A stretch of 64,000 nt of DNA, from the IMG/VR virus record IMGVR_UViG_3300042539_001379, positions 1 through 64,000 of that record; one strand, given 5' to 3'. The position numbers were made by a program, and so were the translations under genes. Each line of letters opens with the position of its first letter. Within the stretch, counting starts at the first letter, position 1. Shown one piece after another: positions 1-64,000 of this stretch. The notes below the pieces were generated by a model. The model was not told where the DNA came from. It saw nothing but the letters and a program-made list of their open reading frames with translations, and did no database searches. Source of the stretch: a virus.

Positions 1-738
1 TCAGTTGCTAAAAAAATGATAGAGCATTTTAATAGTATGGGGAGAATAATTAATTGGAAATTTGATGGAGGAGAACCGTTAGAATTTTTTGAATTTCCAA
101 TGTTGTTAAAACTGTGTAAAGAAAATGGTGGAACAACAACATTAAGTACCAACGGTGGAAAACTTTGGTTAGACTGGTTTGCTATTGAACCTAATTTAGA
201 TAATTTGATTTTAACTTATCATTATTGGCAAAATCCTAATCTTATTAATTATATAATTCAAACTTTTAAATCTAAGAGTACAACTTTTAAAATGATGGTT
301 CCAATTAGACCTGACTATTTCGATGAAGATTGGAACAGGGCCGAGTTAGTACAAGAAATGCATAATATGCATGTAGAAAAAACTGCTTTATATAAAAGTG
401 CCGAATATATGTTAGGATTGTTGCCGTATACAGAAAATCAGTTAGAAAAATTATTTGGAAAAGAATGGGTTGATAAAAATCGAGGAAAACAAGAAGAAAC
501 TTTTAAACAAAAATGGGTTGAAATACTAGAGACCAGTCCCTCATTTACAGGAAAAAAATGTTTTGCCGGAATTGAAAAATTAAAAATATCGGCAGAAGGT
601 TACATTTCTGGTTCAGATTGCAATAATACCAATCATGGAAATATTTTTAAAAATTTTGATTTGTTAAAAGAACCCGAACCATGTAAAATGCAAGCCTGTA
701 CGTCAATTTACGATCAAAAAATAACAAAAATTATTTAA
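1..738 (+). CDS. Radical-SAM protein with C-terminal Cys cluster, 5' end missing
   Basis: The frame is already open at base 1, so the N-terminus, including the CxxxCxxC motif expected for radical SAM enzymes, lies outside the window. Visible is the GGEPL motif (FDGGEPLEF) that contacts the SAM amino group, followed by a barrel-like segment with STNGG. The last 60 residues hold spaced cysteines (KKCF, SDCNN, EPCK, QACTS), as in SPASM or twitch auxiliary-cluster domains. That tail argues against QueE, which is short and has none. It overlaps tail-to-tail with the GMP reductase gene by 8 nt. The substrate is unknown. Confidence 0.7.
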
Positions 739-1837
739 CAAACACATCGTTTATTTGTCTGCTTACTCTCACAAATGTGGTACACTTACTAAGTTGTTTT
801 AATGTAGGTGCACCTACATAAGTACAAGCACTTCTTAACCCGCCTAATAAATCTAATACAGTATCGTTCACTTTTCCTCGATATGGAATTGTAACTGTGC
901 GACCCTCACTACTACGATAACTTGCTACTCCGCCGTGGTGTTTATCCATTGCAGTATCACTACTCATGCCATAAAATTCAACAAATTTTTTTACTTCAAC
1001 TTTATAGTTATGAATTAGCAAATCACCATTTTTATCAAATTCTTTGGTTAGGACTTCATTGGTTTTAAAATAATTTGTAATTACTTCCCCACCACCTTCA
1101 TCATGACCGGCTAGCATACCGCCTAGCATTACAAAGTCAGCACCGGCCCCAAATGCTTTGACTACATCTCCAGGACAAGTACAGCCGCCGTCAGCAATGA
1201 TGTGTCCACCAAGACCATGAGCGGCATCGGCACATTCAATAATAGCGGATAATTGCGGATAGCCAACACCTGTCTGAATACGAGTAGTGCAAACACTACC
1301 AGGCCCAATACCAACTTTAATAATATCTGCTCCACGTAAAATTAACTCCTGTGTCATGTCAGCAGTAACTACATTACCTGCAATAATAGTATGTGTAGGA
1401 TATCTAGCACGGACCTTAGCAACAAAGTCTCCAAAGTGTTCACTATAACCGTTTGCTACATCGATACATATAAAATGTAATTCTGGATACGTATTTAGAA
1501 TTTGCTGTAATTTGGTCCAATCTTTGTCACTGGTGCCTGTACTAACGGCAAAATGCTTACCATTGATAAGTTCTTGCATGTAAATAAAATCATTCAGTAG
1601 ATAACTTTTAACAAGACAAGTAAACATTTTATGTTCTTGCAATGCTTCCGCCATATTAAAAGTACCCACTCCGTCCATGTTAGCAGCCATGATTGGAACA
1701 CCAGTCCATTCCCACCCGCTATGTTTAAATTTGTAAGTGCGATTTAAATCAACTTCTTTGCGACTACTAAGTGTACTACGCTTTGGGCGAATTAATACGT
1801 CTTTAAAATCTAACTTAATTTCGTCTTCGATTCTCAT
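731..1837 (-). CDS. guaC: GMP reductase (IMPDH/GMPR family)
   Basis: Predicted to reduce GMP to IMP with NADPH, releasing ammonia. The 368-aa protein covers the whole TIM barrel. It has the catalytic loop GPGSVCTTR with the nucleophilic Cys at about residue 183, the phosphate-binding segments [11 protein letters not shown] and [13 protein letters not shown], and no CBS insertion, which favours GMP reductase over IMP dehydrogenase. The ATGA overlap with the HIT gene upstream indicates a shared transcript. Such a gene in a phage would shift guanine and adenine nucleotide pools. IMPDH-like activity cannot be excluded from sequence alone. Confidence 0.9.
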
Positions 1838-2208
1838 TTAGGCCACTTTCTATAATTACCTTTTCCTGGAATAACGTTTCTTACTCCTCCAACGGGATCT
1901 TCAACATCACCTTCGTATCTAGGAATTAAATGCACATGAGGATACATTACAGTTTGTCCTGCGGCACTACCAAAATTAAACCCAATGTTAAACCCATCTG
2001 CCTTTCCAGACTTTACTAATTCTAGTCCTGCCTTATATGCATCGTAAAATGCATCTTGAATAACTTCTGGAGTGTTGTAATTGGGAACGAACAACAGGTG
2101 TCCGAGAGAAACAGGATATCCATCTCGGTAAACAGTGACATGATAATCTTCGTTAATGGGATTTGTCCAAGGGACATCGGCAGTTTCTAATTCTTTATTT
2201 TTATCCAT
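1834..2208 (-). CDS. HIT-family nucleotide hydrolase/transferase
   Basis: A 124-aa HIT-fold protein. It has the substrate-loop signature GHLLFVPN near residue 40 and the C-terminal HIT motif, here [10 protein letters not shown], which keeps the nucleophilic and third histidines but has Tyr in place of the first. Family members hydrolyse or transfer nucleoside monophosphates on phosphoramidates or dinucleotides. It lies between the cupin and GMP reductase genes with short overlaps on both sides, so a role in purine nucleotide turnover is plausible. The exact substrate cannot be read from sequence. Confidence 0.8.
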
Positions 2209-2674
2209 TTTTTGATTTATGTTTTAAGTATACGTTGTTGTGTACCCAACGATCATGTTCTTGTCCTGGAATTAAGAACCCCCATTCGCGACGTTGAGGT
2301 CCTGGCATAAACATTGTCCAGCATTCTACTCCTTCGGCAAGTTCGATGCGATGATACGAAGTAGACCGGCATACACGAAAATGACCGGGTCCCCTCCAAT
2401 GACGTATTTCGCCAATCTTTTTTCCAGTAGAATTAAATTGTGGAACCCATTCGTAGTAACCACCCTTGAGAATTAAAGTAGCGTAAGGCCATGGATGATC
2501 ATGCACATCATCGGGGTCTGACTTAAGAAACTTGTGCAAGAACACATTGAAAGGAAACCATTTTCTGTCGCGGAGAAATAGATAATAGCGTTCGAGATAT
2601 GGTTCATTTGATTGTCTATCCAATACAATTCTTTTTCGATTATTCTTTTCAAGAATATTTAGTAACCATTTCAT
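2201..2674 (-). CDS. Cupin-like protein
   Basis: 157 aa with a cupin-type core. The DDVHDHPWPYATLIL stretch near residues 55-70 carries the first metal-type histidines, followed by a GGYYEW turn, and YHRIEL near residue 108 gives the later histidine. The N-terminus is basic. It sits in the operon with the glycosyltransferase upstream (4-nt overlap) and the HIT gene downstream. Similar small cupins occur next to sugar or surface-modification genes in phages. A sugar-epimerase-like or sensing role is possible but unproven. Confidence 0.6.
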   Translation of the reverse strand: MKWLLNILEKNNRKRIVLDRQSNEPYLERYYLFLRDRKWFPFNVFLHKFLKSDPDDVHDHPWPYATLILKGGYYEWVPQFNSTGKKIGEIRHWRGPGHFRVCRSTSYHRIELAEGVECWTMFMPGPQRREWGFLIPGQEHDRWVHNNVYLKHKSKNG

Positions 2675-3744
2675 TTAAAATTCTCCAATAACGAATTTGC
2701 ACTGAAAAAATAATTTGTAAGATCTGTTGCCTGTTTTTCTAGATAAACAAGATGTTTATCGTAGTTGTCAATAAATCTAATTATAGAAAAGCAAATTTCT
2801 CGTCGGTGAATTTCATAAGACTTCCAAGATTCGGTCCATTGGCTAGGGTATTTAAACCCTTCGTAATACATTTCTTTATAGGAAAGCCGATCTGGAACCA
2901 TTGGGATTGCACCCACTAACGCACCTTCATAACAGCCTATACCTAGTGTTTCTTGTAGACTGCAACTGAATACTATTTTAGATTCGCCTAAAATTTTATG
3001 ATATTCGTCTTTTGTTAGTTGTTGATCTTGGCAAACTACAAAATTGTACTGTGGTAAATGTTTGGCAAGATCTCTAAAAATTTCTACTTGTTTTTCTGGA
3101 GCAATTCGATGAGGGAAAACAATTTGATTTTTCTTTGTGAGACCTTTAAAAGGCTCAAGTGTTTTTTCCATATATTCCATAGGCCAGCCAGACCTGATGA
3201 TATTTTTATTTTCCATGTATCTCATCGCACCTGTTCTAAAATCTACTCCTAAAAGATTTTCCATGAACATTTCAATATGGAATTTAGTTGCAAAATAGTT
3301 ATGATCGATGGCATGAAAAAAACTTTTTTCGGCATGTCTAACCCATGGTGCATCATTGATAAGTCGGCCTAAGAAATCATGTGGATCATAACTACCGGCA
3401 TGCCACAGAGCGTGAATCTTAACTGGGATGTTAAGAAGTTCACTCATGTATTTTAAGTTTATGATACCAGGATGCCAAGCATCAGTAAACAGAAAATGAT
3501 CACCAGACTTAATTGCTCCGGCGCAAAATAAACGACCCAGTTGCTCAACTTGGCTAGACTTATAAACATTAGTCCCCCCAAAATTAAGAAAGGCACCAGG
3601 AGTAGTGGCATTAGGAATATCTTTAGGGCCACTAATAACTTGAATTTGATGTCCTGTTTTTTTAAGAAGTTCTGGTACATGATCTTTCCATTGTGCTGTG
3701 TATCTAGATTCAACCGGTTCTAGATCTATTATATAAATTGACAT
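2671..3744 (-). CDS. GT-B fold glycosyltransferase
   Basis: 357 aa. The C-terminal half has the retaining GT-B pattern: a strand IVFPHRIAPEKQ, a second Rossmann unit YNFVVCQDQ, and the nucleotide-sugar loop around residues 262-285 with the E-x7-E-like ETLGIGCYEGALVGAIP. The N-terminal half is a weaker Rossmann domain containing FTDAWHPG. It could glycosylate modified DNA bases, as T4 glucosyltransferases do, or a surface glycan. FkbM is divergently transcribed immediately upstream, which leans toward glycan work. The acceptor is unknown. Confidence 0.7.
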   Translation of the reverse strand: MSIYIIDLEPVESRYTAQWKDHVPELLKKTGHQIQVISGPKDIPNATTPGAFLNFGGTNVYKSSQVEQLGRLFCAGAIKSGDHFLFTDAWHPGIINLKYMSELLNIPVKIHALWHAGSYDPHDFLGRLINDAPWVRHAEKSFFHAIDHNYFATKFHIEMFMENLLGVDFRTGAMRYMENKNIIRSGWPMEYMEKTLEPFKGLTKKNQIVFPHRIAPEKQVEIFRDLAKHLPQYNFVVCQDQQLTKDEYHKILGESKIVFSCSLQETLGIGCYEGALVGAIPMVPDRLSYKEMYYEGFKYPSQWTESWKSYEIHRREICFSIIRFIDNYDKHLVYLEKQATDLTNYFFSANSLLENFK

Positions 3745-3774
3745 TCACGAATCCTTACTTTAAAAAAATTGTGT

Positions 3775-3782
3775 CATAAATA
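3775..3782 (+). promoter_or_regulatory. T4-type late promoter box
   Basis: CATAAATA followed by TC, close to the T4 late consensus TATAAATA. It lies 25 nt before the FkbM start, with an AAGGAT Shine-Dalgarno sequence in between. No -35 hexamer is seen. Confidence 0.5.
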
Positions 3783-3807
3783 TCTTCAACAATTTTAAGG
3801 ATATTAT

Positions 3808-4653
3808 ATGACACAAGTTTATAGTCCCGCAACTACTTATATTACCAATCGCATAGGAAGAAAATTTATTTTAGAAGACCAGGATACATTATACCTTCAA
3901 AGATTGGCAGGAAGAGGTTATCAAATTAGTAATTTACGAAGATTCAGAGATCTAACTAAAAATGCAAGAACATTGATCGATGTTGGTGCAAATATTGGAA
4001 ATAACACTATTGAATATGCAACATGGGCAAAACAAGTAAAAAGTTTTGAACCTACACCTTGGGTAAGAAGTTGGTTTGAAGAAAACTTACAACATAATCA
4101 ATCTACATTTATTGACAGCGACGGATGGTATAAATTAGCAGATGATTCTTGGGCAAGTTTAGCGCCTGTGGGGAAAGTTGAAATTTTTCCATATGCACTT
4201 AGTGATAAAGCATACAATACTGAAATGTATTGTCATCCAAGAAATGCTGGCCATAATCATATTGTCCCAGAAGGAGAAATGCAGTTGACTAAAAGTGGAT
4301 GGGCAAAACGTCGAGAACCAAAAGTTGAAAAAATTAAATATTCAGTCGAAGTTAAAACATTAGATAGTTTTGGATTTACAGAAGTTGATGGAATCAAAAT
4401 CGATGTTGAAGGATGGGAATTGCCTGTTATTAAAGGTGCTAGGACTTTGATCGATAGAGATAGGCCTGTTATTCAAACAGAAATGGTAGAAAAACAATGT
4501 TTACGTGCTGGTTATACTGCACAAGAACTGTGTGAATATATGAATGATATTGATTATGTTCAAACACTTAATGATGGTACAGTACTGGGTAGAGATTGGC
4601 AAGTAGTACCTAAAAAGATGGATAGATTTTGGGTTCCAAAAGAAAAGATCTAA
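3808..4653 (+). CDS. FkbM-family SAM-dependent methyltransferase
   Basis: 281 aa. Class I methyltransferase motifs are clear: LIDVGANIGNNTIEYA (SAM loop, about residue 56), a SFEPTP acidic strand end, and the FkbM hallmark VDGIKIDVEGWELPVIKGA near residue 195. FkbM enzymes usually O-methylate sugars or small molecules. It is one of few plus-strand genes, has its own late-type promoter box and an AAGGAT ribosome site, and ends at a strong terminator, so it is a monocistronic unit. The pairing with the divergent glycosyltransferase suggests glycan decoration. Confidence 0.85.
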   Translation: MTQVYSPATTYITNRIGRKFILEDQDTLYLQRLAGRGYQISNLRRFRDLTKNARTLIDVGANIGNNTIEYATWAKQVKSFEPTPWVRSWFEENLQHNQSTFIDSDGWYKLADDSWASLAPVGKVEIFPYALSDKAYNTEMYCHPRNAGHNHIVPEGEMQLTKSGWAKRREPKVEKIKYSVEVKTLDSFGFTEVDGIKIDVEGWELPVIKGARTLIDRDRPVIQTEMVEKQCLRAGYTAQELCEYMNDIDYVQTLNDGTVLGRDWQVVPKKMDRFWVPKEKI

Positions 4654-4659
4654 AAAAAA

Positions 4660-4681
4660 GCCGCATAATGCGGCTTTTTTA
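4660..4681. terminator. Bidirectional Rho-independent terminator
   Basis: Stem GCCGCA / TGCGGC with loop TAA, preceded by eight A and followed by seven T. It lies between convergent genes (FkbM on plus and the 67-aa gene on minus), so it can serve both strands. Confidence 0.9.
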
Positions 4682-4885
4682 TTATGAATGTCTCTTATAA
4701 CTTTTTGTCTTTTTTCCTTTTTCCTTAGCCCATGCTTTGTATTCGGGGGATTTGTAAAGATCTCTCTCGTCATACTTGAGCAGATTAAACCGACAATGAT
4801 CGAGCCACGCTTCAAGATCATCGAAGATCTTAGTCACTTCGGGCTTCATAACAAGAGTGCGTTGAACGTTAGGAGACAATGCCAT
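4682..4885 (-). CDS. Small conserved-type protein, unknown function
   Basis: 67 aa, helical and basic at the C-terminus (KGKKTKSYKRHS). The core around residues 20-50 is an amphipathic segment with DLEAWLDHCRFNLLKYDERDLY. It is the last gene of the DpdA/QueD-to-polymerase transcription unit and ends right at the terminator. No known domain was recognised. Its place in the modification operon is the only functional hint. Confidence 0.65.
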   Translation of the reverse strand: MALSPNVQRTLVMKPEVTKIFDDLEAWLDHCRFNLLKYDERDLYKSPEYKAWAKEKGKKTKSYKRHS

Positions 4886-4902
4886 TTTAAAAATACCTTA
4901 AA

Positions 4903-5289
4903 TTAAAGGGTTGATGGAAATTTAATGAAGCAACCATTTTCGTTGTCTTCACTTACACTAATCCAGACCTCTCGGACTGGGTATCTTGCGTTAATGGTTG
5001 CATGAAGATCTCTTGCAATCATTTCGCAGGATTTGTGGTTGAGTTCGAGTGTGCCTTCGTTGTATAGGCTTTCGAGCCAACGTTTAAATTGAATAAATTC
5101 AATATCACGATCATCGTGATGAACTTGGATATATACTTTGAAATGAAAAATGTGTCTATGTGGATAACCTAAAAAACTTACATCATATTCATCATTAGTA
5201 ACTAGTTTAGGATTAAACCTAGCGTCTGGATAATGATGAATGCCTTCTTTTTGGAAAGTTACCCAAATCATGGATTGTTCGGTATTCAT
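4903..5289 (-). CDS. QueD-like (PTPS/6-carboxytetrahydropterin synthase family) protein
   Basis: 128 aa with the PTPS fold pattern. A first metal-type histidine occurs in EGIHHYP, a His pair in PHRHIFHFKV with the typical alternating strand, then DIEFIQFKRWLE, and a late glutamate in ISVSEDNENG. The catalytic Cys that normally stands four residues before the HxH pair is absent (LGYPHRH). QueD makes 6-carboxy-tetrahydropterin on the route to preQ0. The gene is in one operon with the DpdA-like gene (4-nt overlap with the 170-aa gene). A second QueD is at 52389-52898. This copy may be structural or catalytically altered. Confidence 0.65.
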   Translation of the reverse strand: MNTEQSMIWVTFQKEGIHHYPDARFNPKLVTNDEYDVSFLGYPHRHIFHFKVYIQVHHDDRDIEFIQFKRWLESLYNEGTLELNHKSCEMIARDLHATINARYPVREVWISVSEDNENGCFIKFPSTL

Positions 5290-5798
5290 TGAAGCACGTT
5301 GTCCTTATTATATTGATTCCAGTCTGTAAATTTACTACGATCCATTAGTGTATGTAGACTGTGTGACCACACACCGGGGTTAGTTGAATTAAAACCTTTG
5401 TCATCAATTTTGAGCATCGTATTGTAATTCCAAAGTTTAATATACGGAATTGGTACACGAATTTGCGGAATAAAATTATCATATTCGCAAAGACCACCTT
5501 CATGAAATTCTTCGACTTGATTCATCGGAATATCAAGACTGCATAGATAATCTCTATCAAGGAAAAATTGGATCATTTCTTCCCAAGCCTTATGTTCGTC
5601 ATAAGTTTGAGGATTATAACTATGGTTAGCACCAAAGAAGATATGCTCACAACCTTGCATTTTAAGTGCAATAGATTCTACGGATTGAATACCTACTACA
5701 AATAATGTAGTCATTCCGTATGCTGGAGTCCGTTCTACTTCTTTGCCAGTAAAGAAAACAATGTTTTCGTTAACACCAGATGCGTAATTTCTTTTCAT
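5286..5798 (-). CDS. Uncharacterised protein of the DpdA/QueD operon
   Basis: 170 aa, no domain recognised. Distinct features are an N-terminal NENIVFFTG motif, a HIFFGANHSYNP segment near residue 55, and a CSLDIPMNQVEEF segment with acidic and amide residues near residue 92. The latter is followed by IPQIRVPIPYIKLWNYNTMLKIDD. This alternation of strands with polar ends looks like an enzyme of alpha/beta type. It overlaps its neighbours by 4 nt on both sides, sandwiched between QueD-like and DpdA-like genes, so a step in deazaguanine synthesis or insertion is an inference worth testing. Confidence 0.75.
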   Translation of the reverse strand: MKRNYASGVNENIVFFTGKEVERTPAYGMTTLFVVGIQSVESIALKMQGCEHIFFGANHSYNPQTYDEHKAWEEMIQFFLDRDYLCSLDIPMNQVEEFHEGGLCEYDNFIPQIRVPIPYIKLWNYNTMLKIDDKGFNSTNPGVWSHSLHTLMDRSKFTDWNQYNKDNVLQ

Positions 5799-6007
5799 TT
5801 TTTAACTTTTGAAGTTTTTGACTTTTTTAGTTTAACGGAATTTTCATATTCTGTCAATGCATTATGAACATCTTTTTGAAGAGCATCCCAATCTGTAACG
5901 AATTCTACTCGACCATCTTCATATTCGGTTCTGGTACTATGACTACCTTGAATAATTTTGGGCCATTTTACATCTTTTTCTTTTACTGTTTCTTTTTTAC
6001 GAGGCAT
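5795..6007 (-). CDS. Small protein of the DpdA operon, unknown function
   Basis: 70 aa with highly basic ends (MPRKKETVKEK and KLKKSKTSKVKK) around a short conserved-looking core, WPKIIQGSHSTRTEYEDGRVEF. The charge suggests nucleic-acid contact. It overlaps the DpdA-like gene by 11 nt and the 170-aa gene by 4 nt, so it is translated with them. It could be an accessory DNA-binding subunit for the base-exchange enzyme, but this is inference from position. Confidence 0.7.
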   Translation of the reverse strand: MPRKKETVKEKDVKWPKIIQGSHSTRTEYEDGRVEFVTDWDALQKDVHNALTEYENSVKLKKSKTSKVKK

Positions 6008-7550
6008 TTAATTCTCCTGTAATACTTTCTTCTAAGGCTCTTAATTCGTCGTCATCTGGGTTAGCAAGATCAATTTCTTCTTTTTTAATTTCGCTAGATT
6101 TAAATAAAACTCTAAAATTGTTTTGAGCAGGACCGCCTTGTAGTCTAGCGCCTTCCAAACTTTTTATAAATGGCAATGCTTGTTCAATTAGATCAAATGC
6201 TTCTTTTTTAGTATTTGTGGAAAACAATTCATCTAAAAAGTTTTTAAAGTAAAGTATTCGATTTGGAACCCATTCGCTATATTCTTTTTCTTTTTTACCT
6301 TCGATTCCCGACAATCTCCAATTTGGATTAAATCTTGCAGATTCGATGTCCATTAATTGTTGTGCTTTTTGCACTGCTGCAATATGGCAATAAACATTAT
6401 GGCCCATCATTAGAGCGTAAGCAAAACTATCCCAAGAAGTTTTACCTTCTTTACCTACTTTGTTTAACATTCCCGGAGCATACCAGCAAATGTCTCCCAT
6501 AGTTAACCTATCAGCGATTTCTGATTTCCATGGGAATGGGATGTCTGATTTTGAAAGTGATTTGTTATCTGGTGCTTTGTCCATAATAACACTCCACCTT
6601 TTGGCTTGGTGTGAACTGTCTGTGTAGACAAGCCCGTGTGCAGTTGCGATAAACGGTGAGGCGCAATCAAAAGATATGGTAACTTCTTCATTGATATGTT
6701 TCCTTAGTTGTCTTTGGATTAATGTAAGATAACAACTCCAATCTAATTGAGCAGTGCCCAGGAAGTGGATCCAATTTTTGCCTTTCAGCATTCCATCTTC
6801 CCTCATGGTCATTAATCTTTTAAGAGTAATGTCCATCTTACACATATTAGCACCACCAAAGGCCCACCCTTCTGCTTCTTTGCCAGCGTACTGACCTGTG
6901 GAGTCACTAAATTCTTTTACACCATTGTACCATTGTTCCGCAGTATCCCAATCTGATCCCTGTAGAACATTTAGCCATTTAGTTTGACCTAAGCGATTCT
7001 TAAGAAAGTAATCGTTATTGAAACGTGTTTTTTCTAGACAATCTTCAAATGTCTTTAGTCCAGTTTTAGGACTGTGTATATGATCACAGGCCCAAGTTGG
7101 AACGTCTAACATCATAGACCAGTCAGCAGTTAGTTCTAGCCATTCTAGAATTTTTTGACGTGTTTTATTTGCTTCTGCACCTTCAAAATTTAACCAATCA
7201 AATTTAAGAACACCTTTACCAATCTGGTATCCACCAGAATCTCCTAAAATCATAGTTTGTCCACGATCACGTTGTTGAATCATAGACTCTTGTTCTAGAC
7301 TTTTTTGAAGATCTAATTGTGCATGGCCTGCTGAATAAAGAGCATATTTGTAGGTAAAGTATCCTTGTTCTTCATTTAAGAAATTCATTCCCTCAATACC
7401 GCGATCAAATCCTTTAGGAATTCGATCTTTAGGAACAAATTCTTCTAGGCGTTGCTTGGCAACATAGGTACTGTAGAAACTACTAATAGCTGGCAAATAT
7501 ACAGCATAGTCTTTTTGTAATGGGGTTAAGTTAACTGGTGGTTTCTTCAT
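5997..7550 (-). CDS. DpdA-like DNA guanine transglycosylase (TGT fold)
   Basis: 517 aa. The tRNA-guanine transglycosylase active-site pattern can be followed: GDSGGYQ (D104), a base-recognition Asp in MMLDVPT (D149), Gln in NVLQGSDW (Q197), GG in WAFGGANM (232-233), and the nucleophile motif ISFDCASPF (D295), matching FDC-x-x-P of TGT. The CxCxxC zinc site of bacterial TGT is not seen. Phage and bacterial DpdA proteins swap guanine in DNA for preQ0-type bases, which protects against restriction enzymes. The operon context with QueD fits this. A tRNA-acting TGT is less likely given the missing zinc site and large size. Confidence 0.8.
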   Translation of the reverse strand: MKKPPVNLTPLQKDYAVYLPAISSFYSTYVAKQRLEEFVPKDRIPKGFDRGIEGMNFLNEEQGYFTYKYALYSAGHAQLDLQKSLEQESMIQQRDRGQTMILGDSGGYQIGKGVLKFDWLNFEGAEANKTRQKILEWLELTADWSMMLDVPTWACDHIHSPKTGLKTFEDCLEKTRFNNDYFLKNRLGQTKWLNVLQGSDWDTAEQWYNGVKEFSDSTGQYAGKEAEGWAFGGANMCKMDITLKRLMTMREDGMLKGKNWIHFLGTAQLDWSCYLTLIQRQLRKHINEEVTISFDCASPFIATAHGLVYTDSSHQAKRWSVIMDKAPDNKSLSKSDIPFPWKSEIADRLTMGDICWYAPGMLNKVGKEGKTSWDSFAYALMMGHNVYCHIAAVQKAQQLMDIESARFNPNWRLSGIEGKKEKEYSEWVPNRILYFKNFLDELFSTNTKKEAFDLIEQALPFIKSLEGARLQGGPAQNNFRVLFKSSEIKKEEIDLANPDDDELRALEESITGELNAS

Positions 7551-7887
7551 CTTTACTCAATATAATTGTTGCTTTTAACTGTTCTTTTGCATGATTTAAA
7601 TTTTCATATGCGGCTTTAACAGCAGGATGTTCTTGGCTTAGTTTTTCTAATTCTTGATCTTCTATCATCTTACTTCTTGCCCATTCTATAATTATTTGAG
7701 TATCTGGGCTTAAATCTACAAATTGATTTGAATTAACCTGCATCCAAGAAGTACCATCAAAAACTTCAACTCGTCCGCCGCTATGATAGCGTAACATGCC
7801 TGTAAACGTCTGAGAAGAATTATTATAATACGATCCAGAAGAGCCGTTAACAGTTATGTATTTTCCAGATGATAGACTTGTAATCAT
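7531..7887 (-). CDS. Uncharacterised protein with fibre-like N-terminal motif
   Basis: 118 aa. The N-terminal half is Gly/Ser/Asn-rich beta sequence containing GMLRYHSGGRVEVFDGTSW, a motif style common in phage tail-fibre modules. The C-terminal half is a charged helix (residues 68-112). It overlaps DpdA by 20 nt downstream and the clamp gene by 4 nt upstream. Function unknown; the position between clamp and DpdA is curious for something resembling a virion protein. Confidence 0.7.
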   Translation of the reverse strand: MITSLSSGKYITVNGSSGSYYNNSSQTFTGMLRYHSGGRVEVFDGTSWMQVNSNQFVDLSPDTQIIIEWARSKMIEDQELEKLSQEHPAVKAAYENLNHAKEQLKATIILSKDEETTS

Positions 7888-8618
7888 GTCAATGCTGGAA
7901 TAATATATTTGTAAGTTGCTAGGCCGCTGTCCAGTGTAATTTGTAGAGCACCTTCATTGCTGATACTCATTTTGCAATTGTTAACATCGGATGCTTTGAG
8001 TATGCTCAATACCTGTAACACAGGCCAAGACCAATTTTTGTTTAGACTACCTGTGACATTTTGTGCGAAAATAAATTCACCACCGTGACTTGCTGCATCA
8101 CCGAAAATAAATTTTAAATTATTGCTGTCAGTTTTTGTTAAAAATGTAGCATGTTCGCTATTTGCTGCTGCTTGGAATGCAAATCTTTGTACACTAGCAA
8201 TGCTTGGTTGAACTTCGACATCCCACTTAACGCCTCTAAATTTAACTGTTTGAAGTTTAATATTAATAACTTCGGAATTCATAAAACGATAATCGTTTTT
8301 AAAATCTTTTAAAGCATTTTCAAAAAGTAGTCCGGATGGAAAAGTTTCTCCGTTTTTGTCAGTTTTGACTACTTCAATTTTTGCACCTTCTTTATATTCG
8401 GGGCAATCTAACAAATATTTTAGTTTATTCATTTGTGCCATTCCAAATACTCCGATCATGTCTTCGTACGGATTAGATGTTTCTGCAAACATGATAACAG
8501 TTCGATCATCGGCCATGCTGTCGATTTGTGTTTTTTCATCTGTGCCGGTTACCCTAACAATATTAAGGAATCCCAGGCTGTGTGTGTGACTAACAATGTC
8601 TTGTAAAATATCTTTCAT
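7884..8618 (-). CDS. DNA polymerase sliding clamp, gp45-like
   Basis: 244 aa, near the 228 aa of T4 gp45. The pattern is that of the trimeric T4-type clamp: an early VSHTHSLGFLNIVRV strand, the MFAETSNPYEDMIGVFGM loop, and a C-terminal domain ending in TYKYIIPAL. It tethers the polymerase to DNA and, in T4, also activates late transcription with gp33 and gp55. It is the first gene after a sigma70-type promoter and precedes the DpdA unit, linking replication and base-modification expression. Confidence 0.8.
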   Translation of the reverse strand: MKDILQDIVSHTHSLGFLNIVRVTGTDEKTQIDSMADDRTVIMFAETSNPYEDMIGVFGMAQMNKLKYLLDCPEYKEGAKIEVVKTDKNGETFPSGLLFENALKDFKNDYRFMNSEVINIKLQTVKFRGVKWDVEVQPSIASVQRFAFQAAANSEHATFLTKTDSNNLKFIFGDAASHGGEFIFAQNVTGSLNKNWSWPVLQVLSILKASDVNNCKMSISNEGALQITLDSGLATYKYIIPALT

Positions 8619-8635
8619 ATAAAATCCTTTCTGTT

Positions 8636-8664
8636 ATTTTATTTAGGTTAATGATAAAAGTCAA
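8636..8664 (-). promoter_or_regulatory. Sigma70-type promoter for the clamp/DpdA/QueD operon
   Basis: On the minus strand TTGACT, 17-nt spacer, TAAAAT, then an AAAGGAT ribosome site before the clamp start at 8618. A host-type early promoter between polymerase and clamp genes. Confidence 0.65.
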
Positions 8665-8673
8665 CAATTTTTT

Positions 8674-11346
8674 TTAATTAAAGGAAAACAATTTTCCGAA
8701 CATATTATCATCTTTAGTTGAGTTTAGGTCCCACTCTAAAACACCAATTAGGTTGTCTAATTTGTTGTTAATAATTGTGGCTTCCATTTCTGCATGATCA
8801 AACGGTAATTCTTGAAACCATTTAGGTAGTCTAAGTTCGTCTACAGGATATGCAACACTGGTAAATCCTAGGGGATTATCTTTCATTTTGCAGACGATGA
8901 CTTTCATTCCATCAACGATTCCTATAGAATATTTGTCACCATTCATCTTACGGAGCGTATTCCAATTAATACTTGCTCGGACATGACCAGGCATATTTGC
9001 CTTGCCAGCCTTCTTCTCTTTATCTTCGTATTCTGTAATGTTGTTGGCTCGTTTGGGCGAACCTTTTTCCCATCCTGGGCGAGTTTTAAATTCTGTTCTG
9101 AACTCACTAATTCTCTCCAATATTTCTTTTTCTTGAGCACCGTTTAGTACCTTGGTTAAAATTTCTTCTAAAAATATCTGCATAAATTCTGGAGTATCTG
9201 CACGTTTTAAGTCTAATCCCATTGCTTTAATTTTACCAGGTTTACCGTCGACGTCTAGTCTTTTACCTTCTTTGTCGTAATAAAGAACAGCATACCTTTT
9301 CTTTGTAATAAAGAGGCCTTTACTGGCAACAATTTCTCTACCTGCTTTAATTACTTCTCCTCTAGATTTTGGACAATGAAATGAATCTTGCATAAAATGA
9401 GGAAAAGTGGCATTAACTGTTTCTGCAATAGTGTTATAAAGTTGAATAACAATATCTTTATCCCAGGGGACTAAGTTTTTCTGAATGTCAATTTTTAATG
9501 TACTGTATGCACTGAAGTAAGCAGAGTCAGTATCACCATAAATGATGCTCTTTCCAGTGTGATCGTATTCTCCAGTAATTACTTCATTAATTTTGCTAGC
9601 CATGTGCTTGGCAATTTGTCTTCCAGTTAACGTAGTGCTCTGACCAATTCTTTTATCAAAAAATCTACATCCGACATTAAGAATGGCTCCGTATAAACTG
9701 TTTAGATTAATCTTTTTAACTAGTTGTCTTTTATCCCAATATTCTTCTTCAATTTTATTTTCGGCTTTAATTGCTTCCTTTAATTTAGCCTGTAACTCTT
9801 TACGTTCTGAATACCATCTTTTTAGCAATCCGGGAATAATACCTTCGTTTTCGTAACTAAAAATTGTTCCGTTAGCACTTAACATCCATGGCTTATTATT
9901 TTCAAAAATAAGTTGATAAACTTGAGCCGCACTTAAAATATGAGTCTCTCCGTTTTCTAAATCTAACGTAATTTCAAATGCTCGATCTTGCCGCATGACA
10001 GCCTCATACTCAAATGTACCAAACATACCTTCCCATGCTGCTGCAAACGATTTTTTATGCAAATTCATTTGCTCATGTATAAATTGATCAGTTTTTACAG
10101 GTCTTAATTGTCCTACAATAGTTTCTGGACCCATGTTTAACGCACGAATTACTGAAGGGTATAGACTGTTAATGTCCATTGATCCTATCCAGTCGTGAAG
10201 ACCTTTTTTAGGGTATGCAACATATGCACCTGCGGCTTGTGTATCTCCTAATTCGTCTCTGTTTGATCTGCTAGGAACAATCAATCCTCTCTGATGTGAT
10301 TCATTAATAATAGCCTGTTCAGTGACAGCAACAGCCCCGAGTGTTGTTTGTAGCAAAACTGTATTTTCGTGTGCAATTGTATTGGCTAGATCTAAAAATT
10401 TTAATTTTTTATCTAGTTTATCTAACAGAGAAACGTCCTGTCTGTTATATTCTATAAACTTTCGAAAGTCATTGTTATATAACTGATCTAGGGTTCCTTC
10501 GTAAACTGTTTTAGTTTCACCTAATTCGTATTCAGCGATAGCATCTAATCTATAACTATGTCGTTCTTCATATGTATACTTGCGATATAGTTCGAGACTG
10601 TCCATATGTACACGACCGACTAAGTCGTAAGTAGTTGCGGCTTTACCAAATTTTTCATATTCACGCTTTTTAGGAAACTTATTCCATAAGCAGAAACTTC
10701 TAGTGTCGTCTTTACTTAAAACTTTTGCAACTCTATTAACAGTATAAGGAATATCAAAACCTTCGCTGTTCCATCCGCTTAACACATCTGCATCTTCAAT
10801 TAATTGTAAGAACATTTCTAACATTTCACCTTCAGTTTCGAACAAGTGAGTGTTGGGGAAGTCTTTAACTAATTCGGTTGCTTGACTGATAGTTAGTGTT
10901 TTTGGTGGAACTGCTAGTGTTACTAAGACATCAAGCCATTGAAGACATACAGTAATTGCCGTTATTGGCATAAATGCATCATCTGGACTAGCGTATCCTC
11001 TTTCGGGATCAAAATCTACTTCGATGTCAAAAAATGCTGCATGTAATTTTGGTGCATCTCGACCTAAATAGTTTTCTTCTAATGTTCTAAAGATTGGATT
11101 AATGTCATGTTCAAAAAGTTTATGATTGCTATAAACTCGTTGTTCTTTTTGAAAGTCTTTGTAATTCTTGCACAATACACGACTTAGACTTTCTCCGTAT
11201 ATTGATCGGTGTTTCCCTTTTGTATCGGGGTAATAAAAAATATATCTTGCAGGATATTCTTGATAAATTCTGCCTTTCTTATTGTCTCGTTCAACAACAA
11301 AAACGGTGTCCTTTTCTCTATCCCAGATAGCATCAACGTAACTCAT
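8674..11346 (-). CDS. Family B DNA polymerase, gp43-like
   Basis: 890 aa, a complete T4-type replicase. Exonuclease motifs: FFDIEVDF (D107, E109), SGWNSEGFDIPY (about 190-201) and YNRQDVSLLD (300-309). Polymerase motifs: A at MDINSLYPSVI (D391), B at KKINLNSLYGA (544-553), and C at IYGDTDSAYF (D605, D607), followed by TKKRYAVLYYD. The C-terminal MFGKLFSFN resembles the clamp-binding peptide of T4 polymerase. An AGGAG ribosome site and a small hairpin precede the start. The gene shows no intein or split, unlike some T4-like relatives. Confidence 0.97.
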   Translation of the reverse strand: MSYVDAIWDREKDTVFVVERDNKKGRIYQEYPARYIFYYPDTKGKHRSIYGESLSRVLCKNYKDFQKEQRVYSNHKLFEHDINPIFRTLEENYLGRDAPKLHAAFFDIEVDFDPERGYASPDDAFMPITAITVCLQWLDVLVTLAVPPKTLTISQATELVKDFPNTHLFETEGEMLEMFLQLIEDADVLSGWNSEGFDIPYTVNRVAKVLSKDDTRSFCLWNKFPKKREYEKFGKAATTYDLVGRVHMDSLELYRKYTYEERHSYRLDAIAEYELGETKTVYEGTLDQLYNNDFRKFIEYNRQDVSLLDKLDKKLKFLDLANTIAHENTVLLQTTLGAVAVTEQAIINESHQRGLIVPSRSNRDELGDTQAAGAYVAYPKKGLHDWIGSMDINSLYPSVIRALNMGPETIVGQLRPVKTDQFIHEQMNLHKKSFAAAWEGMFGTFEYEAVMRQDRAFEITLDLENGETHILSAAQVYQLIFENNKPWMLSANGTIFSYENEGIIPGLLKRWYSERKELQAKLKEAIKAENKIEEEYWDKRQLVKKINLNSLYGAILNVGCRFFDKRIGQSTTLTGRQIAKHMASKINEVITGEYDHTGKSIIYGDTDSAYFSAYSTLKIDIQKNLVPWDKDIVIQLYNTIAETVNATFPHFMQDSFHCPKSRGEVIKAGREIVASKGLFITKKRYAVLYYDKEGKRLDVDGKPGKIKAMGLDLKRADTPEFMQIFLEEILTKVLNGAQEKEILERISEFRTEFKTRPGWEKGSPKRANNITEYEDKEKKAGKANMPGHVRASINWNTLRKMNGDKYSIGIVDGMKVIVCKMKDNPLGFTSVAYPVDELRLPKWFQELPFDHAEMEATIINNKLDNLIGVLEWDLNSTKDDNMFGKLFSFN

Positions 11347-11350
11347 TTTT

Positions 11351-11372
11351 TCTCCTACCGTTTATGGCCGGT
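11351..11372 (-). promoter_or_regulatory. Hairpin abutting the polymerase ribosome site
   Basis: On the minus strand ACCG / CGGT encloses an eight-nucleotide loop (GCCATAAA), directly followed by AGGAGA and the polymerase ATG. T4 gp43 represses its own translation by binding a hairpin with an eight-nucleotide loop at the same place. The analogy is positional; the loop sequence differs. Confidence 0.35.
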
Positions 11373-11423
11373 TAACCTTAATAATGCGAATTATGGCTCG
11401 CTAACCTTGAACAAAATTATTTA

Positions 11424-12299
11424 TTATAGAATTTTTTTGCTGATATATAAAGCGGCACCTATACTAGAACCGGCATCACCGGGAAAATTTGGCACATGAA
11501 AATCTTTGAATAAAATCTTAATTTTGTTGTGTACAAATTTATTATACGCACAACCTCCAGTAAATACAAGTTTATTACTATACTGCCTTGCAATATTGGC
11601 TAATTTAATAATTTCTTTCTCGAACACAAACTGAACCGAAGCCGCAATATTAATTGTATCGTTGCTATTACTTGTGTTAACGTCCCAATCCCATATTCCT
11701 TTATGCAAATTTTTATCTAAATAAGATTTAACTTTATCGTGGTAAATCCAAGGATTTCCTTTTTGACTTATATTCATTAATACAGATTCATCTCGAACTG
11801 GTTTTAATCCAATTAACTCTGTAAATGCTGAATAAAATAAACCTAAACTATATGGGTAGTTTTTAACCATAACACGTTCAAAATTTCCATAACTGTAATT
11901 CCAAATGCTGACAGTATTCCACTCTCCGATAGCATCTACTACTAGTACAGCCGTATTATCAAAACCGCTAGAATAAACACCAAAATGTGCATGACTTAGA
12001 TGATGGGGTGCATAAAAAATAGGAATTGAATTTAAATTAAATTGTTTTAGATATACAGACGGCAAATTTTTAAAAGATAATGCATCTTTAAATTGACCGG
12101 CATAGATCTGTCTTGTTTTTTTAAGCCAAGGGTTTTCGTACCACGCAATCACATCTGGATTTCCAAATTTCTTTGCTTCTTCCACAAGATCATTAGTTAA
12201 ATAAAGACTGTTTTTTGATTTTTTATGAAAAAGTATGTCTTTATCGAACACGCATATACTTGTGTCGTGATTGAGTGCGTTAATTCCAAAAATTTTCAT
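11424..12299 (-). CDS. Carbamoyltransferase-like protein, N-terminal (Kae1-like) domain only
   Basis: 291 aa matching the N-terminal domain of NodU/TobZ-type O-carbamoyltransferases. It has the start GINALNHDTSICVF, metal-binding HHLSHAHFGVY near residue 110, VVDAIGEWNTVSIW, and the late LVFTGGCAYNKFVHNKI with FPGDAGSSIGAAL near the end. Full-length members have a further YrdC-like region of about 200 aa that is missing here. The sequence ends cleanly, so this may be a solo domain rather than a frameshift. It could work with a separate partner to carbamoylate a sugar or a modified nucleobase. It ATGA-overlaps the small gene upstream. Confidence 0.75.
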   Translation of the reverse strand: MKIFGINALNHDTSICVFDKDILFHKKSKNSLYLTNDLVEEAKKFGNPDVIAWYENPWLKKTRQIYAGQFKDALSFKNLPSVYLKQFNLNSIPIFYAPHHLSHAHFGVYSSGFDNTAVLVVDAIGEWNTVSIWNYSYGNFERVMVKNYPYSLGLFYSAFTELIGLKPVRDESVLMNISQKGNPWIYHDKVKSYLDKNLHKGIWDWDVNTSNSNDTINIAASVQFVFEKEIIKLANIARQYSNKLVFTGGCAYNKFVHNKIKILFKDFHVPNFPGDAGSSIGAALYISKKIL

Positions 12300-12400
12300 T
12301 TATAGATAAATGGATCTCTTTTTCGCAATTCTTTAATTCTTTGTTTTAATTGCTTTTTTTGTCTCCACTTTTGGAAAAGTGATTTTAATAATCTAATCAT
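12296..12400 (-). CDS. Short basic peptide, 34 aa
   Basis: Starts with ATG overlapping the TGA of the membrane-protein gene and ends with TGA overlapping the ATG of the carbamoyltransferase-like gene. This double ATGA coupling is good evidence that it is translated. The peptide is almost entirely one basic helix (KWRQKKQLKQRIKELRKRD). Function unknown; nucleic acid or membrane-surface binding is possible. Confidence 0.6.
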   Translation of the reverse strand: MIRLLKSLFQKWRQKKQLKQRIKELRKRDPFIYK

Positions 12401-12687
12401 TGTATTAACATCCGAATTAAACCCACTGAATCGATTGTGGTAAGTAATAGATAGTTTGCGAGCATTCCGAAGGATTGACGAGTGTAAGCAGCCCAAGCGT
12501 ACATAGCACAACCTGTAATCCAAATAGGATATAGAACGAGAAGCGGCGGCGTTGGGACTGTAAGGGCCATTGTGATTGCACAACCAATAGATATTGCCCA
12601 AGCACCCAACTCAACAATGAACCTAAAAGGATAAGAACGAAAGTCATCTCGAATCCAATCAAATGTTGGCTTTAACAAATCTAACAT
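12397..12687 (-). CDS. Small integral membrane protein
   Basis: 96 aa with about three hydrophobic segments (roughly residues 22-43, 46-67 and 73-92). A positively charged amphipathic start precedes them (MLDLLKPTFDWIRDDFRSYPF). It lies between the DsbA-like gene and the small basic peptide in a tight operon. No catalytic motif was recognised; a role in altering the host inner membrane early in infection is a guess. Confidence 0.75.
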   Translation of the reverse strand: MLDLLKPTFDWIRDDFRSYPFRFIVELGAWAISIGCAITMALTVPTPPLLVLYPIWITGCAMYAWAAYTRQSFGMLANYLLLTTIDSVGLIRMLIQ

Positions 12688-12689
12688 TT

Positions 12690-12959
12690 TTAGTCTTCAC
12701 GGCGATTAGCATGTCCGCTGATATCGACAATAGTTTCGAGGTCATCAAATTCACGGAATACCTGATCCCATTGATCTTTAAGTGCAATACGAATTGCTTT
12801 TCGAATTACACTGGGTTTAACATCTAACTCTTGTGCAACGGCTTTAATAGTTTCATTTAGCCCTTCAGTAAGATCTTGAATTTCTTGTAGAACAGTAACA
12901 CCTTCTGAAATAATTTGTTTAATTTTGGCCTGCTCGGGGGTCCCGAATGATTTACTCAT
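12690..12959 (-). CDS. DsbA-like double-stranded DNA-binding protein
   Basis: 89 aa, the same size as T4 DsbA, which binds DNA near late promoters. The helix layout is similar: IKQIISEGVTVLQEIQDLTEGL, then IKAVAQELDVKPSVIRKAIRIA in the middle and an acidic tail. It has a strong AAGGAGAAATT ribosome site and its own sigma70-type promoter. Sequence identity to T4 DsbA is low by eye, so the call rests on length, helix pattern and context. Confidence 0.6.
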   Translation of the reverse strand: MSKSFGTPEQAKIKQIISEGVTVLQEIQDLTEGLNETIKAVAQELDVKPSVIRKAIRIALKDQWDQVFREFDDLETIVDISGHANRRED

Positions 12960-12979
12960 AATTTCTCCTTAATAATTTA

Positions 12980-13009
12980 ATTATATAAAAATTAAAGGAT
13001 TAAAGTCAA
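12980..13009 (-). promoter_or_regulatory. Sigma70-type promoter before the DsbA-like gene
   Basis: On the minus strand TTGACT, 18-nt AT-rich spacer, TATAAT; start codon at 12959 with AAGGAG between. Confidence 0.7.
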
Positions 13010-13010
13010 A

Positions 13011-13574
13011 TCATTTAATGCCAATTTTCATAAATCTTTGATATTGAGTCTCTGGATCTTCGAAAGTTTTTTCGTCTAAAACTAAGGTATCAGTAAGAAA
13101 AAATTCTTGATCTAATTCTTCTAATGTATCGTATACTCCGTTGGCATTGTTTCTACTTTGTAGTGCTATCAATGTCCCATCTGGAATTTTATCAAACCAT
13201 TCTGTTCCATTAATGTCGTTTATTGAAGTGTTAATAATTAGACTGTTTTTATCCAATTGTTCAAATTTTAACGTGTTAACATCTTTTTGGATACACTGAT
13301 GATTTATTTTTAATGCTGAAAGTATTTTTTTAGAAATAGCAATATGATTTTTGTCTAAATCAACATTAATCACTTTTTTAAATTTTATTCCGCATCGGTC
13401 TAGCATTATTGCCATTGTGCCGTACCACGATCCTAATATATAAATTGTTGAGAATTTTTCTCGATTTAACACTTTTAAATTTTGGCATAGCCAAAGTTTA
13501 CTTTTTAGCAGATCGGGAGTTAAACTACCCTTAAAGGTCGGAGGACTAATTTCATTTAACTCTTTAAATCTCAT
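13011..13574 (-). CDS. Methyltransferase-fold protein with capsid-targeting-like N-terminus
   Basis: 187 aa from the ATG at 13574, one base after the stop of the Cys-rich gene; the frame stays open further upstream but has no better start. The middle resembles a class I methyltransferase: IYILGSWYGTMAIML (SAM loop), VINVDLDKNHIAISKKI (acidic strand end), and LIINTSINDINGTEWF. The N-terminus MRFKELNEI resembles T4 capsid-targeting peptides and contains L-N-E. Substrate unknown. It is the last gene of the internal-head-like cluster. Confidence 0.65.
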   Translation of the reverse strand: MRFKELNEISPPTFKGSLTPDLLKSKLWLCQNLKVLNREKFSTIYILGSWYGTMAIMLDRCGIKFKKVINVDLDKNHIAISKKILSALKINHQCIQKDVNTLKFEQLDKNSLIINTSINDINGTEWFDKIPDGTLIALQSRNNANGVYDTLEELDQEFFLTDTLVLDEKTFEDPETQYQRFMKIGIK

Positions 13575-13575
13575 G

Positions 13576-14004
13576 TTAATCTGCTTTCTTACCTTTATCT
13601 TTTTCAGTAATTGGGCCTCCGGTAACCCATGCTTTACAACTGCGACTACCTGCACATTTAAAATGTAAAAAATTACAATATCCTAGATCGCTGAGATTTA
13701 TAGTTGCGTTTGGGTCAATATTTTTTTCGTTGCCTTTAATCCCAGTTGCAATGCATTCCCTCATGCTATCGCTAACATCGAATGCTGCACAATTACCGCA
13801 TCGCATTGTTTTAGCAGTTGTCTCACTTACTCCAAATATCTTAGCAGATTTTTTCCAATAATCTTCTGGTTTATCGGGATTGGCTGGCCCGTAGTGATAT
13901 TCGTCTATGGCTTTTTGCCGATTTTTTAAATTAATATCTATGTTATGTGTGGCAATTGGGCAACCTTTATTTGCCGATTCGACTAATGTTATAAAATTTC
14001 TCAT
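13576..14004 (-). CDS. Cys-rich protein with capsid-targeting-like N-terminus
   Basis: 142 aa. It begins MRNFITLVESAN, resembling T4 internal-protein leaders with a possible cleavage after L-V-E. The C-terminal half has an ordered cysteine set: RCGNCAAFD, MRECIATG, GYCNFLHFKC and SRSCKAWVTGGP, six to seven cysteines consistent with an iron-sulfur or zinc module. The ATG overlaps the stop of the -1 frame extension upstream (TGATG), so translation is coupled to frameshifting. The residues 30-60 helix region is polar. Function unknown. Confidence 0.75.
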   Translation of the reverse strand: MRNFITLVESANKGCPIATHNIDINLKNRQKAIDEYHYGPANPDKPEDYWKKSAKIFGVSETTAKTMRCGNCAAFDVSDSMRECIATGIKGNEKNIDPNATINLSDLGYCNFLHFKCAGSRSCKAWVTGGPITEKDKGKKAD

Positions 14005-14225
14005 CAGTTTTTCTCAATAGCGTGTTTTCTAGCAGACTGTGCCATTTGAATTTTTTTAGCAGGAGTTTTATTTCTAAATTGATGATATCTTTCTGGGTCA
14101 GCATCTAAAAAAGTTTGTTCCCATTGATCCAATGACACGGCAGGAGTTAATTTTACTGCCGGCTTTAATTTAGGTTTATCTTGAGCAGGATCCTGTGCCG
14201 GATCTTGCGGTTCCTGCTCACTTAC
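14004..14225 (-). CDS. -1 frame C-terminal extension of the 649-aa polyprotein
   Basis: A 73-codon open frame with no ATG near its beginning. It is entered by a -1 shift at the A_AAA_AAG heptamer (14231-14225) one codon before the zero-frame TAA. It opens VSEQEPQDPAQDPAQ, then a Lys/Pro linker, then a charged helical tail (SLDQWEQTFLDADPERYHQF and a basic end). Its TGA shares one base with the next gene's ATG, as expected of a real coding frame. The fused product would be 722 aa. A sequencing indel in the six-A run is the alternative. Confidence 0.7.
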   Translation of the reverse strand, partial: VSEQEPQDPAQDPAQDKPKLKPAVKLTPAVSLDQWEQTFLDADPERYHQFRNKTPAKKIQMAQSARKHAIEKN

Positions 14226-14250
14226 TTTTTTGATTTATTTTTTGCCTTCC
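14183..14250 (-). promoter_or_regulatory. Programmed -1 ribosomal frameshift cassette
   Basis: In transcript order: a Shine-Dalgarno-like GGAAGG (14250-14245), 13 nt, the slippery heptamer A_AAA_AAG in the zero frame (14231-14225), 5 nt including the TAA stop, then an 8-bp perfect stem GAGCAGGA / TCCTGCTC (14219-14212 with 14190-14183). Inside the loop, GATCC and GGATC could form an alternative inner helix. This is the same architecture as E. coli dnaX. There is no T-run after the stem, so it is not a terminator. Confidence 0.75.
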
Positions 14251-16171
14251 AAGCAGCACCGTAGGCCTTGCGTTTTTCTACATCAGTTAGTTTACCGTCT
14301 TTTCTATATCCTGCTTTAATATGCTTGACTATACGTTCATATTTGTCTCCTGGAGGAGCCTTTTCATATAGTTGATTCATAAGACTTTCGATATAAGAAT
14401 CCTCGCCTACTGGTACACAGTTGTCTACAGTGCGGCCACCTTTCTTTTTAGTGCCCATACGTTTGTAACCTTTCCAGCAGGCTTTACCATCTACACCTTT
14501 TTTCTTGCCTTCCGCTACACCTTGCTGACCGGCATCTAATCCTTTGCCGTATAATGTTACGGCTTTAGCGCCTACACCATATGGAGGATTCATTACAATA
14601 CCTTGTTTGCCGTGTTCGACGCCAATAGCATACCAATCAATATTGGCAGCACCACCGGCCTTTTGTGCTTCACGCTTCCAGAATGATAAAGAATTCATAC
14701 CTTCCGCTACACTTGCTTCATTTTTTGGTTGCCAAAACTTTCCTGGACCAAATAATTTATCTGCTTGTGAATTTTGATAAGTCGAATACCATTTTCCACT
14801 TTTGCTTTGTTTTAAACCAGCAGATTGTGCATCATTTTCTTGCCCAGGTTTTACGTTATAAAAATACATTCCTGAAGGCTTTGAATATGATCTACTAGGA
14901 TATCTTGATCCATATCTGCTACCGCCATAACTACTGCCCGGTGCTCCACGAAGTAATTCTTTTTCGCCCTCGTCGTTGACACGCCATACATTGCCTTGAC
15001 TATCTTTATAAGTGTGGGTTTCGTACTCATTAACTTGAGATTCTAACGCACCTTGTTCTCCACCGATGCTGCGCAATACAGCAGTTAAATAATCTGCCGA
15101 TTTAGTAATTTTACTTTGTTGCCATGCTTCTAGCCCTTCCATCTCGCTATAACGTTTGATTAGAACTAATAATTTTTTAGCATCAGACATGATACTTTGG
15201 AGTTCGTTGCTGGCCATGCTAATTTCGTGGTCAGGTTCTTGATCGCCTTCCGCCACACCTTCATTGTTTTCATCTTCAGCATCAAAATCATATTTGTCGT
15301 ATTGAATGTGACCGTCGTGTCCGATGCCAGACAGCACCACCATAACATAGTCGTCGCCATAATCGGGTTCCCATCCTAATGCCCTTAATTCATCTGCATT
15401 GTCGCCGTCAGTCCAGTATTGGTAAGCCAATGGAAATAATTTTGCCTTGTATTTTTCCATACTTGGCAAGTATGATGGATCAAGATCAACTGGTTCAAAT
15501 TCTTGTGTCGGCCACATCTCGTCAGCATCGCCTGGAGTAATTTTTCCAGTCATTTTTCTCATTGATTTATCAAATTTTTCGTCACCTGTTGTTTCCGCCA
15601 CACCTTGTTCCGTAGTAGATTGTGTATATGGTATACCGATTAATGTATTTTTATAGGTTCCATACACATAATCGTTTACATTATTTTTGATCTGATACTC
15701 AATACCAGATTGATTCATAGTGTCATCTACTAGTTTTTTTTCTTGAGGGGTCAATTCACGGGTTATCTTAATAACTAACATAGTTTTTTTGGCTCGTAAC
15801 GAATCTCTGGCTGAACGACGCAAGGATTTATAAAGATCCTTGGATATTTCAATAACCTCTGGACTTAGATCGGCTTGTTCAATTCCTTCTGCTACACCTT
15901 TCTCTTCATCAAAAGGCTTACGATGTTTTTCTTTACCTTGTTTTTGTTCTTTTTTCTTATCACGATGCGCACCTGCACCGGTCTGTGATTTCATCGGACC
16001 TTGACGAGGCTTCTGATTAACAGGCACAGAAATTGTCTGTCGTCTTTGAAGTTCACCTAGGGGTTTTTCCGCAGTAGCAATACTATTCGTTCCAATAGCA
16101 CCTGCAGTTGTTGTTTCTAAAACGTACCTAGTTTCATTAGGTAATTTAACTTTTTTAAATTCTTCGTTCAT
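14222..16171 (-). CDS. Modular polyprotein with five VAE motifs, putative internal head protein
   Basis: 649 aa in the zero frame. Five copies of a (G/S)VAE(G/T) motif, at about residues 93-95, 191-193, 306-308, 488-490 and 552-554, split it into modules of roughly 95, 98, 115, 182, 64 and 95 aa. The motif resembles the T4 prohead protease rule (L/I)xE before a small residue. The N-terminal module is basic and disordered; the last has CWKGYKRMG and a Lys-rich tail (WKAKNKSKK). No enzymatic domain was recognised. It overlaps the upstream 121-aa gene by 4 nt and ends at the frameshift cassette. Confidence 0.8.
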   Translation of the reverse strand: MNEEFKKVKLPNETRYVLETTTAGAIGTNSIATAEKPLGELQRRQTISVPVNQKPRQGPMKSQTGAGAHRDKKKEQKQGKEKHRKPFDEEKGVAEGIEQADLSPEVIEISKDLYKSLRRSARDSLRAKKTMLVIKITRELTPQEKKLVDDTMNQSGIEYQIKNNVNDYVYGTYKNTLIGIPYTQSTTEQGVAETTGDEKFDKSMRKMTGKITPGDADEMWPTQEFEPVDLDPSYLPSMEKYKAKLFPLAYQYWTDGDNADELRALGWEPDYGDDYVMVVLSGIGHDGHIQYDKYDFDAEDENNEGVAEGDQEPDHEISMASNELQSIMSDAKKLLVLIKRYSEMEGLEAWQQSKITKSADYLTAVLRSIGGEQGALESQVNEYETHTYKDSQGNVWRVNDEGEKELLRGAPGSSYGGSRYGSRYPSRSYSKPSGMYFYNVKPGQENDAQSAGLKQSKSGKWYSTYQNSQADKLFGPGKFWQPKNEASVAEGMNSLSFWKREAQKAGGAANIDWYAIGVEHGKQGIVMNPPYGVGAKAVTLYGKGLDAGQQGVAEGKKKGVDGKACWKGYKRMGTKKKGGRTVDNCVPVGEDSYIESLMNQLYEKAPPGDKYERIVKHIKAGYRKDGKLTDVEKRKAYGAAWKAKNKSKK

Positions 16172-16533
16172 TTTTTACTCCAATTCGCCACTGGACTTAC
16201 TGTATAAGTATCTGGTGTTTCTTGACTTCTCATGTCACCTTTGTTTACATCGTGTATATTAACTCCGGCTACTTTAGCCGCAACATTGATCATATCTTGA
16301 TCACATTGACTATATGGATGTAGACTTTTATATCTACCGATCCAACTTTCTTCATCCATCTCTGGCATTGTTTTTCCATCAGTTGCAGCCAGTGCCAAGC
16401 CCAATCTATATAATTTGTAATCGCTATTCCACTTATCGTCATCAGTGTATTTGTTAACGCCGCGGGTAGGATTTTGTTGACGCTTGGTCATTTTTCCGCC
16501 TTTGCGTTCAACCATGAATTCGCGTGCTCTCAT
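16168..16533 (-). CDS. Small protein with capsid-targeting-like N-terminus
   Basis: 121 aa. It begins MRAREFMVERKGGKMTKRQQ, similar to T4 internal-protein leaders, though the site would be M-V-E rather than L/I-x-E. The rest is polar, with a SWIGRYKSLHPYSQCDQDMIN segment near residue 65 and a DVNKGDMRSQETP tail. No known domain. It overlaps Dps by 4 nt upstream and the polyprotein by 4 nt downstream, inside the putative internal-head operon. Confidence 0.7.
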   Translation of the reverse strand: MRAREFMVERKGGKMTKRQQNPTRGVNKYTDDDKWNSDYKLYRLGLALAATDGKTMPEMDEESWIGRYKSLHPYSQCDQDMINVAAKVAGVNIHDVNKGDMRSQETPDTYTVSPVANWSKK

Positions 16534-16964
16534 TTAAGTGTTGCCTTTAACATCCAACCGTGTTTAGCATGAGCATCTAATCTACTAGCAATAAAATCAC
16601 TAAATCCATGTTCGCCTGCTGCTTCACTGACTTCGAACAATTTCTTTAAGATAACTTTCATTTTTTCATTATCTTTAAGCAATTCAGCAACCATTTGCTT
16701 ACCGTCGAAGATTTCTGTTTCGTCTTCGACTTGTGTTAACATATTAAGTCTAGTGTAACTGCCGGGCATATATGTATCTAAACTACGAATTTGTTCAGCA
16801 AACACATCTATGCTTTCATAAACTTCTTCGTAAATTTTACCAAATAGATTATGCAAAGGTTCAAAAAACATACCTTCTACGTTCCAATGGAATTGGTGTG
16901 CTTTTAGATAAAAACTAAACTCGCTGGCAAATGCTATTTTTGCTAATTGGTGTAATTGTTCCAT
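16530..16964 (-). CDS. dps: Dps-family ferritin-like protein
   Basis: 144 aa with the Dps ferroxidase pattern: H26 in FHWNVEG, H38 in PLHNLF, D53 and E57 in SIDVFAEQI, with the same spacing as E. coli Dps (12, 15 and 4 residues). Dps dodecamers oxidise and store iron and shield DNA from Fenton damage. The short N-terminus lacks the Lys-rich DNA-binding tail. The start codon is only 7 nt from a late-type AATAAATA box and has no Shine-Dalgarno, so a leaderless late transcript is possible. Grouping with internal-head genes raises the idea that it is virion-linked. Confidence 0.9.
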   Translation of the reverse strand: MEQLHQLAKIAFASEFSFYLKAHQFHWNVEGMFFEPLHNLFGKIYEEVYESIDVFAEQIRSLDTYMPGSYTRLNMLTQVEDETEIFDGKQMVAELLKDNEKMKVILKKLFEVSEAAGEHGFSDFIASRLDAHAKHGWMLKATLK

Positions 16965-16971
16965 GATCGTA

Positions 16972-16979
16972 TATTTATT
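16972..16979 (-). promoter_or_regulatory. Late promoter box adjoining dps
   Basis: Minus strand AATAAATA followed by TACGATC and the ATG. Transcription from a T4-type late start point would begin at or within a few bases of the start codon. Confidence 0.45.
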
Positions 16980-17286
16980 AAATTTTACGTTCGCCAGTTA
17001 GGTAGGGTTTACTGAACCAAAGTTTAAACCATTCTTCTGTTCCTGGCTGAATATTTTTTTCACGCATAATACGAGCATTTTCTGCTGCGGTTGTTGTAAT
17101 GTTACCACCTTGATTTAATCTAGATTGCGCAGTCTGTTGATTATATTCCGCTAATCTTGCTTGTCCGCCTAGACCTCCTAAAAACTGAAGTCTTTTTATT
17201 TGATGTGCGGGATCGTCGGGTGCAAGATAGCAATCATCGGGGCTGTCTTGTGCGATATTTTCTTGAGTGATGTAATACTGTTTCAT
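16978..17286 (-). CDS. Small polar protein of the internal-head cluster
   Basis: 102 aa. It begins MKQYYITQENIAQDSPDDCYLAPDD, has a Gly-rich middle and ends with IQPGTEEWFKLWFSKPYLTGE. No domain recognised. It overlaps the end of the 1085-aa gene by 53 nt in another frame, an unusually long overlap, and its stop overlaps the late box of dps. Codon reading and the ordered C-terminal motif support it as a real gene. Confidence 0.7.
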   Translation of the reverse strand: MKQYYITQENIAQDSPDDCYLAPDDPAHQIKRLQFLGGLGGQARLAEYNQQTAQSRLNQGGNITTTAAENARIMREKNIQPGTEEWFKLWFSKPYLTGERKI

Positions 17287-20200
17287 TGGTAAAATTTAAC
17301 CTTAATAGTGCATTAAACAATCTAGTTTCTGATGTATAATCTTTATTATTAATTTTATAAAGATTTTCAGTGTCGAATTTATGAATCATTCCTGTGTCAA
17401 CTGATTTTATTTTTGCTTTAGATCGATCTAAATTAACTGCTATTACTTTCCATGTTTCGCTAGAACCTTTAAATGAAACTAAATCACCTACATTTATTTT
17501 TCCAGGTACAGGATCAAATATAGATGATTCTACTACGGGAGCAGCAGCGGGAGGTTGGATATTCATATTTTTTCTTGCAACATCCATTAGGTGTTTGATA
17601 TATTCAACACCTAATTTTTCTACATTAAAACCTTTGCTCCATATTTGAAGGGCTTGATTTTCAGGCATAGTTTTTAATGCATTTCTCATTTGAGTAGTGC
17701 TTACACCAGTTCCGCCTGCTTCTTCATTTCGAGAACTTATATCTTCTTCCCATTTAACATGCTTTAGATTTGGATGGTTTCCAAATCTATTGGTTGCCCA
17801 TGCAACTAACCCATCTGCAAATGCTTTTCTGTCTTCGCCTACTGCTATAATAATATGATTAAAATACGGCGGTTTTTTCATTAGTTCATATTCGACTTTC
17901 TTACCAAATTGACCAATTGTTGCTTTATCTGTTTGTAAATCAAATTGTGCGTCTACACTTAATATGCCTACTCCTGGAAATAGTTTTCTAAGAGTTTCTA
18001 ATTTTGTTTCTACAGGAAATGGATCATCTGGTCCTACTTTACCACCTACATATACAAATGGAGTCGCTCCTTCTTTATTTGCTCTATCTATGGCAATACT
18101 TATTAACTGTTCATGACCTCTATGTCCAGCAAAACTACCCATGGCAACAACCGCAGATCTTTTTTCAACAGATCCAAATGATTGCTTTTGTAATATTTTT
18201 TCTTTCATCAAGGGACTTGTAACTTTAAATAGTCTTCCACTAGGCATGTTTCCAACAATACCTTCGTTGTATGGGCCTAGCATATCCATACCTTTTAATT
18301 TTGGACTATCAATAATTGCCTTACTTAATTCTGCCCTTGCTTTATCTAATACAGGAATTACTTGAGCATCTCTAATGGCTCTGTCTGCTGGTTTTCTGCT
18401 AGTCAGTGTTGCCCGCAAATCTGCAGGCAAATTGACAACAGGAGCAATTATTTTACCAACATTTATTCCTGATTGATCTAATTCGTTTGAAATAATTTTA
18501 ATGTTAGAATCACTTGTTGATAGTAATTTTTTAATTATATTTTGTTCATCGGGTATTCGTTCTTTAGTTGAATACTTTTTAACCATGAACGGGGCCAACG
18601 TCATTACTTTCCCTAATTTTTTTACATCGTAAGGAATATTAACAAATGTTTTAAATCCTTGACTGTCTGGAGTCATATTCGAATCGTACATCATTTCTGC
18701 TTGTACAATTGTGTCGGGGGGTAAAGTTTGAATAAATTTACTTTTTAAAATTGTTTCAGCAGCCTTGTCATAATTAATTGCTCTTGCAATTGCGGCTTTA
18801 CCTAATTCGCTGTTCGGATCTAATTCACCTTTTTTTACTAATTCTTGATTATAAGCCAAGAATGATCCTACATCTTTTAATCTAACTGGATCTGATCTAC
18901 TGCTAGTAATAAAAAATGGCTCTCCAGATTCGTCTTTACCGAATCTCATACCCATTCCGTCGACTTTTAAATTTATCTGTATATTATCTAAATTTCCGCC
19001 TAGTTGTGCTATTTCGTCGCATAATTCTACGAATGCAGCAGGCTTCATTTCTGTACTACTTGGAGTACCGTCGGGTCTACGACTATAAATGTGTTCAATA
19101 CCTTGCCTACCATAATTTGGCTTGGCATCTTCTTCTGTTAATACATTAATAGGCCATTGTCCGGCTGCTTTTAATTTTTTTCTAAGAGAATTATACTGAA
19201 TATCTTTTCTAGCAGCACCTTTGCTGGTTACATTGATAGCATCTTGTTTTTCTTTAGGTAAACTATCAAACCATTTCTTAAATTGTTGTAAATCAAAATA
19301 TTCATCTGAATATATTTTTGCCATTGCTACTGCTTGATCTCGTAATTGTTTTTTGTTTGAAATTTTTAAAATTTCTAGTCCTTTATCAATTGCGGCAAAT
19401 TTTGCCTCAGCATCGGATTCTGGATTATCTCGATCGATCATCTGTGCTGCTTCGTCAAAACAAATTTTTATAAATTCTTCAAATGCAGCAGTTATTTGAC
19501 TTTGATCTAAATATTTGTTCATTAGTTCTAAAGTCCCTACATAACTTTTTTGTAAAGTTTTATCGTTTCCGCTGGGCTGCACTCCAAAAAACATTTCGAA
19601 CTGTTGATCTAAATTTTGTATATAAGTTCTTTGAGCGCTGGGCAATTCTTGTTGTACAGGAACACCTTTTATATCCATAGGTTTTCCAGTTTGCGGATCT
19701 AAGTAAGGAGAGAATTTATAACTTGCTCCACCTCCCTGACTGCTTCCTACTGCAAAACTTATATCTTTTGATTGAGTAGGTTCTGGTTCTATATTAATAG
19801 CACGATTTTTTCCCGAGCCTTTATATGCTGCTATGTGCTTTGGAGTTACTTTAGCAGCAGGTAATGCTCTGTAAATCCATTTATGAAATACACCCTTAAT
19901 GCCTGCGGTAATATCGTCCCACTCTGAACTATGACTAAATTTATACCATTCGGTGGGGTGACCTAATTCTTTATCATATTGCCCAAATTCAAAATCAATT
20001 TGAACATTTAGTCCAATTTCGTCGATACGAAAAATTGAATTGAATTGTTCCGCAGAAGAAGAATATCCCAATAATCTTCCTGGACCAAACTGTTGTTTAT
20101 AATGATCATCTAAAAATTTTTGTATCTGTGGTTTTTGATCTACATCGCATTGTACATCGATATCGCCGACTTTTTGTTTATATTTTGTAAATTCTTGATC

Positions 20201-20491
20201 TGAAATTCCAGCAGTATTAAAAAAGTGTTTAGAACTTCCGCTTAAATATTCGTTTGATTTAAATAATTCTTCTCCAAAAATTGGTTCTTTATAAATGGAT
20301 TGAAAACTTTGATTCAACGCATTAATTGTTTGTTTTACTAAATTAGCAGCCTGAGTTCTGTTAGTTTTTTCAAGATCAATTTTTTCAGCAGAATATACAA
20401 TCTCTGGATTATCTCTATCGGCGACTTGAGCATTACCGCCTTCAGTTAATTTTTTATTTTGAAAGATATTTATAATTTCAAAGATTTTCAT
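17234..20491 (-). CDS. Triple nucleotidyltransferase fusion with capsid-targeting-like N-terminus
   Basis: 1085 aa. Residues 1-19 (MKIFEIINIF... KLTEGG) look like a T4 capsid-targeting peptide with cleavage after L-T-E. Residues 70-240 form a Pol-beta-type nucleotidyltransferase: SGSS (84-87), GDIDV (D110, D112) and third acid in VQIDF (D166). Residues 450-760 carry ligase/capping motifs: I KVDG (K509), FFITSSR (526-532), IV EGIV (743-746) and V LFKV (K756). Residues 775-975 form an HxGH adenylyltransferase like NMNAT: GSFAGHRGH (785-793) and VSTTQMR (930-936). A beta-rich tail follows from about 995. It could be an injected RNA/DNA repair or nucleotidylating factor; function is unknown. Confidence 0.8.
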   Translation of the reverse strand: MKIFEIINIFQNKKLTEGGNAQVADRDNPEIVYSAEKIDLEKTNRTQAANLVKQTINALNQSFQSIYKEPIFGEELFKSNEYLSGSSKHFFNTAGISDQEFTKYKQKVGDIDVQCDVDQKPQIQKFLDDHYKQQFGPGRLLGYSSSAEQFNSIFRIDEIGLNVQIDFEFGQYDKELGHPTEWYKFSHSSEWDDITAGIKGVFHKWIYRALPAAKVTPKHIAAYKGSGKNRAINIEPEPTQSKDISFAVGSSQGGGASYKFSPYLDPQTGKPMDIKGVPVQQELPSAQRTYIQNLDQQFEMFFGVQPSGNDKTLQKSYVGTLELMNKYLDQSQITAAFEEFIKICFDEAAQMIDRDNPESDAEAKFAAIDKGLEILKISNKKQLRDQAVAMAKIYSDEYFDLQQFKKWFDSLPKEKQDAINVTSKGAARKDIQYNSLRKKLKAAGQWPINVLTEEDAKPNYGRQGIEHIYSRRPDGTPSSTEMKPAAFVELCDEIAQLGGNLDNIQINLKVDGMGMRFGKDESGEPFFITSSRSDPVRLKDVGSFLAYNQELVKKGELDPNSELGKAAIARAINYDKAAETILKSKFIQTLPPDTIVQAEMMYDSNMTPDSQGFKTFVNIPYDVKKLGKVMTLAPFMVKKYSTKERIPDEQNIIKKLLSTSDSNIKIISNELDQSGINVGKIIAPVVNLPADLRATLTSRKPADRAIRDAQVIPVLDKARAELSKAIIDSPKLKGMDMLGPYNEGIVGNMPSGRLFKVTSPLMKEKILQKQSFGSVEKRSAVVAMGSFAGHRGHEQLISIAIDRANKEGATPFVYVGGKVGPDDPFPVETKLETLRKLFPGVGILSVDAQFDLQTDKATIGQFGKKVEYELMKKPPYFNHIIIAVGEDRKAFADGLVAWATNRFGNHPNLKHVKWEEDISSRNEEAGGTGVSTTQMRNALKTMPENQALQIWSKGFNVEKLGVEYIKHLMDVARKNMNIQPPAAAPVVESSIFDPVPGKINVGDLVSFKGSSETWKVIAVNLDRSKAKIKSVDTGMIHKFDTENLYKINNKDYTSETRLFNALLRLNFTNETVLHHSRKYRTRQPR

Positions 20492-20843
20492 TTTTATTTC
20501 TCAAACCATAATTTTCACAATAGTGGTCATACAACCTTTTACAAATGCCTTCTCTCATTTCTTGAGGAAATTTTTTATTCATCCTACCGGACATTTTTTT
20601 GTCTTCATAAAAGTTTTTACAACCGTCTACGACCATTGGCATAAACAATTCGTATATTTGTCGATCGCCACATTCGTCTAATGATTTTATTTTTTTAGAA
20701 ATTGGAAAAAAATGTTCTTTATGCAACCGATCATTATCTAAAATAAACCAAAATAAGTCATCGTCAAAATTTTGCATTTGATTTTTATTTTTTTGATTAT
20801 GATCAATGTCAATAGGTTTGCTGAAAAATTCTTTTAAGAACAT
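20478..20843 (-). CDS. Small charged protein, unknown function
   Basis: 121 aa from the ATG at 20843, which has a GGGAGT ribosome site and follows the upstream stop by a few bases; longer readings would start inside the neighbour. It begins MFLKEFFSKPIDID. The remainder is helical, with FDDDLFWFILDNDRLHKEHFFPISK and a Cys-containing C-terminus (ICKRLYDHYCENYGL). No domain was recognised. It overlaps the start of the triple nucleotidyltransferase by 14 nt. Confidence 0.65.
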   Translation of the reverse strand: MFLKEFFSKPIDIDHNQKNKNQMQNFDDDLFWFILDNDRLHKEHFFPISKKIKSLDECGDRQIYELFMPMVVDGCKNFYEDKKMSGRMNKKFPQEMREGICKRLYDHYCENYGLRNKNENL

Positions 20844-20847
20844 TAGA

Positions 20848-21330
20848 TTACTCCCATGCTCTGCAAGACCAATATCTTGCTTTCCACCGCGGCCCGGGAT
20901 TAGCACAATTATGTCTAGCCCTAAAACTTTTGCGACGTTTAGGATTAGACTTTTTAATCTTCATCTTTTTATCGCCAAAATTGACTTTGACAACATTTCC
21001 TTTTGGACCTTTTACATAAACTTTAGATTTTTTAACATCACCAGACATGGGTTTACCTAACTGAACATTGCGTCCTTGATATTCGGCTTCATCAAGACTG
21101 CCACCGCCCTCCATGATTGCCAGTTGCATTTCTGTAAATTTAGTGATAGATTCTTGGACAGGGGTATGTGATAGATATGATAACACCGTGTCATCACCTT
21201 GAATAACAACTCCGTCATTCATAAATCCAACGATAACAGATTCTATAAGAAGTCCGTTATCAAGCTCTAGAGCAAATACATCTCCAGTTCTAATAGTATT
21301 ATCTGATTCGATTAAGTCTAGTATACGCAT
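20848..21330 (-). CDS. Protein with capsid-targeting-like start and basic Cys-containing tail
   Basis: 160 aa. It begins MRILDLIESDN with a possible site after L-I-E, then a small beta-barrel-like segment (TGDVFALELDNGLLIESVIVGF). The C-terminal 70 aa are a distinct module: YQGRNVQLGKP, VYVKGPKGNVVKVNFGD, and a strongly basic NPKRRKSFRARHNC ending with ARYWSCRAWE. That module recurs in many T4-like phage genomes and looks nucleic-acid binding. A late-type GGTAAATA box stands 7 nt before the ATG without a Shine-Dalgarno. Confidence 0.75.
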   Translation of the reverse strand: MRILDLIESDNTIRTGDVFALELDNGLLIESVIVGFMNDGVVIQGDDTVLSYLSHTPVQESITKFTEMQLAIMEGGGSLDEAEYQGRNVQLGKPMSGDVKKSKVYVKGPKGNVVKVNFGDKKMKIKKSNPKRRKSFRARHNCANPGPRWKARYWSCRAWE

Positions 21331-21337
21331 AATTTAA

Positions 21338-21345
21338 TATTTACC
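21338..21345 (-). promoter_or_regulatory. Late promoter box adjoining the 160-aa gene
   Basis: Minus strand GGTAAATA, then TTAAATT, then ATG; no ribosome site in between. Confidence 0.4.
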
Positions 21346-23410
21346 AAGGTGTTGGATCCCAACCAATTCTTTGCCAGCTATTGGTTGCGGTGCAAACATA
21401 AAAATAACTTGCATCGTATGCAATTGTTCCTGCTGTGCCTGTAGATGTGGAACTTAGTGGAGCAGTTCCAATTATAAAAGCAGTAGTCTGTATGGTAGAG
21501 TCTGGGAATTTTAATGAACCGTTGACTATCTCTAAACCTGTTGGAACAACTTGAGTGATTTTACTGTTACTAACATAGACACTTACTTCATTTTCTTTTA
21601 TGCCATAACCATCTTGACCGTTGCGGTATACGGTGATGTCTGTGGCCGTTGTCCATATTCTTGACTCGTTTTCAATACTGCTAACCGTTAAATCATCGTT
21701 AGGGAATGTTAAGACGCCATCTTTACCGAACACCCAATCGTAAGTTGCTGTCGGAGATTGCGCTTCGTCTAAAGTATTAGTTCTTAAAGTTAAGTTATCT
21801 TGGCTGCTTACGGTCAATGGACCCGCCATTCCATTATTCAATAGAGGATTTGTTAGATCTTCCTCAATTACGCTACCGCCCGGCAACATTACCGCAGGTT
21901 TTTTATCTGTAGAGTAGTCACTTTGACCGTAGTTTCTAAAGTCCCAACTCCAATTTGTGCTTGTGCCACTAATGCCAAGGAATATTCTCTCTGGAGCAAA
22001 TAAACTCAATCCTGGTAGGCCGTCGGTGGTTGTATTAAGAGCTCTAATAGTTGATGTGCCATCTGTAAATTTTAAACTACCATCTTTACCAAAAGCCCAT
22101 TGTTGAGGAGCTGGGTCACTGGGTTCTGCTGCTCGTATTAAAACATCACCATTGGAATTGTTCAATGTTACCATAGTCGATGACGAATCAACATTGTTTG
22201 GTAATGTTAGGTAGGCATAAGACCCTGCTCCTTCGCCACGCAACGTCAATCCACTTTGGGCACTGACTTCTATTTCACCCGATGAGCCTAATTTAACATA
22301 TTGAGAATCATTACCTAAATATAGTTCAGTAGATGTGCTACCAGAAGTTAGATGTAAATGATTACCTTCATCTCCGATAGTTGAGTATATTTCTAAACGC
22401 TGACCTGCGTCAGTTGCACCAGCCGGAACTAATGTTAAAGAAGTTGTTGTAGTTCCAAATACTTCATTGGTGATTTCATTGGATGTAATTTCCCCACCGC
22501 CAGGTAATTCTAGAATACCATTTGCTCTAAAAATCCAAGTATAAACAGTCCCTGTGTAGTCACCGGTTATGATATCCACATCTCCAGCATTACCGGCATT
22601 AAATGCTAATGCGGCCGTCCTACCTGGAACAAAGGCATTTTCTGCCCAACCTATTTGACTGCCACCCCCGTCTCCTGTTGAAACTATACCTAAAAATTCA
22701 CCAGGAGCTTGAGTAATGAATGTTCCAGTTACTGGAGCAAAATCGCCTATAGGAGTTATAACCAGATTACTAGGAAATGTTAAATCGCCATCTGTATCAA
22801 ATATCCAAGATTGGCTTGATGTAGTAGCTGCGTTGGTTAATATGGCAAATCTGTTATCGCTGAATACTACCAGTCCAGGTTCGCTTTCACCTATTTTACT
22901 AGTTGCTCCGGGAAACACTAAATCACCGTTGGCGTCAAAAGTCCAAGTGCGTGTAATATCGTCAAAACCAGCATCTGTGGTAATAGTCACACGATCATTA
23001 GTGTCACTGACACGCACATTATTTTTTTCACCGCCTAAAAATAAGTCGGCAGTGCTAGAATCTATAGAGCCACCTGCTCTAATGTGAACATGTCCTGGTT
23101 CGCCGCCTGTAGGTTCAATGATAACATATTGGTCACTACCGTCTCGTCTTAAGAACTCATCAGGAACTAATTTAATAGAATCATAATTTAATCCGTCACT
23201 GCTGTCGGCATCTCCACCGTAGAATGTGCCTTTGCTTAAAACTTTGCTGTTTACATGTGTGCGAACACCGTCAAACATTAACAGTTCTAATTTATTGTTA
23301 TCACCAACATAAAGAGCAAGTTCACCGTAGGGGCGAATTTTGTTGGTATTGTTATCGTTTGATCCTCCACCTTCAACTTGACTTACGTTTAGTCTTCTTA
23401 CTCGTGTCAT
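21341..23410 (-). CDS. Tail fibre/structural protein with repeated beta modules
   Basis: 689 aa, Gly/Asn/Thr-rich. Several repeats of a W-x-F-x-x-D/N-G-D/S-L-x-F-P turn occur (for example WTFDANGDLVFP, WIFDTDGDLTFP, WAFGKDGSLKF and WVFGKDGVLTFP). It has the composition of trimeric beta-helical fibre shafts. The last 40 aa (GTAGTIAYDASYFYVCTATNSWQRI) form a compact tip motif seen in many phage fibres. It is followed downstream by the internal-head genes and preceded by the collagen-like fibre, consistent with a late operon. Confidence 0.8.
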   Translation of the reverse strand: MTRVRRLNVSQVEGGGSNDNNTNKIRPYGELALYVGDNNKLELLMFDGVRTHVNSKVLSKGTFYGGDADSSDGLNYDSIKLVPDEFLRRDGSDQYVIIEPTGGEPGHVHIRAGGSIDSSTADLFLGGEKNNVRVSDTNDRVTITTDAGFDDITRTWTFDANGDLVFPGATSKIGESEPGLVVFSDNRFAILTNAATTSSQSWIFDTDGDLTFPSNLVITPIGDFAPVTGTFITQAPGEFLGIVSTGDGGGSQIGWAENAFVPGRTAALAFNAGNAGDVDIITGDYTGTVYTWIFRANGILELPGGGEITSNEITNEVFGTTTTSLTLVPAGATDAGQRLEIYSTIGDEGNHLHLTSGSTSTELYLGNDSQYVKLGSSGEIEVSAQSGLTLRGEGAGSYAYLTLPNNVDSSSTMVTLNNSNGDVLIRAAEPSDPAPQQWAFGKDGSLKFTDGTSTIRALNTTTDGLPGLSLFAPERIFLGISGTSTNWSWDFRNYGQSDYSTDKKPAVMLPGGSVIEEDLTNPLLNNGMAGPLTVSSQDNLTLRTNTLDEAQSPTATYDWVFGKDGVLTFPNDDLTVSSIENESRIWTTATDITVYRNGQDGYGIKENEVSVYVSNSKITQVVPTGLEIVNGSLKFPDSTIQTTAFIIGTAPLSSTSTGTAGTIAYDASYFYVCTATNSWQRIGWDPTPW

Positions 23411-23425
23411 TTATTTTGCCCCTAA

Positions 23426-26400
23426 TTAATCCCAAGTTTCTGAACCGTAGAATACTTTAGCAGTCCACTGTATTTTTATAGTAGTTCCGACACCGTCTAT
23501 ACGCCTAAACTTGAGTTGGCCTTCGTTGTCCTGCAGCCACAGTATTACATTTTCACTTTCAGTGCCACCACTAGTAACTTCGGTGTGGGCTACATGTTCG
23601 TTACCATTATCATCGACAATGTGTATGGTGCCAACTAATGTTCCTGCATTACGATCGTAGGCATGATAGTCTATAACAGCACCACGGAAGTAGCCTCCCC
23701 CTCCGGGTAGTTCATTCTTATCCCACCATATCACAGGTTCTCCCCCTGTGCTGTATCTAAACCAAACCGTATCACCCGCGTTGTAGTTTAAAATACCACC
23801 AGGAAGATTTAATCCATATGCTCTTTCGTTCCCGTCAGCGCTGATTCCACCGTTATACTTGTACCAAGTGGCATTATCTAAACTAAATTCTATAGTATTA
23901 CTATCCCAAATTCCAGCAAGAGTATAATTGTTTAGTACATTATCTATTGTAGTTGTAGTAGTGTCGACCCAGATTCTATTCTCGCTTACCGCACTTCTTG
24001 ATGCTGTAGCAGTTAGATTAGTAGTAATTATTTCAGTGACTACGACTTGCTTAAATCCATAGACTTCTTCAATTCTACGATTGCCCGGTGATTCTAACTT
24101 AACACGACCGATGCCTTCTGCGGATTTCAATACAGAACCGTCGTTGAAACGTATGCCTTCTTGTAGACTTTCGAGATCTAGTTCTCTGCGAGTGTAAGCA
24201 AATCCACCGCCGCCACCTTGTGTCCATTGAGTAAATTTAACGGCATAGTATTTGCCGTTGTCTGGCAGATACATCACGCACTCTGCGCCTACAATCTTAT
24301 TACCTAATCCGCCATTGCCGAATGCTGCATACAAGTTTCTGTAGGTTCTTGACTCTACATTGCTTAAATCATTCCATCCATCTATGTTCCATAGTGTGCC
24401 GCTAGGGCTAACATCACTGTCCCAACCGTCTTCTCTATACGGATTGTATATACCGTTTTCTTCGCCTCTAGTAATGCCAACACCTGCTCCATCACCATCG
24501 TCTGCGATTATAATGTCAACAGTATTGGTATTGTCAGCTTTTACAAAAGTTACCAGCGGACCAGCATAAACATCACCTACAAGATTAAGGTGTGTAACAG
24601 CATTGTCATAGGTTGATGTTGTTGTGCTTGGACCGTAAATATGTCCTGAATCAGTAATGCTGTTGCTGTCAGCACCGCTGTTACCATTGGTTTCGACAAA
24701 GGTAACACTAGTTCCTGTGGCAAACAGACCAAATGTTCCGGTGTTGTAAACAAAACTGTAAGAACTTCCTGTGCCAAATGCTGCTGTTCCGTCTACTACA
24801 GTCGCGCCATTGTTATAGGATATTCGATCGGCAAGATTGGTTCTAATATAGTTGGCTGTATCGTATTGATCGTTACCACCGTCGTTGATATTATTAGTTG
24901 GCCAAACTTGTGGTATTGTTCCTGAACTAGTATAATTATATGCTTGGCCAAGGCCGTCAACGGCGTCGATTGTTATAGTAATGTTGTTTGTTGGAGTTGT
25001 GCCGTTGGTGATGTTTTCTCCTAATAGAGTTAAGACATCACCTACAACATAGTTAGTTCCTATACTGTTTGAACTAATACTACTACTGGATACACTGGCT
25101 ACAGTAAATCCTGAACCTACATTATAGTTTGTGCCAGTGACATTTGTATAAACTGTTGAACTAGAGTCTGGCGCAGTGCCAGTGACTTCGACAGCAACAA
25201 TAGTAGTATCAGTCACTGATGTAACTGTGATTATGGCATCGTAGGGAGCAAAAGTAATTGCGGTTACTTCAAAATTAATATCATCTGCCGGAGTTGCTAG
25301 ACCTAATGCAGTTCCTAGTAAGGTAAATGTGTATCCAACAGTCTTATCAGTGCCGCCATTAGTAATATTAGTAACTGTGGCATTACCATTTTCGTCTACC
25401 GTGAATGAGAAATCCATTCCGTCGGCTCCAGATACGTCGGTATTAGACCAGTTAAGATTAGGTCCGTTGGTTACTATCATAGCAGATGCCGCACCAACAG
25501 TAGCGCCAAATATTTCTCCTGATATGCTGATTCTATGTCCTGGTAGATAGTTAGTTCCGCTGTTAACAATTGACGCAATAGAATAAGTTCCGTCGCCGTT
25601 ATTACTTACATCAAATACTGCTCCCGAACCTTGACGTGTTACAGTTGGGCCGCCATTAAGTGTAGATAAGCTGGTCCTATAAAATACAAAGTCAGTGTCT
25701 AGACCATTTGCTGCTGCTGCTAGAGTTTCATGATTTTCGTAGAACAATGTTTTCATTTGTTCTACACTGTTATACACACCTTCCTGTCCCTCATCTAGAA
25801 TAACTGTGTCAATAGCTGCTTCAGCGAATGCCTGTAAATCGGTTAAAGGTTTAGCACCGTTGACATTGCCGTATAAGACAAACATAGCAAGGACATCACT
25901 GCTGCTGATTTCGCTGACTCGAAAATCATCTCGATTGCCTACAGGGTCTATGGTTACTGTAGATGCTGCTGGTTTGTGTATGACAATTTTACTAACATTA
26001 AGTTCGCTGGAATTACCGTTAGAATGCACTCTACCATAGGCTACGTGTAGGCCTTTGTAAGTAGAACCTACTTCAGCTGGAACAGTGATAGTATGTAGAC
26101 CGCCGCCTAATACTGTGTTACCATTAACAACAAAATTACCACTAGTGCTGTATGTAACTACAGGAGATCCACTAATCGTTAAAGAACCACTGGTTGTTAC
26201 ACTTAAAGGAATTCCACCGATATAAATTGTTCCTGTGCCAACATACAAACTACGCCATTGACTAGAGGTAGATCCAAGATCGTAGGTTAAATCTGCTGCC
26301 GGTAAAACGTGCTCCGATATTGCTGAAAAATCTTGAGGTCCGGTTGGTCCACTACTTCCTGCTGCACCAGTTGGTCCACTTGGTCCACTACTTCCTGCTG

Positions 26401-26635
26401 CACCAGTTGGTCCACTTGGTCCACTACTTCCTGCTGCACCAGTTGGTCCACTACTTCCTGCTGCACCAGTTGGTCCACTACTTCCTGCTGCACCAGTCGG
26501 TCCACTTGGTCCGGAAATACCGGGTGTAATATATAATTCGTCAAAGTTGGAATTTACTTTTTGAAAAGCAGATCTTAAACTTTCGCCATCACCTGAAGTT
26601 TCACCAGTACCTATGTTAATTGTTTGCTTGGCCAT
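23426..26635 (-). CDS. Collagen-like tail fibre protein
   Basis: 1069 aa. After a conserved-looking N-terminal domain ([19 protein letters not shown]) come about twenty Gly-x-y triplets (residues 38-100, built on GPTGAAGSS). A very long beta-rich region with Val/Thr/Asn-rich repeats follows, and then a C-terminal receptor-type region ending [10 protein letters not shown]. Collagen triplets usually make the trimeric neck between head and shaft domains of fibres. The DNA under the triplets is a near-perfect tandem repeat and may vary in copy number. Confidence 0.85.
26337..26514 (-). repeat. Tandem repeat encoding collagen triplets
   Basis: Near-identical units of about 27 and 36 bp coding for GPTGAAGSS and [12 protein letters not shown]. 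Unit order varies while unit sequence is almost fixed, which points to slippage or recombination. Confidence 0.9.
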
Positions 26636-26645
26636 TTGTATATTC

Positions 26646-27083
26646 CTAGTGATTATATTTGATGCTGTTTACAGTACCTTCTGTAAATTCACTAATTTTT
26701 GCTCTAACCCAGACTAAATTTCCTATAAAATTGTAGGTTTTAACTAAAGTTGTTGCTGTGGAATATTGAATAGAAGTAATATTAGCGTCACTGATCAACC
26801 CTGAAGTATCGATGCTTTGATTATTAGGCAATCCTAACTCTACTGTAAACCAGTCAGTTGAAGTTGGATTTGATGCAAGAGAACCTTCAATTGAAAATTT
26901 TCCTACAAAATCACTAATTTGTAACTGAACAGTATGAAAACCGCCACTTCCGTTATAATAGCCGTCGCCTTTTATGCGGTCGCTAATATAGGTAAGGGCG
27001 GTTGTTCCTGTATTGGGGTAACTGAGTAGAACAGTACTGGTTGAATTTTGTGTAAATGTTAAACTTTGACTTAGTGCTGGCAT
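26646..27083 (-). CDS. Virion structural protein, beta-rich
   Basis: 145 aa, all-beta composition. It includes [42 protein letters not shown] and [25 protein letters not shown]. This reads as a small single-domain virion protein, typical of fibre-associated or baseplate-associated proteins in marine T4-like phages. The start codon sits inside the reach of a late CATAAATA box, with a palindrome covering the same bases and no Shine-Dalgarno. Confidence 0.65.
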
Positions 27084-27084
27084 A

Positions 27085-27104
27085 GTAACATATATTTATG
27101 TTAC
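27085..27104 (-). promoter_or_regulatory. Palindrome carrying a late promoter box
   Basis: GTAACATA, four bases, TATGTTAC: a perfect 8-bp inverted repeat. Its minus strand contains CATAAATA (27100-27093), 9 nt before the ATG at 27083. It may be an operator-promoter overlap, or a hairpin at the end of the preceding gene, whose stop lies inside it. Confidence 0.45.
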
Positions 27105-27755
27105 CAATGCTTGATTCCTTTCGACAAATTCATCAATACTTTTAACAAATCCGCTTAGTTGAAGACCGATCATGCTAAGACTTTTGTCATCTTTTACATA
27201 TCCAAATGGATCTTGTGCCCACGATCTTTCACCACGCATCCATCTTTTGCTGGTATAACTGAGCGAAATTTTATCGTAATTTTTTTCAGCCCATTGAAGA
27301 AATTGCTGTCTTTTATCTAGCGGAAATTTATTTTTAAAATATATCCTATATTTAAAAATTTTTCTAGGAAGTCGATCACAAAGGATTTTTTTAGGCCCAT
27401 TTTCTAATAAAAATTCAAGTTCTTCTTTAGATGTTGGACCTCTAATTGCAGAAATCCATGGACTTAATTCTTTTTCAATGTGTTCTACCTGTTCAAAATT
27501 CATACAAAAAATATTAAAATGAACTCCTTCAGTTCTGATTCTTAGATCACTCATAGAACTTAAAAACTTAGTTTTTTCGCTAAATTCTTTTATTTTTTTT
27601 CTATCTTCTGGTTTATCCGTTTTATTGAATAATAAATCTCCACTATTTTTATAGTAATACGATGACAATTTATGTGCTCCGGCACACAAACATTCTATTT
27701 TAAAAGGGTACTTTTTATAAAATAATTTACTAGATTTTTGTTTCTGAATTTTCAT
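27096..27755 (-). CDS. Uncharacterised basic protein
   Basis: 219 aa, rich in Lys, Phe and Tyr, no domain recognised. It has an N-terminal strand region FYKKYPFKIECLCAGAH, then DLRIRTEGVHFNIFCMNFEQVEHIEKEL, and a later RIYFKNKFPLDKRQQFLQWAEK segment. The two beta-alpha units resemble a ferredoxin-like or Rep-like arrangement, but this is only an impression. It overlaps the ClpA gene by 26 nt, so it is translated with it. Confidence 0.7.
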   Translation of the reverse strand: MKIQKQKSSKLFYKKYPFKIECLCAGAHKLSSYYYKNSGDLLFNKTDKPEDRKKIKEFSEKTKFLSSMSDLRIRTEGVHFNIFCMNFEQVEHIEKELSPWISAIRGPTSKEELEFLLENGPKKILCDRLPRKIFKYRIYFKNKFPLDKRQQFLQWAEKNYDKISLSYTSKRWMRGERSWAQDPFGYVKDDKSLSMIGLQLSGFVKSIDEFVERNQALVT

Positions 27756-30006
27756 TTGTTTCTTTCACTTTTGAAATTGGCATTGGATCAATAATATTAA
27801 GATTGAGATTATTATCTACGACATTAACTTCTACAATACCTCCATTAACAAGTTTTCCAAACAAAATTTCTCTACTCATTGGCTTCTTAATAAATTCATC
27901 GATAATTCTTTGTAAGGGCCTTGCACCCATTTTACTATTAAATCCTTTTTCGATCAATAATTCTACTGCTTCATTGGTAGGTTTAACATGAATACTTTTA
28001 TCTTTAATAAGTGCATTAAGTTCTTCAATAAACTTCTTGACAATTTTAGACATAGTCGGTTTATCAAGTTTACCAAATTTAACAATGCCGTCAAGTCTAT
28101 TTCTAAATTCCGGTGCAAAAAATCTATTAACAGCGTCTTTGGGATCACCGTCTCTTTCTAAATTACCAAATCCTACGCTATTTTTCTCAGCATCAACAGC
28201 ACCGAGGTTACTAGTCATAATAATAATAGCATTTCTTCCGTCGGCTTTTTTTCCATTATTTCCAGTGATAAATCCGTTATCCATTAATTGTAACAGTATG
28301 GTCAATACATCTGGGTGAGCCTTTTCAACTTCATCAAGCAATAATACACAATTAGGATTTTCTTGTAGATTAGTAATTAATTGTCCTGCGTTGTCATCAA
28401 ACCCAATATATCCCGGTGGAGCACCGATAAATTTGGCTACAGAATGCTTTTCTTGGAATTCACTCATGTCAAAACGTATAAGTTTTACATTTAATCCTGA
28501 TGCTAGTTGTTTAGCAGCCTCAGTTTTACCAACGCCTGTTGGTCCGACAAACAGAAAACTACCAATTGGTTTATTAAACGATTTGAGGCCTGCTTGACTG
28601 ATAAAAATTTTATCGAGTAAAGAACTAATTGCTTGCTCTTGACCAAAAATTTTGTTTCGTAAATTTTTCTCTAGATTTGAAAGGTTTACACTTTCTTTGG
28701 AACTTACTTGTTCAACAGGAAGGTTAGCAAGTTTAGAAACTTCGTAAACGATTTCATCGTGGTCGACAACTCCACCTTCTTCATCTTTAATCTTAAATCT
28801 AGCACAAGCACAATCGATTAAATCTAATGCTTTATCGGGTAGTTTTTTATCTGTCATGTATTTGACAGAATATGTTACGGCATCAATTAATGCTTGATTG
28901 GTAATTTTAACTTTATGATGTTTTTCGTAATATTTTTTAACACCTTTTAGAATTTTAATACATGTTTCTTCGGTTGGCTCATCAACTGTGACACGTTGGA
29001 ATCGACGCATTAATGCACGATCCTTTTCAAAATGTTTTCTAAACTCGTCCCATGTAGTGCTGGCAATTACTTTCAATGTGCCCTTAGTTAATGCTGGTTT
29101 TAACATATTTGCTAGATCATTGCTGTTGCCGCTGGCAGCACCGGCTCCGTTCATCATGTGTGCCTCATCAATAAAAAGAATACAATTCTTTTTTCTTTCT
29201 AAAACATTGATGATCATTTTAATGCGTTCTTCGAAATCTCCTCGATATTTACTTCCTGCTAATAACGAACTGATATCTAGACTATACACAATATGATCTT
29301 GGATAAATTTTGGAACTGATCCTTCGACAATTTTTTTAGCGATGCCTTCTGCAATTGCAGTTTTACCTACACCCGGATCTCCAATCAAAATAACATTGCT
29401 TTTATTTCTTCTTGCGAGAACTAGTTGTACTTCTTCAATTTCTTTTTCTCTTCCGATCACTGGATCAATCTTTTTAGATTTGGCTTTTGCAGTTAAATTA
29501 ATGCAAAATTGATTGATCATTTTTTCAATTTGAGGATTAATTTTTTGAGAACTTGATTCTTCTTCATTTTCTTCTTGATATTTTTTCTGAATGAAATTTA
29601 AAAATCGATCTTTATCAATGTTTGCTTTTTTAATAAAATAATTTGCATGACTTTTCTTTTCTGCAAACATACTGATGAAACAATCTAATGGCTCTATTAC
29701 AGTTCGCCCGCCAAACAACACATGTGTAAATGCTCTATTCAAAACTCGATCAATTGACGTAGTTTTTTTAGGTTTATCAACATTGGGGTTAACGATGTCG
29801 TTTAGTTCTACATTGATATATTGCTCTAAATTTTTAATCAAACTTTTAACATCGGCTCCAAAATTTTCTAGAAGTTTAGCGAACTCATCGTTAGAAATCA
29901 TTCCATAAAGAAAGTGTTCTAAAGTCACATATTCATGATTTTTTTCGCTGGCTACTTCTACAGCGAATTCAAAAATTTTCTCTAGATCTTTATTTGGTTG
30001 TAACAT
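27730..30006 (-). CDS. clpA: ClpA-type AAA+ unfoldase
   Basis: 758 aa, the length and order of ClpA. An N-domain (1-145) is followed by D1 with GDPGVGKT (209-216) and LFIDEAH (277-283), then D2 with GPTGVGKT (488-495) and LLLDEVE (555-561). Between them there is no ClpB-type M-domain. At 610-613 the SVGF tetrapeptide stands where ClpA has the ClpP-docking IGL loop. A phage ClpP with intact triad is at 53389-53973, so a phage-encoded ClpAP protease is likely. The gene follows DnaJ and has an AAAGGAAAC ribosome site. Confidence 0.92.
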   Translation of the reverse strand: MLQPNKDLEKIFEFAVEVASEKNHEYVTLEHFLYGMISNDEFAKLLENFGADVKSLIKNLEQYINVELNDIVNPNVDKPKKTTSIDRVLNRAFTHVLFGGRTVIEPLDCFISMFAEKKSHANYFIKKANIDKDRFLNFIQKKYQEENEEESSSQKINPQIEKMINQFCINLTAKAKSKKIDPVIGREKEIEEVQLVLARRNKSNVILIGDPGVGKTAIAEGIAKKIVEGSVPKFIQDHIVYSLDISSLLAGSKYRGDFEERIKMIINVLERKKNCILFIDEAHMMNGAGAASGNSNDLANMLKPALTKGTLKVIASTTWDEFRKHFEKDRALMRRFQRVTVDEPTEETCIKILKGVKKYYEKHHKVKITNQALIDAVTYSVKYMTDKKLPDKALDLIDCACARFKIKDEEGGVVDHDEIVYEVSKLANLPVEQVSSKESVNLSNLEKNLRNKIFGQEQAISSLLDKIFISQAGLKSFNKPIGSFLFVGPTGVGKTEAAKQLASGLNVKLIRFDMSEFQEKHSVAKFIGAPPGYIGFDDNAGQLITNLQENPNCVLLLDEVEKAHPDVLTILLQLMDNGFITGNNGKKADGRNAIIIMTSNLGAVDAEKNSVGFGNLERDGDPKDAVNRFFAPEFRNRLDGIVKFGKLDKPTMSKIVKKFIEELNALIKDKSIHVKPTNEAVELLIEKGFNSKMGARPLQRIIDEFIKKPMSREILFGKLVNGGIVEVNVVDNNLNLNIIDPMPISKVKETNENSETKI

Positions 30007-30031
30007 CTATGTTTCCTTTATTTTTTAATAT

Positions 30032-30862
30032 TTAACTGATAATTTTTTTTAATTGATCTTTTTGTTCGTCTGTTAACGTTTTTGGAATTGTTATGTTAAT
30101 TTCTAACAACAGTCTTCCTCTTGCTAACGGATTCGAAATGTTTGGCATACCATAACCTTGAATGTTTAACATTTGACCAGGTTGTATTCCGGGGGGAATT
30201 GCAGTCTCTAAAACTTTTCCATCTATTGAATTAAATTTCAATGTTTTACCCAGTATTGCATCAAAGCAATCTATTTCTACTGACATTCTAAGATCATCAT
30301 TTTCTCTAGTAAATACCGAGTGATTGGAAATATTAATTGTTATATGAATATCTCCCCTGGGGGCATTGGGTATAGAATTATCTCCTACTCCTGCCAATCT
30401 TATAACATTACCATTTTTAATACCTGCAGGTATTTTTACCTCTAAAGTTTGAACATCTCCTCTGGGGAGATTTAAATTTGTTGTTATTATTTTACCATAG
30501 AATGCATCTTCTAAAGAAATAGTTGTTTGAAAGTTTAATGTTTTGTTTTTATAAGAATTTGGTCTTTTTCCAAAAAGATCTGTAAATCCCCCACCATTAA
30601 ACATTTGACTCATAAGATCTTCAAACCCTGGCGGCATTCCTCCATATGTTCGAAATTCTTCAAATTGTGAATTTGGATTATCGTATTGTTGTTTTTTTGT
30701 TGGGTCACTTAACACATCATATGCTGCTTGAATTTCTTGAAATTTTTTTGTATCGCCGCCTCTGTCAGGGTGATGCTGTGCCGCTAATTTTCTATAGGCC
30801 TTTTTTATTTCTTCTTGGGTAGCGTTTGCTTTAACGCCTAATGTTTGATAATGATTACTCAT
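30032..30862 (-). CDS. DnaJ/CbpA-like co-chaperone
   Basis: 276 aa. The N-terminal J-domain (1-70) has the HPD tripeptide in AAQHHPDRGGDTKKF. A short G/F-type linker follows, then two CbpA-type substrate domains (VKIPAGIKNGNVIRLAGVGD and ETAIPPGIQPGQMLNIQGYGMP). The Cys-rich zinc domain of classical DnaJ is absent, so it is closer to CbpA. It would recruit host DnaK. A sigma70-like promoter overlaps the hairpin just upstream, and no Shine-Dalgarno is apparent. Confidence 0.92.
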   Translation of the reverse strand: MSNHYQTLGVKANATQEEIKKAYRKLAAQHHPDRGGDTKKFQEIQAAYDVLSDPTKKQQYDNPNSQFEEFRTYGGMPPGFEDLMSQMFNGGGFTDLFGKRPNSYKNKTLNFQTTISLEDAFYGKIITTNLNLPRGDVQTLEVKIPAGIKNGNVIRLAGVGDNSIPNAPRGDIHITINISNHSVFTRENDDLRMSVEIDCFDAILGKTLKFNSIDGKVLETAIPPGIQPGQMLNIQGYGMPNISNPLARGRLLLEINITIPKTLTDEQKDQLKKIIS

Positions 30863-30866
30863 AAAG

Positions 30867-30901
30867 AAAAAGGTATAGTAATAATAATACTATACCTTTT
30901 T
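30867..30901. terminator. Long hairpin terminator before dnaJ
   Basis: 14-bp stem AAAAAGGTATAGTA / TACTATACCTTTTT with a 7-nt loop. On the minus strand it ends with a T-run, so it can stop transcripts from the lysis cassette. The A-run on the other arm makes it potentially bidirectional. Confidence 0.8.
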
Positions 30902-30912
30902 GATTAAGTCAA
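30884..30912 (-). promoter_or_regulatory. Sigma70-type promoter for dnaJ, inside the hairpin
   Basis: Minus strand TTGACT, 17-nt spacer, TATTAT. The -10 box lies in the loop of the terminator hairpin, so initiation would begin in its 3' arm. Confidence 0.55.
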
Positions 30913-30919
30913 GAAAATA

Positions 30920-31153
30920 TTATTTCTTTTTCTTATCTTCTGGAATCTCAGTCCCTTCTAATTTTTTACGAACTTTTATATCCTTACATTCTTGAACTGG
31001 TTTCTTTTCTTTATCTAATACAGGTTTTCCATCTTTTCCTTTTTTGTCTGTACAAACCTTTTTTACTTCTCCTTTTCCTGGACCTTCATTTGATGCCTGT
31101 ACAGGGTACGATAGAGTCAATGCTAACCCTGCTACAAAAATTACATGTTTCAT
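30920..31153 (-). CDS. Small secreted Lys-rich protein
   Basis: 77 aa with a clear Sec signal peptide (MKHVIFVAGLALTLSYPVQA, likely cut after QAS or QA). The mature part is very Lys/Asp-rich, with two cysteines (KKVCTDKKG and QECKDIK) that could form a disulfide in the periplasm. It is next to holin and endolysin genes, so a lysis-related or superinfection role is possible. A TAAGGAGA ribosome site overlaps the stop of the 13-aa gene upstream. Confidence 0.7.
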   Translation of the reverse strand: MKHVIFVAGLALTLSYPVQASNEGPGKGEVKKVCTDKKGKDGKPVLDKEKKPVQECKDIKVRKKLEGTEIPEDKKKK

Positions 31154-31162
31154 ATATTCTCC

Positions 31163-31204
31163 TTATTTACAATGTTTTCCGCCACATTTTGGACACTCTT
31201 CCAT
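31163..31204 (-). CDS. 13-residue Cys-rich microprotein
   Basis: ATG at 31204 with a near-perfect AAGGAGATCAAA ribosome site, coding MEECPKCGGKHCK and a TAA that overlaps the next gene's ribosome site. Three Cys and one His (CPKCGGKHC) look like half a zinc ribbon. The strong ribosome site and tight coupling support translation. It may instead be an upstream peptide that couples translation of the 77-aa gene. Confidence 0.5.
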   Translation of the reverse strand: MEECPKCGGKHCK

Positions 31205-31214
31205 TTTGATCTCC

Positions 31215-31802
31215 TTAAATTTCTGGTTGTTCTGGTTGTACTGGAGCCGGCTTTCCGTTTGGTCCTAGTACAACCTCATTTGTCATAAAAGGAACAGATG
31301 CTGCTGCCGCCGCACCAAATCCTGCTACTGCAACTGGCGCTGCACTAAAACTACTTCCGGAATTTCCCCCAAAGCCGCCTGCTGATACTCTTGTAAAACC
31401 TCCTGACGCATTTGAAGAATTAAACGAGGTTGGTGTAACGAATCCTCCTGTCTGAGGTTGGCTAAATGTTGGAGTGCTGCCCATTGATGCTGTTTGTATT
31501 CCGCCATTGTTTGCTCCATTTAATTTTTCTTGTGTACGTCCCCATGCTGCTAAACCTAATACAGCACCCATAGCAACGTGATATAAACCTGCACCCATTA
31601 ATGTAATAGGTTGCCATTGCATTTTAACTTCACCGCCGCCAATTATTTGCGCAACAGACCATAGTATAGGAAAAATTACAAAGTCAGTTATACATGTGGC
31701 CATGTAACTCCATCCCATCATAGGACGCCACTTTGCATTCATCCAATCTTCTTTTTTCTTTTCGCTAGCGCTCATTTTTTCATATTCTTCTGATGTTGCC
31801 AC
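31215..31802 (-). CDS. Holin (3-TM type) with long low-complexity tail
   Basis: 195 aa. The N-terminal 95 aa match three-helix phage holins: WRPMMGWSYMATCITDFVIFPILWSV, a second segment MQWQPITLMGAGLYHVAMGAVLGL, and the signature AAWGRTQEKLNG. The following 100 aa are Gly/Ser/Ala-rich and unstructured, with another hydrophobic patch (VAVAGFGAAAAASVPF). It lies next to endolysin and spanins. The extended tail is unusual for this family and may regulate timing. Confidence 0.7.
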   Translation of the reverse strand: MATSEEYEKMSASEKKKEDWMNAKWRPMMGWSYMATCITDFVIFPILWSVAQIIGGGEVKMQWQPITLMGAGLYHVAMGAVLGLAAWGRTQEKLNGANNGGIQTASMGSTPTFSQPQTGGFVTPTSFNSSNASGGFTRVSAGGFGGNSGSSFSAAPVAVAGFGAAAAASVPFMTNEVVLGPNGKPAPVQPEQPEI

Positions 31803-31822
31803 GATTTGCTCCTTAATAGTGT

Positions 31823-32458
31823 TTAGTGTATACCCATAACATGAAGTGCATGGTTGTAATGTTTGATTCTATCATCAAGGCCGATGTATCCTCCATTAAT
31901 TCTTCTTGTTAATTCTTTAATATCTCCAGCATCGGCCCAACGATTTAATCCATTTGTTTCCCAAAACCAACAAGCACTTTGTACTGCACCTTCAAATGTT
32001 TGTAAATACTCGGGTATGTCTTCGACGGGTGTTTCTATGCTCATAGCAAACGCTTCATAATTATGTTTGCCAGTTAATTGAATTAACCCTCTACCACAAT
32101 AGCGGAATCCATCTCCGCTTTCTTCTGGACCATTGCCCATTCTATTAGCATAAACTCTATTTGCAATCGCCTCTGCTTTATTTGGTCTATTAGCATATTG
32201 ATTTGCTATGTCATCATTAGGAAAATACTTAGGAAATACTTTTCTCAAACTTGCTGCTCTATAATTTAAATTCTCCTTTAAAAATTTAAATCCTGCACTT
32301 TCGTGAGCACACTGGGCAACAAAAGCAGCCACTCGTTGGGGGGTATTAATATCATAATCTGGTAAACATAATTCCATGGCATGATACCAGTTATCTACAT
32401 AAGGGTTACCCTTAATTAATTCTGCAAGTTGATCTCTGCTGAGTATAAAGTTTGACAT
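31823..32458 (-). CDS. GH19 endolysin (chitinase-like muramidase)
   Basis: 211 aa, a single GH19 catalytic domain. It has AAFVAQCAHESAGFKFLKEN with the acid in HES, then LRKVFPKYFP, YANRMGNGPEESGDGFRYCGRG with the second acid pair, and LIQLTGKHNY. Phage GH19 enzymes cleave peptidoglycan glycan strands. No signal peptide or membrane segment is present, so it depends on the holin for export. An AAGGAGC ribosome site is just upstream. Confidence 0.92.
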   Translation of the reverse strand: MSNFILSRDQLAELIKGNPYVDNWYHAMELCLPDYDINTPQRVAAFVAQCAHESAGFKFLKENLNYRAASLRKVFPKYFPNDDIANQYANRPNKAEAIANRVYANRMGNGPEESGDGFRYCGRGLIQLTGKHNYEAFAMSIETPVEDIPEYLQTFEGAVQSACWFWETNGLNRWADAGDIKELTRRINGGYIGLDDRIKHYNHALHVMGIH

Positions 32459-32467
32459 ATGTGCTCC

Positions 32468-32746
32468 TTATTTTTTATTTTGATTTACTCTATCGAAAAT
32501 TTCTTTTTGTTTTACATACCATTCGTTCCAACCGTCAACTTTATTTGAACACGAGTAATAGGTATTGTAGTTTTCGACGACTACTTTTAACATGTCTGTG
32601 ATTGAAACTCTTTCACCTTCAATCGTTTTTAAGTCTGGACATTTTTCTTGTAGTGATTTTCCTACATCGGGAAAAGTTTGTTTAACGGGAACAGTAGTTC
32701 CACATCCTGCTATAAGCAACGATAGTAAAACTACTAATAATTTCAT
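32468..32746 (-). CDS. Outer-membrane lipoprotein, candidate o-spanin
   Basis: 92 aa with a lipoprotein signal: MKLLVVLLSLLIAGC, lipobox L-I-A-G-C with lipidated Cys at 15. The mature part is short, with a Cys pair (EKCPDLK and YSCSNK). It overlaps the i-spanin-like gene by 4 nt, as in Rz/Rz1 arrangements where spanins are adjacent. Together they would fuse inner and outer membranes at the last lysis step. Confidence 0.65.
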   Translation of the reverse strand: MKLLVVLLSLLIAGCGTTVPVKQTFPDVGKSLQEKCPDLKTIEGERVSITDMLKVVVENYNTYYSCSNKVDGWNEWYVKQKEIFDRVNQNKK

Positions 32747-33234
32747 TTCTTTTCTCCCTTAGGTGGCTTTGCGGCCTCATTCAATTGATTGATTGCTGCT
32801 TTATTGTGTTCATCTACAATGTCTTTAGGTATAGGACAATTTTCTATAAACACTTTTATTTCTTCTTTTTCTTTAATGACTCGATCAATATACTGAATTT
32901 GAGTTTGTCCTTTTTCTTTTATTATCCTGTCTTTATAAACAATTTTTTCTTCAATTCTAACAACTTCTTCTTTACTTTGATTCTTAGCAATTTCTAATTG
33001 TTCTTGTAGTTCTTTTATTTTTGCTTGCCATTTTGCCTCGTTAGCAGCCATACCTACCATATAAGTTCCTAAAAATATTCCGGCAAGTCCTCCAATTTTT
33101 AACGGAAATTTAAATTGTGCAGGAACAGGAAACCAAGAAAGTGCTAATGCTATTAGACCTAAGATTAAAACTGACCACCAAAACCATTCAGGTAATAAAC
33201 TTAGCATCCAAGATATTTGCCACATAATTACCAC
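32743..33234 (-). CDS. Inner-membrane coiled-coil protein, candidate i-spanin
   Basis: 163 aa. Two hydrophobic segments at the N-terminus (about residues 14-34 and 44-64) are followed by a long charged coiled coil (WQAKIKELQEQLEIAKNQSKEE... VIKEKEEIKVF). A short tail with one Cys comes last (ENCPIPKD). The coiled coil in the periplasm and partner lipoprotein fit an Rz-like i-spanin. Two membrane segments instead of one are atypical, so the topology needs care. Confidence 0.65.
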   Translation of the reverse strand: MVIMWQISWMLSLLPEWFWWSVLILGLIALALSWFPVPAQFKFPLKIGGLAGIFLGTYMVGMAANEAKWQAKIKELQEQLEIAKNQSKEEVVRIEEKIVYKDRIIKEKGQTQIQYIDRVIKEKEEIKVFIENCPIPKDIVDEHNKAAINQLNEAAKPPKGEKK

Positions 33235-33974
33235 CTATCCTTTTCGATAATAATTGCATCATTTCCATTTCTAATTAAAAATTTATTACCAATTTTGTGA
33301 ATATCATAATTGCCGATATATTTGTTTAAAAATAAAACTTGACTTTGACTACTTTCATCTAATGAAATTGCTCCTGGTAATGTTTTTTCAACGTCTTTGT
33401 ATTTTCCTATAGAAACAAATTTTGCATATAAATCACCAGCGAATGGTTTCTTAAAAATTAAATTATTGCTTTCGTCCAAAGTTACTTCAACGGCTCCTTG
33501 ATTAAAAAAATCTTTAACATCAGAATTTTTAATTTCTAAAATTTTTGATTTATAGCCTTCTGGGGTCATTGGAATTTGTTTTTTAATAGTATCTTCGTTA
33601 AACAAAAAATACCTTGGAGTCGATTGATATCTAAATTTCCATTCATAGCAATCACAAAGTTGACTTATACCATTTACTAACTCTTTTAATTGTTCAGTCA
33701 ACCCCGGCGTTCTTTCAATTTCAACAAACACCTGATACTGCCCATCTCTTTCTTCTCCAGCACTGATATCTGCATCCAAAATAAAATTGTATCCTTTTTC
33801 AATAAATTCCATGAGATCAATTGCTGGATATTTTTCTTTTACTTTAAAACCAAGCACTAAAATATCTTGGTCTTCTCCCATTTTACTTTTATATCTATCT
33901 ACGGTAAAAATATCAGATACATAATCTTTTAAGTCACCTCTTCGAAGGCTTTCAGTTAATTTTTGCTTATACAT
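33228..33974 (-). CDS. Uncharacterised protein
   Basis: 248 aa. Mixed alpha/beta sequence beginning MYKQKLTESLRRGD, which contains an L-T-E like the capsid-targeting group. Notable segments are FTVDRYKSKMGEDQDILVLGFKV, YNFILDADISAGE and a C-terminal beta domain with FLNKYIGNYDIHKIGNKFLIRNGND. No family recognised. It overlaps neighbours by 8 and 7 nt, between the lysis cassette and the 173-aa gene, within a late unit. Confidence 0.7.
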   Translation of the reverse strand: MYKQKLTESLRRGDLKDYVSDIFTVDRYKSKMGEDQDILVLGFKVKEKYPAIDLMEFIEKGYNFILDADISAGEERDGQYQVFVEIERTPGLTEQLKELVNGISQLCDCYEWKFRYQSTPRYFLFNEDTIKKQIPMTPEGYKSKILEIKNSDVKDFFNQGAVEVTLDESNNLIFKKPFAGDLYAKFVSIGKYKDVEKTLPGAISLDESSQSQVLFLNKYIGNYDIHKIGNKFLIRNGNDAIIIEKDRW

Positions 33975-34488
33975 TTTGTTGTGGTTCCTCTGGTGCTTCT
34001 TGTGCAGCAGTTTCTGGAGTTACCTGCTCTTGATGATATTTCATCAATTCGGCCATTCTGTTGTTTTCTTTATTTTCTTTACCAATGTAAACATCTTGCA
34101 TTAGTTTTTTAGGCATAGTAATTTCTACAGTCCAAATTGGATATTCATCAATTTTTCCTTTTTTGGTTCCTGGGCGGAAGTCTCCGGGATCTTTAATCTT
34201 TCTAGGCATTAACACATGGTCTTTAGAAAACACTACTTTACAGCCGTACTCTATTAATCGTTTTCCACCTTTTGGGTCAGGCATGTCTAACTCTGGCCAC
34301 ATAAATTTACAGGTTACTGAATAACGATTAACATGAGGTCCTGAAATTAATTCCCCTTCTTCCCAATTTTTAAACACATAAATGTTTAATTCATCTAAAA
34401 CACGTTCAAAATCTTTTAGAATTTTAAATGCTGAATTGTTTTCGCTTAATGTTTGTACATTTTTAATTACTTCGAGTATATCGTGCAT
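33967..34488 (-). CDS. Uncharacterised protein, late-type gene
   Basis: 173 aa with an ordered middle (GPHVNRYSVTCKFMWPELDMPDP, GGKRLIEYGCKVVFSK, IDEYPIWTVEITMPKKL) and a Glu/Gln/Pro-rich disordered tail. Proteins with this middle recur in T4-like phages of marine type. A late promoter box GATAAATA lies 24 nt upstream, arguing for a virion or assembly role. Function unknown. Confidence 0.7.
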   Translation of the reverse strand: MHDILEVIKNVQTLSENNSAFKILKDFERVLDELNIYVFKNWEEGELISGPHVNRYSVTCKFMWPELDMPDPKGGKRLIEYGCKVVFSKDHVLMPRKIKDPGDFRPGTKKGKIDEYPIWTVEITMPKKLMQDVYIGKENKENNRMAELMKYHQEQVTPETAAQEAPEEPQQNV

Positions 34489-34512
34489 AGTAGTTGGCTC
34501 TCTTGTTAAAAA

Positions 34513-34520
34513 TATTTATC
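34513..34520 (-). promoter_or_regulatory. Late promoter box for the 173-aa gene operon
   Basis: Minus strand GATAAATA followed by TTTT, 24 nt before the ATG at 34488. No -35 hexamer. Confidence 0.5.
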
Positions 34521-34625
34521 TATACGCCCGATGAAATTTATTTTAAAAATTCGGCTATTTTAGGCGTATATTTTAAATTGATTTTAAATATTTGTGCAGG
34601 TTGATCTCATTATAGGAGGTATCAA

Positions 34626-35381
34626 TTGCCTAGAACCAAGAGAAGAGAAAGGGAATTTTTCTTAGAAAAAGACCCTAGATTCAACAAAGAAAATAGTAGT
34701 AATTTAATTCAAATTAAGCCGTATCTTAAACGCAAACAAGAAGTTTCTATTATTCCGAGAAATTTAAGTCAAGAAACTTATCTAGAACTGTTAAAAAATT
34801 CCAAAAAATCAATAGTTTTTGCTGTGGGTCCAGCAGGCACGGGAAAAACTATGATTGCAGTTCAAATGGCCATCAAATTATTAAAAGAGGGGGTGATTAA
34901 AAAAATTATTGTCACACGGCCGGCTGTTAGCGTTGATGAAGAACATGGGTTTTTACCAGGAACATTAAATCAAAAAATGGAACCTTGGACAAGACCTATA
35001 TTTGATGTTTTTGAGGAATATTTCCATCCTAGAGAAATACAGGAAATGTTAGAAGATGGAATCGTTGAAATTTCGCCATTAGCCTACATGAGAGGTCGAA
35101 CTTTTAAAAATTCGTTTATTGTGGCAGACGAAATGCAAAACGCAACACCTAGTCAAATGAAAATGCTGTTAACGAGATTAGGTGACTACAGTCGAATGGT
35201 AGTGACTGGAGATTTAAATCAGGCGGACCGGCCTAGGGAAAACGGCTTGCTAGAATTCTGCAATTTATACGGCCAAGGAGGTGAACATCGTATGATTGCT
35301 ATGGCAAAATTTGAAACCAAGGATATTGAGAGACATCCTGTGGTTCAAGAAGTATTGAAAATATATAAAGAGTTGGATTGA
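34626..35381 (+). CDS. phoH: PhoH-like ATPase
   Basis: 251 aa. Walker A is AVGPAGTGKTMIAVQ (motif at 68-75) and Walker B and sensor are FIVADEMQNATPSQMKMLLTRLGDYSRMVVTGDLNQ. The start is a TTG: a full AGGAGG ribosome site at 34615-34620 is spaced six bases before it, and no ATG fits. PhoH is common in marine and freshwater phages; its RNA-helicase/nuclease-related role is poorly understood. It is a monocistronic plus-strand unit ending at a bidirectional terminator. Confidence 0.92.
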   Translation: MPRTKRREREFFLEKDPRFNKENSSNLIQIKPYLKRKQEVSIIPRNLSQETYLELLKNSKKSIVFAVGPAGTGKTMIAVQMAIKLLKEGVIKKIIVTRPAVSVDEEHGFLPGTLNQKMEPWTRPIFDVFEEYFHPREIQEMLEDGIVEISPLAYMRGRTFKNSFIVADEMQNATPSQMKMLLTRLGDYSRMVVTGDLNQADRPRENGLLEFCNLYGQGGEHRMIAMAKFETKDIERHPVVQEVLKIYKELD

Positions 35382-35387
35382 ATTATT

Positions 35388-35424
35388 AGGTCAAATAGCA
35401 CAACCTGCCTAGGCTATTTGACCT
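35388..35424. terminator. Bidirectional terminator between phoH and the nucleotidyltransferase
   Basis: 12-bp perfect stem AGGTCAAATAGC / GCTATTTGACCT with a 13-nt loop, between convergent genes. The T-run is weak (ATTTCTT). Confidence 0.75.
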
Positions 35425-36484
35425 ATTTCTTCCAGTCTCGATATCGAGGTTGATTGTTTTCTGAACCAGTAAATAAACTTTTAACGTATTCTAACCCTCG
35501 AGATAGTGCTTCTCTATCTTTAACTGCTCTTGCCTGACTTGCTGGAGTACTGGCTTTGTCTCTTTTTGGTGCAGTTATAGCGTGTTGACTCTTCTCAACG
35601 TAATGATTTAAAAATTGACTTAGAAAATCATCTGCTGAATTAAATCTTTCTAAGTTACCTTGACCAAACATGTTATTGAGTTCGCAACTTTTTGCGAATC
35701 CTTTTATACCGTTGACTAATCTTAAAACATTAACATTTTGTGTATCGACGCCCGGGTTATTTTTTAGCAATGGATCAATTTTTGGATTTTCTATTCCTTG
35801 TTCTTCTGCTTCGTGTAAAAATATGTCTAGTATCCAACGTTTAATATCAGTACCTACGGTATGTAATTGATAACCTTTAAGTGTTTTACCGTAGTTAACT
35901 TTTTTACCATTAATAGTTTTATATTGAATTCCTTTGTGTTGCAGATTAACAGGGTATAATTCACTCATTGTGGCAAACATGTTTCCATTTAATAGGCCTT
36001 TAAGTCCATGTTCGCCGGTGGCTCGAAATCTACCCCACTCTGAAGTTTTAGCAGGGTGAGGCATGAGATCGACTTGTAATTTATCACCTCCAGGTAGTAT
36101 AAACATTGGTTGACTACCTTTACTTTCATTTTTATCAATGTATGATAAATTTGAGTTTTTTATAAAAGAATCAATTAACGACCCCCATTTACCCTGGAGT
36201 TGACCGCTGGTCATTGAATCATACTCGGGCATATCAGGAATAATAAGTTGAAGATCCATATCACCGTATATGGTGTTTTCTGGATCATCAAGTTCGTGAT
36301 ATGCAGCAGAACCTGTGGGATGGCCTACTTCTGCAGGACCTAATCCTTGAGACTTTAACCAAGGATTAAAATCTTTTAAAAAGTTTTTAACAGATTGAAT
36401 TCCTACTTTAACTAACTTGGCTTTAATTCCAGGATTATCGCCAGTGGTCCACCCACCTTCAAAAATAAGTTCTCTTATAAGCAT
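35423..36484 (-). CDS. Pol-beta-type nucleotidyltransferase with capsid-targeting-like start
   Basis: 353 aa. It begins MLIRELIFEGG, like the T4 Alt leader, with a site after I-F-E. The nucleotidyltransferase triad is visible: PTGSAAY (about 56-62), YGDMDLQ (72-78) and LQVDLMPHP (third Asp). The order and the following TSEWGRFRATGEHGLKGLLNG parallel residues 84-205 of the 1085-aa fusion, so the two domains look homologous. The C-terminus is a charged helical tail. It may modify a host target after injection. A late box AATAAATA lies 4 nt before ATG without a ribosome site. Confidence 0.75.
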   Translation of the reverse strand: MLIRELIFEGGWTTGDNPGIKAKLVKVGIQSVKNFLKDFNPWLKSQGLGPAEVGHPTGSAAYHELDDPENTIYGDMDLQLIIPDMPEYDSMTSGQLQGKWGSLIDSFIKNSNLSYIDKNESKGSQPMFILPGGDKLQVDLMPHPAKTSEWGRFRATGEHGLKGLLNGNMFATMSELYPVNLQHKGIQYKTINGKKVNYGKTLKGYQLHTVGTDIKRWILDIFLHEAEEQGIENPKIDPLLKNNPGVDTQNVNVLRLVNGIKGFAKSCELNNMFGQGNLERFNSADDFLSQFLNHYVEKSQHAITAPKRDKASTPASQARAVKDREALSRGLEYVKSLFTGSENNQPRYRDWKK

Positions 36485-36488
36485 CCAT

Positions 36489-36496
36489 TATTTATT
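36489..36496 (-). promoter_or_regulatory. Late promoter box adjoining the 353-aa gene
   Basis: Minus strand AATAAATA, then ATGG, then ATG. The closest spacing of the set; a leaderless or nearly leaderless transcript is implied if it is used. Confidence 0.4.
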
Positions 36497-36497
36497 T

Positions 36498-37424
36498 TCA
36501 AGATTTCAAATTTCTTCCAAGTTTAATTAACACTGCTGCTAAATTAATCTCCGGATCTAAAATTAAGGTGTGATCAACAAGTCCTTGTTTAATAATTAAT
36601 AATGCTTGATCTTTAGTTTCTTCAGTATCGCCGAATAAATCTATATTGTCATACATCCAGGTATAAATTCCGGGAATTTCTTCTGGTCTTGCTCTGCTGC
36701 ACAGTAATTTTCTTGCTTCTTGTATTTTTTTCTTTTTAAATAGTTCGACCATTTCAATCTTATAATCACCAATCATTTCGTTTCCGCTATTTGGTTCTAT
36801 AAGTTTGTTATCAATAATGTTTTGTTGGACTAAATTGATGCATTTTCTTAAGTCAGGGTAAGCCAATTTAACATATGTATCAAGGATATCTAAATCAAAA
36901 TCAACGTTCTCTGAAATTAGAATTGTGGCTAATCTGGCTGTGAATTCTGTTTGATCTATTTTTTCCATATGGAAACCTTGGCACCGACTATGGATTGCTG
37001 GTATAATCCTATTAGGGTGATTGCAGGTTAAAATAAATCTACTAGTGGCTGAGTATTCTTCCATAACACCTCGCATTGCAGCCTGTGCTTCTGGTGTTAG
37101 ATAATCTGCCTCATCTAATAATACTACTTTAAATGGGCCAAACGGAATCATTTGAATAAAATTTGTAATTCTATTTTTAACTTCGTCGATGCCTCGTTCT
37201 CTACTGGCGTTCATTTCTAAAATGTCAAAGGATTGAATTCCTAATTCATTTAGCAAAACTTTGGCCAGTGTAGTTTTTCCGATACCCGGTCCTCCACTAA
37301 GTAGCAAGTGGGGGATACTACCTTGCTTAATCCAACTTTCTACTTGCTTTTTTTGAGCATTATCTCGAAAGACATAATCTTTTACGTTTTTTGGGCGATA
37401 TTTTTCAGTCCAAAGTTCTTTCAT
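36498..37424 (-). CDS. Clamp-loader ATPase subunit, gp44-like
   Basis: 308 aa RFC-type AAA+ protein. Walker A is GGPGIGKT (44-51), Walker B is LLDEADYL (about 102-109), and the SRC arginine finger is IHSRCQGF (146-148). It assembles with the small gp62-like subunit, not identified in this window, and loads the gp45 clamp. It is downstream of the 63-aa membrane gene, overlapping by 4 nt, and likely transcribed from the strong promoter at 37644-37672. Confidence 0.93.
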   Translation of the reverse strand: MKELWTEKYRPKNVKDYVFRDNAQKKQVESWIKQGSIPHLLLSGGPGIGKTTLAKVLLNELGIQSFDILEMNASRERGIDEVKNRITNFIQMIPFGPFKVVLLDEADYLTPEAQAAMRGVMEEYSATSRFILTCNHPNRIIPAIHSRCQGFHMEKIDQTEFTARLATILISENVDFDLDILDTYVKLAYPDLRKCINLVQQNIIDNKLIEPNSGNEMIGDYKIEMVELFKKKKIQEARKLLCSRARPEEIPGIYTWMYDNIDLFGDTEETKDQALLIIKQGLVDHTLILDPEINLAAVLIKLGRNLKS

Positions 37425-37612
37425 ACTAGTTCCTCAGCAATACCTAAAATTTCTGCTAAAAATAATAATACTCCCCCGGCAATTAACCATTCACCGTGAG
37501 GAATAATATATCCAGCAGCAACAATAGATCCAGAAGCAACAATTCTTAGACCGCTTTTAACAAGGCTAACATAAAAGTGTCCCTTGCTTGTATCTTTAGG
37601 TTGAACGTTCAT
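37421..37612 (-). CDS. Small membrane protein
   Basis: 63 aa from the ATG at 37612 (ribosome site GGATGG); an upstream TTG in frame has no ribosome site. Two hydrophobic segments (SGLRIVASGSIVAAGYII and WLIAGGVLLFLAEILGI) are joined by a short loop. It overlaps gp44 by 4 nt. Function unknown; small host-membrane proteins are common in T4-like early regions. Confidence 0.65.
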   Translation of the reverse strand: MNVQPKDTSKGHFYVSLVKSGLRIVASGSIVAAGYIIPHGEWLIAGGVLLFLAEILGIAEELV

Positions 37613-37757
37613 TTTTAAACCATCCTTTAATTGTTTTAACAAGATTATAAAATCTCAAATGATGTATGTCAATTGTGGGAGGCCTATGTGGGCACCGACC
37701 TTGATTATAATCACAGGAAGGACTAATTGGCTGTCTGCATATACGACAATTAGGCAC
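37596..37757 (-). CDS. Small zinc-finger-like protein
   Basis: 53 aa. A GTG start at 37757 is chosen because TGGAGG stands six bases upstream inside the end of the neighbouring gene; no ATG is available. The N-terminus is a tight metal-binding motif: NCRICRQPISPSCDYNQGRCPH, four Cys and a His. A basic tail follows (KTIKGWFKNERST). It overlaps both neighbours. DNA or RNA binding is likely. Confidence 0.6.
   Translation of the reverse strand: MPNCRICRQPISPSCDYNQGRCPHRPPTIDIHHLRFYNLVKTIKGWFKNERST
37644..37672 (-). promoter_or_regulatory. Consensus sigma70 promoter for gp44 unit
   Basis: Minus strand TTGACA, exactly 17 nt, TATAAT: a perfect host consensus, inside the coding region of the small zinc-finger gene. 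Ribosome site GGATGG follows 20 nt later. Confidence 0.85.
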
Positions 37758-38091
37758 GTAAAGCCTCCATTGTAACAATTTTACCTAGTTGATCACCTAA
37801 ATCTTGATCATCAGTTACAATATGCATTTTAGTATTTCGACGATCTTTATGCCGATCATAAGTTGTAGTTTCAATAACATACCCACCCGCGGCTCTATAT
37901 AATTGAAACTTCATTCCTTCGGATTGAAGACCTGCTGGTTCTACAGACAACACAGATTCTCTTTCAGGTTGACTGTCAAAGTTCATTAACCAATTTCGTA
38001 TCCAACGACGCATTCTATGTTTTTTCATGTGTGTATTAACCCTTCTTACATTGTTTATTGATGATAGTTTTGCTTGAGCCCCGTAGTGCAT
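37750..38091 (-). CDS. Uncharacterised small protein
   Basis: 113 aa if started at 38091, coupled to the preceding stop (TAAAATG). An internal ATG at about residue 22 (MKKHRMRRWIRNWL) is an alternative. The C-terminal half is an ordered beta-alpha segment: FQLYRAAGGYVIETTTYDRHKDRRNTKMHIV, then DQDLGDQLGKIVTMEALR. No family recognised. Confidence 0.7.
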   Translation of the reverse strand: MHYGAQAKLSSINNVRRVNTHMKKHRMRRWIRNWLMNFDSQPERESVLSVEPAGLQSEGMKFQLYRAAGGYVIETTTYDRHKDRRNTKMHIVTDDQDLGDQLGKIVTMEALRA

Positions 38092-38092
38092 T

Positions 38093-38569
38093 TTACCATT
38101 TCTCCGATAAATTAGTTTTTAATGTTTCTGCTTCTTTAACTCGTTTACGAAGATTACTAGAGCTAAAACTATGATCCCTACCGTTATATACCAATTCAAT
38201 TCCTCTTTTAATACAAATATCTTTACCAGTAAAATCTTTTCCTTGATATTCAACACCTAAAATTCTAACATTGATTGGTAAAGTCAACAGTATATCTTCA
38301 AGATCTTTTTCTGTTTGGTATACTACGATTTCGTCAACATACCTAACTGCTTGAAGTTGAATTTGCCGCTCTACAATGCTTTGTACAGGATTATTTTTAG
38401 TATTAGGTCTGTCAATGGTGGGATCTGTTTGAAGTGCTGCAATTAGATAATCACAGTGTCTTTTTGCTTCACTAAGCATAGCAATATGCCCTGCATGTAA
38501 AAGGTCAAAGGTACTAAAAGTAATACCAACTTTCTTTTCTTGAAGTTCTTTAATTTTATTAAAAATCAT
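38093..38569 (-). CDS. Cytidylyltransferase-family nucleotidyltransferase (TagD/RfaE-like)
   Basis: 158 aa, a single HxGH nucleotidyltransferase domain. It has GITFSTFDLLHAGHIAML near residue 15 with HAGH, YLIAALQTDP, and the C-terminal SFSSSNLRKRV corresponding to ISSTxxR. Such enzymes form CDP- or ADP-linked intermediates in lipid or sugar metabolism; in phages they may feed glycan synthesis. It is distinct from the HxGH domain in the 1085-aa fusion. It overlaps no neighbour but is 1-2 nt from both. Confidence 0.85.
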   Translation of the reverse strand: MIFNKIKELQEKKVGITFSTFDLLHAGHIAMLSEAKRHCDYLIAALQTDPTIDRPNTKNNPVQSIVERQIQLQAVRYVDEIVVYQTEKDLEDILLTLPINVRILGVEYQGKDFTGKDICIKRGIELVYNGRDHSFSSSNLRKRVKEAETLKTNLSEKW

Positions 38570-38570
38570 A

Positions 38571-38810
38571 TTATTCTTCTTTTAAGATCTTAATTACTTT
38601 CTTTTTTTCTTGTTCTCTCAGCCATTCGTCTTCTGGAGAAAAAGTGGGGCATTTTTTAATTGCTTCGTCTAAAAGCCATTTTAATTGATAAAGATCTTGT
38701 TTTACACCCCATGCAGTAAACCCATCTTGTCGAGGCGATGCACAAATTCGATAGGCATTATTAATTTGCCTAGAAATATCTTCCACGCTCCAATTTTTAA
38801 TATAGGTCAT
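38571..38810 (-). CDS. Small helical protein, apparently leaderless
   Basis: 79 aa, helical: WSVEDISRQINNAYRICASPRQDG, then a charged C-terminus WLREQEKKKVIKILKEE. No domain recognised. The ATG is only 6 nt after the -10 box of a perfect sigma70 promoter and has no ribosome site, so the message should be leaderless. Confidence 0.65.
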   Translation of the reverse strand: MTYIKNWSVEDISRQINNAYRICASPRQDGFTAWGVKQDLYQLKWLLDEAIKKCPTFSPEDEWLREQEKKKVIKILKEE

Positions 38811-38816
38811 ATTTTT

Positions 38817-38845
38817 ATTATAATAAAAAAAATAGGACCTGTCAA
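38817..38845 (-). promoter_or_regulatory. Consensus sigma70 promoter overlapping a terminator
   Basis: Minus strand TTGACA, 17 nt, TATAAT, then AAAAAT and the ATG at 38810. The -35 box lies over the loop and 3' arm of the terminator hairpin, and the T-run forms the spacer. Confidence 0.8.
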
Positions 38846-38854
38846 GGTCCTATT
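38823..38854 (-). terminator. Rho-independent terminator of the gp31-like gene
   Basis: 10-bp stem AATAGGACCT / AGGTCCTATT around a 4-nt loop, followed on the minus strand by a run of eight T. It ends transcripts from the GroES-like gene. Confidence 0.85.
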
Positions 38855-38872
38855 TTGCCGTTACACAAGTTC

Positions 38873-39208
38873 TCAAACTCTAACATCGACATCACTGGGG
38901 TTTTCGTCGGCAGTGAGCATAATAGCATTTGTTTCGACTCTCCTAAGTTCTAAGATACTGCCGTCGTCTTGTTCAAGTTCAATAGTTCTGGTCCATCTAC
39001 CGTGTTCAACACAGACCCATTCACCAACTTTGATATCTTTTTGTTCAGGTCCTACTGCCCAAACTCGACCCCAACGAGGTTTGATTCCGGAAGTTTTTCC
39101 ATCATCTGAATTAATAATAATTCCGGATTTAGTTTGTTGTACCCCAAAGTTCATATCTGATACTAAGACATGATCTCTAATTGGTAAAATTTTACCTTTA
39201 ATTTTCAT
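38873..39208 (-). CDS. GroES/gp31-like co-chaperonin
   Basis: 111 aa, the size of T4 gp31. The GroES-type barrel pattern is visible: ILPIRDHVLVSDM, a mobile-loop-like stretch (NFGVQQTKSGIIINSDDGKTSG) that in GroES contacts GroEL, then GRVWAVGPEQKDIKVGEWVCVEHG. In T4, gp31 replaces GroES for folding the large capsid protein. No GroEL gene is present, so host GroEL would be used. It overlaps the 102-aa gene by 11 nt. Confidence 0.75.
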   Translation of the reverse strand: MKIKGKILPIRDHVLVSDMNFGVQQTKSGIIINSDDGKTSGIKPRWGRVWAVGPEQKDIKVGEWVCVEHGRWTRTIELEQDDGSILELRRVETNAIMLTADENPSDVDVRV

Positions 39209-39506
39209 TTTCGTTCTCGTTATTTTTTACTTTTTTTGGAGGATTTACTGTAGTTTGAGGTTGAACATTATTTTGTTGAGGTTTCGTTTCAACAATTCTA
39301 GAACCTTCTTTTTTTACTTTTGGATTGTTTTCGTAATATTCTGCCATTACTTCTTCTCGTTTACGAATAATTTTTCCACCAGATCCTAGTTCATCACCTC
39401 TAGCATTAACTTTTACATTTCCGATTGCTGGCATAAGTTCGTGCTGACGCATTAATTTATCCATGTCAACTTCTTTGCCTTGCATAGTTCTATATATTCG
39501 TCCCAT
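39198..39506 (-). CDS. Uncharacterised protein with disordered tail
   Basis: 102 aa. The N-terminal half is ordered and distinctive (IYRTMQGKEVDMDKLMRQHELMPAIGNVKVNARGDEL, then IIRKREEVMAEYY). The C-terminal 40 aa are Lys/Asn/Pro-rich and disordered. Similar proteins occur in T4-like phages near head genes, but no function was recognised. It overlaps the gp31-like gene by 11 nt, so folding or assembly of head proteins is a reasonable guess. Confidence 0.7.
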   Translation of the reverse strand: MGRIYRTMQGKEVDMDKLMRQHELMPAIGNVKVNARGDELGSGGKIIRKREEVMAEYYENNPKVKKEGSRIVETKPQQNNVQPQTTVNPPKKVKNNENENEN

Positions 39507-39516
39507 TTTATTCTCC

Positions 39517-40032
39517 TTATTTTAGGAATTCATGTATGTCTAGTTCGTATTTAATACTGTTTATTTTATGTACCCCAATCAAGTAAAGAACAAAACTAGC
39601 AACACTTGATCCTCTTCCTACACCCCAAACAATATTATGTTTACGCATTGTATCTATTAAATATTTAAGATAATACAACAAATCTATCATATTATATTGA
39701 GCAAAAAGTTCTAATTCAGTTGTTACCCGGTTAGTTTCTTCAACACTATTGCATTGTAAATATAATTGTTCGATTAATTCTGGGCAATAATTTTTTGGCA
39801 TAAACCAATTAATTTGGTTATTTTTATCGAACTCTTCTGTAGAAATATCTAGATCTACATACTTTTTTAATTTTGAAAAGTTATCTTTATTTTTATCTAG
39901 TGAAGAATTAAATTTATCTGTTTCTGCGTCATTTAAAAAAATATTTTGATAATTTTTAATTTGACCCGAATACAAGTGACTAAAAAATTCATCTTGAGAT
40001 AATAAAATTCTTCCAAATTTATCAATGTTCAT
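39517..40032 (-). CDS. Solo fragment resembling the bacterial DNA polymerase III alpha palm
   Basis: 171 aa. The C-terminal segment, NIVWGVGRGSSVASFVLYLIGVHKI... YELDIHEFL, matches the GxGRGSAAGSLVAYxLGI motif and following strand of C-family polymerases (PolC/DnaE). The motif that would carry the catalytic aspartates downstream is absent, since the protein ends there. The N-terminus is polar and unlike DnaE. It has a normal start and stop and so is not an obvious frameshift remnant. Role unknown; possibly a decoy or regulator of the host replicase. Confidence 0.6.
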   Translation of the reverse strand: MNIDKFGRILLSQDEFFSHLYSGQIKNYQNIFLNDAETDKFNSSLDKNKDNFSKLKKYVDLDISTEEFDKNNQINWFMPKNYCPELIEQLYLQCNSVEETNRVTTELELFAQYNMIDLLYYLKYLIDTMRKHNIVWGVGRGSSVASFVLYLIGVHKINSIKYELDIHEFLK

Positions 40033-40063
40033 TTACTAACGATAACATATATCTTGAATAAAA

Positions 40064-40306
40064 TCAATGATCAACGTTGATAAAATCATCAAAATTTTTG
40101 CCTTTTGATTCCAATTTTTCCAACGCTGCTTGATGGCGCTTAGACTGTTCCTCTCTATATGCTTCTAGTATTATAGAAATTTGGTTACATACTCCGCCTT
40201 GTCCAGACCTCGAAGCCACAAGAAATTTTTTCATTAACTCTGTTATTCTATTGTCAATATCTTCGTTTTTTAATTTACTTAAATCTGGTAAAAGAGGATT
40301 AAACAT
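40064..40306 (-). CDS. Small helical protein, unknown
   Basis: 80 aa, helical: LSKLKNEDIDNRITELMKKFLVASRSGQGGVCNQISIILEAYREEQSKRHQAALEKLES. A two-helix hairpin around SGQGG is suggested. It stands just downstream of the fibre cluster and may be a small virion or chaperone protein. Confidence 0.65.
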   Translation of the reverse strand: MFNPLLPDLSKLKNEDIDNRITELMKKFLVASRSGQGGVCNQISIILEAYREEQSKRHQAALEKLESKGKNFDDFINVDH

Positions 40307-40307
40307 T

Positions 40308-40691
40308 TTAGATCAAGGTTCCCGAAATAGCATACCAATTTCCATTATAATAATACGCTGGGCAATTATAAGTGTCTGTTACAAAAACTAATGTACCATT
40401 AATTGCGGTACCTTCGTCTACTAACGCACTTAATTCAGCCAGGGTATAATTTTTTAATATTATAGAACAATTTTCAAGTGCTGCTTTTTTAATTATATTA
40501 CCACCAAAGTTATTTGTTGATGATAAACTAATTAGGTTAGATTGCAAGGTACTAATCTCATCACCTGCAACATCTAATGCAGACTTAATCATAGAAAAAT
40601 TGGTTCTAAAACCTTGACTATCATTATCTTCACCGGGGGTTGGAAAATTTATATCTATTAATTCTGTATAATCTGTTATTGTACTTGCCAT
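40308..40691 (-). CDS. Small fibre/adhesin protein with shared attachment domain
   Basis: 127 aa. The N-terminal 60 aa (TDYTELIDINFPTPGEDNDSQGFRTNFSMIKSALDVAGDEI) form a module repeated in the next gene. The C-terminal half (AALENCSIILKNYTLAEL... VFVTDTYNCPAYYYNGNWYAISG) ends in a fibre-tip motif with an aromatic patch. It looks like a small trimeric fibre built on a common attachment module. Confidence 0.65.
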   Translation of the reverse strand: MASTITDYTELIDINFPTPGEDNDSQGFRTNFSMIKSALDVAGDEISTLQSNLISLSSTNNFGGNIIKKAALENCSIILKNYTLAELSALVDEGTAINGTLVFVTDTYNCPAYYYNGNWYAISGTLI

Positions 40692-40703
40692 GTGTACTCC
40701 GAT

Positions 40704-40958
40704 TTAAGGATAACTTTTTAGAAAAATTTCACAATTATCAATCACGGCGTTAGTTATAGTTCCGAAATAATTGAAATCGTTTGTGTTGTTCAAATACACT
40801 CCACTAGATTTAATATTGTTTATTTCGCCGTCGACTATTTCAATAGAAGTTTTGATTTTATCAAAGTTGTTTCTAAATCCTTTTAAGTCATTGAGTTTTC
40901 CTTTTACTGGAAAATTTTCATTTATTAAATTGCTAAAATTAGTTACCGTACTTGTCAT
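40704..40958 (-). CDS. Short paralogue of the adjacent fibre protein
   Basis: 84 aa, paralogous to the first 75 residues of the 127-aa gene downstream (TNFSNLINENFPVKGKLNDLKGFRNNFDKIKTSIEIVDGEI). It stops after FLKSYP, in line with NYTLAEL of the paralogue, so it lacks the tip. It may be an intact short head domain or a truncated copy left by a tip exchange. Confidence 0.6.
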   Translation of the reverse strand: MTSTVTNFSNLINENFPVKGKLNDLKGFRNNFDKIKTSIEIVDGEINNIKSSGVYLNNTNDFNYFGTITNAVIDNCEIFLKSYP

Positions 40959-40959
40959 G

Positions 40960-43900
40960 TTATTGTTTTGATTTTAATTGCTTTACTTCTTCTGATAGTT
41001 CTTTAATTGCTTCGATTAATAACGGAATTAATCTTTCATATTGAACAGTTTTGTAATTTTCTCCAGATTTACTATTTCCGTTTTCATCTCTATCAAAAGG
41101 TGCATTTTTTACTGCTTCGGGTAAAACTGATTCTACCTCATCAGCAAATAATCCAACTAAGTTAGTTGATTTATCATATCCAAAACTTTCAGCCAAGTCA
41201 TTTGGGTTGTATGTTATACCGTTTAGTTTTTCTACTTTTTCTAATGCATTTTCTAAAGGTTTAACATTTGTTTTTAATCTTCTATCTGAATAATATGCTG
41301 TAACTTCGCCTACGGCATTAATGTCGCCACCGGCAAACATATGATTATTAGTTAAGTTCCAATAAGCAGGCCATTGACTGTTTACTTGACTCCAGGTTTC
41401 TGTGTCATTGCCACCTCTTAAAATATAAAATAAATCACTAGTGCAATGTAACATTGCTGAGTTATTATTTGTGTCTCGTAGGTATACTGTTGGACTTGCA
41501 CCTCTCAACACTAATGTTCCTAGATCAAATCTGTTAGCATTGTCATCATATAATCTAACACTTCCGTCTACATCTATTGTTTTATTAAAATAAAATAAAT
41601 CTCTATCAGTTTGGAAATGACAATAACTGGAATTCATTGGCCCTAAATCTAACCATCCAGATGGTGTATTAAATCGATGAGCATCGCTGGTATTTGGATT
41701 CCATGAATAATTGCTATTTTCAGAATCGTAAAACTGTTTAGCCCTTACTACATCAAAAGTAACATCTGTTGATGAAGTATTACCTAAATGAAGTATTTTA
41801 TTTTTAACAGCACCTGCACTCCAACCACCGACGAATAAATCATTGGTTGTTCCATCTAGACCAAAATGTACAGCATAATCACTTCCAATATGGAAGGTCA
41901 TATATGCATCTGTGTTAAGAGTCGCTTGATAAACTTGAAGTGTGTTAACCTGTCCTGTATTATTTCCTAAAGCACCTGTAGGCGTTGTTATAATTAACGG
42001 ACCATCAGTTGCAGCCCATGTATCGCCTACATCGCTTCTTAAGAATTGTGTAGAATTTAAACCATCTAATTTATCTGCATCCGCTGCTGAACCAGCAGCA
42101 CCTGCTGTATCTGACCAAAATGGAATACCTTCTGCACTGACCTTCAAGATTTGATTTTCTAAGCCGATGCCTAAGAATGTAGTTAATCCTGGATTACTTT
42201 GATATGGAATACTGCCTTTTACTCCTCCTGCAAGATTGGTTGCAGTTGTTGAAGTTAAAGAAGTATTAGATTGATTAACGTTTCCAGACCATGTTGGCTT
42301 TCCGTTACTACCTACAGTTAATACTTGGTTTTCTGATCCTATAGACAAAAATACAGTATCATTTACACTATTTTGATACGGTATAGAACCAACAGCGCCA
42401 CCTGTTAAATTATCTGCAGATGTTACTGACAATGTGTCTCTGTTAACCCATTCAGGAACACCACTGGCATTAACTGTTAAAATTTGATTTTCTGTTCCTA
42501 TTGCTAGGAATACAGTATCATCTACGGCATTTTGATAAAGAATACTGCCCTTTGCTCCACCTAGTACATCTTGTGCAAACGATGCAGTTGTAACCGACAA
42601 TGTATCTCTATTAACCCATGCAGGTACCCCGCTAGCATTAACAGATAACAATTGATTTTGTGCTCCAATTCCTAAGAATGTAGTTAATCCTGGATTACTT
42701 TGATATGGAATGCTTCCTTTTACACCACCTGCAAGATTGGTTGCAGTAGAAGATGCCATACTGCTACTATCAACCCATTCTGGTGTATTTCCCGAACCAA
42801 CGGACAAAATTTGTGTCGGTGAACCAATATTTAAAAACACCGTGTCATTAACTGTATTTTGATATGGAATAGCGCCAGTTGATCCGCCTATTAAATCTTG
42901 AGCCAGAGATGCTGTAGTAACAGATACTGTATCTCTGTTAACCCATACAGGTACTCCTCCTGCGCTTACAGATAACAATTGATTTTGTGTGCCAATTCCT
43001 AAGAATATAGTATCGTTAGCATTATTTTGATAAGGTATACTTCCCTTTACGCCGCCTAACAAATCAAATGCAAATGTTGCAGTTGTAACCGATAATGTAT
43101 CTCTATCTACCCATTCTAATGAATTTCCAGCACCTACTGTTAAAATTTGTGATTGAAGACCAATTCCTAAGAATGTAGTTGTTCCAGGATTACTTTGGTA
43201 TGGAACACTGCCAATTGTGCCCCCTGCAAGGTTTGTTGCGGTATTGGCATTTGCTATTGTTAACGCCCCCGGATCACTCCAAGTTGGTGCTGTAGAACCG
43301 GCAGTTAGTATAGATCCAAAAGATCCAAGAGATAAAAATGTTGTATTATTAGCACCGGACTGATATGGAAGACTTCCTGCCGAACCGCCACTTAATTCGT
43401 TGGCTATATTAGCACTTCCTACACTTAACGTAGATTGATCTACAAATGCTGGTCCTCCGGGATCGGTTCCTTTACTAATTAACACTTGATCGGTGTCGCC
43501 AGGACCAAAGAATCCAGTGAGACCAAAATCAATTTGATACGGTATTTGATTTATTGTTCCGCCGTCAATATTTGTTGCTGTTGTTACAGATAATGTTGTT
43601 CTATTAATCCATACTGGTAATCCGCTGGCATTAACAGATAACAATTGATTTTGTGATCCTATACCTAAAAACACAGTATCATTGACTGCATTTTGATATG
43701 GAATACTACCTTTTACGCCACCTAGTAAATCTTGTGCAAAAGATGCAGTAGTAACTGCTACAGTACTTCTGTTGACCCATACTGGTAATCCGCTGGCATT
43801 AACTGTTAAAATTTGATCTTCAGTTCCGATTGCTAGGAACACAGTGTCATCTACTGCATTTTGATAAGGTATACTTCCTGTTGCACCACCTAATAAATCT

Positions 43901-46500
43901 TGTGCAAAAGATGCAGTAGTAACTGATATAGTACCTCTATTAACCCATACAGGAACACCTGCAGAATTAACTGTTAGAACCTGCCCTTCGGTTCCAATCG
44001 CTAAGAATACAGTATCGTCTACTGCATTTTGATATGGAATACTACCTTTTACGCCACCTAATAAATCAAGTGCAAATGTTGCAGTTGTAACTGATAATGA
44101 ATCTCTGTTAACCCATACAGGCACCCCTGCAGAATTAACTGTTAGTACCTGACCCTCCGATCCTATACCTAAAAACACAGTATCATTAACTGCGTTTTGA
44201 TAAGGTATACTTCCTTGAATACCGCCTAATAAATCTTGTGCAAAAGATGCAGTGGAAACAGATATAGTATCTCTGTTAACCCATACCGGTGAACCTGATG
44301 AATTAACAGTTAATATTGTTCCGGTAGATCCTATATTTAAAAATGTAGTAGTATCAATATCACTTTGATAAGGAATAGATCCCGGCAATCCGCCTAATAA
44401 GTTATCTGCATAAACAGAAATATTAACCTGTAAACTATCTCTATTGATCCAATCTGGTAATCCTTGAGAATTTACAGATAATACTTGAGTTTCTGTTCCA
44501 ATAGGTAAAAATACTGTATTGTTGGCTGTGCTTTGATAAACTATACTTCCTGTTGCGCCTCCTACGATATCGTCTGCAAGTAAAGAACGCCCTACGTATA
44601 GTTCAGTTTGATTAACAAATACAGGGCCCCCTGCATTGGTTCCTGTGCTTAACAATACCTGTCCAACAAGACCCGGTCCAAAAAATCCTGTAATTCCTGG
44701 GCTTATTTGATAAGGAACTTGATTGATTGTTCCATCTTCTATGTTTGTAGCAGTGGTAACAGAAACATCCTCTCTATTAATCCATTGAGGAATACCAGAT
44801 GATGAAACTGTAAGTATTTGTTTTTCTGCTCCTATTGGTAAAAATGTAGTATCATTAACTGAAGTTTGATAGACAATAGAACCAGATGCTCCACCTAATA
44901 AATCGTTTGCAAATGATGCAGTTGATACTGTAATAGAAGAACGATTAACCCAAATTGGAGCATTAGAATTGTTGACACTTAGTAATTGATCTTCGGTACC
45001 AATTGGTAAGAAAACAGTTGTACCTGGGCCGCTTTGATATGGAAGACTTCCTGCTGCTCCGTCTTTTAGGTTTGTTGCAGTATTTGCAAACGCTATTGTT
45101 AAGTTATCAGGTGGAACCCATACAGGAGCGTCTGCACCAGCAGTTAGTACAGATCCTGTGCTTCCTAAACTTAAAAACACAGTTTGGTTTGAAGTGCTTT
45201 GATATGGCAAACTTCCTGTTGCACCACCTAAAATATCATCTACAAGTAAAGAACGACCTACATATAGTTCAGTTTGGTCAACAAATACGGGACCACCTGT
45301 GTTCGTTCCTGTGCTTAATAATACTTGCCCGACTTCACCGGGGCCAAAAAATGCTGTAGTTCCCGGACCTGTTTGATACGGTACTTGATTTACAGTACCG
45401 TCTTTTATATTTGTTGCAGTTGTAATATTACCAGAAATATTATCTGCGTATAAAATTCCGCCGACAACTAAATCGCTGCCAATTCCTGCTCCTCCGGCAA
45501 CTACTAATGCTCCTGTTGTTGTTGAAACAGAATTTGATGTATTATTTGTTTTGATAATATCATCTGTTACAATTAACGTAGTAGTGACCGTGGTTAATTC
45601 GATTGTTAATTTTTGTGAAACAATTTCACCTGCTACATGCAGATCTCCACCAATACCAACTCCACCTTGTACTCTTAAAGCACCGGTTTGTGGAGATGAA
45701 GATATTGTATTATTTGTAACAGTTAATGCAGCAACAATTAATGTTTTTTCGTTAGTGTTATAAGATAGGCCTAAACTGGCTCCTAATTCTTGATAATCTG
45801 CAGAACCAAGAGACATTGTAATATATCTTAATGGTGTTATTTCTAATGTACCTAAATTATCTACATAAATTGTTTCTGCTTTTGTTGATCTTTCAACTAG
45901 GACGGTCGAAGTGCTTACCCATGATGCGGTGCTGTCGTCTATTACCTGTAAAATGTTTCCTATTTGCCCTAACGGTATAAATGCTGTTTGACTGGAAGCA
46001 CTTTGAATTAGAATAGATCCAGTAGTTCCACCTTGTACGTCAGTTACTTCTGTTGGTCCGCTTGGGCCGGTAACACCTTGAGGTCCTTGTACACCTTGTG
46101 GTCCTTGTACACCTTGTGGTCCTTGTACACCTTGTGGACCCTGAACACCTTGCGGACCCTGAACACCTTGTGGACCTTGTACACCCTGTGGTCCTTGTAC
46201 ACCCTGCGGACCCTGAACACCTTGTGGTCCTTGTACACCCTGCGGACCCTGAACACCTTGTGGTCCTTGTACACCCTGCGGTCCTTGTACACCCTGCGGA
46301 CCTTGAGGTCCAACAGGTCCGGTAATACCTTGAGGTCCTTGAGGTCCAACAGGTCCGGCAGTATTTAATAGTGTTCTTGCTCTTTCTGGAGTAAGAGTCT
46401 GCTCAACACCGTCGTGCCCTACTATAAAAACAGTTTGACTGTCTGTTGGATTCGTTAAATCAATTGATAAAACTTCTGATAGCGATGCTCTAATTGACAT
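40960..46500 (-). CDS. Giant tail fibre: collagen neck, about 21 beta repeats, S74 chaperone
   Basis: 1846 aa. Residues 1-50 are an attachment domain. About 52-146 are GPQGVQ collagen triplets. About 200-1450 hold roughly 21 repeats of 55-60 aa with core LLGG-x-GSIPYQ-x(7)-FL-IG-x(4)-LTV. The last 110 aa are an S74 intramolecular chaperone: [11 protein letters not shown] gives the Ser...Lys autocleavage dyad five residues apart, followed by [25 protein letters not shown] and a C-terminal coiled coil. The chaperone trimerises the fibre and is then cut off. It is probably the host-binding fibre. Confidence 0.93.
42130..46030 (-). repeat. Tandem beta-module repeats in the giant fibre
   Basis: About 21 units of 165-210 bp. 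A central block (about 42400-44400) is nearly identical between units, with outer units more diverged. Two alternating subtypes (GSIPYQ and NQVPYQ with FFGPG) suggest higher-order duplication. Confidence 0.85.
46071..46346 (-). repeat. Tandem 18-bp repeats encoding collagen GPQGVQ triplets
   Basis: About fourteen near-identical 18-bp units; third-position differences (TGT versus TGC or TGG contexts) form runs, indicating copying in blocks. Confidence 0.9.
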
Positions 46501-46528
46501 TTTTTAGGACCTATTATAATTATTTTTA

Positions 46529-46536
46529 TATTTATC
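46529..46536 (-). promoter_or_regulatory. Late promoter box for the giant fibre gene
   Basis: Minus strand GATAAATA followed by TAAAAA, 28 nt before the ATG at 46500, with AGGTCC in between. It overlaps the stop of the propeller gene. Confidence 0.5.
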
Positions 46537-48145
46537 AGTAAAATGCATTCCAATTTGTTCCATCATAAAATACAGGGTATGGTCTGCCTGTCGCTTTAGA
46601 AGAAGGATCCCAATTAATTCCGTCTGCAACTGCAATAATTCCAGTTTTTGTAATTGATGGAGCAGATGAAGAAATACTTAATGATAATATTTGACCCAGA
46701 TGAACATTCCCACCAATTCCGACTCCTCCTGCAATTTGTAATGCTCCGGTATCTGTTGAAGTTGAATCAATTGTTGAAGCAATCACTGATTGCCCTGCAC
46801 TAAAACTTTTAACAGAAAAATTACTAATGGTTCTTTCTATAAAATTTGTAGCCAATACGAATCTATTTGTTGGGTCGACTACAATTGAATTTGCACCATT
46901 GCCACAAGAAATGCCTGTAGAAATAGCAGATAATTCTCCAGTTAATTGGTTGATACTGTATTGACCTACAGTGTCTGAAATATAGTTTGTAATGTAAACA
47001 AATTTACCAAATGGATCGACTGTAATTCCTAATGGTTCTACACCTGTTGCAATAGGAGAGGCAATAATTGTTAAAGATCCTGATGTTTGGTTAATTGAAT
47101 ATTGACTTATTGTATTGGAATTATTATTTGTTACATAAACAAATCTTCCTGTTGGATCTACAGCAATTCCGGTTGGTTCATTATCTGATGCTATTGGAGA
47201 AGTGATTGCACTTAATACACCTGTTGTTTGATTGATAGCAAATTGTCCAATATTATTTCCGCTGCTGTTTGTTACATAAACAAATCTTTCTGATGGATCT
47301 ACAGTAATCCCAAATGGTGTTAGTCCTCCGGAACTAAAACTTCCTAATGAAGTTAACACTCCAGTAGAAAGGTTAACCGAGTATTGATTAATAGTTCCAC
47401 CTCCGTTGGTAACATATACGAATTCACCAGAAGGTGTTATTGCAATTCCGTTAGGATCGTTTCCTGTAGGAATGGCAGATGTAATAGTCGATAATTCACC
47501 AGTATTTTGGTCAATAAAGAATTGACTTACTGAATCTCCTGAAAAATTTACTGCATATAAATATTTTCCATTTGGATGAATAGAAAGACTTCTTGTTCCT
47601 GCACCAGAAAATGTTGGGCTTGAAATTTCACTAATTAATCCGTTATTTTGATTAATCGAATATTTGCTAATATTATTGCCGCTACTGTTAGTTACATATA
47701 AAAATTTACCAGTATAATGAAATACAATACTCCAAGGACCTAATCCAGTTGAAATTTTATAAGTTGTTAATGAAAGTTCTCCAGATCCTTGATATGCTGC
47801 ACTAGTTGGAGCAATTATTGGAGATTGACTTCTAAAGAATTTATTAGTGTAAATTTCTTTGTTTGAATTAATTGAACCGCCTACAAACAAATTTTTGCCG
47901 ATTCCTACTCCACCTGCAATCTGTACTGATCCAGATTCAATAGAAATTGATTGTGTTGTATTAGTTACAGTTAGAATGTTAGCAACAGGATCTAATGAAT
48001 TATCGATGTTTCCGTTAATAATAGTAATTAAATCATTTATTCCCAATTTTCTAGTTTTATTAGGTAATTGTGAAACATCGACAACGGGAATTACTAATAG
48101 ACTGGTTAAGGTAGTTAAAGTTTGTAAATTTGTAATTCTTGCCAT
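46535..48145 (-). CDS. Tail/adhesin protein with seven-bladed YVTN beta-propeller
   Basis: 536 aa. Between a fibre-type N-terminus (residues 1-110) and a fibre-type C-terminus lie seven propeller blades. Their innermost strands read FLYVTN, YLYAVN, FVYVTN (three times), FVYITN and FVLATN, each followed by (I/V)-x-Q-(Y/F)-x-I-x-x-x-(T/S)-G. This is the YVTN/lactonase-like repeat of surface-layer and 6-phosphogluconolactonase-related proteins. The propeller may bind or hydrolyse a host surface glycan. The flanks match modules in the giant fibre (VAGGAGIG-like and GIGGNVH). Confidence 0.85.
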   Translation of the reverse strand: MARITNLQTLTTLTSLLVIPVVDVSQLPNKTRKLGINDLITIINGNIDNSLDPVANILTVTNTTQSISIESGSVQIAGGVGIGKNLFVGGSINSNKEIYTNKFFRSQSPIIAPTSAAYQGSGELSLTTYKISTGLGPWSIVFHYTGKFLYVTNSSGNNISKYSINQNNGLISEISSPTFSGAGTRSLSIHPNGKYLYAVNFSGDSVSQFFIDQNTGELSTITSAIPTGNDPNGIAITPSGEFVYVTNGGGTINQYSVNLSTGVLTSLGSFSSGGLTPFGITVDPSERFVYVTNSSGNNIGQFAINQTTGVLSAITSPIASDNEPTGIAVDPTGRFVYVTNNNSNTISQYSINQTSGSLTIIASPIATGVEPLGITVDPFGKFVYITNYISDTVGQYSINQLTGELSAISTGISCGNGANSIVVDPTNRFVLATNFIERTISNFSVKSFSAGQSVIASTIDSTSTDTGALQIAGGVGIGGNVHLGQILSLSISSSAPSITKTGIIAVADGINWDPSSKATGRPYPVFYDGTNWNAFY

Positions 48146-48148
48146 TGC

Positions 48149-49216
48149 TTATTCTCTTAATAATGGTTGATCATTTTCATCATCTAATCTTATCCAACCT
48201 TCGGGGCCTAGTAGATATTGATCAGTATCTACCAAATCGCCCAAGGATTGTCTGTCAAATATTAGATATTTATCCGCTTGGTAATCTAAACTTTTTGTCA
48301 CATAAATTCGATCAATTTCGAAATCTATTACATTAAATTTAAAATTGCTTTTATTAATATTGTTTACAATTATCTGACTTTTTCCAGGTAAAGTATAACA
48401 AATTGGAACGGCAGCAAAGTAAGTTTTTAATCTAAAATCATTTTCCTGATTTGTTAGCATAAATCTAGGTTGCAACTTTTCGTTGACTGTAATTTGACTA
48501 TAATTTTGCAATGTTATTTCTTGCAGTTGCAATTTCATGTTATCTATACTGCCAGGATAATAAATTTCATCATTAAAATCAGTATAGAAAATTCTTGAGG
48601 CTCCTGCTAACTCATCGATAACATTGGCATAAATTACATCGTATATATGCGTTCCTTGTGAATTTTTTGCAATTGCAGTTTTAATAGACCCTAATCTAAT
48701 TCTTTTTTTGTAGAAATTTTCGTAAAGAGGATAAAGATATTCGACTAAATTTAACTGTTCTATGCCAAAATCTAAAATTAATTTAATTTTACTTTGAATT
48801 CCAAAGTTTTTATCATAGGATCGATATATTAAATTTGGGTCAAAAATTTTATTATTTTTTATAAATTGAGAATATTCTTTTCGTTTTTGAACTGACAACA
48901 AAGGTTTAACATAAATTGATGTAAATTTTTTACTGCTGTTTTGAATAACTTGAAGTTGAAATTCTTTACTGATTAATTCAACATTAGTTGCATCAAATGC
49001 TTCGATAGAAAATGTAAACGTGCCAGTAGAATCGTAAATTGCCTGCCCTTCAATAGTCCCATCGTGTCTAAGTTGAAGTCCGTTTGGTAAATTTCCAGAA
49101 GTTAATTTATATGTAATTTCAGATTGAGATAATGATTGCGTTGCTGAAACAGAAAGTTCACTGATACTTCCGGTTTCGATAGATCCTAATGATGATGTTG
49201 TAACCCAATTTAACAT
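48149..49216 (-). CDS. Virion protein with Ig-like domain, baseplate or fibre-attachment type
   Basis: 355 aa. Residues about 25-90 are a putative Ig-like (He_PIG/cadherin-type) domain (YKLTSGNLPNGLQLRHDGTI, TGTFTFSIEAFD). The remainder is a mixed domain with YVKPLLSVQKRKEYSQFIKN, FGIQSKIKLILDFGIEQL, KRIRLGSIKTAIAKNSQG and VIYANVIDE. The latter style is seen in T4-like structural proteins that join fibres to the baseplate. A late box and AGAGGT ribosome site precede it. Confidence 0.7.
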   Translation of the reverse strand: MLNWVTTSSLGSIETGSISELSVSATQSLSQSEITYKLTSGNLPNGLQLRHDGTIEGQAIYDSTGTFTFSIEAFDATNVELISKEFQLQVIQNSSKKFTSIYVKPLLSVQKRKEYSQFIKNNKIFDPNLIYRSYDKNFGIQSKIKLILDFGIEQLNLVEYLYPLYENFYKKRIRLGSIKTAIAKNSQGTHIYDVIYANVIDELAGASRIFYTDFNDEIYYPGSIDNMKLQLQEITLQNYSQITVNEKLQPRFMLTNQENDFRLKTYFAAVPICYTLPGKSQIIVNNINKSNFKFNVIDFEIDRIYVTKSLDYQADKYLIFDRQSLGDLVDTDQYLLGPEGWIRLDDENDQPLLRE

Positions 49217-49241
49217 TAAAATACCTCTGTACTATAGAGAT

Positions 49242-49249
49242 ATTTACCG
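49242..49249 (-). promoter_or_regulatory. Late promoter box for the Ig-domain gene
   Basis: Minus strand GGTAAATA followed by TCTC, 25 nt before the ATG at 49216, with AGAGG in between. Confidence 0.5.
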
Positions 49250-49262
49250 AAAAATTGTTTAT

Positions 49263-49478
49263 TTAGTGAATGGTTCTGTTTTCTATTTCGTATATATTTT
49301 TAATTCCAAATATTTTTAATATTTTTTTAATTTCTGCTGGAGGATCTGAAAACAAATTCTCCGGGAACATAATACTTTTTAGTTCTCCGTCTGGACCAAC
49401 TATAAATCCATAATCGCCTTCTTCCCATTCTTCTGAGTCGTCAGTTTCTTCAAAATTCTCGATATTTTCTCGGGACAT
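49263..49478 (-). CDS. Small acidic protein
   Basis: 71 aa with a very acidic start (ENIEEFEETDD-type run, residues 4-22) and an ordered C-terminus (SDPPAEIKKILKIFGIKNIYEI). A CAGGAGAAA ribosome site and an exact late box upstream suggest a late gene. Function unknown. Confidence 0.65.
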   Translation of the reverse strand: MSRENIENFEETDDSEEWEEGDYGFIVGPDGELKSIMFPENLFSDPPAEIKKILKIFGIKNIYEIENRTIH

Positions 49479-49555
49479 AATTTTCTCCTGGTTTTGAAAT
49501 TAATTAGAATTTAAAATTTATGTCCTCCTTTCGTTATTCAAAATTAATTCTAAAG

Positions 49556-49563
49556 TATTTATA
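49556..49563 (-). promoter_or_regulatory. Exact T4 late promoter box
   Basis: Minus strand TATAAATA, identical to the T4 consensus, 77 nt upstream of the 71-aa gene start. It lies in a divergent intergenic region with the plus-strand dockerin-like gene. Confidence 0.6.
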
Positions 49564-49598
49564 GACATTAAATACAATACTTTTATAAAGGAACTATT

Positions 49599-50036
49599 AT
49601 GGAATTTTTACTTTTTGTAGCCTTAGGGGGAATTGCTCTTTGGTTAATTTATCGAGCATTAAATAAAGAAAGTGGTAATGGAAAGCATCCGTTAGATTAT
49701 GTTAATCGATCGGATGAGGGAGTTTCTACAGCGAGCAATAAAACTGTAGAAGTAGTTGATTCGCCGGCAGTGCAGCCTGCTCCAGTGGCTCAGCAAGAAA
49801 CAACACCTAACACAGATGTTCAAAAAACAAATGTATTAGATGTTAATAAGGATGGTAAAGTCGATCTTAAAGATGCTGCAGAAGTAGTTAAGAAAACTAG
49901 ATCTCGAGTTAAAAAAGCAGCCGATGTCGATGGCGACGGAAAAGTAACTGTTAAAGATGTAAAATCTGTTGCAAGAAAAAGTAAAAAGACTGCCGAAACA
50001 GTCTCAGTTACAAAGCGTAGATCAAAGAAGTCCTAA
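49599..50036 (+). CDS. Membrane-anchored dockerin-like protein
   Basis: 145 aa. An N-terminal hydrophobic helix (LLFVALGGIALWLIYRAL) is followed by a polar Pro/Gln linker, then two dockerin/EF-hand calcium loops: DVNKDGKVDLKD at 81-92 and DVDGDGKVTVKD at 109-120. Each is followed by a short helix, and the tail is Lys-rich. Type I dockerins have exactly two such loops and bind cohesins. It is one of only four plus-strand genes and has an AAGGAAC ribosome site. Host-envelope or virion attachment is possible. No cohesin was recognised in the window. Confidence 0.7.
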   Translation: MEFLLFVALGGIALWLIYRALNKESGNGKHPLDYVNRSDEGVSTASNKTVEVVDSPAVQPAPVAQQETTPNTDVQKTNVLDVNKDGKVDLKDAAEVVKKTRSRVKKAADVDGDGKVTVKDVKSVARKSKKTAETVSVTKRRSKKS

Positions 50037-51050
50037 TTGTTTTCCCATACTAGCCAGATTAACACTGGCTAGATTTTTTCCCTTTGATTCGCACATAATG
50101 TCGGCCCATTGACTGTGAGTCAAAGCCCACTCATTGACTGAATCATTCCAATAAAAATCACTGTGCGCTCTTAGTTTAGACTTCTTATAACCAGATTCTA
50201 AGAGGGTCGGAAGAGAGGGGCGTTGTAATCCGGGATGGCCTGTAAGTACATCTTCCCTAGAAACGGAATAGTGTATAACAGGGCGCACACCACGCCAACT
50301 GTCAATAATCCTTTTAATACGATCGTCAGTAGTTTCAATATATTCTCCTGTGTGTATCCAATGATGGTGTATGTCTAGCACCAAAGCGAGATCGTTGACG
50401 AGTTCGAGACTTGAGTCGATTCCCCAAGATATTTCGTCATTTTCGATGGTAATGGTGTTTTTTGCTTCTGGACTGAGTCTCTTAAGTGCTGCTCGGATAC
50501 CGGCTGGACCGACTCGACCCGCGATGTGTACGTTGATTTTAAAATCTTGAAATACGTTACCGTATCCCATCCAGCGGGCCATATCCACATGATATTCAAA
50601 CTCCTCTATTGATCTATTTACAATATCTGGGTTATCAGATGCCAAAACGCAAAATTGACCGGGATGAAAACTAAGGCGAACATTATTCGCACGGGCCGAA
50701 TCTCCAATTCGTTTAAAATGTCTTTCTGCGTAATCTCTGACATCGGTTGATCTGTAAAACCAAGACCAGCTTGGCTCAGTATACACAGGAAGGATGTCGC
50801 TAGATAGTCGTACCATTCGCAAAATTTCATTTAAATTGCCCACTCGTTCAACTAGCAAACGGGCAGATTCAATATTACCCTTCATAAGGTCCCATAGTTT
50901 TTCTACGGCCTTATCTTTGCTTTGTCTATTTAACCAAGCAACGGTGGTACTGCCTGTATTGTACTTTTTACAAGCATCTTTGGGTTTAATACCGTTGACT
51001 TGATCAGGATTGTCAATCCACTTGCAGGCAAAGCCAATGCGTTTAGTCAT
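50022..51050 (-). CDS. uvdE: UV damage endonuclease (UvdE)
   Basis: 342 aa TIM-barrel endonuclease. Active-site segments: RLSFHPGQFCVLAS, KINVHIAGR, ITIENDEISWGI, LVLDIHHHWIHTGEY and a late LRAHSDFYWN. UvdE nicks DNA 5' to UV photoproducts. T4 uses the unrelated DenV glycosylase, so this phage has an alternative repair enzyme. The 56-aa gene upstream overlaps by 4 nt; the 3' end overlaps the convergent dockerin-like gene by 15 nt. Confidence 0.93.
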   Translation of the reverse strand: MTKRIGFACKWIDNPDQVNGIKPKDACKKYNTGSTTVAWLNRQSKDKAVEKLWDLMKGNIESARLLVERVGNLNEILRMVRLSSDILPVYTEPSWSWFYRSTDVRDYAERHFKRIGDSARANNVRLSFHPGQFCVLASDNPDIVNRSIEEFEYHVDMARWMGYGNVFQDFKINVHIAGRVGPAGIRAALKRLSPEAKNTITIENDEISWGIDSSLELVNDLALVLDIHHHWIHTGEYIETTDDRIKRIIDSWRGVRPVIHYSVSREDVLTGHPGLQRPSLPTLLESGYKKSKLRAHSDFYWNDSVNEWALTHSQWADIMCESKGKNLASVNLASMGKQLGLL

Positions 51051-51217
51051 TTTTCGACTTTCTTAAGAGTCCAACTTCCGTCTTTATTATCTTCCCATTC
51101 GAGGGTGTCGCCCTCGAACCATCCTTGCATAGCAAGTAATTCTGCGGGAAGAGGAAGAATTAATTCTCCAGTTTTAGGATCTTCTTCTACAGTAAGGGTC
51201 CAACTACGATTTTCCAT
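51047..51217 (-). CDS. Small acidic SpoVT/AbrB-like-sized protein, unknown
   Basis: 56 aa, ATG at 51217 one base before the stop of the 85-aa gene, ending ATGA-coupled to uvdE. The sequence is ordered and acidic: WTLTVEEDPKTGELILPLPAELL, then WFEGDTLEWEDNKDGSWTLKK. The strand-loop-helix pattern (LPAELLAMQGWFEGD) recalls AbrB-type DNA-binding swapped hairpins, but this is only by shape. Confidence 0.65.
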   Translation of the reverse strand: MENRSWTLTVEEDPKTGELILPLPAELLAMQGWFEGDTLEWEDNKDGSWTLKKVEK

Positions 51218-51218
51218 T

Positions 51219-51476
51219 TTAGTTCCTTGTAAGTGCAGACCAAATTAAAAATTCTTTAAATGCTCGGTATACCGATTCTGCTTCTTGATCATCCGCAGGC
51301 ACCTTAATTCCTCTAACATAAAACCCATCGGGTGTAATTTTTAACATTTCACTATGTTGAGTATGAAAGGTTATACTTGATTGTTCAATTTCTTTTTTTT
51401 CAAAAGTGAACATACGTTCGGGAACGTGAATCTTGATAGTTGTTGGGTCAATCGAATGCTGTGAAAGATCTAGCAT
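51219..51476 (-). CDS. Uncharacterised small protein
   Basis: 85 aa, all one small domain: IKIHVPERMFTFEKKEIEQSS, then LKITPDGFYVRGIKVPADDQEAESVYRAFKEFLIW. It follows a sigma70-type promoter and is co-transcribed with the 56-aa gene and uvdE. Function unknown. Confidence 0.7.
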   Translation of the reverse strand: MLDLSQHSIDPTTIKIHVPERMFTFEKKEIEQSSITFHTQHSEMLKITPDGFYVRGIKVPADDQEAESVYRAFKEFLIWSALTRN

Positions 51477-51514
51477 AATTTTTGCACCTATTAAGCAATA
51501 ATGTCTACAGTTAT

Positions 51515-51543
51515 ATTTTATAACAACTTTTGAAAATAGTCAA
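51515..51543 (-). promoter_or_regulatory. Sigma70-type promoter for the uvdE operon
   Basis: Minus strand TTGACT, 17-nt spacer, TAAAAT (or TATAAA with 15 nt). It stands 40 nt upstream of the 85-aa gene start. Confidence 0.6.
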
Positions 51544-51559
51544 TAACTTATCTTATCGG

Positions 51560-51691
51560 TTATTTTGGTTGTACAATTCCATATTGTTTGTAAAGCCAGT
51601 TAATAAAACTTTCGATATCTTTATTGGGATATGGATATGCTTTATATGCAATGATTATTCTTTCTAGCCAATCTTTGTCCATCATGTTCAT
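51560..51691 (-). CDS. Short peptide, 43 aa
   Basis: ATG at 51691 with AAAGGATT ribosome site. It codes a compact helical peptide (DKDWLERIIIAYKAYPYPNKD, then IESFINWLYKQYGIVQPK). It fills the gap between the oxygenase-like gene and the uvdE operon. The ribosome site and aromatic-rich pattern support translation. Function unknown. Confidence 0.55.
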   Translation of the reverse strand: MNMMDKDWLERIIIAYKAYPYPNKDIESFINWLYKQYGIVQPK

Positions 51692-51702
51692 TTTTAATCC
51701 TT

Positions 51703-52386
51703 TTAGGTATAATCGGGGTGTTTAATTGTGTTTGATAATGAATTTAATATTTGTTTGTGTTCATTAGATGGAGTACCTATCACTGATATTAACGCTTTAT
51801 TATCTTCCGGTAACCAATCGCTGCCATGCTGGCAACACCAATTGTTCAGTACCCACCATTTTCCTATTTCTGGAGAGTAATAATTTTTAGAATAAGGTGT
51901 ATCAATTTCTTTTCTTGCACTAATTCCAAAATTTTCTTTTAATAATGGTTGAACATAAAAACCCTTACTGTTTTTAGGTTTTCTCAAAAGCATTCTATAA
52001 TTACAAGGTTCGATACTTTTATCTAAGTAAGTCCTACTACTTCCATCTATATGAGGAACACATTCTTTTACAGTTTCTAATATAAGAATTTTGTTAATGA
52101 AATTTAGTGGTAATTGATTAAAACTTTCTACTAAAGTTGGAAAATTTTCTACAAAATCTAAATTCCAAGGAGATCCGCTGATTGAATTTTTTATTTGTAT
52201 TGATTTTTCCATCGGATCGGAATCTCTTATTTTTGTATGCACCCAGGGAGTATTCAAACCAATACTCCCTGGATTTTCTAAAATTGTTTTTTTAGAATCG
52301 TGCCAATCTAATAATTGATCAATTATTGAATTATCCAATGCCGGTATACTAGTTGTACCGACCATGATAATTTGAGTTGACAGCAT
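51703..52386 (-). CDS. Possible Fe(II)/2-oxoglutarate-type oxygenase
   Basis: 227 aa. A putative metal triad can be read: CVPHIDGSSRT (H-x-D, about residue 112) and CCQHGSDW (His, about residue 187). Between them is NYRMLLRKPK and after them NKALISVIG, as in aspartyl/asparaginyl beta-hydroxylase-like enzymes. Phage oxygenases often modify bases or glycans. Its start follows the QueD stop by 3 nt, so it is cotranscribed with queD and could act on a deazaguanine intermediate. This is tentative. Confidence 0.5.
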   Translation of the reverse strand: MLSTQIIMVGTTSIPALDNSIIDQLLDWHDSKKTILENPGSIGLNTPWVHTKIRDSDPMEKSIQIKNSISGSPWNLDFVENFPTLVESFNQLPLNFINKILILETVKECVPHIDGSSRTYLDKSIEPCNYRMLLRKPKNSKGFYVQPLLKENFGISARKEIDTPYSKNYYSPEIGKWWVLNNWCCQHGSDWLPEDNKALISVIGTPSNEHKQILNSLSNTIKHPDYT

Positions 52387-52388
52387 TT

Positions 52389-52898
52389 TTAAAATTCTTC
52401 AAATAAATCTTCGTTCCATTCACGATGGCCTTCTCTAAAAGCCATGTTGCTTTGTGTTTCACGAACTTCGACTCTATAACACCATAGACGTTTTGATTCC
52501 CCATCTCCCCATAGTTGAGGAATATATACTCCATTAACATACTTGTATAACATATCTGCTAGACCTTCACAACCTAATCTTGGAAGGATAGTAAGTTTAG
52601 CCATTTTCTTTTCTTGGAGTAGTTTGAATGTTTCAAGTTGGGGATCGTCTTGAGCAACTAGTAACGTGTGATCGAATTGATCTTCTAAAACTTTTTTGAG
52701 TTCTTTAAGACCGCCATAGTCCGCAGCCCAGTTTCGAACATCGAGGTCATTAGTTCCAAAGTAGAACTTCATGCTAAAACTGTAGCCGTGAATTAGATTA
52801 CAATGACTATCGGCTCGCCATTGTCTGTATGCACAGGGAAAAGAATCGTGGTATTCTTTAGTGCTGGTCCATTTATAGGTAATAGGTTGATTTGCCAT
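52389..52898 (-). CDS. queD: QueD-like 6-carboxytetrahydropterin synthase homologue
   Basis: 169 aa. It keeps the QueD segment SHCNLIHGYSFSMKF with the catalytic Cys four residues before His, ADYGGLKELKKVLEDQFDH with the Asp-His pair, and the pterin-anchoring Glu in EVRETQSN. Two of three zinc histidines are replaced: the early one lies in FPCAYRQ (Tyr), and HGH is HGY. So metal binding must differ. The leader carries a sigma70-type promoter and a predicted pseudoknot. The second QueD-like protein (4903-5289) has the opposite set of residues. Ribosome site AAAGGAG. Confidence 0.8.
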   Translation of the reverse strand: MANQPITYKWTSTKEYHDSFPCAYRQWRADSHCNLIHGYSFSMKFYFGTNDLDVRNWAADYGGLKELKKVLEDQFDHTLLVAQDDPQLETFKLLQEKKMAKLTILPRLGCEGLADMLYKYVNGVYIPQLWGDGESKRLWCYRVEVRETQSNMAFREGHREWNEDLFEEF

Positions 52899-52929
52899 CT
52901 CTAGTCTCCTTTATGTTAGGTAGCAAGTT

Positions 52930-52980
52930 TGATGACGGGCGGAATATTTAAAGAGGGTCGAGCGTCAAGTCCTCTATGTA
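52930..52980 (-). promoter_or_regulatory. H-type pseudoknot in the queD leader, preQ1-riboswitch-like
   Basis: Just after the predicted start site the RNA reads AGAGG ... CCCTCT (P1, 5 bp). A TGACG inside the loop can pair with CGTCA downstream (P2, 5 bp), making an H-type pseudoknot. PreQ1-I riboswitches have the same P1 (AGAGG / CCCUCU) and fold. The linker after P1 is longer (about 14 nt) and not a clean A-run, so the class is uncertain. Confidence 0.4.
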
Positions 52981-52984
52981 TTAT

Positions 52985-53011
52985 GTTATAAGTTATTATT
53001 TAACTTGTCAA
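52985..53011 (-). promoter_or_regulatory. Sigma70-type promoter for queD
   Basis: Minus strand TTGACA, 15-nt spacer, TATAAC (or TAACAT at 17 nt). Start expected near the first bases of the pseudoknot leader. Confidence 0.6.
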
Positions 53012-53015
53012 TAGG

Positions 53016-53327
53016 TTAGGATATTTTTTTAACATCTTCTTTGATAACTTTAAGTTCTTGAATTATTTCATTCAAAATTTCTACTTCGGTGTTCCTGTGG
53101 TTTAATAAATCTTTTATTAATTTAATAGTTAAATACCACCAGAAACATGATAAAATTAAACCAGAAAAAATGATTATGTATATAAAAGTGTTATCTGTTA
53201 AAAAATTCCATCCTAATAGAACTATGAAAATAGAAATAACTACGAACCCACTAAGTCTGAGCCATAAAATTTGATTTTCATTAATTTTTTTAATTTTGCT
53301 TCTATATTGTTGTAATTTGTTTGCCAT
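53016..53327 (-). CDS. Two-TM membrane protein with cytoplasmic coiled coil
   Basis: 103 aa. Two hydrophobic helices (about residues 22-42 and 48-70), then a charged coiled coil (LIKDLLNHRNTEVEILNEIIQELKVIKEDVKK). Its ribosome site AAGGAA lies inside the 3' arm of the clpP terminator hairpin. Function unknown. Confidence 0.7.
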   Translation of the reverse strand: MANKLQQYRSKIKKINENQILWLRLSGFVVISIFIVLLGWNFLTDNTFIYIIIFSGLILSCFWWYLTIKLIKDLLNHRNTEVEILNEIIQELKVIKEDVKKIS

Positions 53328-53333
53328 AAAAAA

Positions 53334-53365
53334 GTTCCTTGAGTAAGATATTTACTCAAAGAACC
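53334..53365 (-). terminator. Terminator after clpP overlapping the next ribosome site
   Basis: Stem GGTTCTTTGAGTAA / TTACTCAAGGAAC with one mismatch-type bulge, followed by six T and then the next gene's ATG. The 3' arm contains AAGGAA, so folding would hide that ribosome site. Confidence 0.75.
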
Positions 53366-53388
53366 TTTAAAAATAACATAGAAGTTAA

Positions 53389-53973
53389 TTATCTATGTTG
53401 AACTATATGATCACACAAGCCATACTTTAACGATTCTTCTGCGCTCATAAAGGTATCTCGGTCCATATCTCTTTCAAAATCATTATAAGTTTTTCCAGCA
53501 GAATTATGCTTTACATACAGCATAGTTAATCTAGTTTTCCAAAACATGATTTCTTTGTAACTAATTTCAATGTCCGACGCCATGCCTCTTGCACCTCCGC
53601 TGGGTTGATGAATCATATGTCTGGAATTAGGCAACATATATCTTTTTCCCGGAGTGCCTGCCTGCGCTAAAAAACTTCCCATGCTACAAGCCTGCCCCAT
53701 AACATAAGTAGAAACATCGGGTTTAACAAATTGCATTACGTCGTAAATGGCCATTCCTGCTGTGATTACTCCACCTGGACTGTTAATATAAAAATTAATA
53801 TCCTTTTCGCTGTCCTGGCTTTCTAAGTGCAATATCTGTGCTACTACAAGATTTGCACTGACATCGTCTACTGGACCATTTAGGAAAACGATTCTTTCAT
53901 TGAGTAATCTACTGTAGATATCAAATGCTCTTTCACCTTGTCCTGTTTTTTCAATTACCATTGGTACTAACAT
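53389..53973 (-). CDS. clpP: ClpP serine protease
   Basis: 194 aa, a full ClpP. Ser-His-Asp triad at S97 (GQACSMGSF), H122 ([10 protein letters not shown]) and D171 ([10 protein letters not shown]), with INSPGG at 64-69. The phage also encodes ClpA (27730-30006) with a docking-type loop, so it can assemble its own ClpAP, or mix with host subunits. No N-terminal propeptide is evident. AAGGAAA ribosome site. Confidence 0.95.
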
Positions 53974-53982
53974 ATATTTCCT

Positions 53983-54330
53983 TTAAGTTATAACTGATTG
54001 CGTAGTTTGCCTATCGCTGTAAATTTTATGTCCTTTTTCTCGAATAAGATCTGCGGTAAACTGCGGGTGTTCTTCCCACTGCCGACGCCAAAATTCTTCG
54101 TCGAGGCTAGGATCGCAATCAATAGCATAAATCTCATAACGCCGCTGTGTGTTAACTCTTGCACGAAGAATTAAATTATGAACAATTGAATCTAAAGGAT
54201 TTCTTGTTCTGGATTGTTCTTTAAGTAATCTGATTAGATTTTCTTTATCCCAGTGTTCGTATTTAGAAATGGGAATAATAGACTCGATGCCATTACAGTC
54301 CCAACTGAAAATAAATGCGTTTTTTGTCAT
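53983..54330 (-). CDS. Uncharacterised small protein
   Basis: 115 aa. It begins FIFSWDCNGIESIIPISKYEHWD, then a helical segment DSIVHNLILRARVNTQRRYEIYAIDCDPSLDEEFWRRQW and a tail DLIREKGHKIYSDR. Ordered alpha/beta, no known domain. It follows the gene at 54330 with an overlap of one base. Probably early. Confidence 0.7.
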   Translation of the reverse strand: MTKNAFIFSWDCNGIESIIPISKYEHWDKENLIRLLKEQSRTRNPLDSIVHNLILRARVNTQRRYEIYAIDCDPSLDEEFWRRQWEEHPQFTADLIREKGHKIYSDRQTTQSVIT

Positions 54331-54593
54331 TATTGATCAGATGTTTTAATTGTTTCGAGCAGGCTCTGTTTTTCTTTTTTATACTTTTGATAATTTTCTT
54401 TAGTCTGTTCCCAAACAAACCATTTTAATGCATAAGAAAATACTACCAGCAGTGGTATTGCTGATAGAAGTGTCCGCATAATACCTTCAAATTGAGTGCT
54501 TAAAACAACAAAAAACATAGAAAAAATAAACATCTTTTGCCATGTTTCCCACTTTCGCCATTGCCAACGAATAAAACCAAAAAAGTTTTTCAT
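54330..54593 (-). CDS. Small membrane protein
   Basis: 87 aa. Basic Trp-rich N-terminus (IRWQWRKWETWQK), two close hydrophobic helices (MFIFSMFFVVLSTQF and MRTLLSAIPLLVVFSYALKW), and a Lys/Gln-rich cytosolic tail. Position in the small early gene chain. Unknown function. Confidence 0.7.
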   Translation of the reverse strand: MKNFFGFIRWQWRKWETWQKMFIFSMFFVVLSTQFEGIMRTLLSAIPLLVVFSYALKWFVWEQTKENYQKYKKEKQSLLETIKTSDQ

Positions 54594-55009
54594 CCGTAAT
54601 CCTTATTAAGATCAACTTTGGTCAGCCCTGCTACAACTTGAAAGTGATCCCATGCTTTTTTAGCAGCAGGATTCTTTTCTAGTTCACGGCTAGGTAACAC
54701 CGTTTCCAACCAAATTTCCGGCCTACGAGGCACTCCGGCACCAAAATATCTAGGCTGATGAAGTTTGCCGTCGTTGTATAACATACAGGCCAGTGCCCTT
54801 AGTTCCCCTTCTTTGTCATCTGGGATCTCATTCCATTCTGGATGACTCCACATTCCGCCGTGATGATATCCCGACCAGATACCTTCCCATTCTTGGTCGT
54901 CGTTAGGGTTAAATCGAGTTCTGGCAATAATTATTAGCACATCTTCATAGTCTACTTCTCCTAGGAAGATATCTTTAATACATCTGCTAAAACTAAGTCC
55001 GATCTTCAT
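54590..55009 (-). CDS. Uncharacterised small protein
   Basis: 139 aa. It begins MKIGLSFSRCIKDIFLGEVDYEDVLIIIARTRF, then an aromatic stretch GIWSGYHHGGMWSHPEW, and LRALACMLYNDGKLHQPRYFG. The mix of alpha/beta with a conserved-looking motif suggests an enzyme-sized domain, but no family was recognised. It overlaps its neighbours by 4 and 17 nt. Confidence 0.7.
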   Translation of the reverse strand: MKIGLSFSRCIKDIFLGEVDYEDVLIIIARTRFNPNDDQEWEGIWSGYHHGGMWSHPEWNEIPDDKEGELRALACMLYNDGKLHQPRYFGAGVPRRPEIWLETVLPSRELEKNPAAKKAWDHFQVVAGLTKVDLNKDYG

Positions 55010-55232
55010 TTTTTACTCCGAAATGTTTTTCTATCGCTTGAATAGAGTGAACACAATTATATTCGAATCCATCAATAAAATCAACCTTTAGACGATAGGT
55101 GGAAAGAATATCTGTAACTTCAAGTAGTATTAGTTTAGCATATCGTTCAGTATCAAAATACCAAATTGGTTCACCATCAACAATTCGCTCTTCCCAACAT
55201 TGATCTTCTAGTCTACGTAAATGCTTGTTCAT
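54993..55232 (-). CDS. MNER-family small protein (divergent)
   Basis: 79 aa ending IEKHFGVKNEDRT, like three neighbours that end in a helix around HFGVKE. The middle (YFDTERYAKLILLEVTDIL) also matches the family pattern. It is one member of the tandem paralogue set at 54.9-56.6 kb. Function unknown. Confidence 0.6.
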   Translation of the reverse strand: MNKHLRRLEDQCWEERIVDGEPIWYFDTERYAKLILLEVTDILSTYRLKVDFIDGFEYNCVHSIQAIEKHFGVKNEDRT

Positions 55233-55474
55233 GGTTCGATCTCAAATGTTTGTTTAATATTTTTAACACAAGCACCGATTGCGCTATTATATGCGCTAGC
55301 ATGAGTTCCTACCATACCTACTGCGTTCAAGGAACACGCACCTACACATTTTTCAATAAGCATTTTAGCAAATGTATCAAAGACCTCTTCGCCTACAACA
55401 TACAACCCATCACTGCGCTGGTTCATCTTTGTCATACCGGCACTGATGGCGAGTTCTTTAATTCGTTCGTTCAT
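55229..55474 (-). CDS. MNER-family small protein
   Basis: 81 aa beginning MNERIKELAISAGM. A central FDTFAKMLIEKCVGAC and a C-terminal helix AIGACVKNIKQTFEIEP follow the shared plan: MNE(R/Q)IKxL, then FA(E/K)-LIVxxC, then a final helix. A paralogue of the genes at 55650 and 56071; linked by 4-nt overlaps. Confidence 0.65.
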   Translation of the reverse strand: MNERIKELAISAGMTKMNQRSDGLYVVGEEVFDTFAKMLIEKCVGACSLNAVGMVGTHASAYNSAIGACVKNIKQTFEIEP

Positions 55475-55653
55475 TTTAATTTACTCCTGAACTTTATGAC
55501 CTTTCCAACTATAAATGCGATTGCCAGACAAGGCGGCACAAATATCCACTGATACCAACGACCAGGTTTGTTTTTGTTTGGTAGATTATAGAAGAACCAC
55601 CAAACACTAACAACTGTCCATAAGATAAGAAATAAAATAAAATACAAAATCAT
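55471..55653 (-). CDS. Small one- or two-TM membrane protein
   Basis: 60 aa: hydrophobic N-terminus (ILYFILFLILWTVVSVWWFFYNL), then NKNKPGRWYQWIFVPPCLAIAFIVGKV, a second hydrophobic helix. It interrupts the MNER set with 4-nt overlaps both sides. Unknown function. Confidence 0.6.
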   Translation of the reverse strand: MILYFILFLILWTVVSVWWFFYNLPNKNKPGRWYQWIFVPPCLAIAFIVGKVIKFRSKLK

Positions 55654-55868
55654 TCTTTAACTCTGTAAAAATGTTCTGCAATCTTTTCATCGGCTGTGAG
55701 CAAAGGACCACATAGTTCTAAAGGAGTATTACGATACACCTCAGTTACAACCGTCCTACATTCCTCTACAATCAACTCGGCGAACTTTTCTAACACTTCT
55801 GGATCACAGTTTTGATTGTTATAGCCTATCCGAGCCTTCCACCAAAGTCCGTTAATTCGTTCGTTCAT
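55650..55868 (-). CDS. MNER-family small protein
   Basis: 72 aa beginning MNERINGLWWKARIGYNN, with LEKFAELIVEECRTVV and a last helix ADEKIAEHFYRVKE. Paralogous to the 81-aa and 101-aa members next to it. Tight ATGA overlaps with neighbours. Confidence 0.65.
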   Translation of the reverse strand: MNERINGLWWKARIGYNNQNCDPEVLEKFAELIVEECRTVVTEVYRNTPLELCGPLLTADEKIAEHFYRVKE

Positions 55869-56074
55869 TCTTCGTGTCCTAATGTTGCAGGAGCGTGATC
55901 CAATACTGAGTTGAGATGGAAATACGCATCTTCATCAGTTATTGTAACAGATAGGTCACTATGTTGTAAATCATAATCTACAAAATTATGTTCGTCATCG
56001 TAGACACGGAACATATATCCGTTAAGTGTTCTTATCAAAACACCATTTACACCGTTGGCTGACTTTGGTTTCAT
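55865..56074 (-). CDS. Uncharacterised small protein
   Basis: 69 aa. It has a beta-rich start (GVNGVLIRTLNGYMFRVYDDEHNFVDYDLQHSDLSVTI) and an acidic helical end. Fully overlapped by 4 nt on both sides with MNER genes. No domain recognised. Confidence 0.6.
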   Translation of the reverse strand: MKPKSANGVNGVLIRTLNGYMFRVYDDEHNFVDYDLQHSDLSVTITDEDAYFHLNSVLDHAPATLGHEE

Positions 56075-56376
56075 TCTTTAACTCCGAAATGTTCTTTAAT
56101 CTTGTCACGACTAAACTTAATTGCGCCGTTCCACGCCTTGAATGTGCTTGCCGAAGGTCCCCATACGTCTTTGTTATTATCGGTCCCTATGCCGCCAGCA
56201 AAACATTTTTCCATGCTATCAACACATTCCCGCACAATCAACTCAGCAAACTTCTTGGCGCTGCGTTCACCATCCCAGTACACCGTCGAAGGATTCCCGC
56301 CACGCATAGGATCATCTGCTGAGTATTCCCTGATCATATGTGCTTGTTCGTATAGTTCCTTGAGACGTTCATTCAT
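56071..56376 (-). CDS. MNER-family small protein (longest member)
   Basis: 101 aa from the ATG at 56376, giving the family start MNERLKELYEQAHMIREY; a reading from 56427 adds an unrelated hydrophobic stretch without a family match. Core KKFAELIVRECVDSM, then a linker and KIKEHFGVKE. Paralogous to the neighbours. Confidence 0.65.
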   Translation of the reverse strand: MNERLKELYEQAHMIREYSADDPMRGGNPSTVYWDGERSAKKFAELIVRECVDSMEKCFAGGIGTDNNKDVWGPSASTFKAWNGAIKFSRDKIKEHFGVKE

Positions 56377-56377
56377 T

Positions 56378-56572
56378 TTATGAATCCCGACAATTACAAT
56401 CACCAGTACCGAAACAAGGTTCTCCACAATGTGGGCAACCTATAGGACGATGTGGATCTAACTCATTTAGCACTTTATAGTACTCTGCTGTTCCAACTGG
56501 ACCTCCACAGTACATAGCGATTGCGCAATGTGAATATCCTTTATCCAACAGTTTCTTAATTTGTTCGTTCAT
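56378..56572 (-). CDS. MNEQ-type small Cys-rich protein
   Basis: 64 aa. It begins MNEQIKKLLDKGYSHCAIAMYCGG like the MNER family, then ends in a metal-binding tail: IGCPHCGEPCFGTGDCNCRDS (six Cys, one His). So this member has swapped the usual C-terminal helix for a zinc knuckle. Unknown function. Confidence 0.6.
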   Translation of the reverse strand: MNEQIKKLLDKGYSHCAIAMYCGGPVGTAEYYKVLNELDPHRPIGCPHCGEPCFGTGDCNCRDS

Positions 56573-56895
56573 TCTTCTGTCTTCAACTTCTTCTTCAATT
56601 GCTTGATCTCAGCCTTGAGGTTGCGGTTCTCATAGTCTGCCCAACCAGCACGATCTTGCATCTCTTTCATCTGCTTGGCGAAGTCACGATCACTGGGCGT
56701 AACATCTTCTTCTGGAATAATGAAGAACTTGCCCTGATCCCAGTCAAATCCAGGATAAACGGTTTTTACTTTGACGAATGGCGTACCACCAACGGTAGAG
56801 TATGGCAGTTTAATTTGGATCACTACTTCTGCATCTTCGTGGTATGGATTAAGATCGTAGCGTTCAACTAGTCGTTTAAGTTCACTTAATTTCAT
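56569..56895 (-). CDS. Uncharacterised protein with C-terminal coiled coil
   Basis: 108 aa from the ATG at 56895 (MKLSELKRLVERYDLNPYHEDAEV); the longer reading upstream runs through the neighbour and was rejected. Then beta segment VVIQIKLPYSTVGGTPFVKVKTVYPG and a coiled coil RDFAKQMKEMQDRAG... KAEIKQLKKKLK. Unknown function. Confidence 0.65.
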   Translation of the reverse strand: MKLSELKRLVERYDLNPYHEDAEVVIQIKLPYSTVGGTPFVKVKTVYPGFDWDQGKFFIIPEEDVTPSDRDFAKQMKEMQDRAGWADYENRNLKAEIKQLKKKLKTEE

Positions 56896-57313
56896 TTTGA
56901 GTTTTTCTTGCCTGATATTCGGCTTCGTGCTCGTCACAGAGAGTTCGTATCCAACCCCCTTCACGGCTCTTTCCGGGCTTACCACATTCTTCGCAGGAAT
57001 TACCTGCCCAAGCCTCTGCCATACGGACCATACCGCCAATTACATCGTCCCCGCCGTCGTAATAAAATCTCAGTCCACCAAATTTTTCTTTAATTTGAGC
57101 AACTACGACTTGTTCACAACCTTCACCACGGCCGTACTTTTCCTTTTGTTGTTGTTTCCAATCAATGTGATGTTGAATATGTCGGCACAGAGTTTCGATA
57201 ATTGGCCACCAGCCTGAACCAATTGCAATCCCACCGTAGGGATTTGCAAACATTTTAGGATAGGTCTCCATCATCTTTTTTTCGAAGATATCATATTCAT
57301 TTTCGTTATACAT
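56882..57313 (-). CDS. Uncharacterised protein with zinc-binding C-terminus
   Basis: 143 aa from the ATG at 57313 (MYNENEYDIFEKKMMETYPKMF). It contains ANPYGGIAIGSGWWPIIETLCRHIQHHIDW, a KEKFGGLRFYYDGGDD turn, and a zinc-binding CEECGKPGK...TLCDEH. The combination suggests a regulator or nucleic-acid protein; no family named. Confidence 0.7.
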   Translation of the reverse strand: MYNENEYDIFEKKMMETYPKMFANPYGGIAIGSGWWPIIETLCRHIQHHIDWKQQQKEKYGRGEGCEQVVVAQIKEKFGGLRFYYDGGDDVIGGMVRMAEAWAGNSCEECGKPGKSREGGWIRTLCDEHEAEYQARKTQNEIK

Positions 57314-57560
57314 CTTGTTTATCCTGTTCGTGTTGTTTGACCATTCGATACAACGGTTCCATTTTTTCTTGAAACACAGATGGTGCCTTTTCGGCTGCTT
57401 GTTGTAAGTCCCACTCACTGGGAAAATGACGAAGGATACTATTTGCTTCTCTTCGTAAATATTTTGGTACACGAGGGTAGACTGATGGTTTGTAAGCAAC
57501 ACTCTCTAAAAACCTTTTAGCCCACATTACAGCACGATATCTTTCGTCGGGTAAAGTCAT
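57306..57560 (-). CDS. BPSL0761-like small protein
   Basis: 84 aa beginning MTLPDERYRAVMWAKRFLESV, with RVPKYLRREANSILRHFPSEWDL and a charged helical tail. The PDERYRAV / R-x-A-x-x-L-x-HFP plan is that of the small BPSL0761-type protein family seen in bacteria and phages. Function unknown. Confidence 0.7.
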   Translation of the reverse strand: MTLPDERYRAVMWAKRFLESVAYKPSVYPRVPKYLRREANSILRHFPSEWDLQQAAEKAPSVFQEKMEPLYRMVKQHEQDKQDV

Positions 57561-57561
57561 T

Positions 57562-58137
57562 TCAGCAATCTTCCGATTTGATCAATTGAGATTCTTTCCA
57601 TTCCTTGGCACGAGCCAAGGCTCCTTCTGGATCCTTTTCATAGTGGTCAATTGCAGCCTTAAGTGCTTCTTCAACAAACTTATTAAAGGTCATATCTTTT
57701 TCATGAGCCATTTTCATGTACTTCAGTAGTTCTTCATCTGTAAAATCTAAAGGAATACTAACGCGAGTATCATAGTCTTCACCTGATTTGATAGCAAGCG
57801 CCTTGTCCATCCAATCATCATCGACATCAAGATCAATGTACTTTACATCGTCCCAGGCAACATGATCCATTTCATTGGCATTTTTATTGTATGCATCAAC
57901 AAAATTTGGATTGATTCGACGATATGCCCGATTATGTTTGTAATCGCATGCCTCTACCATATAGACCACTTGAGTATCAGTGTCAAATATAATATTGAAA
58001 GTATAACCGTCGTGGTCACCATTCCATGCACTGAGGCAATAGCATCTGGCGTCGTTGCCAAATACTTCACTGTAATATTGATCACCTTCGGTAATACGGT
58101 AATCAACAACTTCCATCCACTGTTTAAGATTAATCAT
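57562..58137 (-). CDS. Uncharacterised protein with ribbon-helix-helix-like C-terminus
   Basis: 191 aa. The N-terminal domain has WMEVVDYRITEGDQYYSEVFG, DARCYCLSAWNGDHDGYTFNIIFD and YMVEACDYKHNRAYRRINP. The C-terminal part (TRVSIPLDFTDEELLKYMKMAHEKDMTFNKFVEEALKAAID) has a strand-helix-helix plan like RHH DNA-binding proteins. It may be an early regulator. No close family named. Confidence 0.7.
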   Translation of the reverse strand: MINLKQWMEVVDYRITEGDQYYSEVFGNDARCYCLSAWNGDHDGYTFNIIFDTDTQVVYMVEACDYKHNRAYRRINPNFVDAYNKNANEMDHVAWDDVKYIDLDVDDDWMDKALAIKSGEDYDTRVSIPLDFTDEELLKYMKMAHEKDMTFNKFVEEALKAAIDHYEKDPEGALARAKEWKESQLIKSEDC

Positions 58138-58592
58138 TTTTGTTCCTTTGTAAGTTCGACAATGAGATTGAGATGATCCATAGCCTTTTTAACGGCTTCA
58201 TTAGATTGTAGCATCTTTGCTTCCTCTTGTAAAGCCTTTATGCCTGCTTGAGCAACGTCATAGGCACTGTCAATTTTTAGAGAATACATTTCATCACCAA
58301 ATGCTTTTTTTAGATTATCCCATGCCTGCCTTTGTTCGAGGGTAAGGGGCGTTTTCTTAGGTTTCATTTCACTGGCTTTGACAATAGATCTGCACATAGC
58401 ATCATGTGCTACCCGACTAGCAGCAATAAGACTAGCATAGTCTGGATTGATATTGAATACTCGGCTAGATCCTCCGGGGTAGCACATAACAAGATGATTT
58501 CCCTTGGGAAAACTATCTAAATAGTCGCTGTCATACTCGGCTACGGGTACATACCTTCGTCCCTTTTTTTCATAGTAAATCTTCTTGGTCAT
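58134..58592 (-). CDS. Uncharacterised small protein
   Basis: 152 aa. It starts IYYEKKGRRYVPVAEYDSDYLDSFPKGNHLVMCYPGGSSRV, then a helical region SLIAASRVAHDAMCRSIVKAS and a long helical C-terminus with coiled-coil character (GIKALQEEAKMLQSNEAVKKAMDHLN). GGAG ribosome site. Unknown. Confidence 0.65.
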   Translation of the reverse strand: MTKKIYYEKKGRRYVPVAEYDSDYLDSFPKGNHLVMCYPGGSSRVFNINPDYASLIAASRVAHDAMCRSIVKASEMKPKKTPLTLEQRQAWDNLKKAFGDEMYSLKIDSAYDVAQAGIKALQEEAKMLQSNEAVKKAMDHLNLIVELTKEQK

Positions 58593-58866
58593 TTTTTACT
58601 CCATTACTGTGTCTGTCATTGGGTGCATCGATGTCTTGAAAAAGACGTTTTTCTTGCTGAGTAAGTTTATCCTTATGAATCTTTCGAGGGTTTCCACACA
58701 AGAAACAACCCGGGTTACCACAATCCATAGCATGTTTTTTATGCAGTTTATGTGGGTCCTTAACTGGTGCACCATGTTCTTTGGCAATTTTAGCCTGGCG
58801 TTTTACAGCAACTTCATCACGATGCCTGCGTTTGGAATTTTTAAGTTTTTCATCCTCTCGGTTCAT
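58570..58866 (-). CDS. Small basic zinc-binding protein
   Basis: 98 aa, strongly basic N-terminus (KNSKRRHRDEVAVKRQAKIAK) and a zinc-type motif ACGNP-like: MDCGNPGCFLCGNPRK (three Cys with a nearby His pair HKLHKKH). Acidic tail. It overlaps the 152-aa gene by 23 nt. Nucleic-acid binding is likely. Confidence 0.65.
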   Translation of the reverse strand: MNREDEKLKNSKRRHRDEVAVKRQAKIAKEHGAPVKDPHKLHKKHAMDCGNPGCFLCGNPRKIHKDKLTQQEKRLFQDIDAPNDRHSNGVKNDQEDLL

Positions 58867-58877
58867 TTTAACTCCGA

Positions 58878-59075
58878 TTATAGATATACACGTTCAAAAA
58901 ACACCCCATGCTCTGGACACTGTCTTTCAATTTGAAGGTGCAAAACCAAGTGTGTATCTTTAAGTACATAGTGTACAATGATACGTTCGTAGGGAGAACG
59001 CTTGCCATACTTTTCTGCTACAGCAGATGCCAGCATTAATTGTTGGCTTCGGGTGGGTTGATAACTAGTATTCAT
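58878..59075 (-). CDS. Small protein, unknown
   Basis: 65 aa. SQQLMLASAVAEKYGKRSPYERIIVHYVLKDTHL then RQCPEHGVFFERVYL. An alpha helix followed by two strands; one Cys-Pro-Glu-His motif. No family recognised. Confidence 0.55.
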   Translation of the reverse strand: MNTSYQPTRSQQLMLASAVAEKYGKRSPYERIIVHYVLKDTHLVLHLQIERQCPEHGVFFERVYL

Positions 59076-59080
59076 AAATG

Positions 59081-59281
59081 TTAGATAAACTGTGACCCAA
59101 ATTTCTGTACAAAAGCCCTAAGTTCTTGTGCTTCTTTAGGATTAGCCTCTATCCAGGACTTTGCTCCTGTGGGATCAAACTGATAAGTCGTCCAAAATTT
59201 AGCAAACTTACTAGCCATAGGATGGTCTAATTGCATCAATGCTTCGGGTGCAGGAAGTACTTTTTCTGTAGATTTATTCAT
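59081..59281 (-). CDS. Small protein, unknown
   Basis: 66 aa from the ATG at 59281 (MNKSTEKVLPAPEALMQLDH). An upstream in-frame TTG would add 11 residues but has no ribosome site. Upstream at 59321-59289 is a 10-residue reading (MKLVQFNKTP) with an AAGG site that could be a leader. The remainder contains FWTTYQFDPTGAKSWIEANPKEAQELRAFVQK. Function unknown. Confidence 0.5.
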   Translation of the reverse strand: MNKSTEKVLPAPEALMQLDHPMASKFAKFWTTYQFDPTGAKSWIEANPKEAQELRAFVQKFGSQFI

Positions 59282-59336
59282 GATTTGATCAGGGAGTTTT
59301 GTTAAATTGCACAAGTTTCATTTTATACCTTAGTGG

Positions 59337-60524
59337 CTATTTGAAAACCTTAAGGATAACAATGTCTTCATTGACACGGCCATTCAGTGCAGTTTCAGTA
59401 GTTTTGACACTCTTGCTAAACCAAGTTTCAAACCGTTTTTGCGTATTTTGTTCCTTGAACTCTTTGATCTGTTCCGGGGGCTTGCGCAAAGTCTTTTGAA
59501 TACTTTTAGTGGTAAAGTCCGTGATAGTTGTTCCTTTTACACCAAATCCGTTACTGCTATTAGCAATGTAGTAGCCTAGTTTTCTAGTTTTTACATTGTA
59601 AACAACAACACCTTGTGCCCTAACAATTTGAGCAGGAGGGGTGCTTACAATACCCAACTTGTCGTCCTTAATACAAAATTTGAGTTTCTTGACCAAATCT
59701 TCAACTGGCTTAACTTTCTTAGCACGAGGCTTCTTTAGCACTTTTTGCTCTGCGGCGATCTGATCGCAAGCAGACATAATGCTTTCGTAAAATTCAATCA
59801 ACTTACGAACGTGTTTTCTGGGGTGATGCTTATAAGCCTCTCGAAGTTGGTCATCGGCATTACCACTGGCCAGTTCTTGAAGTTCGTCATGACCGAATTG
59901 GAAAAAACTTTTGATGTATCGTGCATGAGCAGCCTTGGCTCCTTTGCCTCTCAAAAGATTAATAATTTTGAAAGATTTAGGGTCAAAGTTTTCTGGATCA
60001 AGAATAAAACTGTCAATAGCAACGTCAAGTTCTTCACACATGGTGCCGGCGGCTTCTCGAAGACGGTCTTGAATAGTTACAACAGGAGTCGCTACTTTTT
60101 CAACCTTGACTGTCTCTTCAGGATCAATATCGTTTTTGCCATCAGTTAACACACGAGAAATTTCTGCACCAAGCCAGGTAGCAGTATCTCTGCCGTTGTT
60201 AAATCCGGGATGAACATTGGGCATGCCTTTGTTGAGGCAGGCAGCAACTGCACCTATGGTAATTTGGCAACGCCAATCTTTAGTTTTCTTGAACTGTTCG
60301 ATAACAGTCTTGGAATATCCATTTCTAGCCATCCAATTAATAACTTGAGGCTTGAGATCCTTACCATTATGGTTAAGGTTATAATATCCCATTGCACTTC
60401 TAAAGTATGCAGTAAATTTTTCTCCAGACCAATTTTCTGCATCGTCCCACTTTGGGCTATGATCTCGTTTGCTAGATTGAAGGGCCTGATGGGCTTTGAT
60501 TCGTTTGGCAGTAGAAGTAGCCAT
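59337..60524 (-). CDS. Large uncharacterised early protein
   Basis: 395 aa, basic, no family recognised. The N-terminal third reads as a helical domain (PKWDDAENWSGEKFTAYFRSAMGYYNLN, VINWMARNGYSKTVIEQFKK). The middle is helical and charged, with IKSFFQFGHDELQELASGNADD and a basic linker. The C-terminal third is beta-rich (VVVYNVKTRKLGYYIANSSNGFGVKGTTITDF). It is driven by the perfect promoter just upstream, so it is expressed early and strongly. Confidence 0.8.
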   Translation of the reverse strand: MATSTAKRIKAHQALQSSKRDHSPKWDDAENWSGEKFTAYFRSAMGYYNLNHNGKDLKPQVINWMARNGYSKTVIEQFKKTKDWRCQITIGAVAACLNKGMPNVHPGFNNGRDTATWLGAEISRVLTDGKNDIDPEETVKVEKVATPVVTIQDRLREAAGTMCEELDVAIDSFILDPENFDPKSFKIINLLRGKGAKAAHARYIKSFFQFGHDELQELASGNADDQLREAYKHHPRKHVRKLIEFYESIMSACDQIAAEQKVLKKPRAKKVKPVEDLVKKLKFCIKDDKLGIVSTPPAQIVRAQGVVVYNVKTRKLGYYIANSSNGFGVKGTTITDFTTKSIQKTLRKPPEQIKEFKEQNTQKRFETWFSKSVKTTETALNGRVNEDIVILKVFK

Positions 60525-60553
60525 AATTGCTCCTGAACATTGACTGTTTCAAT

Positions 60554-60582
60554 AGTATAGCATCAAACTAAAATTTTGTCAA
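60554..60582 (-). promoter_or_regulatory. Consensus sigma70 promoter for the 395-aa early gene
   Basis: Minus strand TTGACA, exactly 17 nt, TATACT, with start at about 60547 and an AGGAGC ribosome site before the ATG at 60524. Confidence 0.85.
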
Positions 60583-60593
60583 CAGACTATTTA

Positions 60594-60950
60594 CTAGTCG
60601 TGCAAAACTTTTGATCCAACAGTTCTTCGAACAATATCATCGTGGTTGAATTCGGCCCAGTATAGTTCAAATGCAACACCATCTTCTAGGCCTTCGAATT
60701 GATGTATCTTTCCTGGTTTGACTTGAGTAAATTCTCCCGGATTTAAAATGGTTTCGTCGATTAAACCATTTTGGTCATCTTGCCAGACTCGAACTAACAA
60801 TTTTCCAGATTCAACGAAAAAGCCATTCCATTTATATTTGTGTAGGTGTTCCGAACATTTGAATCCAGATTTAAATTCAATCCTATGAAATTCTAGAACA
60901 CCGTTGGCATGTATTAATTCAGTGCTGCCCCAAATTTTTCCTGATTTCAT
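60594..60950 (-). CDS. Cupin-domain protein
   Basis: 118 aa single cupin. First motif region HLHKYKWNGFFVESGKLLVRV with EHLHK, second motif PGEFTQVKPGKIHQFEGLEDGVAFEL. It resembles small sugar-isomerase or sensor cupins. It overlaps the 83-aa gene by 4 nt. Function unknown. Confidence 0.8.
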   Translation of the reverse strand: MKSGKIWGSTELIHANGVLEFHRIEFKSGFKCSEHLHKYKWNGFFVESGKLLVRVWQDDQNGLIDETILNPGEFTQVKPGKIHQFEGLEDGVAFELYWAEFNHDDIVRRTVGSKVLHD

Positions 60951-61198
60951 GATTGTTTATCTATAAATTCACTATATTTGAGCATGAACATAGTTCGTTT
61001 TGGTTCGTTGTAGAAATCTAAACAGATTTGAGTCATATACCCGTGCTGTTCTGTATACCAGCGATGTTCGCGGTCTAAAAATCCCAAAGTATCGCGCATT
61101 CGTTGTCGTATGAGTAGAACACTGGGTCTATAGTCTTTTTTAAGTTGTTCTCTCAGTTTTTCCCATTGAGCAGGTTTAAGAATAATTGGCTTACTCAA
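60947..61198 (-). CDS. Uncharacterised small protein
   Basis: 83 aa. WEKLREQLKKDYRPSVLLIRQRMRDTLGFLDREHRWY then FYNEPKRTMFMLKYSEF. Mostly helical with a polar start. It is translationally coupled to both neighbours. Unknown. Confidence 0.65.
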   Translation of the reverse strand: MSKPIILKPAQWEKLREQLKKDYRPSVLLIRQRMRDTLGFLDREHRWYTEQHGYMTQICLDFYNEPKRTMFMLKYSEFIDKQS

Positions 61199-61745
61199 AG
61201 TGTTCCCAATCTCCGCCTTTGGCAGGTATCCAACCTAGTTTTTGAAAATCTTCTCGAATTTCTTTGGTTATCATACCTTCGGGCATGAAGCCAGTTCGAG
61301 CACGCCATTGTTCAGTAGTTTCTTTACCTTCTTCCTCGACGATTTGTCCGCCTATGCCACTGCAATACCAATCAATGTAGTCACCTTCTTGTCGCATGTC
61401 TGCAACAATGCCCCCGGCATGGCGCCACGAACAACTCCATTCTTTTTCCGTAAGAATAGGAATTACATCTAATTTGATAAAGCCGTTATTGCACAATGCT
61501 GCGTAGATGTTTTGAGCATAGTTTTCGTTGGCACGAGCCTTTGCCAAAATCCAATCAGTAGTAACAAGATCCCATTCCATGTTGTTTTCTCTGGCCTTAG
61601 GATCGTCCCACTTGCGGTCCTCTTGTTCAAGTATCTTTTGGAACATGTCCAAGTAATCCTCACTAGGAGTTTCGCCGTTTTCTTCACAGCGTTTTACATA
61701 TCCTTCTTTTTGAAAGGTATGACGTTCTGGACTTTTAGATATCAT
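61191..61745 (-). CDS. Uncharacterised protein
   Basis: 184 aa. Polar, acidic N-terminal half (EEGYVKRCEENGETPSEDYLDMFQK-like) and an aromatic C-terminal half with CSWRHAGGIVADMRQEGDYIDWYCSG and WIPAKGGDWEH. The latter looks like a small conserved domain. No family recognised. It overlaps the cupin operon by 8 nt. Confidence 0.7.
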   Translation of the reverse strand: MISKSPERHTFQKEGYVKRCEENGETPSEDYLDMFQKILEQEDRKWDDPKARENNMEWDLVTTDWILAKARANENYAQNIYAALCNNGFIKLDVIPILTEKEWSCSWRHAGGIVADMRQEGDYIDWYCSGIGGQIVEEEGKETTEQWRARTGFMPEGMITKEIREDFQKLGWIPAKGGDWEHFE

Positions 61746-61951
61746 TGCAAATTTCTTTTAGGTATTTCAACATCATCAAAATCAAAATCTTCTGGAATTT
61801 CTACCGGCTTAGAATTTTCTAGAAGTTCGCCGCTTTCTGCTAGGCGAGTAATTTCTTTGATCAACTCATCTAGTTCTTCTTGAGAACCGTCAAAGTTATC
61901 AAAACATCCGGGTGCAAATGTGATTTTAATTTTGTTGTCTGTGTCGTTCAT
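61742..61951 (-). CDS. Small acidic protein
   Basis: 69 aa, very acidic: APGCFDNFDGSQEELDELIKEITRLAESGELL and DFDFDDVEIPKR. A short IKITFAPG strand precedes the helix. It may mimic nucleic acid or act as a regulator. Overlaps both neighbours by 4 nt or less. Confidence 0.65.
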   Translation of the reverse strand: MNDTDNKIKITFAPGCFDNFDGSQEELDELIKEITRLAESGELLENSKPVEIPEDFDFDDVEIPKRNLQ

Positions 61952-61954
61952 AAT

Positions 61955-62803
61955 TTAAGTCCAAAGTGAGTTGCGAATTTTGATAAGACGAATTAGCATT
62001 TCTTCATCTTCTTGTTCATAGGCTTCTTCAATTTCTCGACTCTTTTTTAGAGTCTGATCTCCAAATTCTCTTAGATCAGCAGGAGTTTTGTCGTCGCAAA
62101 ACCAATCAAGATCTTTATTTCCATAAAGTTCTCTCTTGAGATCGCAGTACTTGGTCCAACCGCTGACATCGTATACATCTGGACGATTCGGATAAACTTC
62201 GGTCCACCACTTGTACAGTGCTAGAATTTCTAGGGCTTTTTCTGCTTGATAGGTAGGTTTTCCAATATTGGGACTACCAGGTTCACATTCATCTTCTTTC
62301 CAAACAAGTTCACTTTGCCACTTGAGATTGTCGAGACCTGCTTGTGGGCAGCGCCACAGACGCATGTTCCACCAGCCAAATCTCCACCACGGTGCATTGT
62401 ATTTGGATCTAGATTCTTTATCCCAAACAAGGTGCCACCACGCTAGTTCGACTTCGACATAATCAACAAGTTCATTGAAAAGACAAGGCAAAAAGCGATT
62501 ACCAACATCGCGCCACTGACCCGGTCTAATGTCTCTAGGGTGAGCGGTAAGACAATGAGTGCGGCTAATGAATCGATTGTTAATATAATATTTGATATCG
62601 TACAATCTGTCCACTGGCCACCAAATAAAATTTTGGATTTTATCCAATCCTTCTTCTGCAAGCCAATAACGGAAAGGATACTTTGTTTCTGCATCCTTCC
62701 GCCAATCACGCCATCCTTCAGCAGTCTTGGCTCCGTTTTTGGCTGTGCCTCGAAGCCAATCTGCGAAAGAACTGCAACTCCAGTAATGAGTTCTTTGTGC
62801 CAT
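61955..62803 (-). CDS. Uncharacterised Trp-rich protein
   Basis: 282 aa with many Trp/Tyr clusters (THYWSCSSFADWLRG, YPFRYWLAEEGLDKIQNFIWWPVDRLYDIKYY, and WWRFGWWNMRLW). No transmembrane segment evident. A compact alpha-rich enzyme is possible. Its stop is before a 1-base overlap with the BI-1 gene, so it shares its transcript. Function unknown. Confidence 0.75.
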   Translation of the reverse strand: MAQRTHYWSCSSFADWLRGTAKNGAKTAEGWRDWRKDAETKYPFRYWLAEEGLDKIQNFIWWPVDRLYDIKYYINNRFISRTHCLTAHPRDIRPGQWRDVGNRFLPCLFNELVDYVEVELAWWHLVWDKESRSKYNAPWWRFGWWNMRLWRCPQAGLDNLKWQSELVWKEDECEPGSPNIGKPTYQAEKALEILALYKWWTEVYPNRPDVYDVSGWTKYCDLKRELYGNKDLDWFCDDKTPADLREFGDQTLKKSREIEEAYEQEDEEMLIRLIKIRNSLWT

Positions 62804-63498
62804 TATTCGTTTTTACTTCCAAATAGGTTCAACAAGTTTAAGAAAATGTTGATAAAGTTAATGTAAAGACTTAGGGCACCATTAACTTCCGCAGCAGGAC
62901 TGGTATTTGACGACAGTTCTTCACGGATTCTTTGAGTATCCCAAGCAGTTAATCCAAGGAAAATTATAATGGCCAATGCGCTGATTACCGTTTGAGCCAC
63001 AGAACTTCCTACGAATATGTTGATTATACTAGCAATAACGATTGCGATCAACCCCACAAACATCCATTTTCCTAGACTATCTAGGCTTTTTTTGGTAAAG
63101 TACCCATAGAAACTCATAGCACCAAATAAAACAGCAGCACCCATAAACGCACTAACAATACTACCTAAATTGTAAACTACAAAAATTGTAGCGAAACTGA
63201 GACCCATTAATGCTGCGAACCCGTGTAGCATTAGATGTGCTAGGGGAGCCGGAGGATTTGCATTTAATGCAATGCTAATTGCAAAGACTGCTACTAACGG
63301 TGCAAAAATTACAATCCATTTCATAAATCCTGTAAACAAGAATGACATCAATGCCGGGCTACTAGCAACCAGCATACTGATAATCATAGAAGTAAGGACA
63401 GCCAATCCCATATTAGCATAGACCTTACCCATAGCAGAATTTAATTCTCCTGCTGTTCGATAACTGGCCTGTGGCAGGCCATAACTTGCTCCAAACAT
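62803..63498 (-). CDS. BAX inhibitor-1/YccA-like membrane protein
   Basis: 231 aa with about seven hydrophobic helices (for example VYANMGLAVLTSMIISMLVA, LMLHGFAALMGLSFATIFVVYN, MFVGLIAIVIASIINIFVG) and the BI-1 ending FLGLTAWDTQRIREEL... LSLYINFINIFLNLLNLFG. In E. coli YccA restrains FtsH protease; eukaryotic BI-1 leaks calcium. A phage copy could block FtsH, analogous to lambda CIII. Located between MazG-like and the Trp-rich gene. Confidence 0.9.
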   Translation of the reverse strand: MFGASYGLPQASYRTAGELNSAMGKVYANMGLAVLTSMIISMLVASSPALMSFLFTGFMKWIVIFAPLVAVFAISIALNANPPAPLAHLMLHGFAALMGLSFATIFVVYNLGSIVSAFMGAAVLFGAMSFYGYFTKKSLDSLGKWMFVGLIAIVIASIINIFVGSSVAQTVISALAIIIFLGLTAWDTQRIREELSSNTSPAAEVNGALSLYINFINIFLNLLNLFGSKNE

Positions 63499-63502
63499 AT
63501 TT

Positions 63503-63871
63503 TTACTCCTTTGTAAGATAAGGTTTTAGGTCAGGTGCGGTCCACCCCGATGGCTTTAAGACCTTGCCATCATCTCTTTTTCTAACTTTACCAGTTTCTC
63601 GATCAATTTTGGCAAAATTTGTTCGCATAACTTCTTTCCATGCTCCTTCGCCGTTTGCACCCATACTATGAACAGCACCGATGGTAACAACTAAAATATC
63701 AATTAATGCATCTAGAATTTCTAACTTATCTTGATCCGAAATAGCCATGCTAAGTTCTCTACATTCTTCTTCGATAAGTTTAACATAGAGTTTAAATTGT
63801 TCTTCATTAAAGCCTGTAACTGTTTGATCGCAGGCGATCATAAACTTTTCTTGATCACGAAACGGATTCAT
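63503..63871 (-). CDS. MazG-like nucleotide pyrophosphohydrolase
   Basis: 122 aa. All-alpha NTP-PPase pattern: the helix LIEEECRELSMAI with EExxE metal ligands, then DALIDILVVTIGAV with ExxD-like acids, followed by an ordered tail (FAKIDRETGKVRKRDDGKVLKPSGW) as in MazG-like/ HisE-type phage enzymes. It hydrolyses (d)NTPs or alarmone-related nucleotides. Starts 5 nt before BI-1. Confidence 0.8.
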   Translation of the reverse strand: MNPFRDQEKFMIACDQTVTGFNEEQFKLYVKLIEEECRELSMAISDQDKLEILDALIDILVVTIGAVHSMGANGEGAWKEVMRTNFAKIDRETGKVRKRDDGKVLKPSGWTAPDLKPYLTKE

Positions 63872-63884
63872 ATTTTTCCTTTAT

Positions 63885-64000
63885 TTATTTTTTGAATTTT
63901 AGGTAAAATTCGCTGAGTTTCTTTTTTTCGAGTATTGCTATGATTGCAAACTCATAACCGAATGTTGATACACACACTTGGTGTTTCCATTCTGGTGTTT
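63885..64000 (-). CDS. Partial gene at the right edge
   Basis: The visible 38 codons encode the C-terminus (TPEWKHQVCVSTFGYEFAII, then ending KKKLSEFYLKFKK). The start is outside the window. It precedes the MazG-like gene by 13 nt with an AAAGG ribosome site between. Function unknown. Confidence 0.55.
   Translation of the reverse strand, partial: TPEWKHQVCVSTFGYEFAIIAILEKKKLSEFYLKFKK

Follow-up and report, generated by a model that had tools for sequence, protein, structure and literature searches.

In phage T4, the internal head proteins IPI-III and Alt start with a short leader, the capsid-targeting sequence (CTS), whose final residues are [L/I]-x-E and which is cut by the gp21 protease; this cargo is proposed to be injected. 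The cleavage site of gp21 is L/I-x-E, with the cut behind the Glu, and a CTS of 10 residues, from the N-terminus of IPIII, is enough for packaging (PMC9026906). The polyvalent proteins known from phages and from conjugative elements are large, multidomain, probably injected and resolved by proteolysis into functional units (Iyer et al. 2017, PMC5512222). In jumbo-phage RNA repair, Pol-beta nucleotidyltransferases of the RlaP type travel with Rnl2-type RNA ligases, their proposed role being to put back lost nucleotides before the ends are sealed (PMC7824862). Head-packaged NAD/ADPr enzymes (PMC9503650) complete the related literature; a search of open-licence papers returned none on a polyprotein of enzymes cut by a prohead protease, or on a packaged RNA ligase, an absence that is not proof.

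The window analysed here, 64,000 nucleotides from a T4-like freshwater phage, encodes on its minus strand a 1085-residue ORF with an ATG start (17234-20491). The DNA of this ORF recurs identically at loci L001 and L003 and almost identically at L002 and L004; the L003 locus, in record G002, is 100% identical to the window across 12.7 kb. We interpret the product as a precursor polyprotein consisting of a leader, a Pol-beta-type domain (NT), an RNA-ligase-type KxDG domain joined to an HxGH adenylyltransferase domain (LIG-HGH), and a C-terminal piece. An earlier note on this DNA had proposed three nucleotidyltransferase folds from motifs alone. In the protein these read GSSKHFF at 85, DIDVQCD at 110 and QIDFEFG at 164 in the NT part, KVDG at 509, EGIV at 743 and FKV at 755 in the LIG part, and HRGH at 790 and STTQMR at 931 in the HGH part, with KLTEGG at 14. 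The motifs stand above chance: they are conserved in homologues and fall within confident models, for which AlphaFold2 and Foldseek point to Pol mu/beta (NT), the Naegleria RNA ligase (LIG) and FAD synthetase, PPAT and NadD (HGH). That the ORF holds three folds with intact catalytic motifs is, accordingly, close to certain. Compared with the T4 internal head proteins, the precursor would hold several enzymes with internal cuts, and its cargo is a Pol-beta nucleotidyltransferase and an RNA-ligase/HxGH protein. It differs from RlaP systems in that NT is not RlaP by sequence, the ligase is fused to an HxGH domain, and delivery would be by the virion.

NT, predicted to comprise mature residues 18-453 (19133-20440, minus strand), displays the features of the Pol-beta nucleotidyltransferase superfamily: the GS motif (85-86), the DxD motif (D110, D112), the third acidic residue (D166) and the palm fold. 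The elements GS, GDxD and QxDxE (G85/S86, D110, D112 and D166/E168 in the window protein) are invariant across 75 NT homologues, as is the GGN directly behind the leader. The PHROGs family phrog_19290, listed as of unknown function, matches residues 15-377 (E 7e-30), and a comparison of the NT profile with PDB sequences was uninformative. The AlphaFold2 model (pLDDT 95.2), for which, as for the other structure models, rows from annotated phage records were left out of the alignment, has Pol mu and Pol beta as its top PDB matches in Foldseek, with probabilities of 0.96-0.98 and E values of only 0.01-0.05. These matches are at the level of the superfamily only, and DNA is the substrate of the nearest, Pol mu. 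The identification of NT as RlaP was considered and rejected, PF10127 matching no NT gene in 12 records; a true RlaP with a PF10127 match is another gene, elsewhere in G009.

LIG (residues 467-768; 18188-19093, minus strand) possesses the KxDG lysine (K509), the motif III glutamate (E599), the motif IV EG (E743, G744), the motif V lysine (K756) and the fold of the covalent nucleotidyltransferase/RNA ligase superfamily. HGH (residues 774-963; 17603-18172, minus strand) has the (H/T)xxH motif near its N-terminus (H790xGH793), the GxDR-like (GEDR, 885-888) and ISxTxxR (STTQMR, 931-936) motifs and the Rossmann-like fold of HxGH adenylyltransferases. Across 44 LIG-HGH homologues, K509, D511, G512, E599, E743, G744, K756, H793 and D887 are invariant. 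The AlphaFold2 model of the pair (pLDDT 89.6) retrieves the Naegleria gruberi and archaeal RNA ligases for LIG (5cot, the 6vt series, 5d1o) and FAD synthetase, PPAT and NadD for HGH, at Foldseek E values of 1e-4 to 1e-3. The residues mutated in the Naegleria enzyme according to its entry titles (K170, D172, E312, K326) have plausible counterparts in K509, D511, E743 and K756. LIG thus shares its fold and plausible catalytic Lys, Asp, Glu and Lys with the Naegleria enzyme and the archaeal ATP-dependent RNA ligase; in contrast to these, it joins HGH directly, and the similarity is distant only (11-15% identity). On the models, LIG resembles nick-sealing RNA ligases. Sequence searches were less sensitive: the Pfam RNA_ligase profile PF09414 has no match in the window protein up to E 1 and reaches homologue L023 at E 1.3e-5 (25.8 bits, just below the cut-off of 27), and the sole Pfam match of the window protein is a sub-threshold one to FAD_syn at 776-814 (E 6e-4). 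The cytidyltransferase family phrog_3041 of PHROGs matches residues 775-943 (E 5e-7), and a single-sequence search of PDB sequences with the window protein was uninformative. HGH presumably adenylylates some phosphate group.

Residues 1-17 (MKIFEIINIFQNKKLTE; 20441-20491, minus strand) constitute a capsid-targeting-like leader with a predicted cut at E17/G18. In all 97 leader-bearing NT proteins with a complete start, [LIV]-x-E immediately precedes GGN (or, in a single case, GSN), with L (61), I (27) or V (9) at P3 and E at P1, and the NT of L175 likewise reads LME/GGN. The starts of the NT proteins that lack a leader are M/GGN in ten cases, and in L006 and L023 the ATG of an MGGN lies inside an over-long ORF call; at the DNA level no leader lies upstream in L007 and L006, indicating that the bare M/GGN starts are real at these two loci. 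On the NT tree, the leader is present on 69 of 69 fusions, all 11 leaderless rows are unfused, and at least 5-6 gains or losses are implied, at the same residue each time. Hence, two routes, the protease or the removal of Met, appear to maintain a mature NT start of Gly-Gly-Asn. Leader-like starts are also seen on the separate LIG and HGH genes of several phages (MGFEKYLQE/A, MNFETYLSE/S, MLLSELFE/A). The same phage encodes a T4 gp21-type protease (Peptidase_S77), located in G002, and six further records have one too; searches did not find it in five records that may be fragments, among them the 84-kb record of the window. The two marks of a T4-type head-packaged protein, i.e., a genome-encoded gp21-type protease and a leader of about 10-20 residues with [L/I]-x-E at its end, are therefore both present, and the suggestion of the earlier note that a capsid-targeting leader sends this protein for injection is well supported by inference.

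That note had also taken the three folds to act as one enzyme chain, a notion not supported by the linker between NT and LIG-HGH, where a [LIV]xE motif occurs in all 70 non-redundant fusions against 22.3 ± 3.9 expected from shuffles; what was read as one chain is probably the precursor of separate proteins. The linker Glu is followed by Ala in 58 of these 70, and the window site, LTE453/E454 (19130-19141, minus strand), has the rarer Glu at P1' (6/70). The LIG-HGH junction has the motif in none of the 70 (3.8 expected). Behind HGH it recurs within 80 residues in 67 of 69 fusions (42.8 expected), in the window at VVE988/S989 (17525-17536, minus strand). Inside the domains it is depleted, with 172 occurrences against 294 expected in NT, 226 against 318 in LIG and 95 against 148 in HGH, though the motif is short and the window protein has matches within NT (IDE at 156) and HGH (VGE at 884) as well. 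Given sites in the NT-LIG linker and after HGH and none at the LIG-HGH junction, the chain looks like a capsid-cut polyprotein of NT and LIG-HGH with optional cargo. The predicted products are the leader (1-17), NT (18-453), LIG-HGH (454-988) and a tail (989-1085; 17237-17527, minus strand), the last of which is matched in the same phage only. Processing of the chain is strongly predicted from these sequence patterns, and we consider it likely that the chain is both cut and packaged.

The minus-strand genes around the ORF extend this picture. The upstream gene (20478-20906, likely start at 20843, MFLKEFF...) has homologues fused ahead of NT in four relatives (L058, L126, L133, L136; 41-49% identity), in which the joint still reads [LI]ME/GGN. 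Downstream, a small leader-like protein (MRAREFMVE...; 16168-16533) is homologous to the C-terminal polyprotein segments of L143 and L130 (47-49% identity), and a protein with a leader-like MRNFITLVE/S start (13576-14004) has a homologous counterpart (52% identity, E 6e-40) within the L014 polyprotein, in a segment bounded by AVAE/D and GVAE/G. By homology, these three genes correspond to segments in the polyproteins of relatives, a pattern of module exchange. Between the latter two lies a gene for a 649-residue protein (14222-16171) with four xVAE/G sites, whose C-terminal part is homologous to the polyprotein tails of relatives; its product is a probable second head polyprotein.

Among 50,697 phage records, the window protein has matches in 22, all of them Campylobacter, Vibrio and Xanthomonas phages, and the ligase-HxGH fusion gene is found in 21, in the same Campylobacter and Vibrio phages as NT. 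Alignment-based scans of viral contigs yielded 115 deduplicated loci, about 80 of which are full three-domain fusions in the order NT-LIG-HGH without exception; the remainder include two- or three-gene versions, and in some fragmentary records NT alone was found. The Vibrio phages have a stand-alone NT gene followed by the ligase-HxGH fusion gene, and in Xanthomonas phage X1 the three domains are three genes of one cluster. This co-occurrence, together with the separate genes of X1, is evidence for the NT and LIG-HGH parts being a functional unit. In Campylobacter phage CP220, the NT and LIG-HGH genes are 66 kb apart, with a leader on NT and none on LIG-HGH, implying that joint packaging is not universal. 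The CP220 protein gp101, which adjoins NT, was considered as a partner and rejected as fibre-like. Campylobacter phage IBB_35, for which a virion proteome has been published (PMC3322345), likewise has a leader-bearing NT (AEF56792.1), whereas the NT of Vibrio phage Va1 is leaderless. One pattern scan of genome contigs with the NT alignment confirmed no relative, which suggests that NT is restricted to phages.

The classical set for healing and sealing RNA ends comprises a kinase, a phosphatase and a ligase, as in T4 Pnkp/Rnl1 and bacterial Pnkp. Six unfused loci have a gene for a calcineurin-like metallophosphoesterase at a distance of 0-724 bp from NT or LIG (a binomial figure for this adjacency, at an assumed rate of 3%, is illustrative only). 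AAA_33 kinases are widespread in these genomes and were counted only if adjacent or fused. L020 has a zeta/PNK-like P-loop kinase as a fusion partner of LIG, and L023 has one adjoining NT; in L106 and L100, the kinase gene is separated from LIG by 287 bp and from NT by 1 kb, respectively. In L106 and L023, phosphoesterase, NT, kinase and ligase form one cluster, in differing orders. No phosphoesterase or kinase was found near the fused loci, and no tRNA genes within the window. This end-healing gene set, along with the precedent of RlaP, in which Pol-beta nucleotidyltransferases accompany RNA ligases (PMC7824862), favors RNA repair delivered with the genome. RNA repair is thus moderately predicted and, once cutting and packaging are granted, has somewhat better than even chances. 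The earlier proposal of a repair or modification enzyme is thereby narrowed: its RNA end-repair part is favored by the RNA-ligase fold and by the genes adjoining some unfused relatives, while neither DNA repair nor nucleotidylation of host targets found specific support.

From the folds, catalytic residues, conserved cut motifs and gene associations, which the sequences and models establish, we infer packaging, cleavage, injection, an RNA substrate and a tRNA target. The 17-residue leader would direct the chain into the prohead, where the T4 gp21-like protease of the phage would cut after [L/I/V]-x-E at E17, about E453 and about E988, releasing an NT of about 436 residues starting with Gly-Gly-Asn, a two-domain LIG-HGH of about 535 residues and the C-terminal piece. 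The released pieces would enter the cell alongside the DNA. There, NT may restore or add nucleotides at RNA ends, and LIG may seal 5'-phosphate to 3'-OH ends through a lysyl-AMP at K509, with the P-loop kinase and calcineurin-like phosphoesterase of some relatives healing the ends beforehand. The likely target would be tRNA cleaved by host anticodon nucleases. Taken jointly, a head-packaged polyprotein that is cut and injected as an RNA (tRNA) repair kit has, in our estimate, an even chance of being correct.

The alternative that survives best, though we hold it unlikely, is that the head-delivered enzymes serve host takeover, tagging or inactivating host RNA or proteins by nucleotidylation, tailing or adenylylation, with no repair involved. 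It draws strength from HGH, for which we know of no part in RNA repair and which repair leaves unexplained. Further, in polyvalent phage proteins, Pol-beta nucleotidyltransferases and other modifying domains serve as injected effectors (PMC5512222); however, the RNA-ligase domain retains all its nucleotidyltransfer motifs, and the adjoining kinase and phosphoesterase genes better fit end healing. A more doubtful proposal is DNA end repair, with a Pol-mu-like polymerase and a ligase protecting or joining the ends of the injected phage DNA: while Pol mu and Pol beta are the solved structures closest in fold to NT, and co-injection would put the enzymes at DNA ends, LIG resembles RNA rather than DNA ligases, and the parts are encoded far apart in CP220. 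Comparably improbable is a metabolic module, a biosynthetic pathway in which HGH would produce a NAD-, FAD- or CoA-like cofactor or activated nucleotide and NT and LIG would catalyse additional steps; to our knowledge, an RNA-ligase fold and a Pol-beta domain fit no known cofactor pathway, and in L080 HGH is absent from the LIG gene, which has a DUF6267 domain with KxDG-like motifs in its place. Such a module would accord with the likeness of the HGH fold to FAD synthetase, PPAT and NadD, and with the NMN adenylyltransferases encoded by phages (PMC7824862). Finally, an ordinary multidomain enzyme, uncut, unpackaged and acting as a single protein in the infected cell, would suit the bare M/GGN homologues, in which NT exists without a leader, and the LIG-HGH pair that remains joined in many phages, yet it has little chance against the universal linker motif and its depletion within domains, the recurrent leader changes at one residue, and the genes of one phage that match segments between the predicted cuts of another.

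Returning to the packaged RNA-repair polyprotein, in the larger relatives the tails behind HGH contain HD_4 (SpoT-like), lysozyme with LysM, GP88, amidoligase or ParB domains. Several unrelated effector domains per chain (NT, LIG and HGH, and these in relatives) are thus found here as in polyvalent proteins, and no built-in metallopeptidase accompanies them, the window protein and the scanned tails of relatives containing no peptidase domain. Splitting is instead predicted to occur in trans, by the prohead protease, and RNA ligase was not found as a polyvalent-protein domain in the available part of that account (PMC5512222). We tentatively propose, at slightly below even chances, that the capsid-maturation protease doubles as a polyprotein processor, which frees injected enzymes of an RNA-repair kit (the nucleotidyltransferase and the RNA ligase-adenylyltransferase, with SpoT-like HD and lysozyme cargo in relatives), and that NT needs a free Gly-Gly-Asn N-terminus. 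If so, the repair enzymes would arrive with the genome, ahead of phage gene expression, and anticodon-nuclease defences would be countered as soon as they strike. Phages would also have a strategy based on polyproteins that the prohead protease processes, and head cargo would become readable from sequence alone via [LIV]xE boundaries and CTS-like starts. Two families listed as of unknown function, phrog_19290 and phrog_27149, gain a testable function in the Campylobacter and Vibrio phages available in culture, as do their counterparts in Xanthomonas phage X1. Compared with BFVD, NT has two strong matches, both unnamed.

Among the other genes of the window, a 649-aa protein (14222-16171, minus strand) carries four predicted prohead-protease sites, xVAE|G, and is, from its sequence, probably a second head polyprotein. 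The same strand encodes a Dps/ferritin-like protein (16530-16964) near the 17234-20491 gene, a NodU/CmcH-type carbamoyltransferase, recognised by its N-terminal domain (11424-12299), and, as a separate gene, a small HxGH protein (38093-38569; motif TFDLLHAGH), possibly a cytidylyltransferase relative.

In the homologous viral loci (own coordinates), polyprotein tails behind the HxGH domain include a SpoT/MESH1-like HD_4 domain (L017 1808-7564; L068 9956-14104), which may be an injected ppGpp hydrolase. The tails of L155 (11444-13594), L074 (12560-14635) and L071 (12575-16378) jointly contain phage lysozyme with LysM, GP88, amidoligase_2 and a second NTP_transf_2. In L080 (11056-13005), a DUF6267 domain is fused to the RNA-ligase-type domain. 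It has KWDG and EGEGF motifs of its own and may be a second ligase-like domain that replaces the HxGH domain.

The Pol-beta-type nucleotidyltransferase also occurs as a pair of tandem paralogues (L033 8991-11188; L032 4770-6461), both with an MGGN start, and the one in L022 (3421-5088) combines both start types in series, MGGNLVLISE|GGN.
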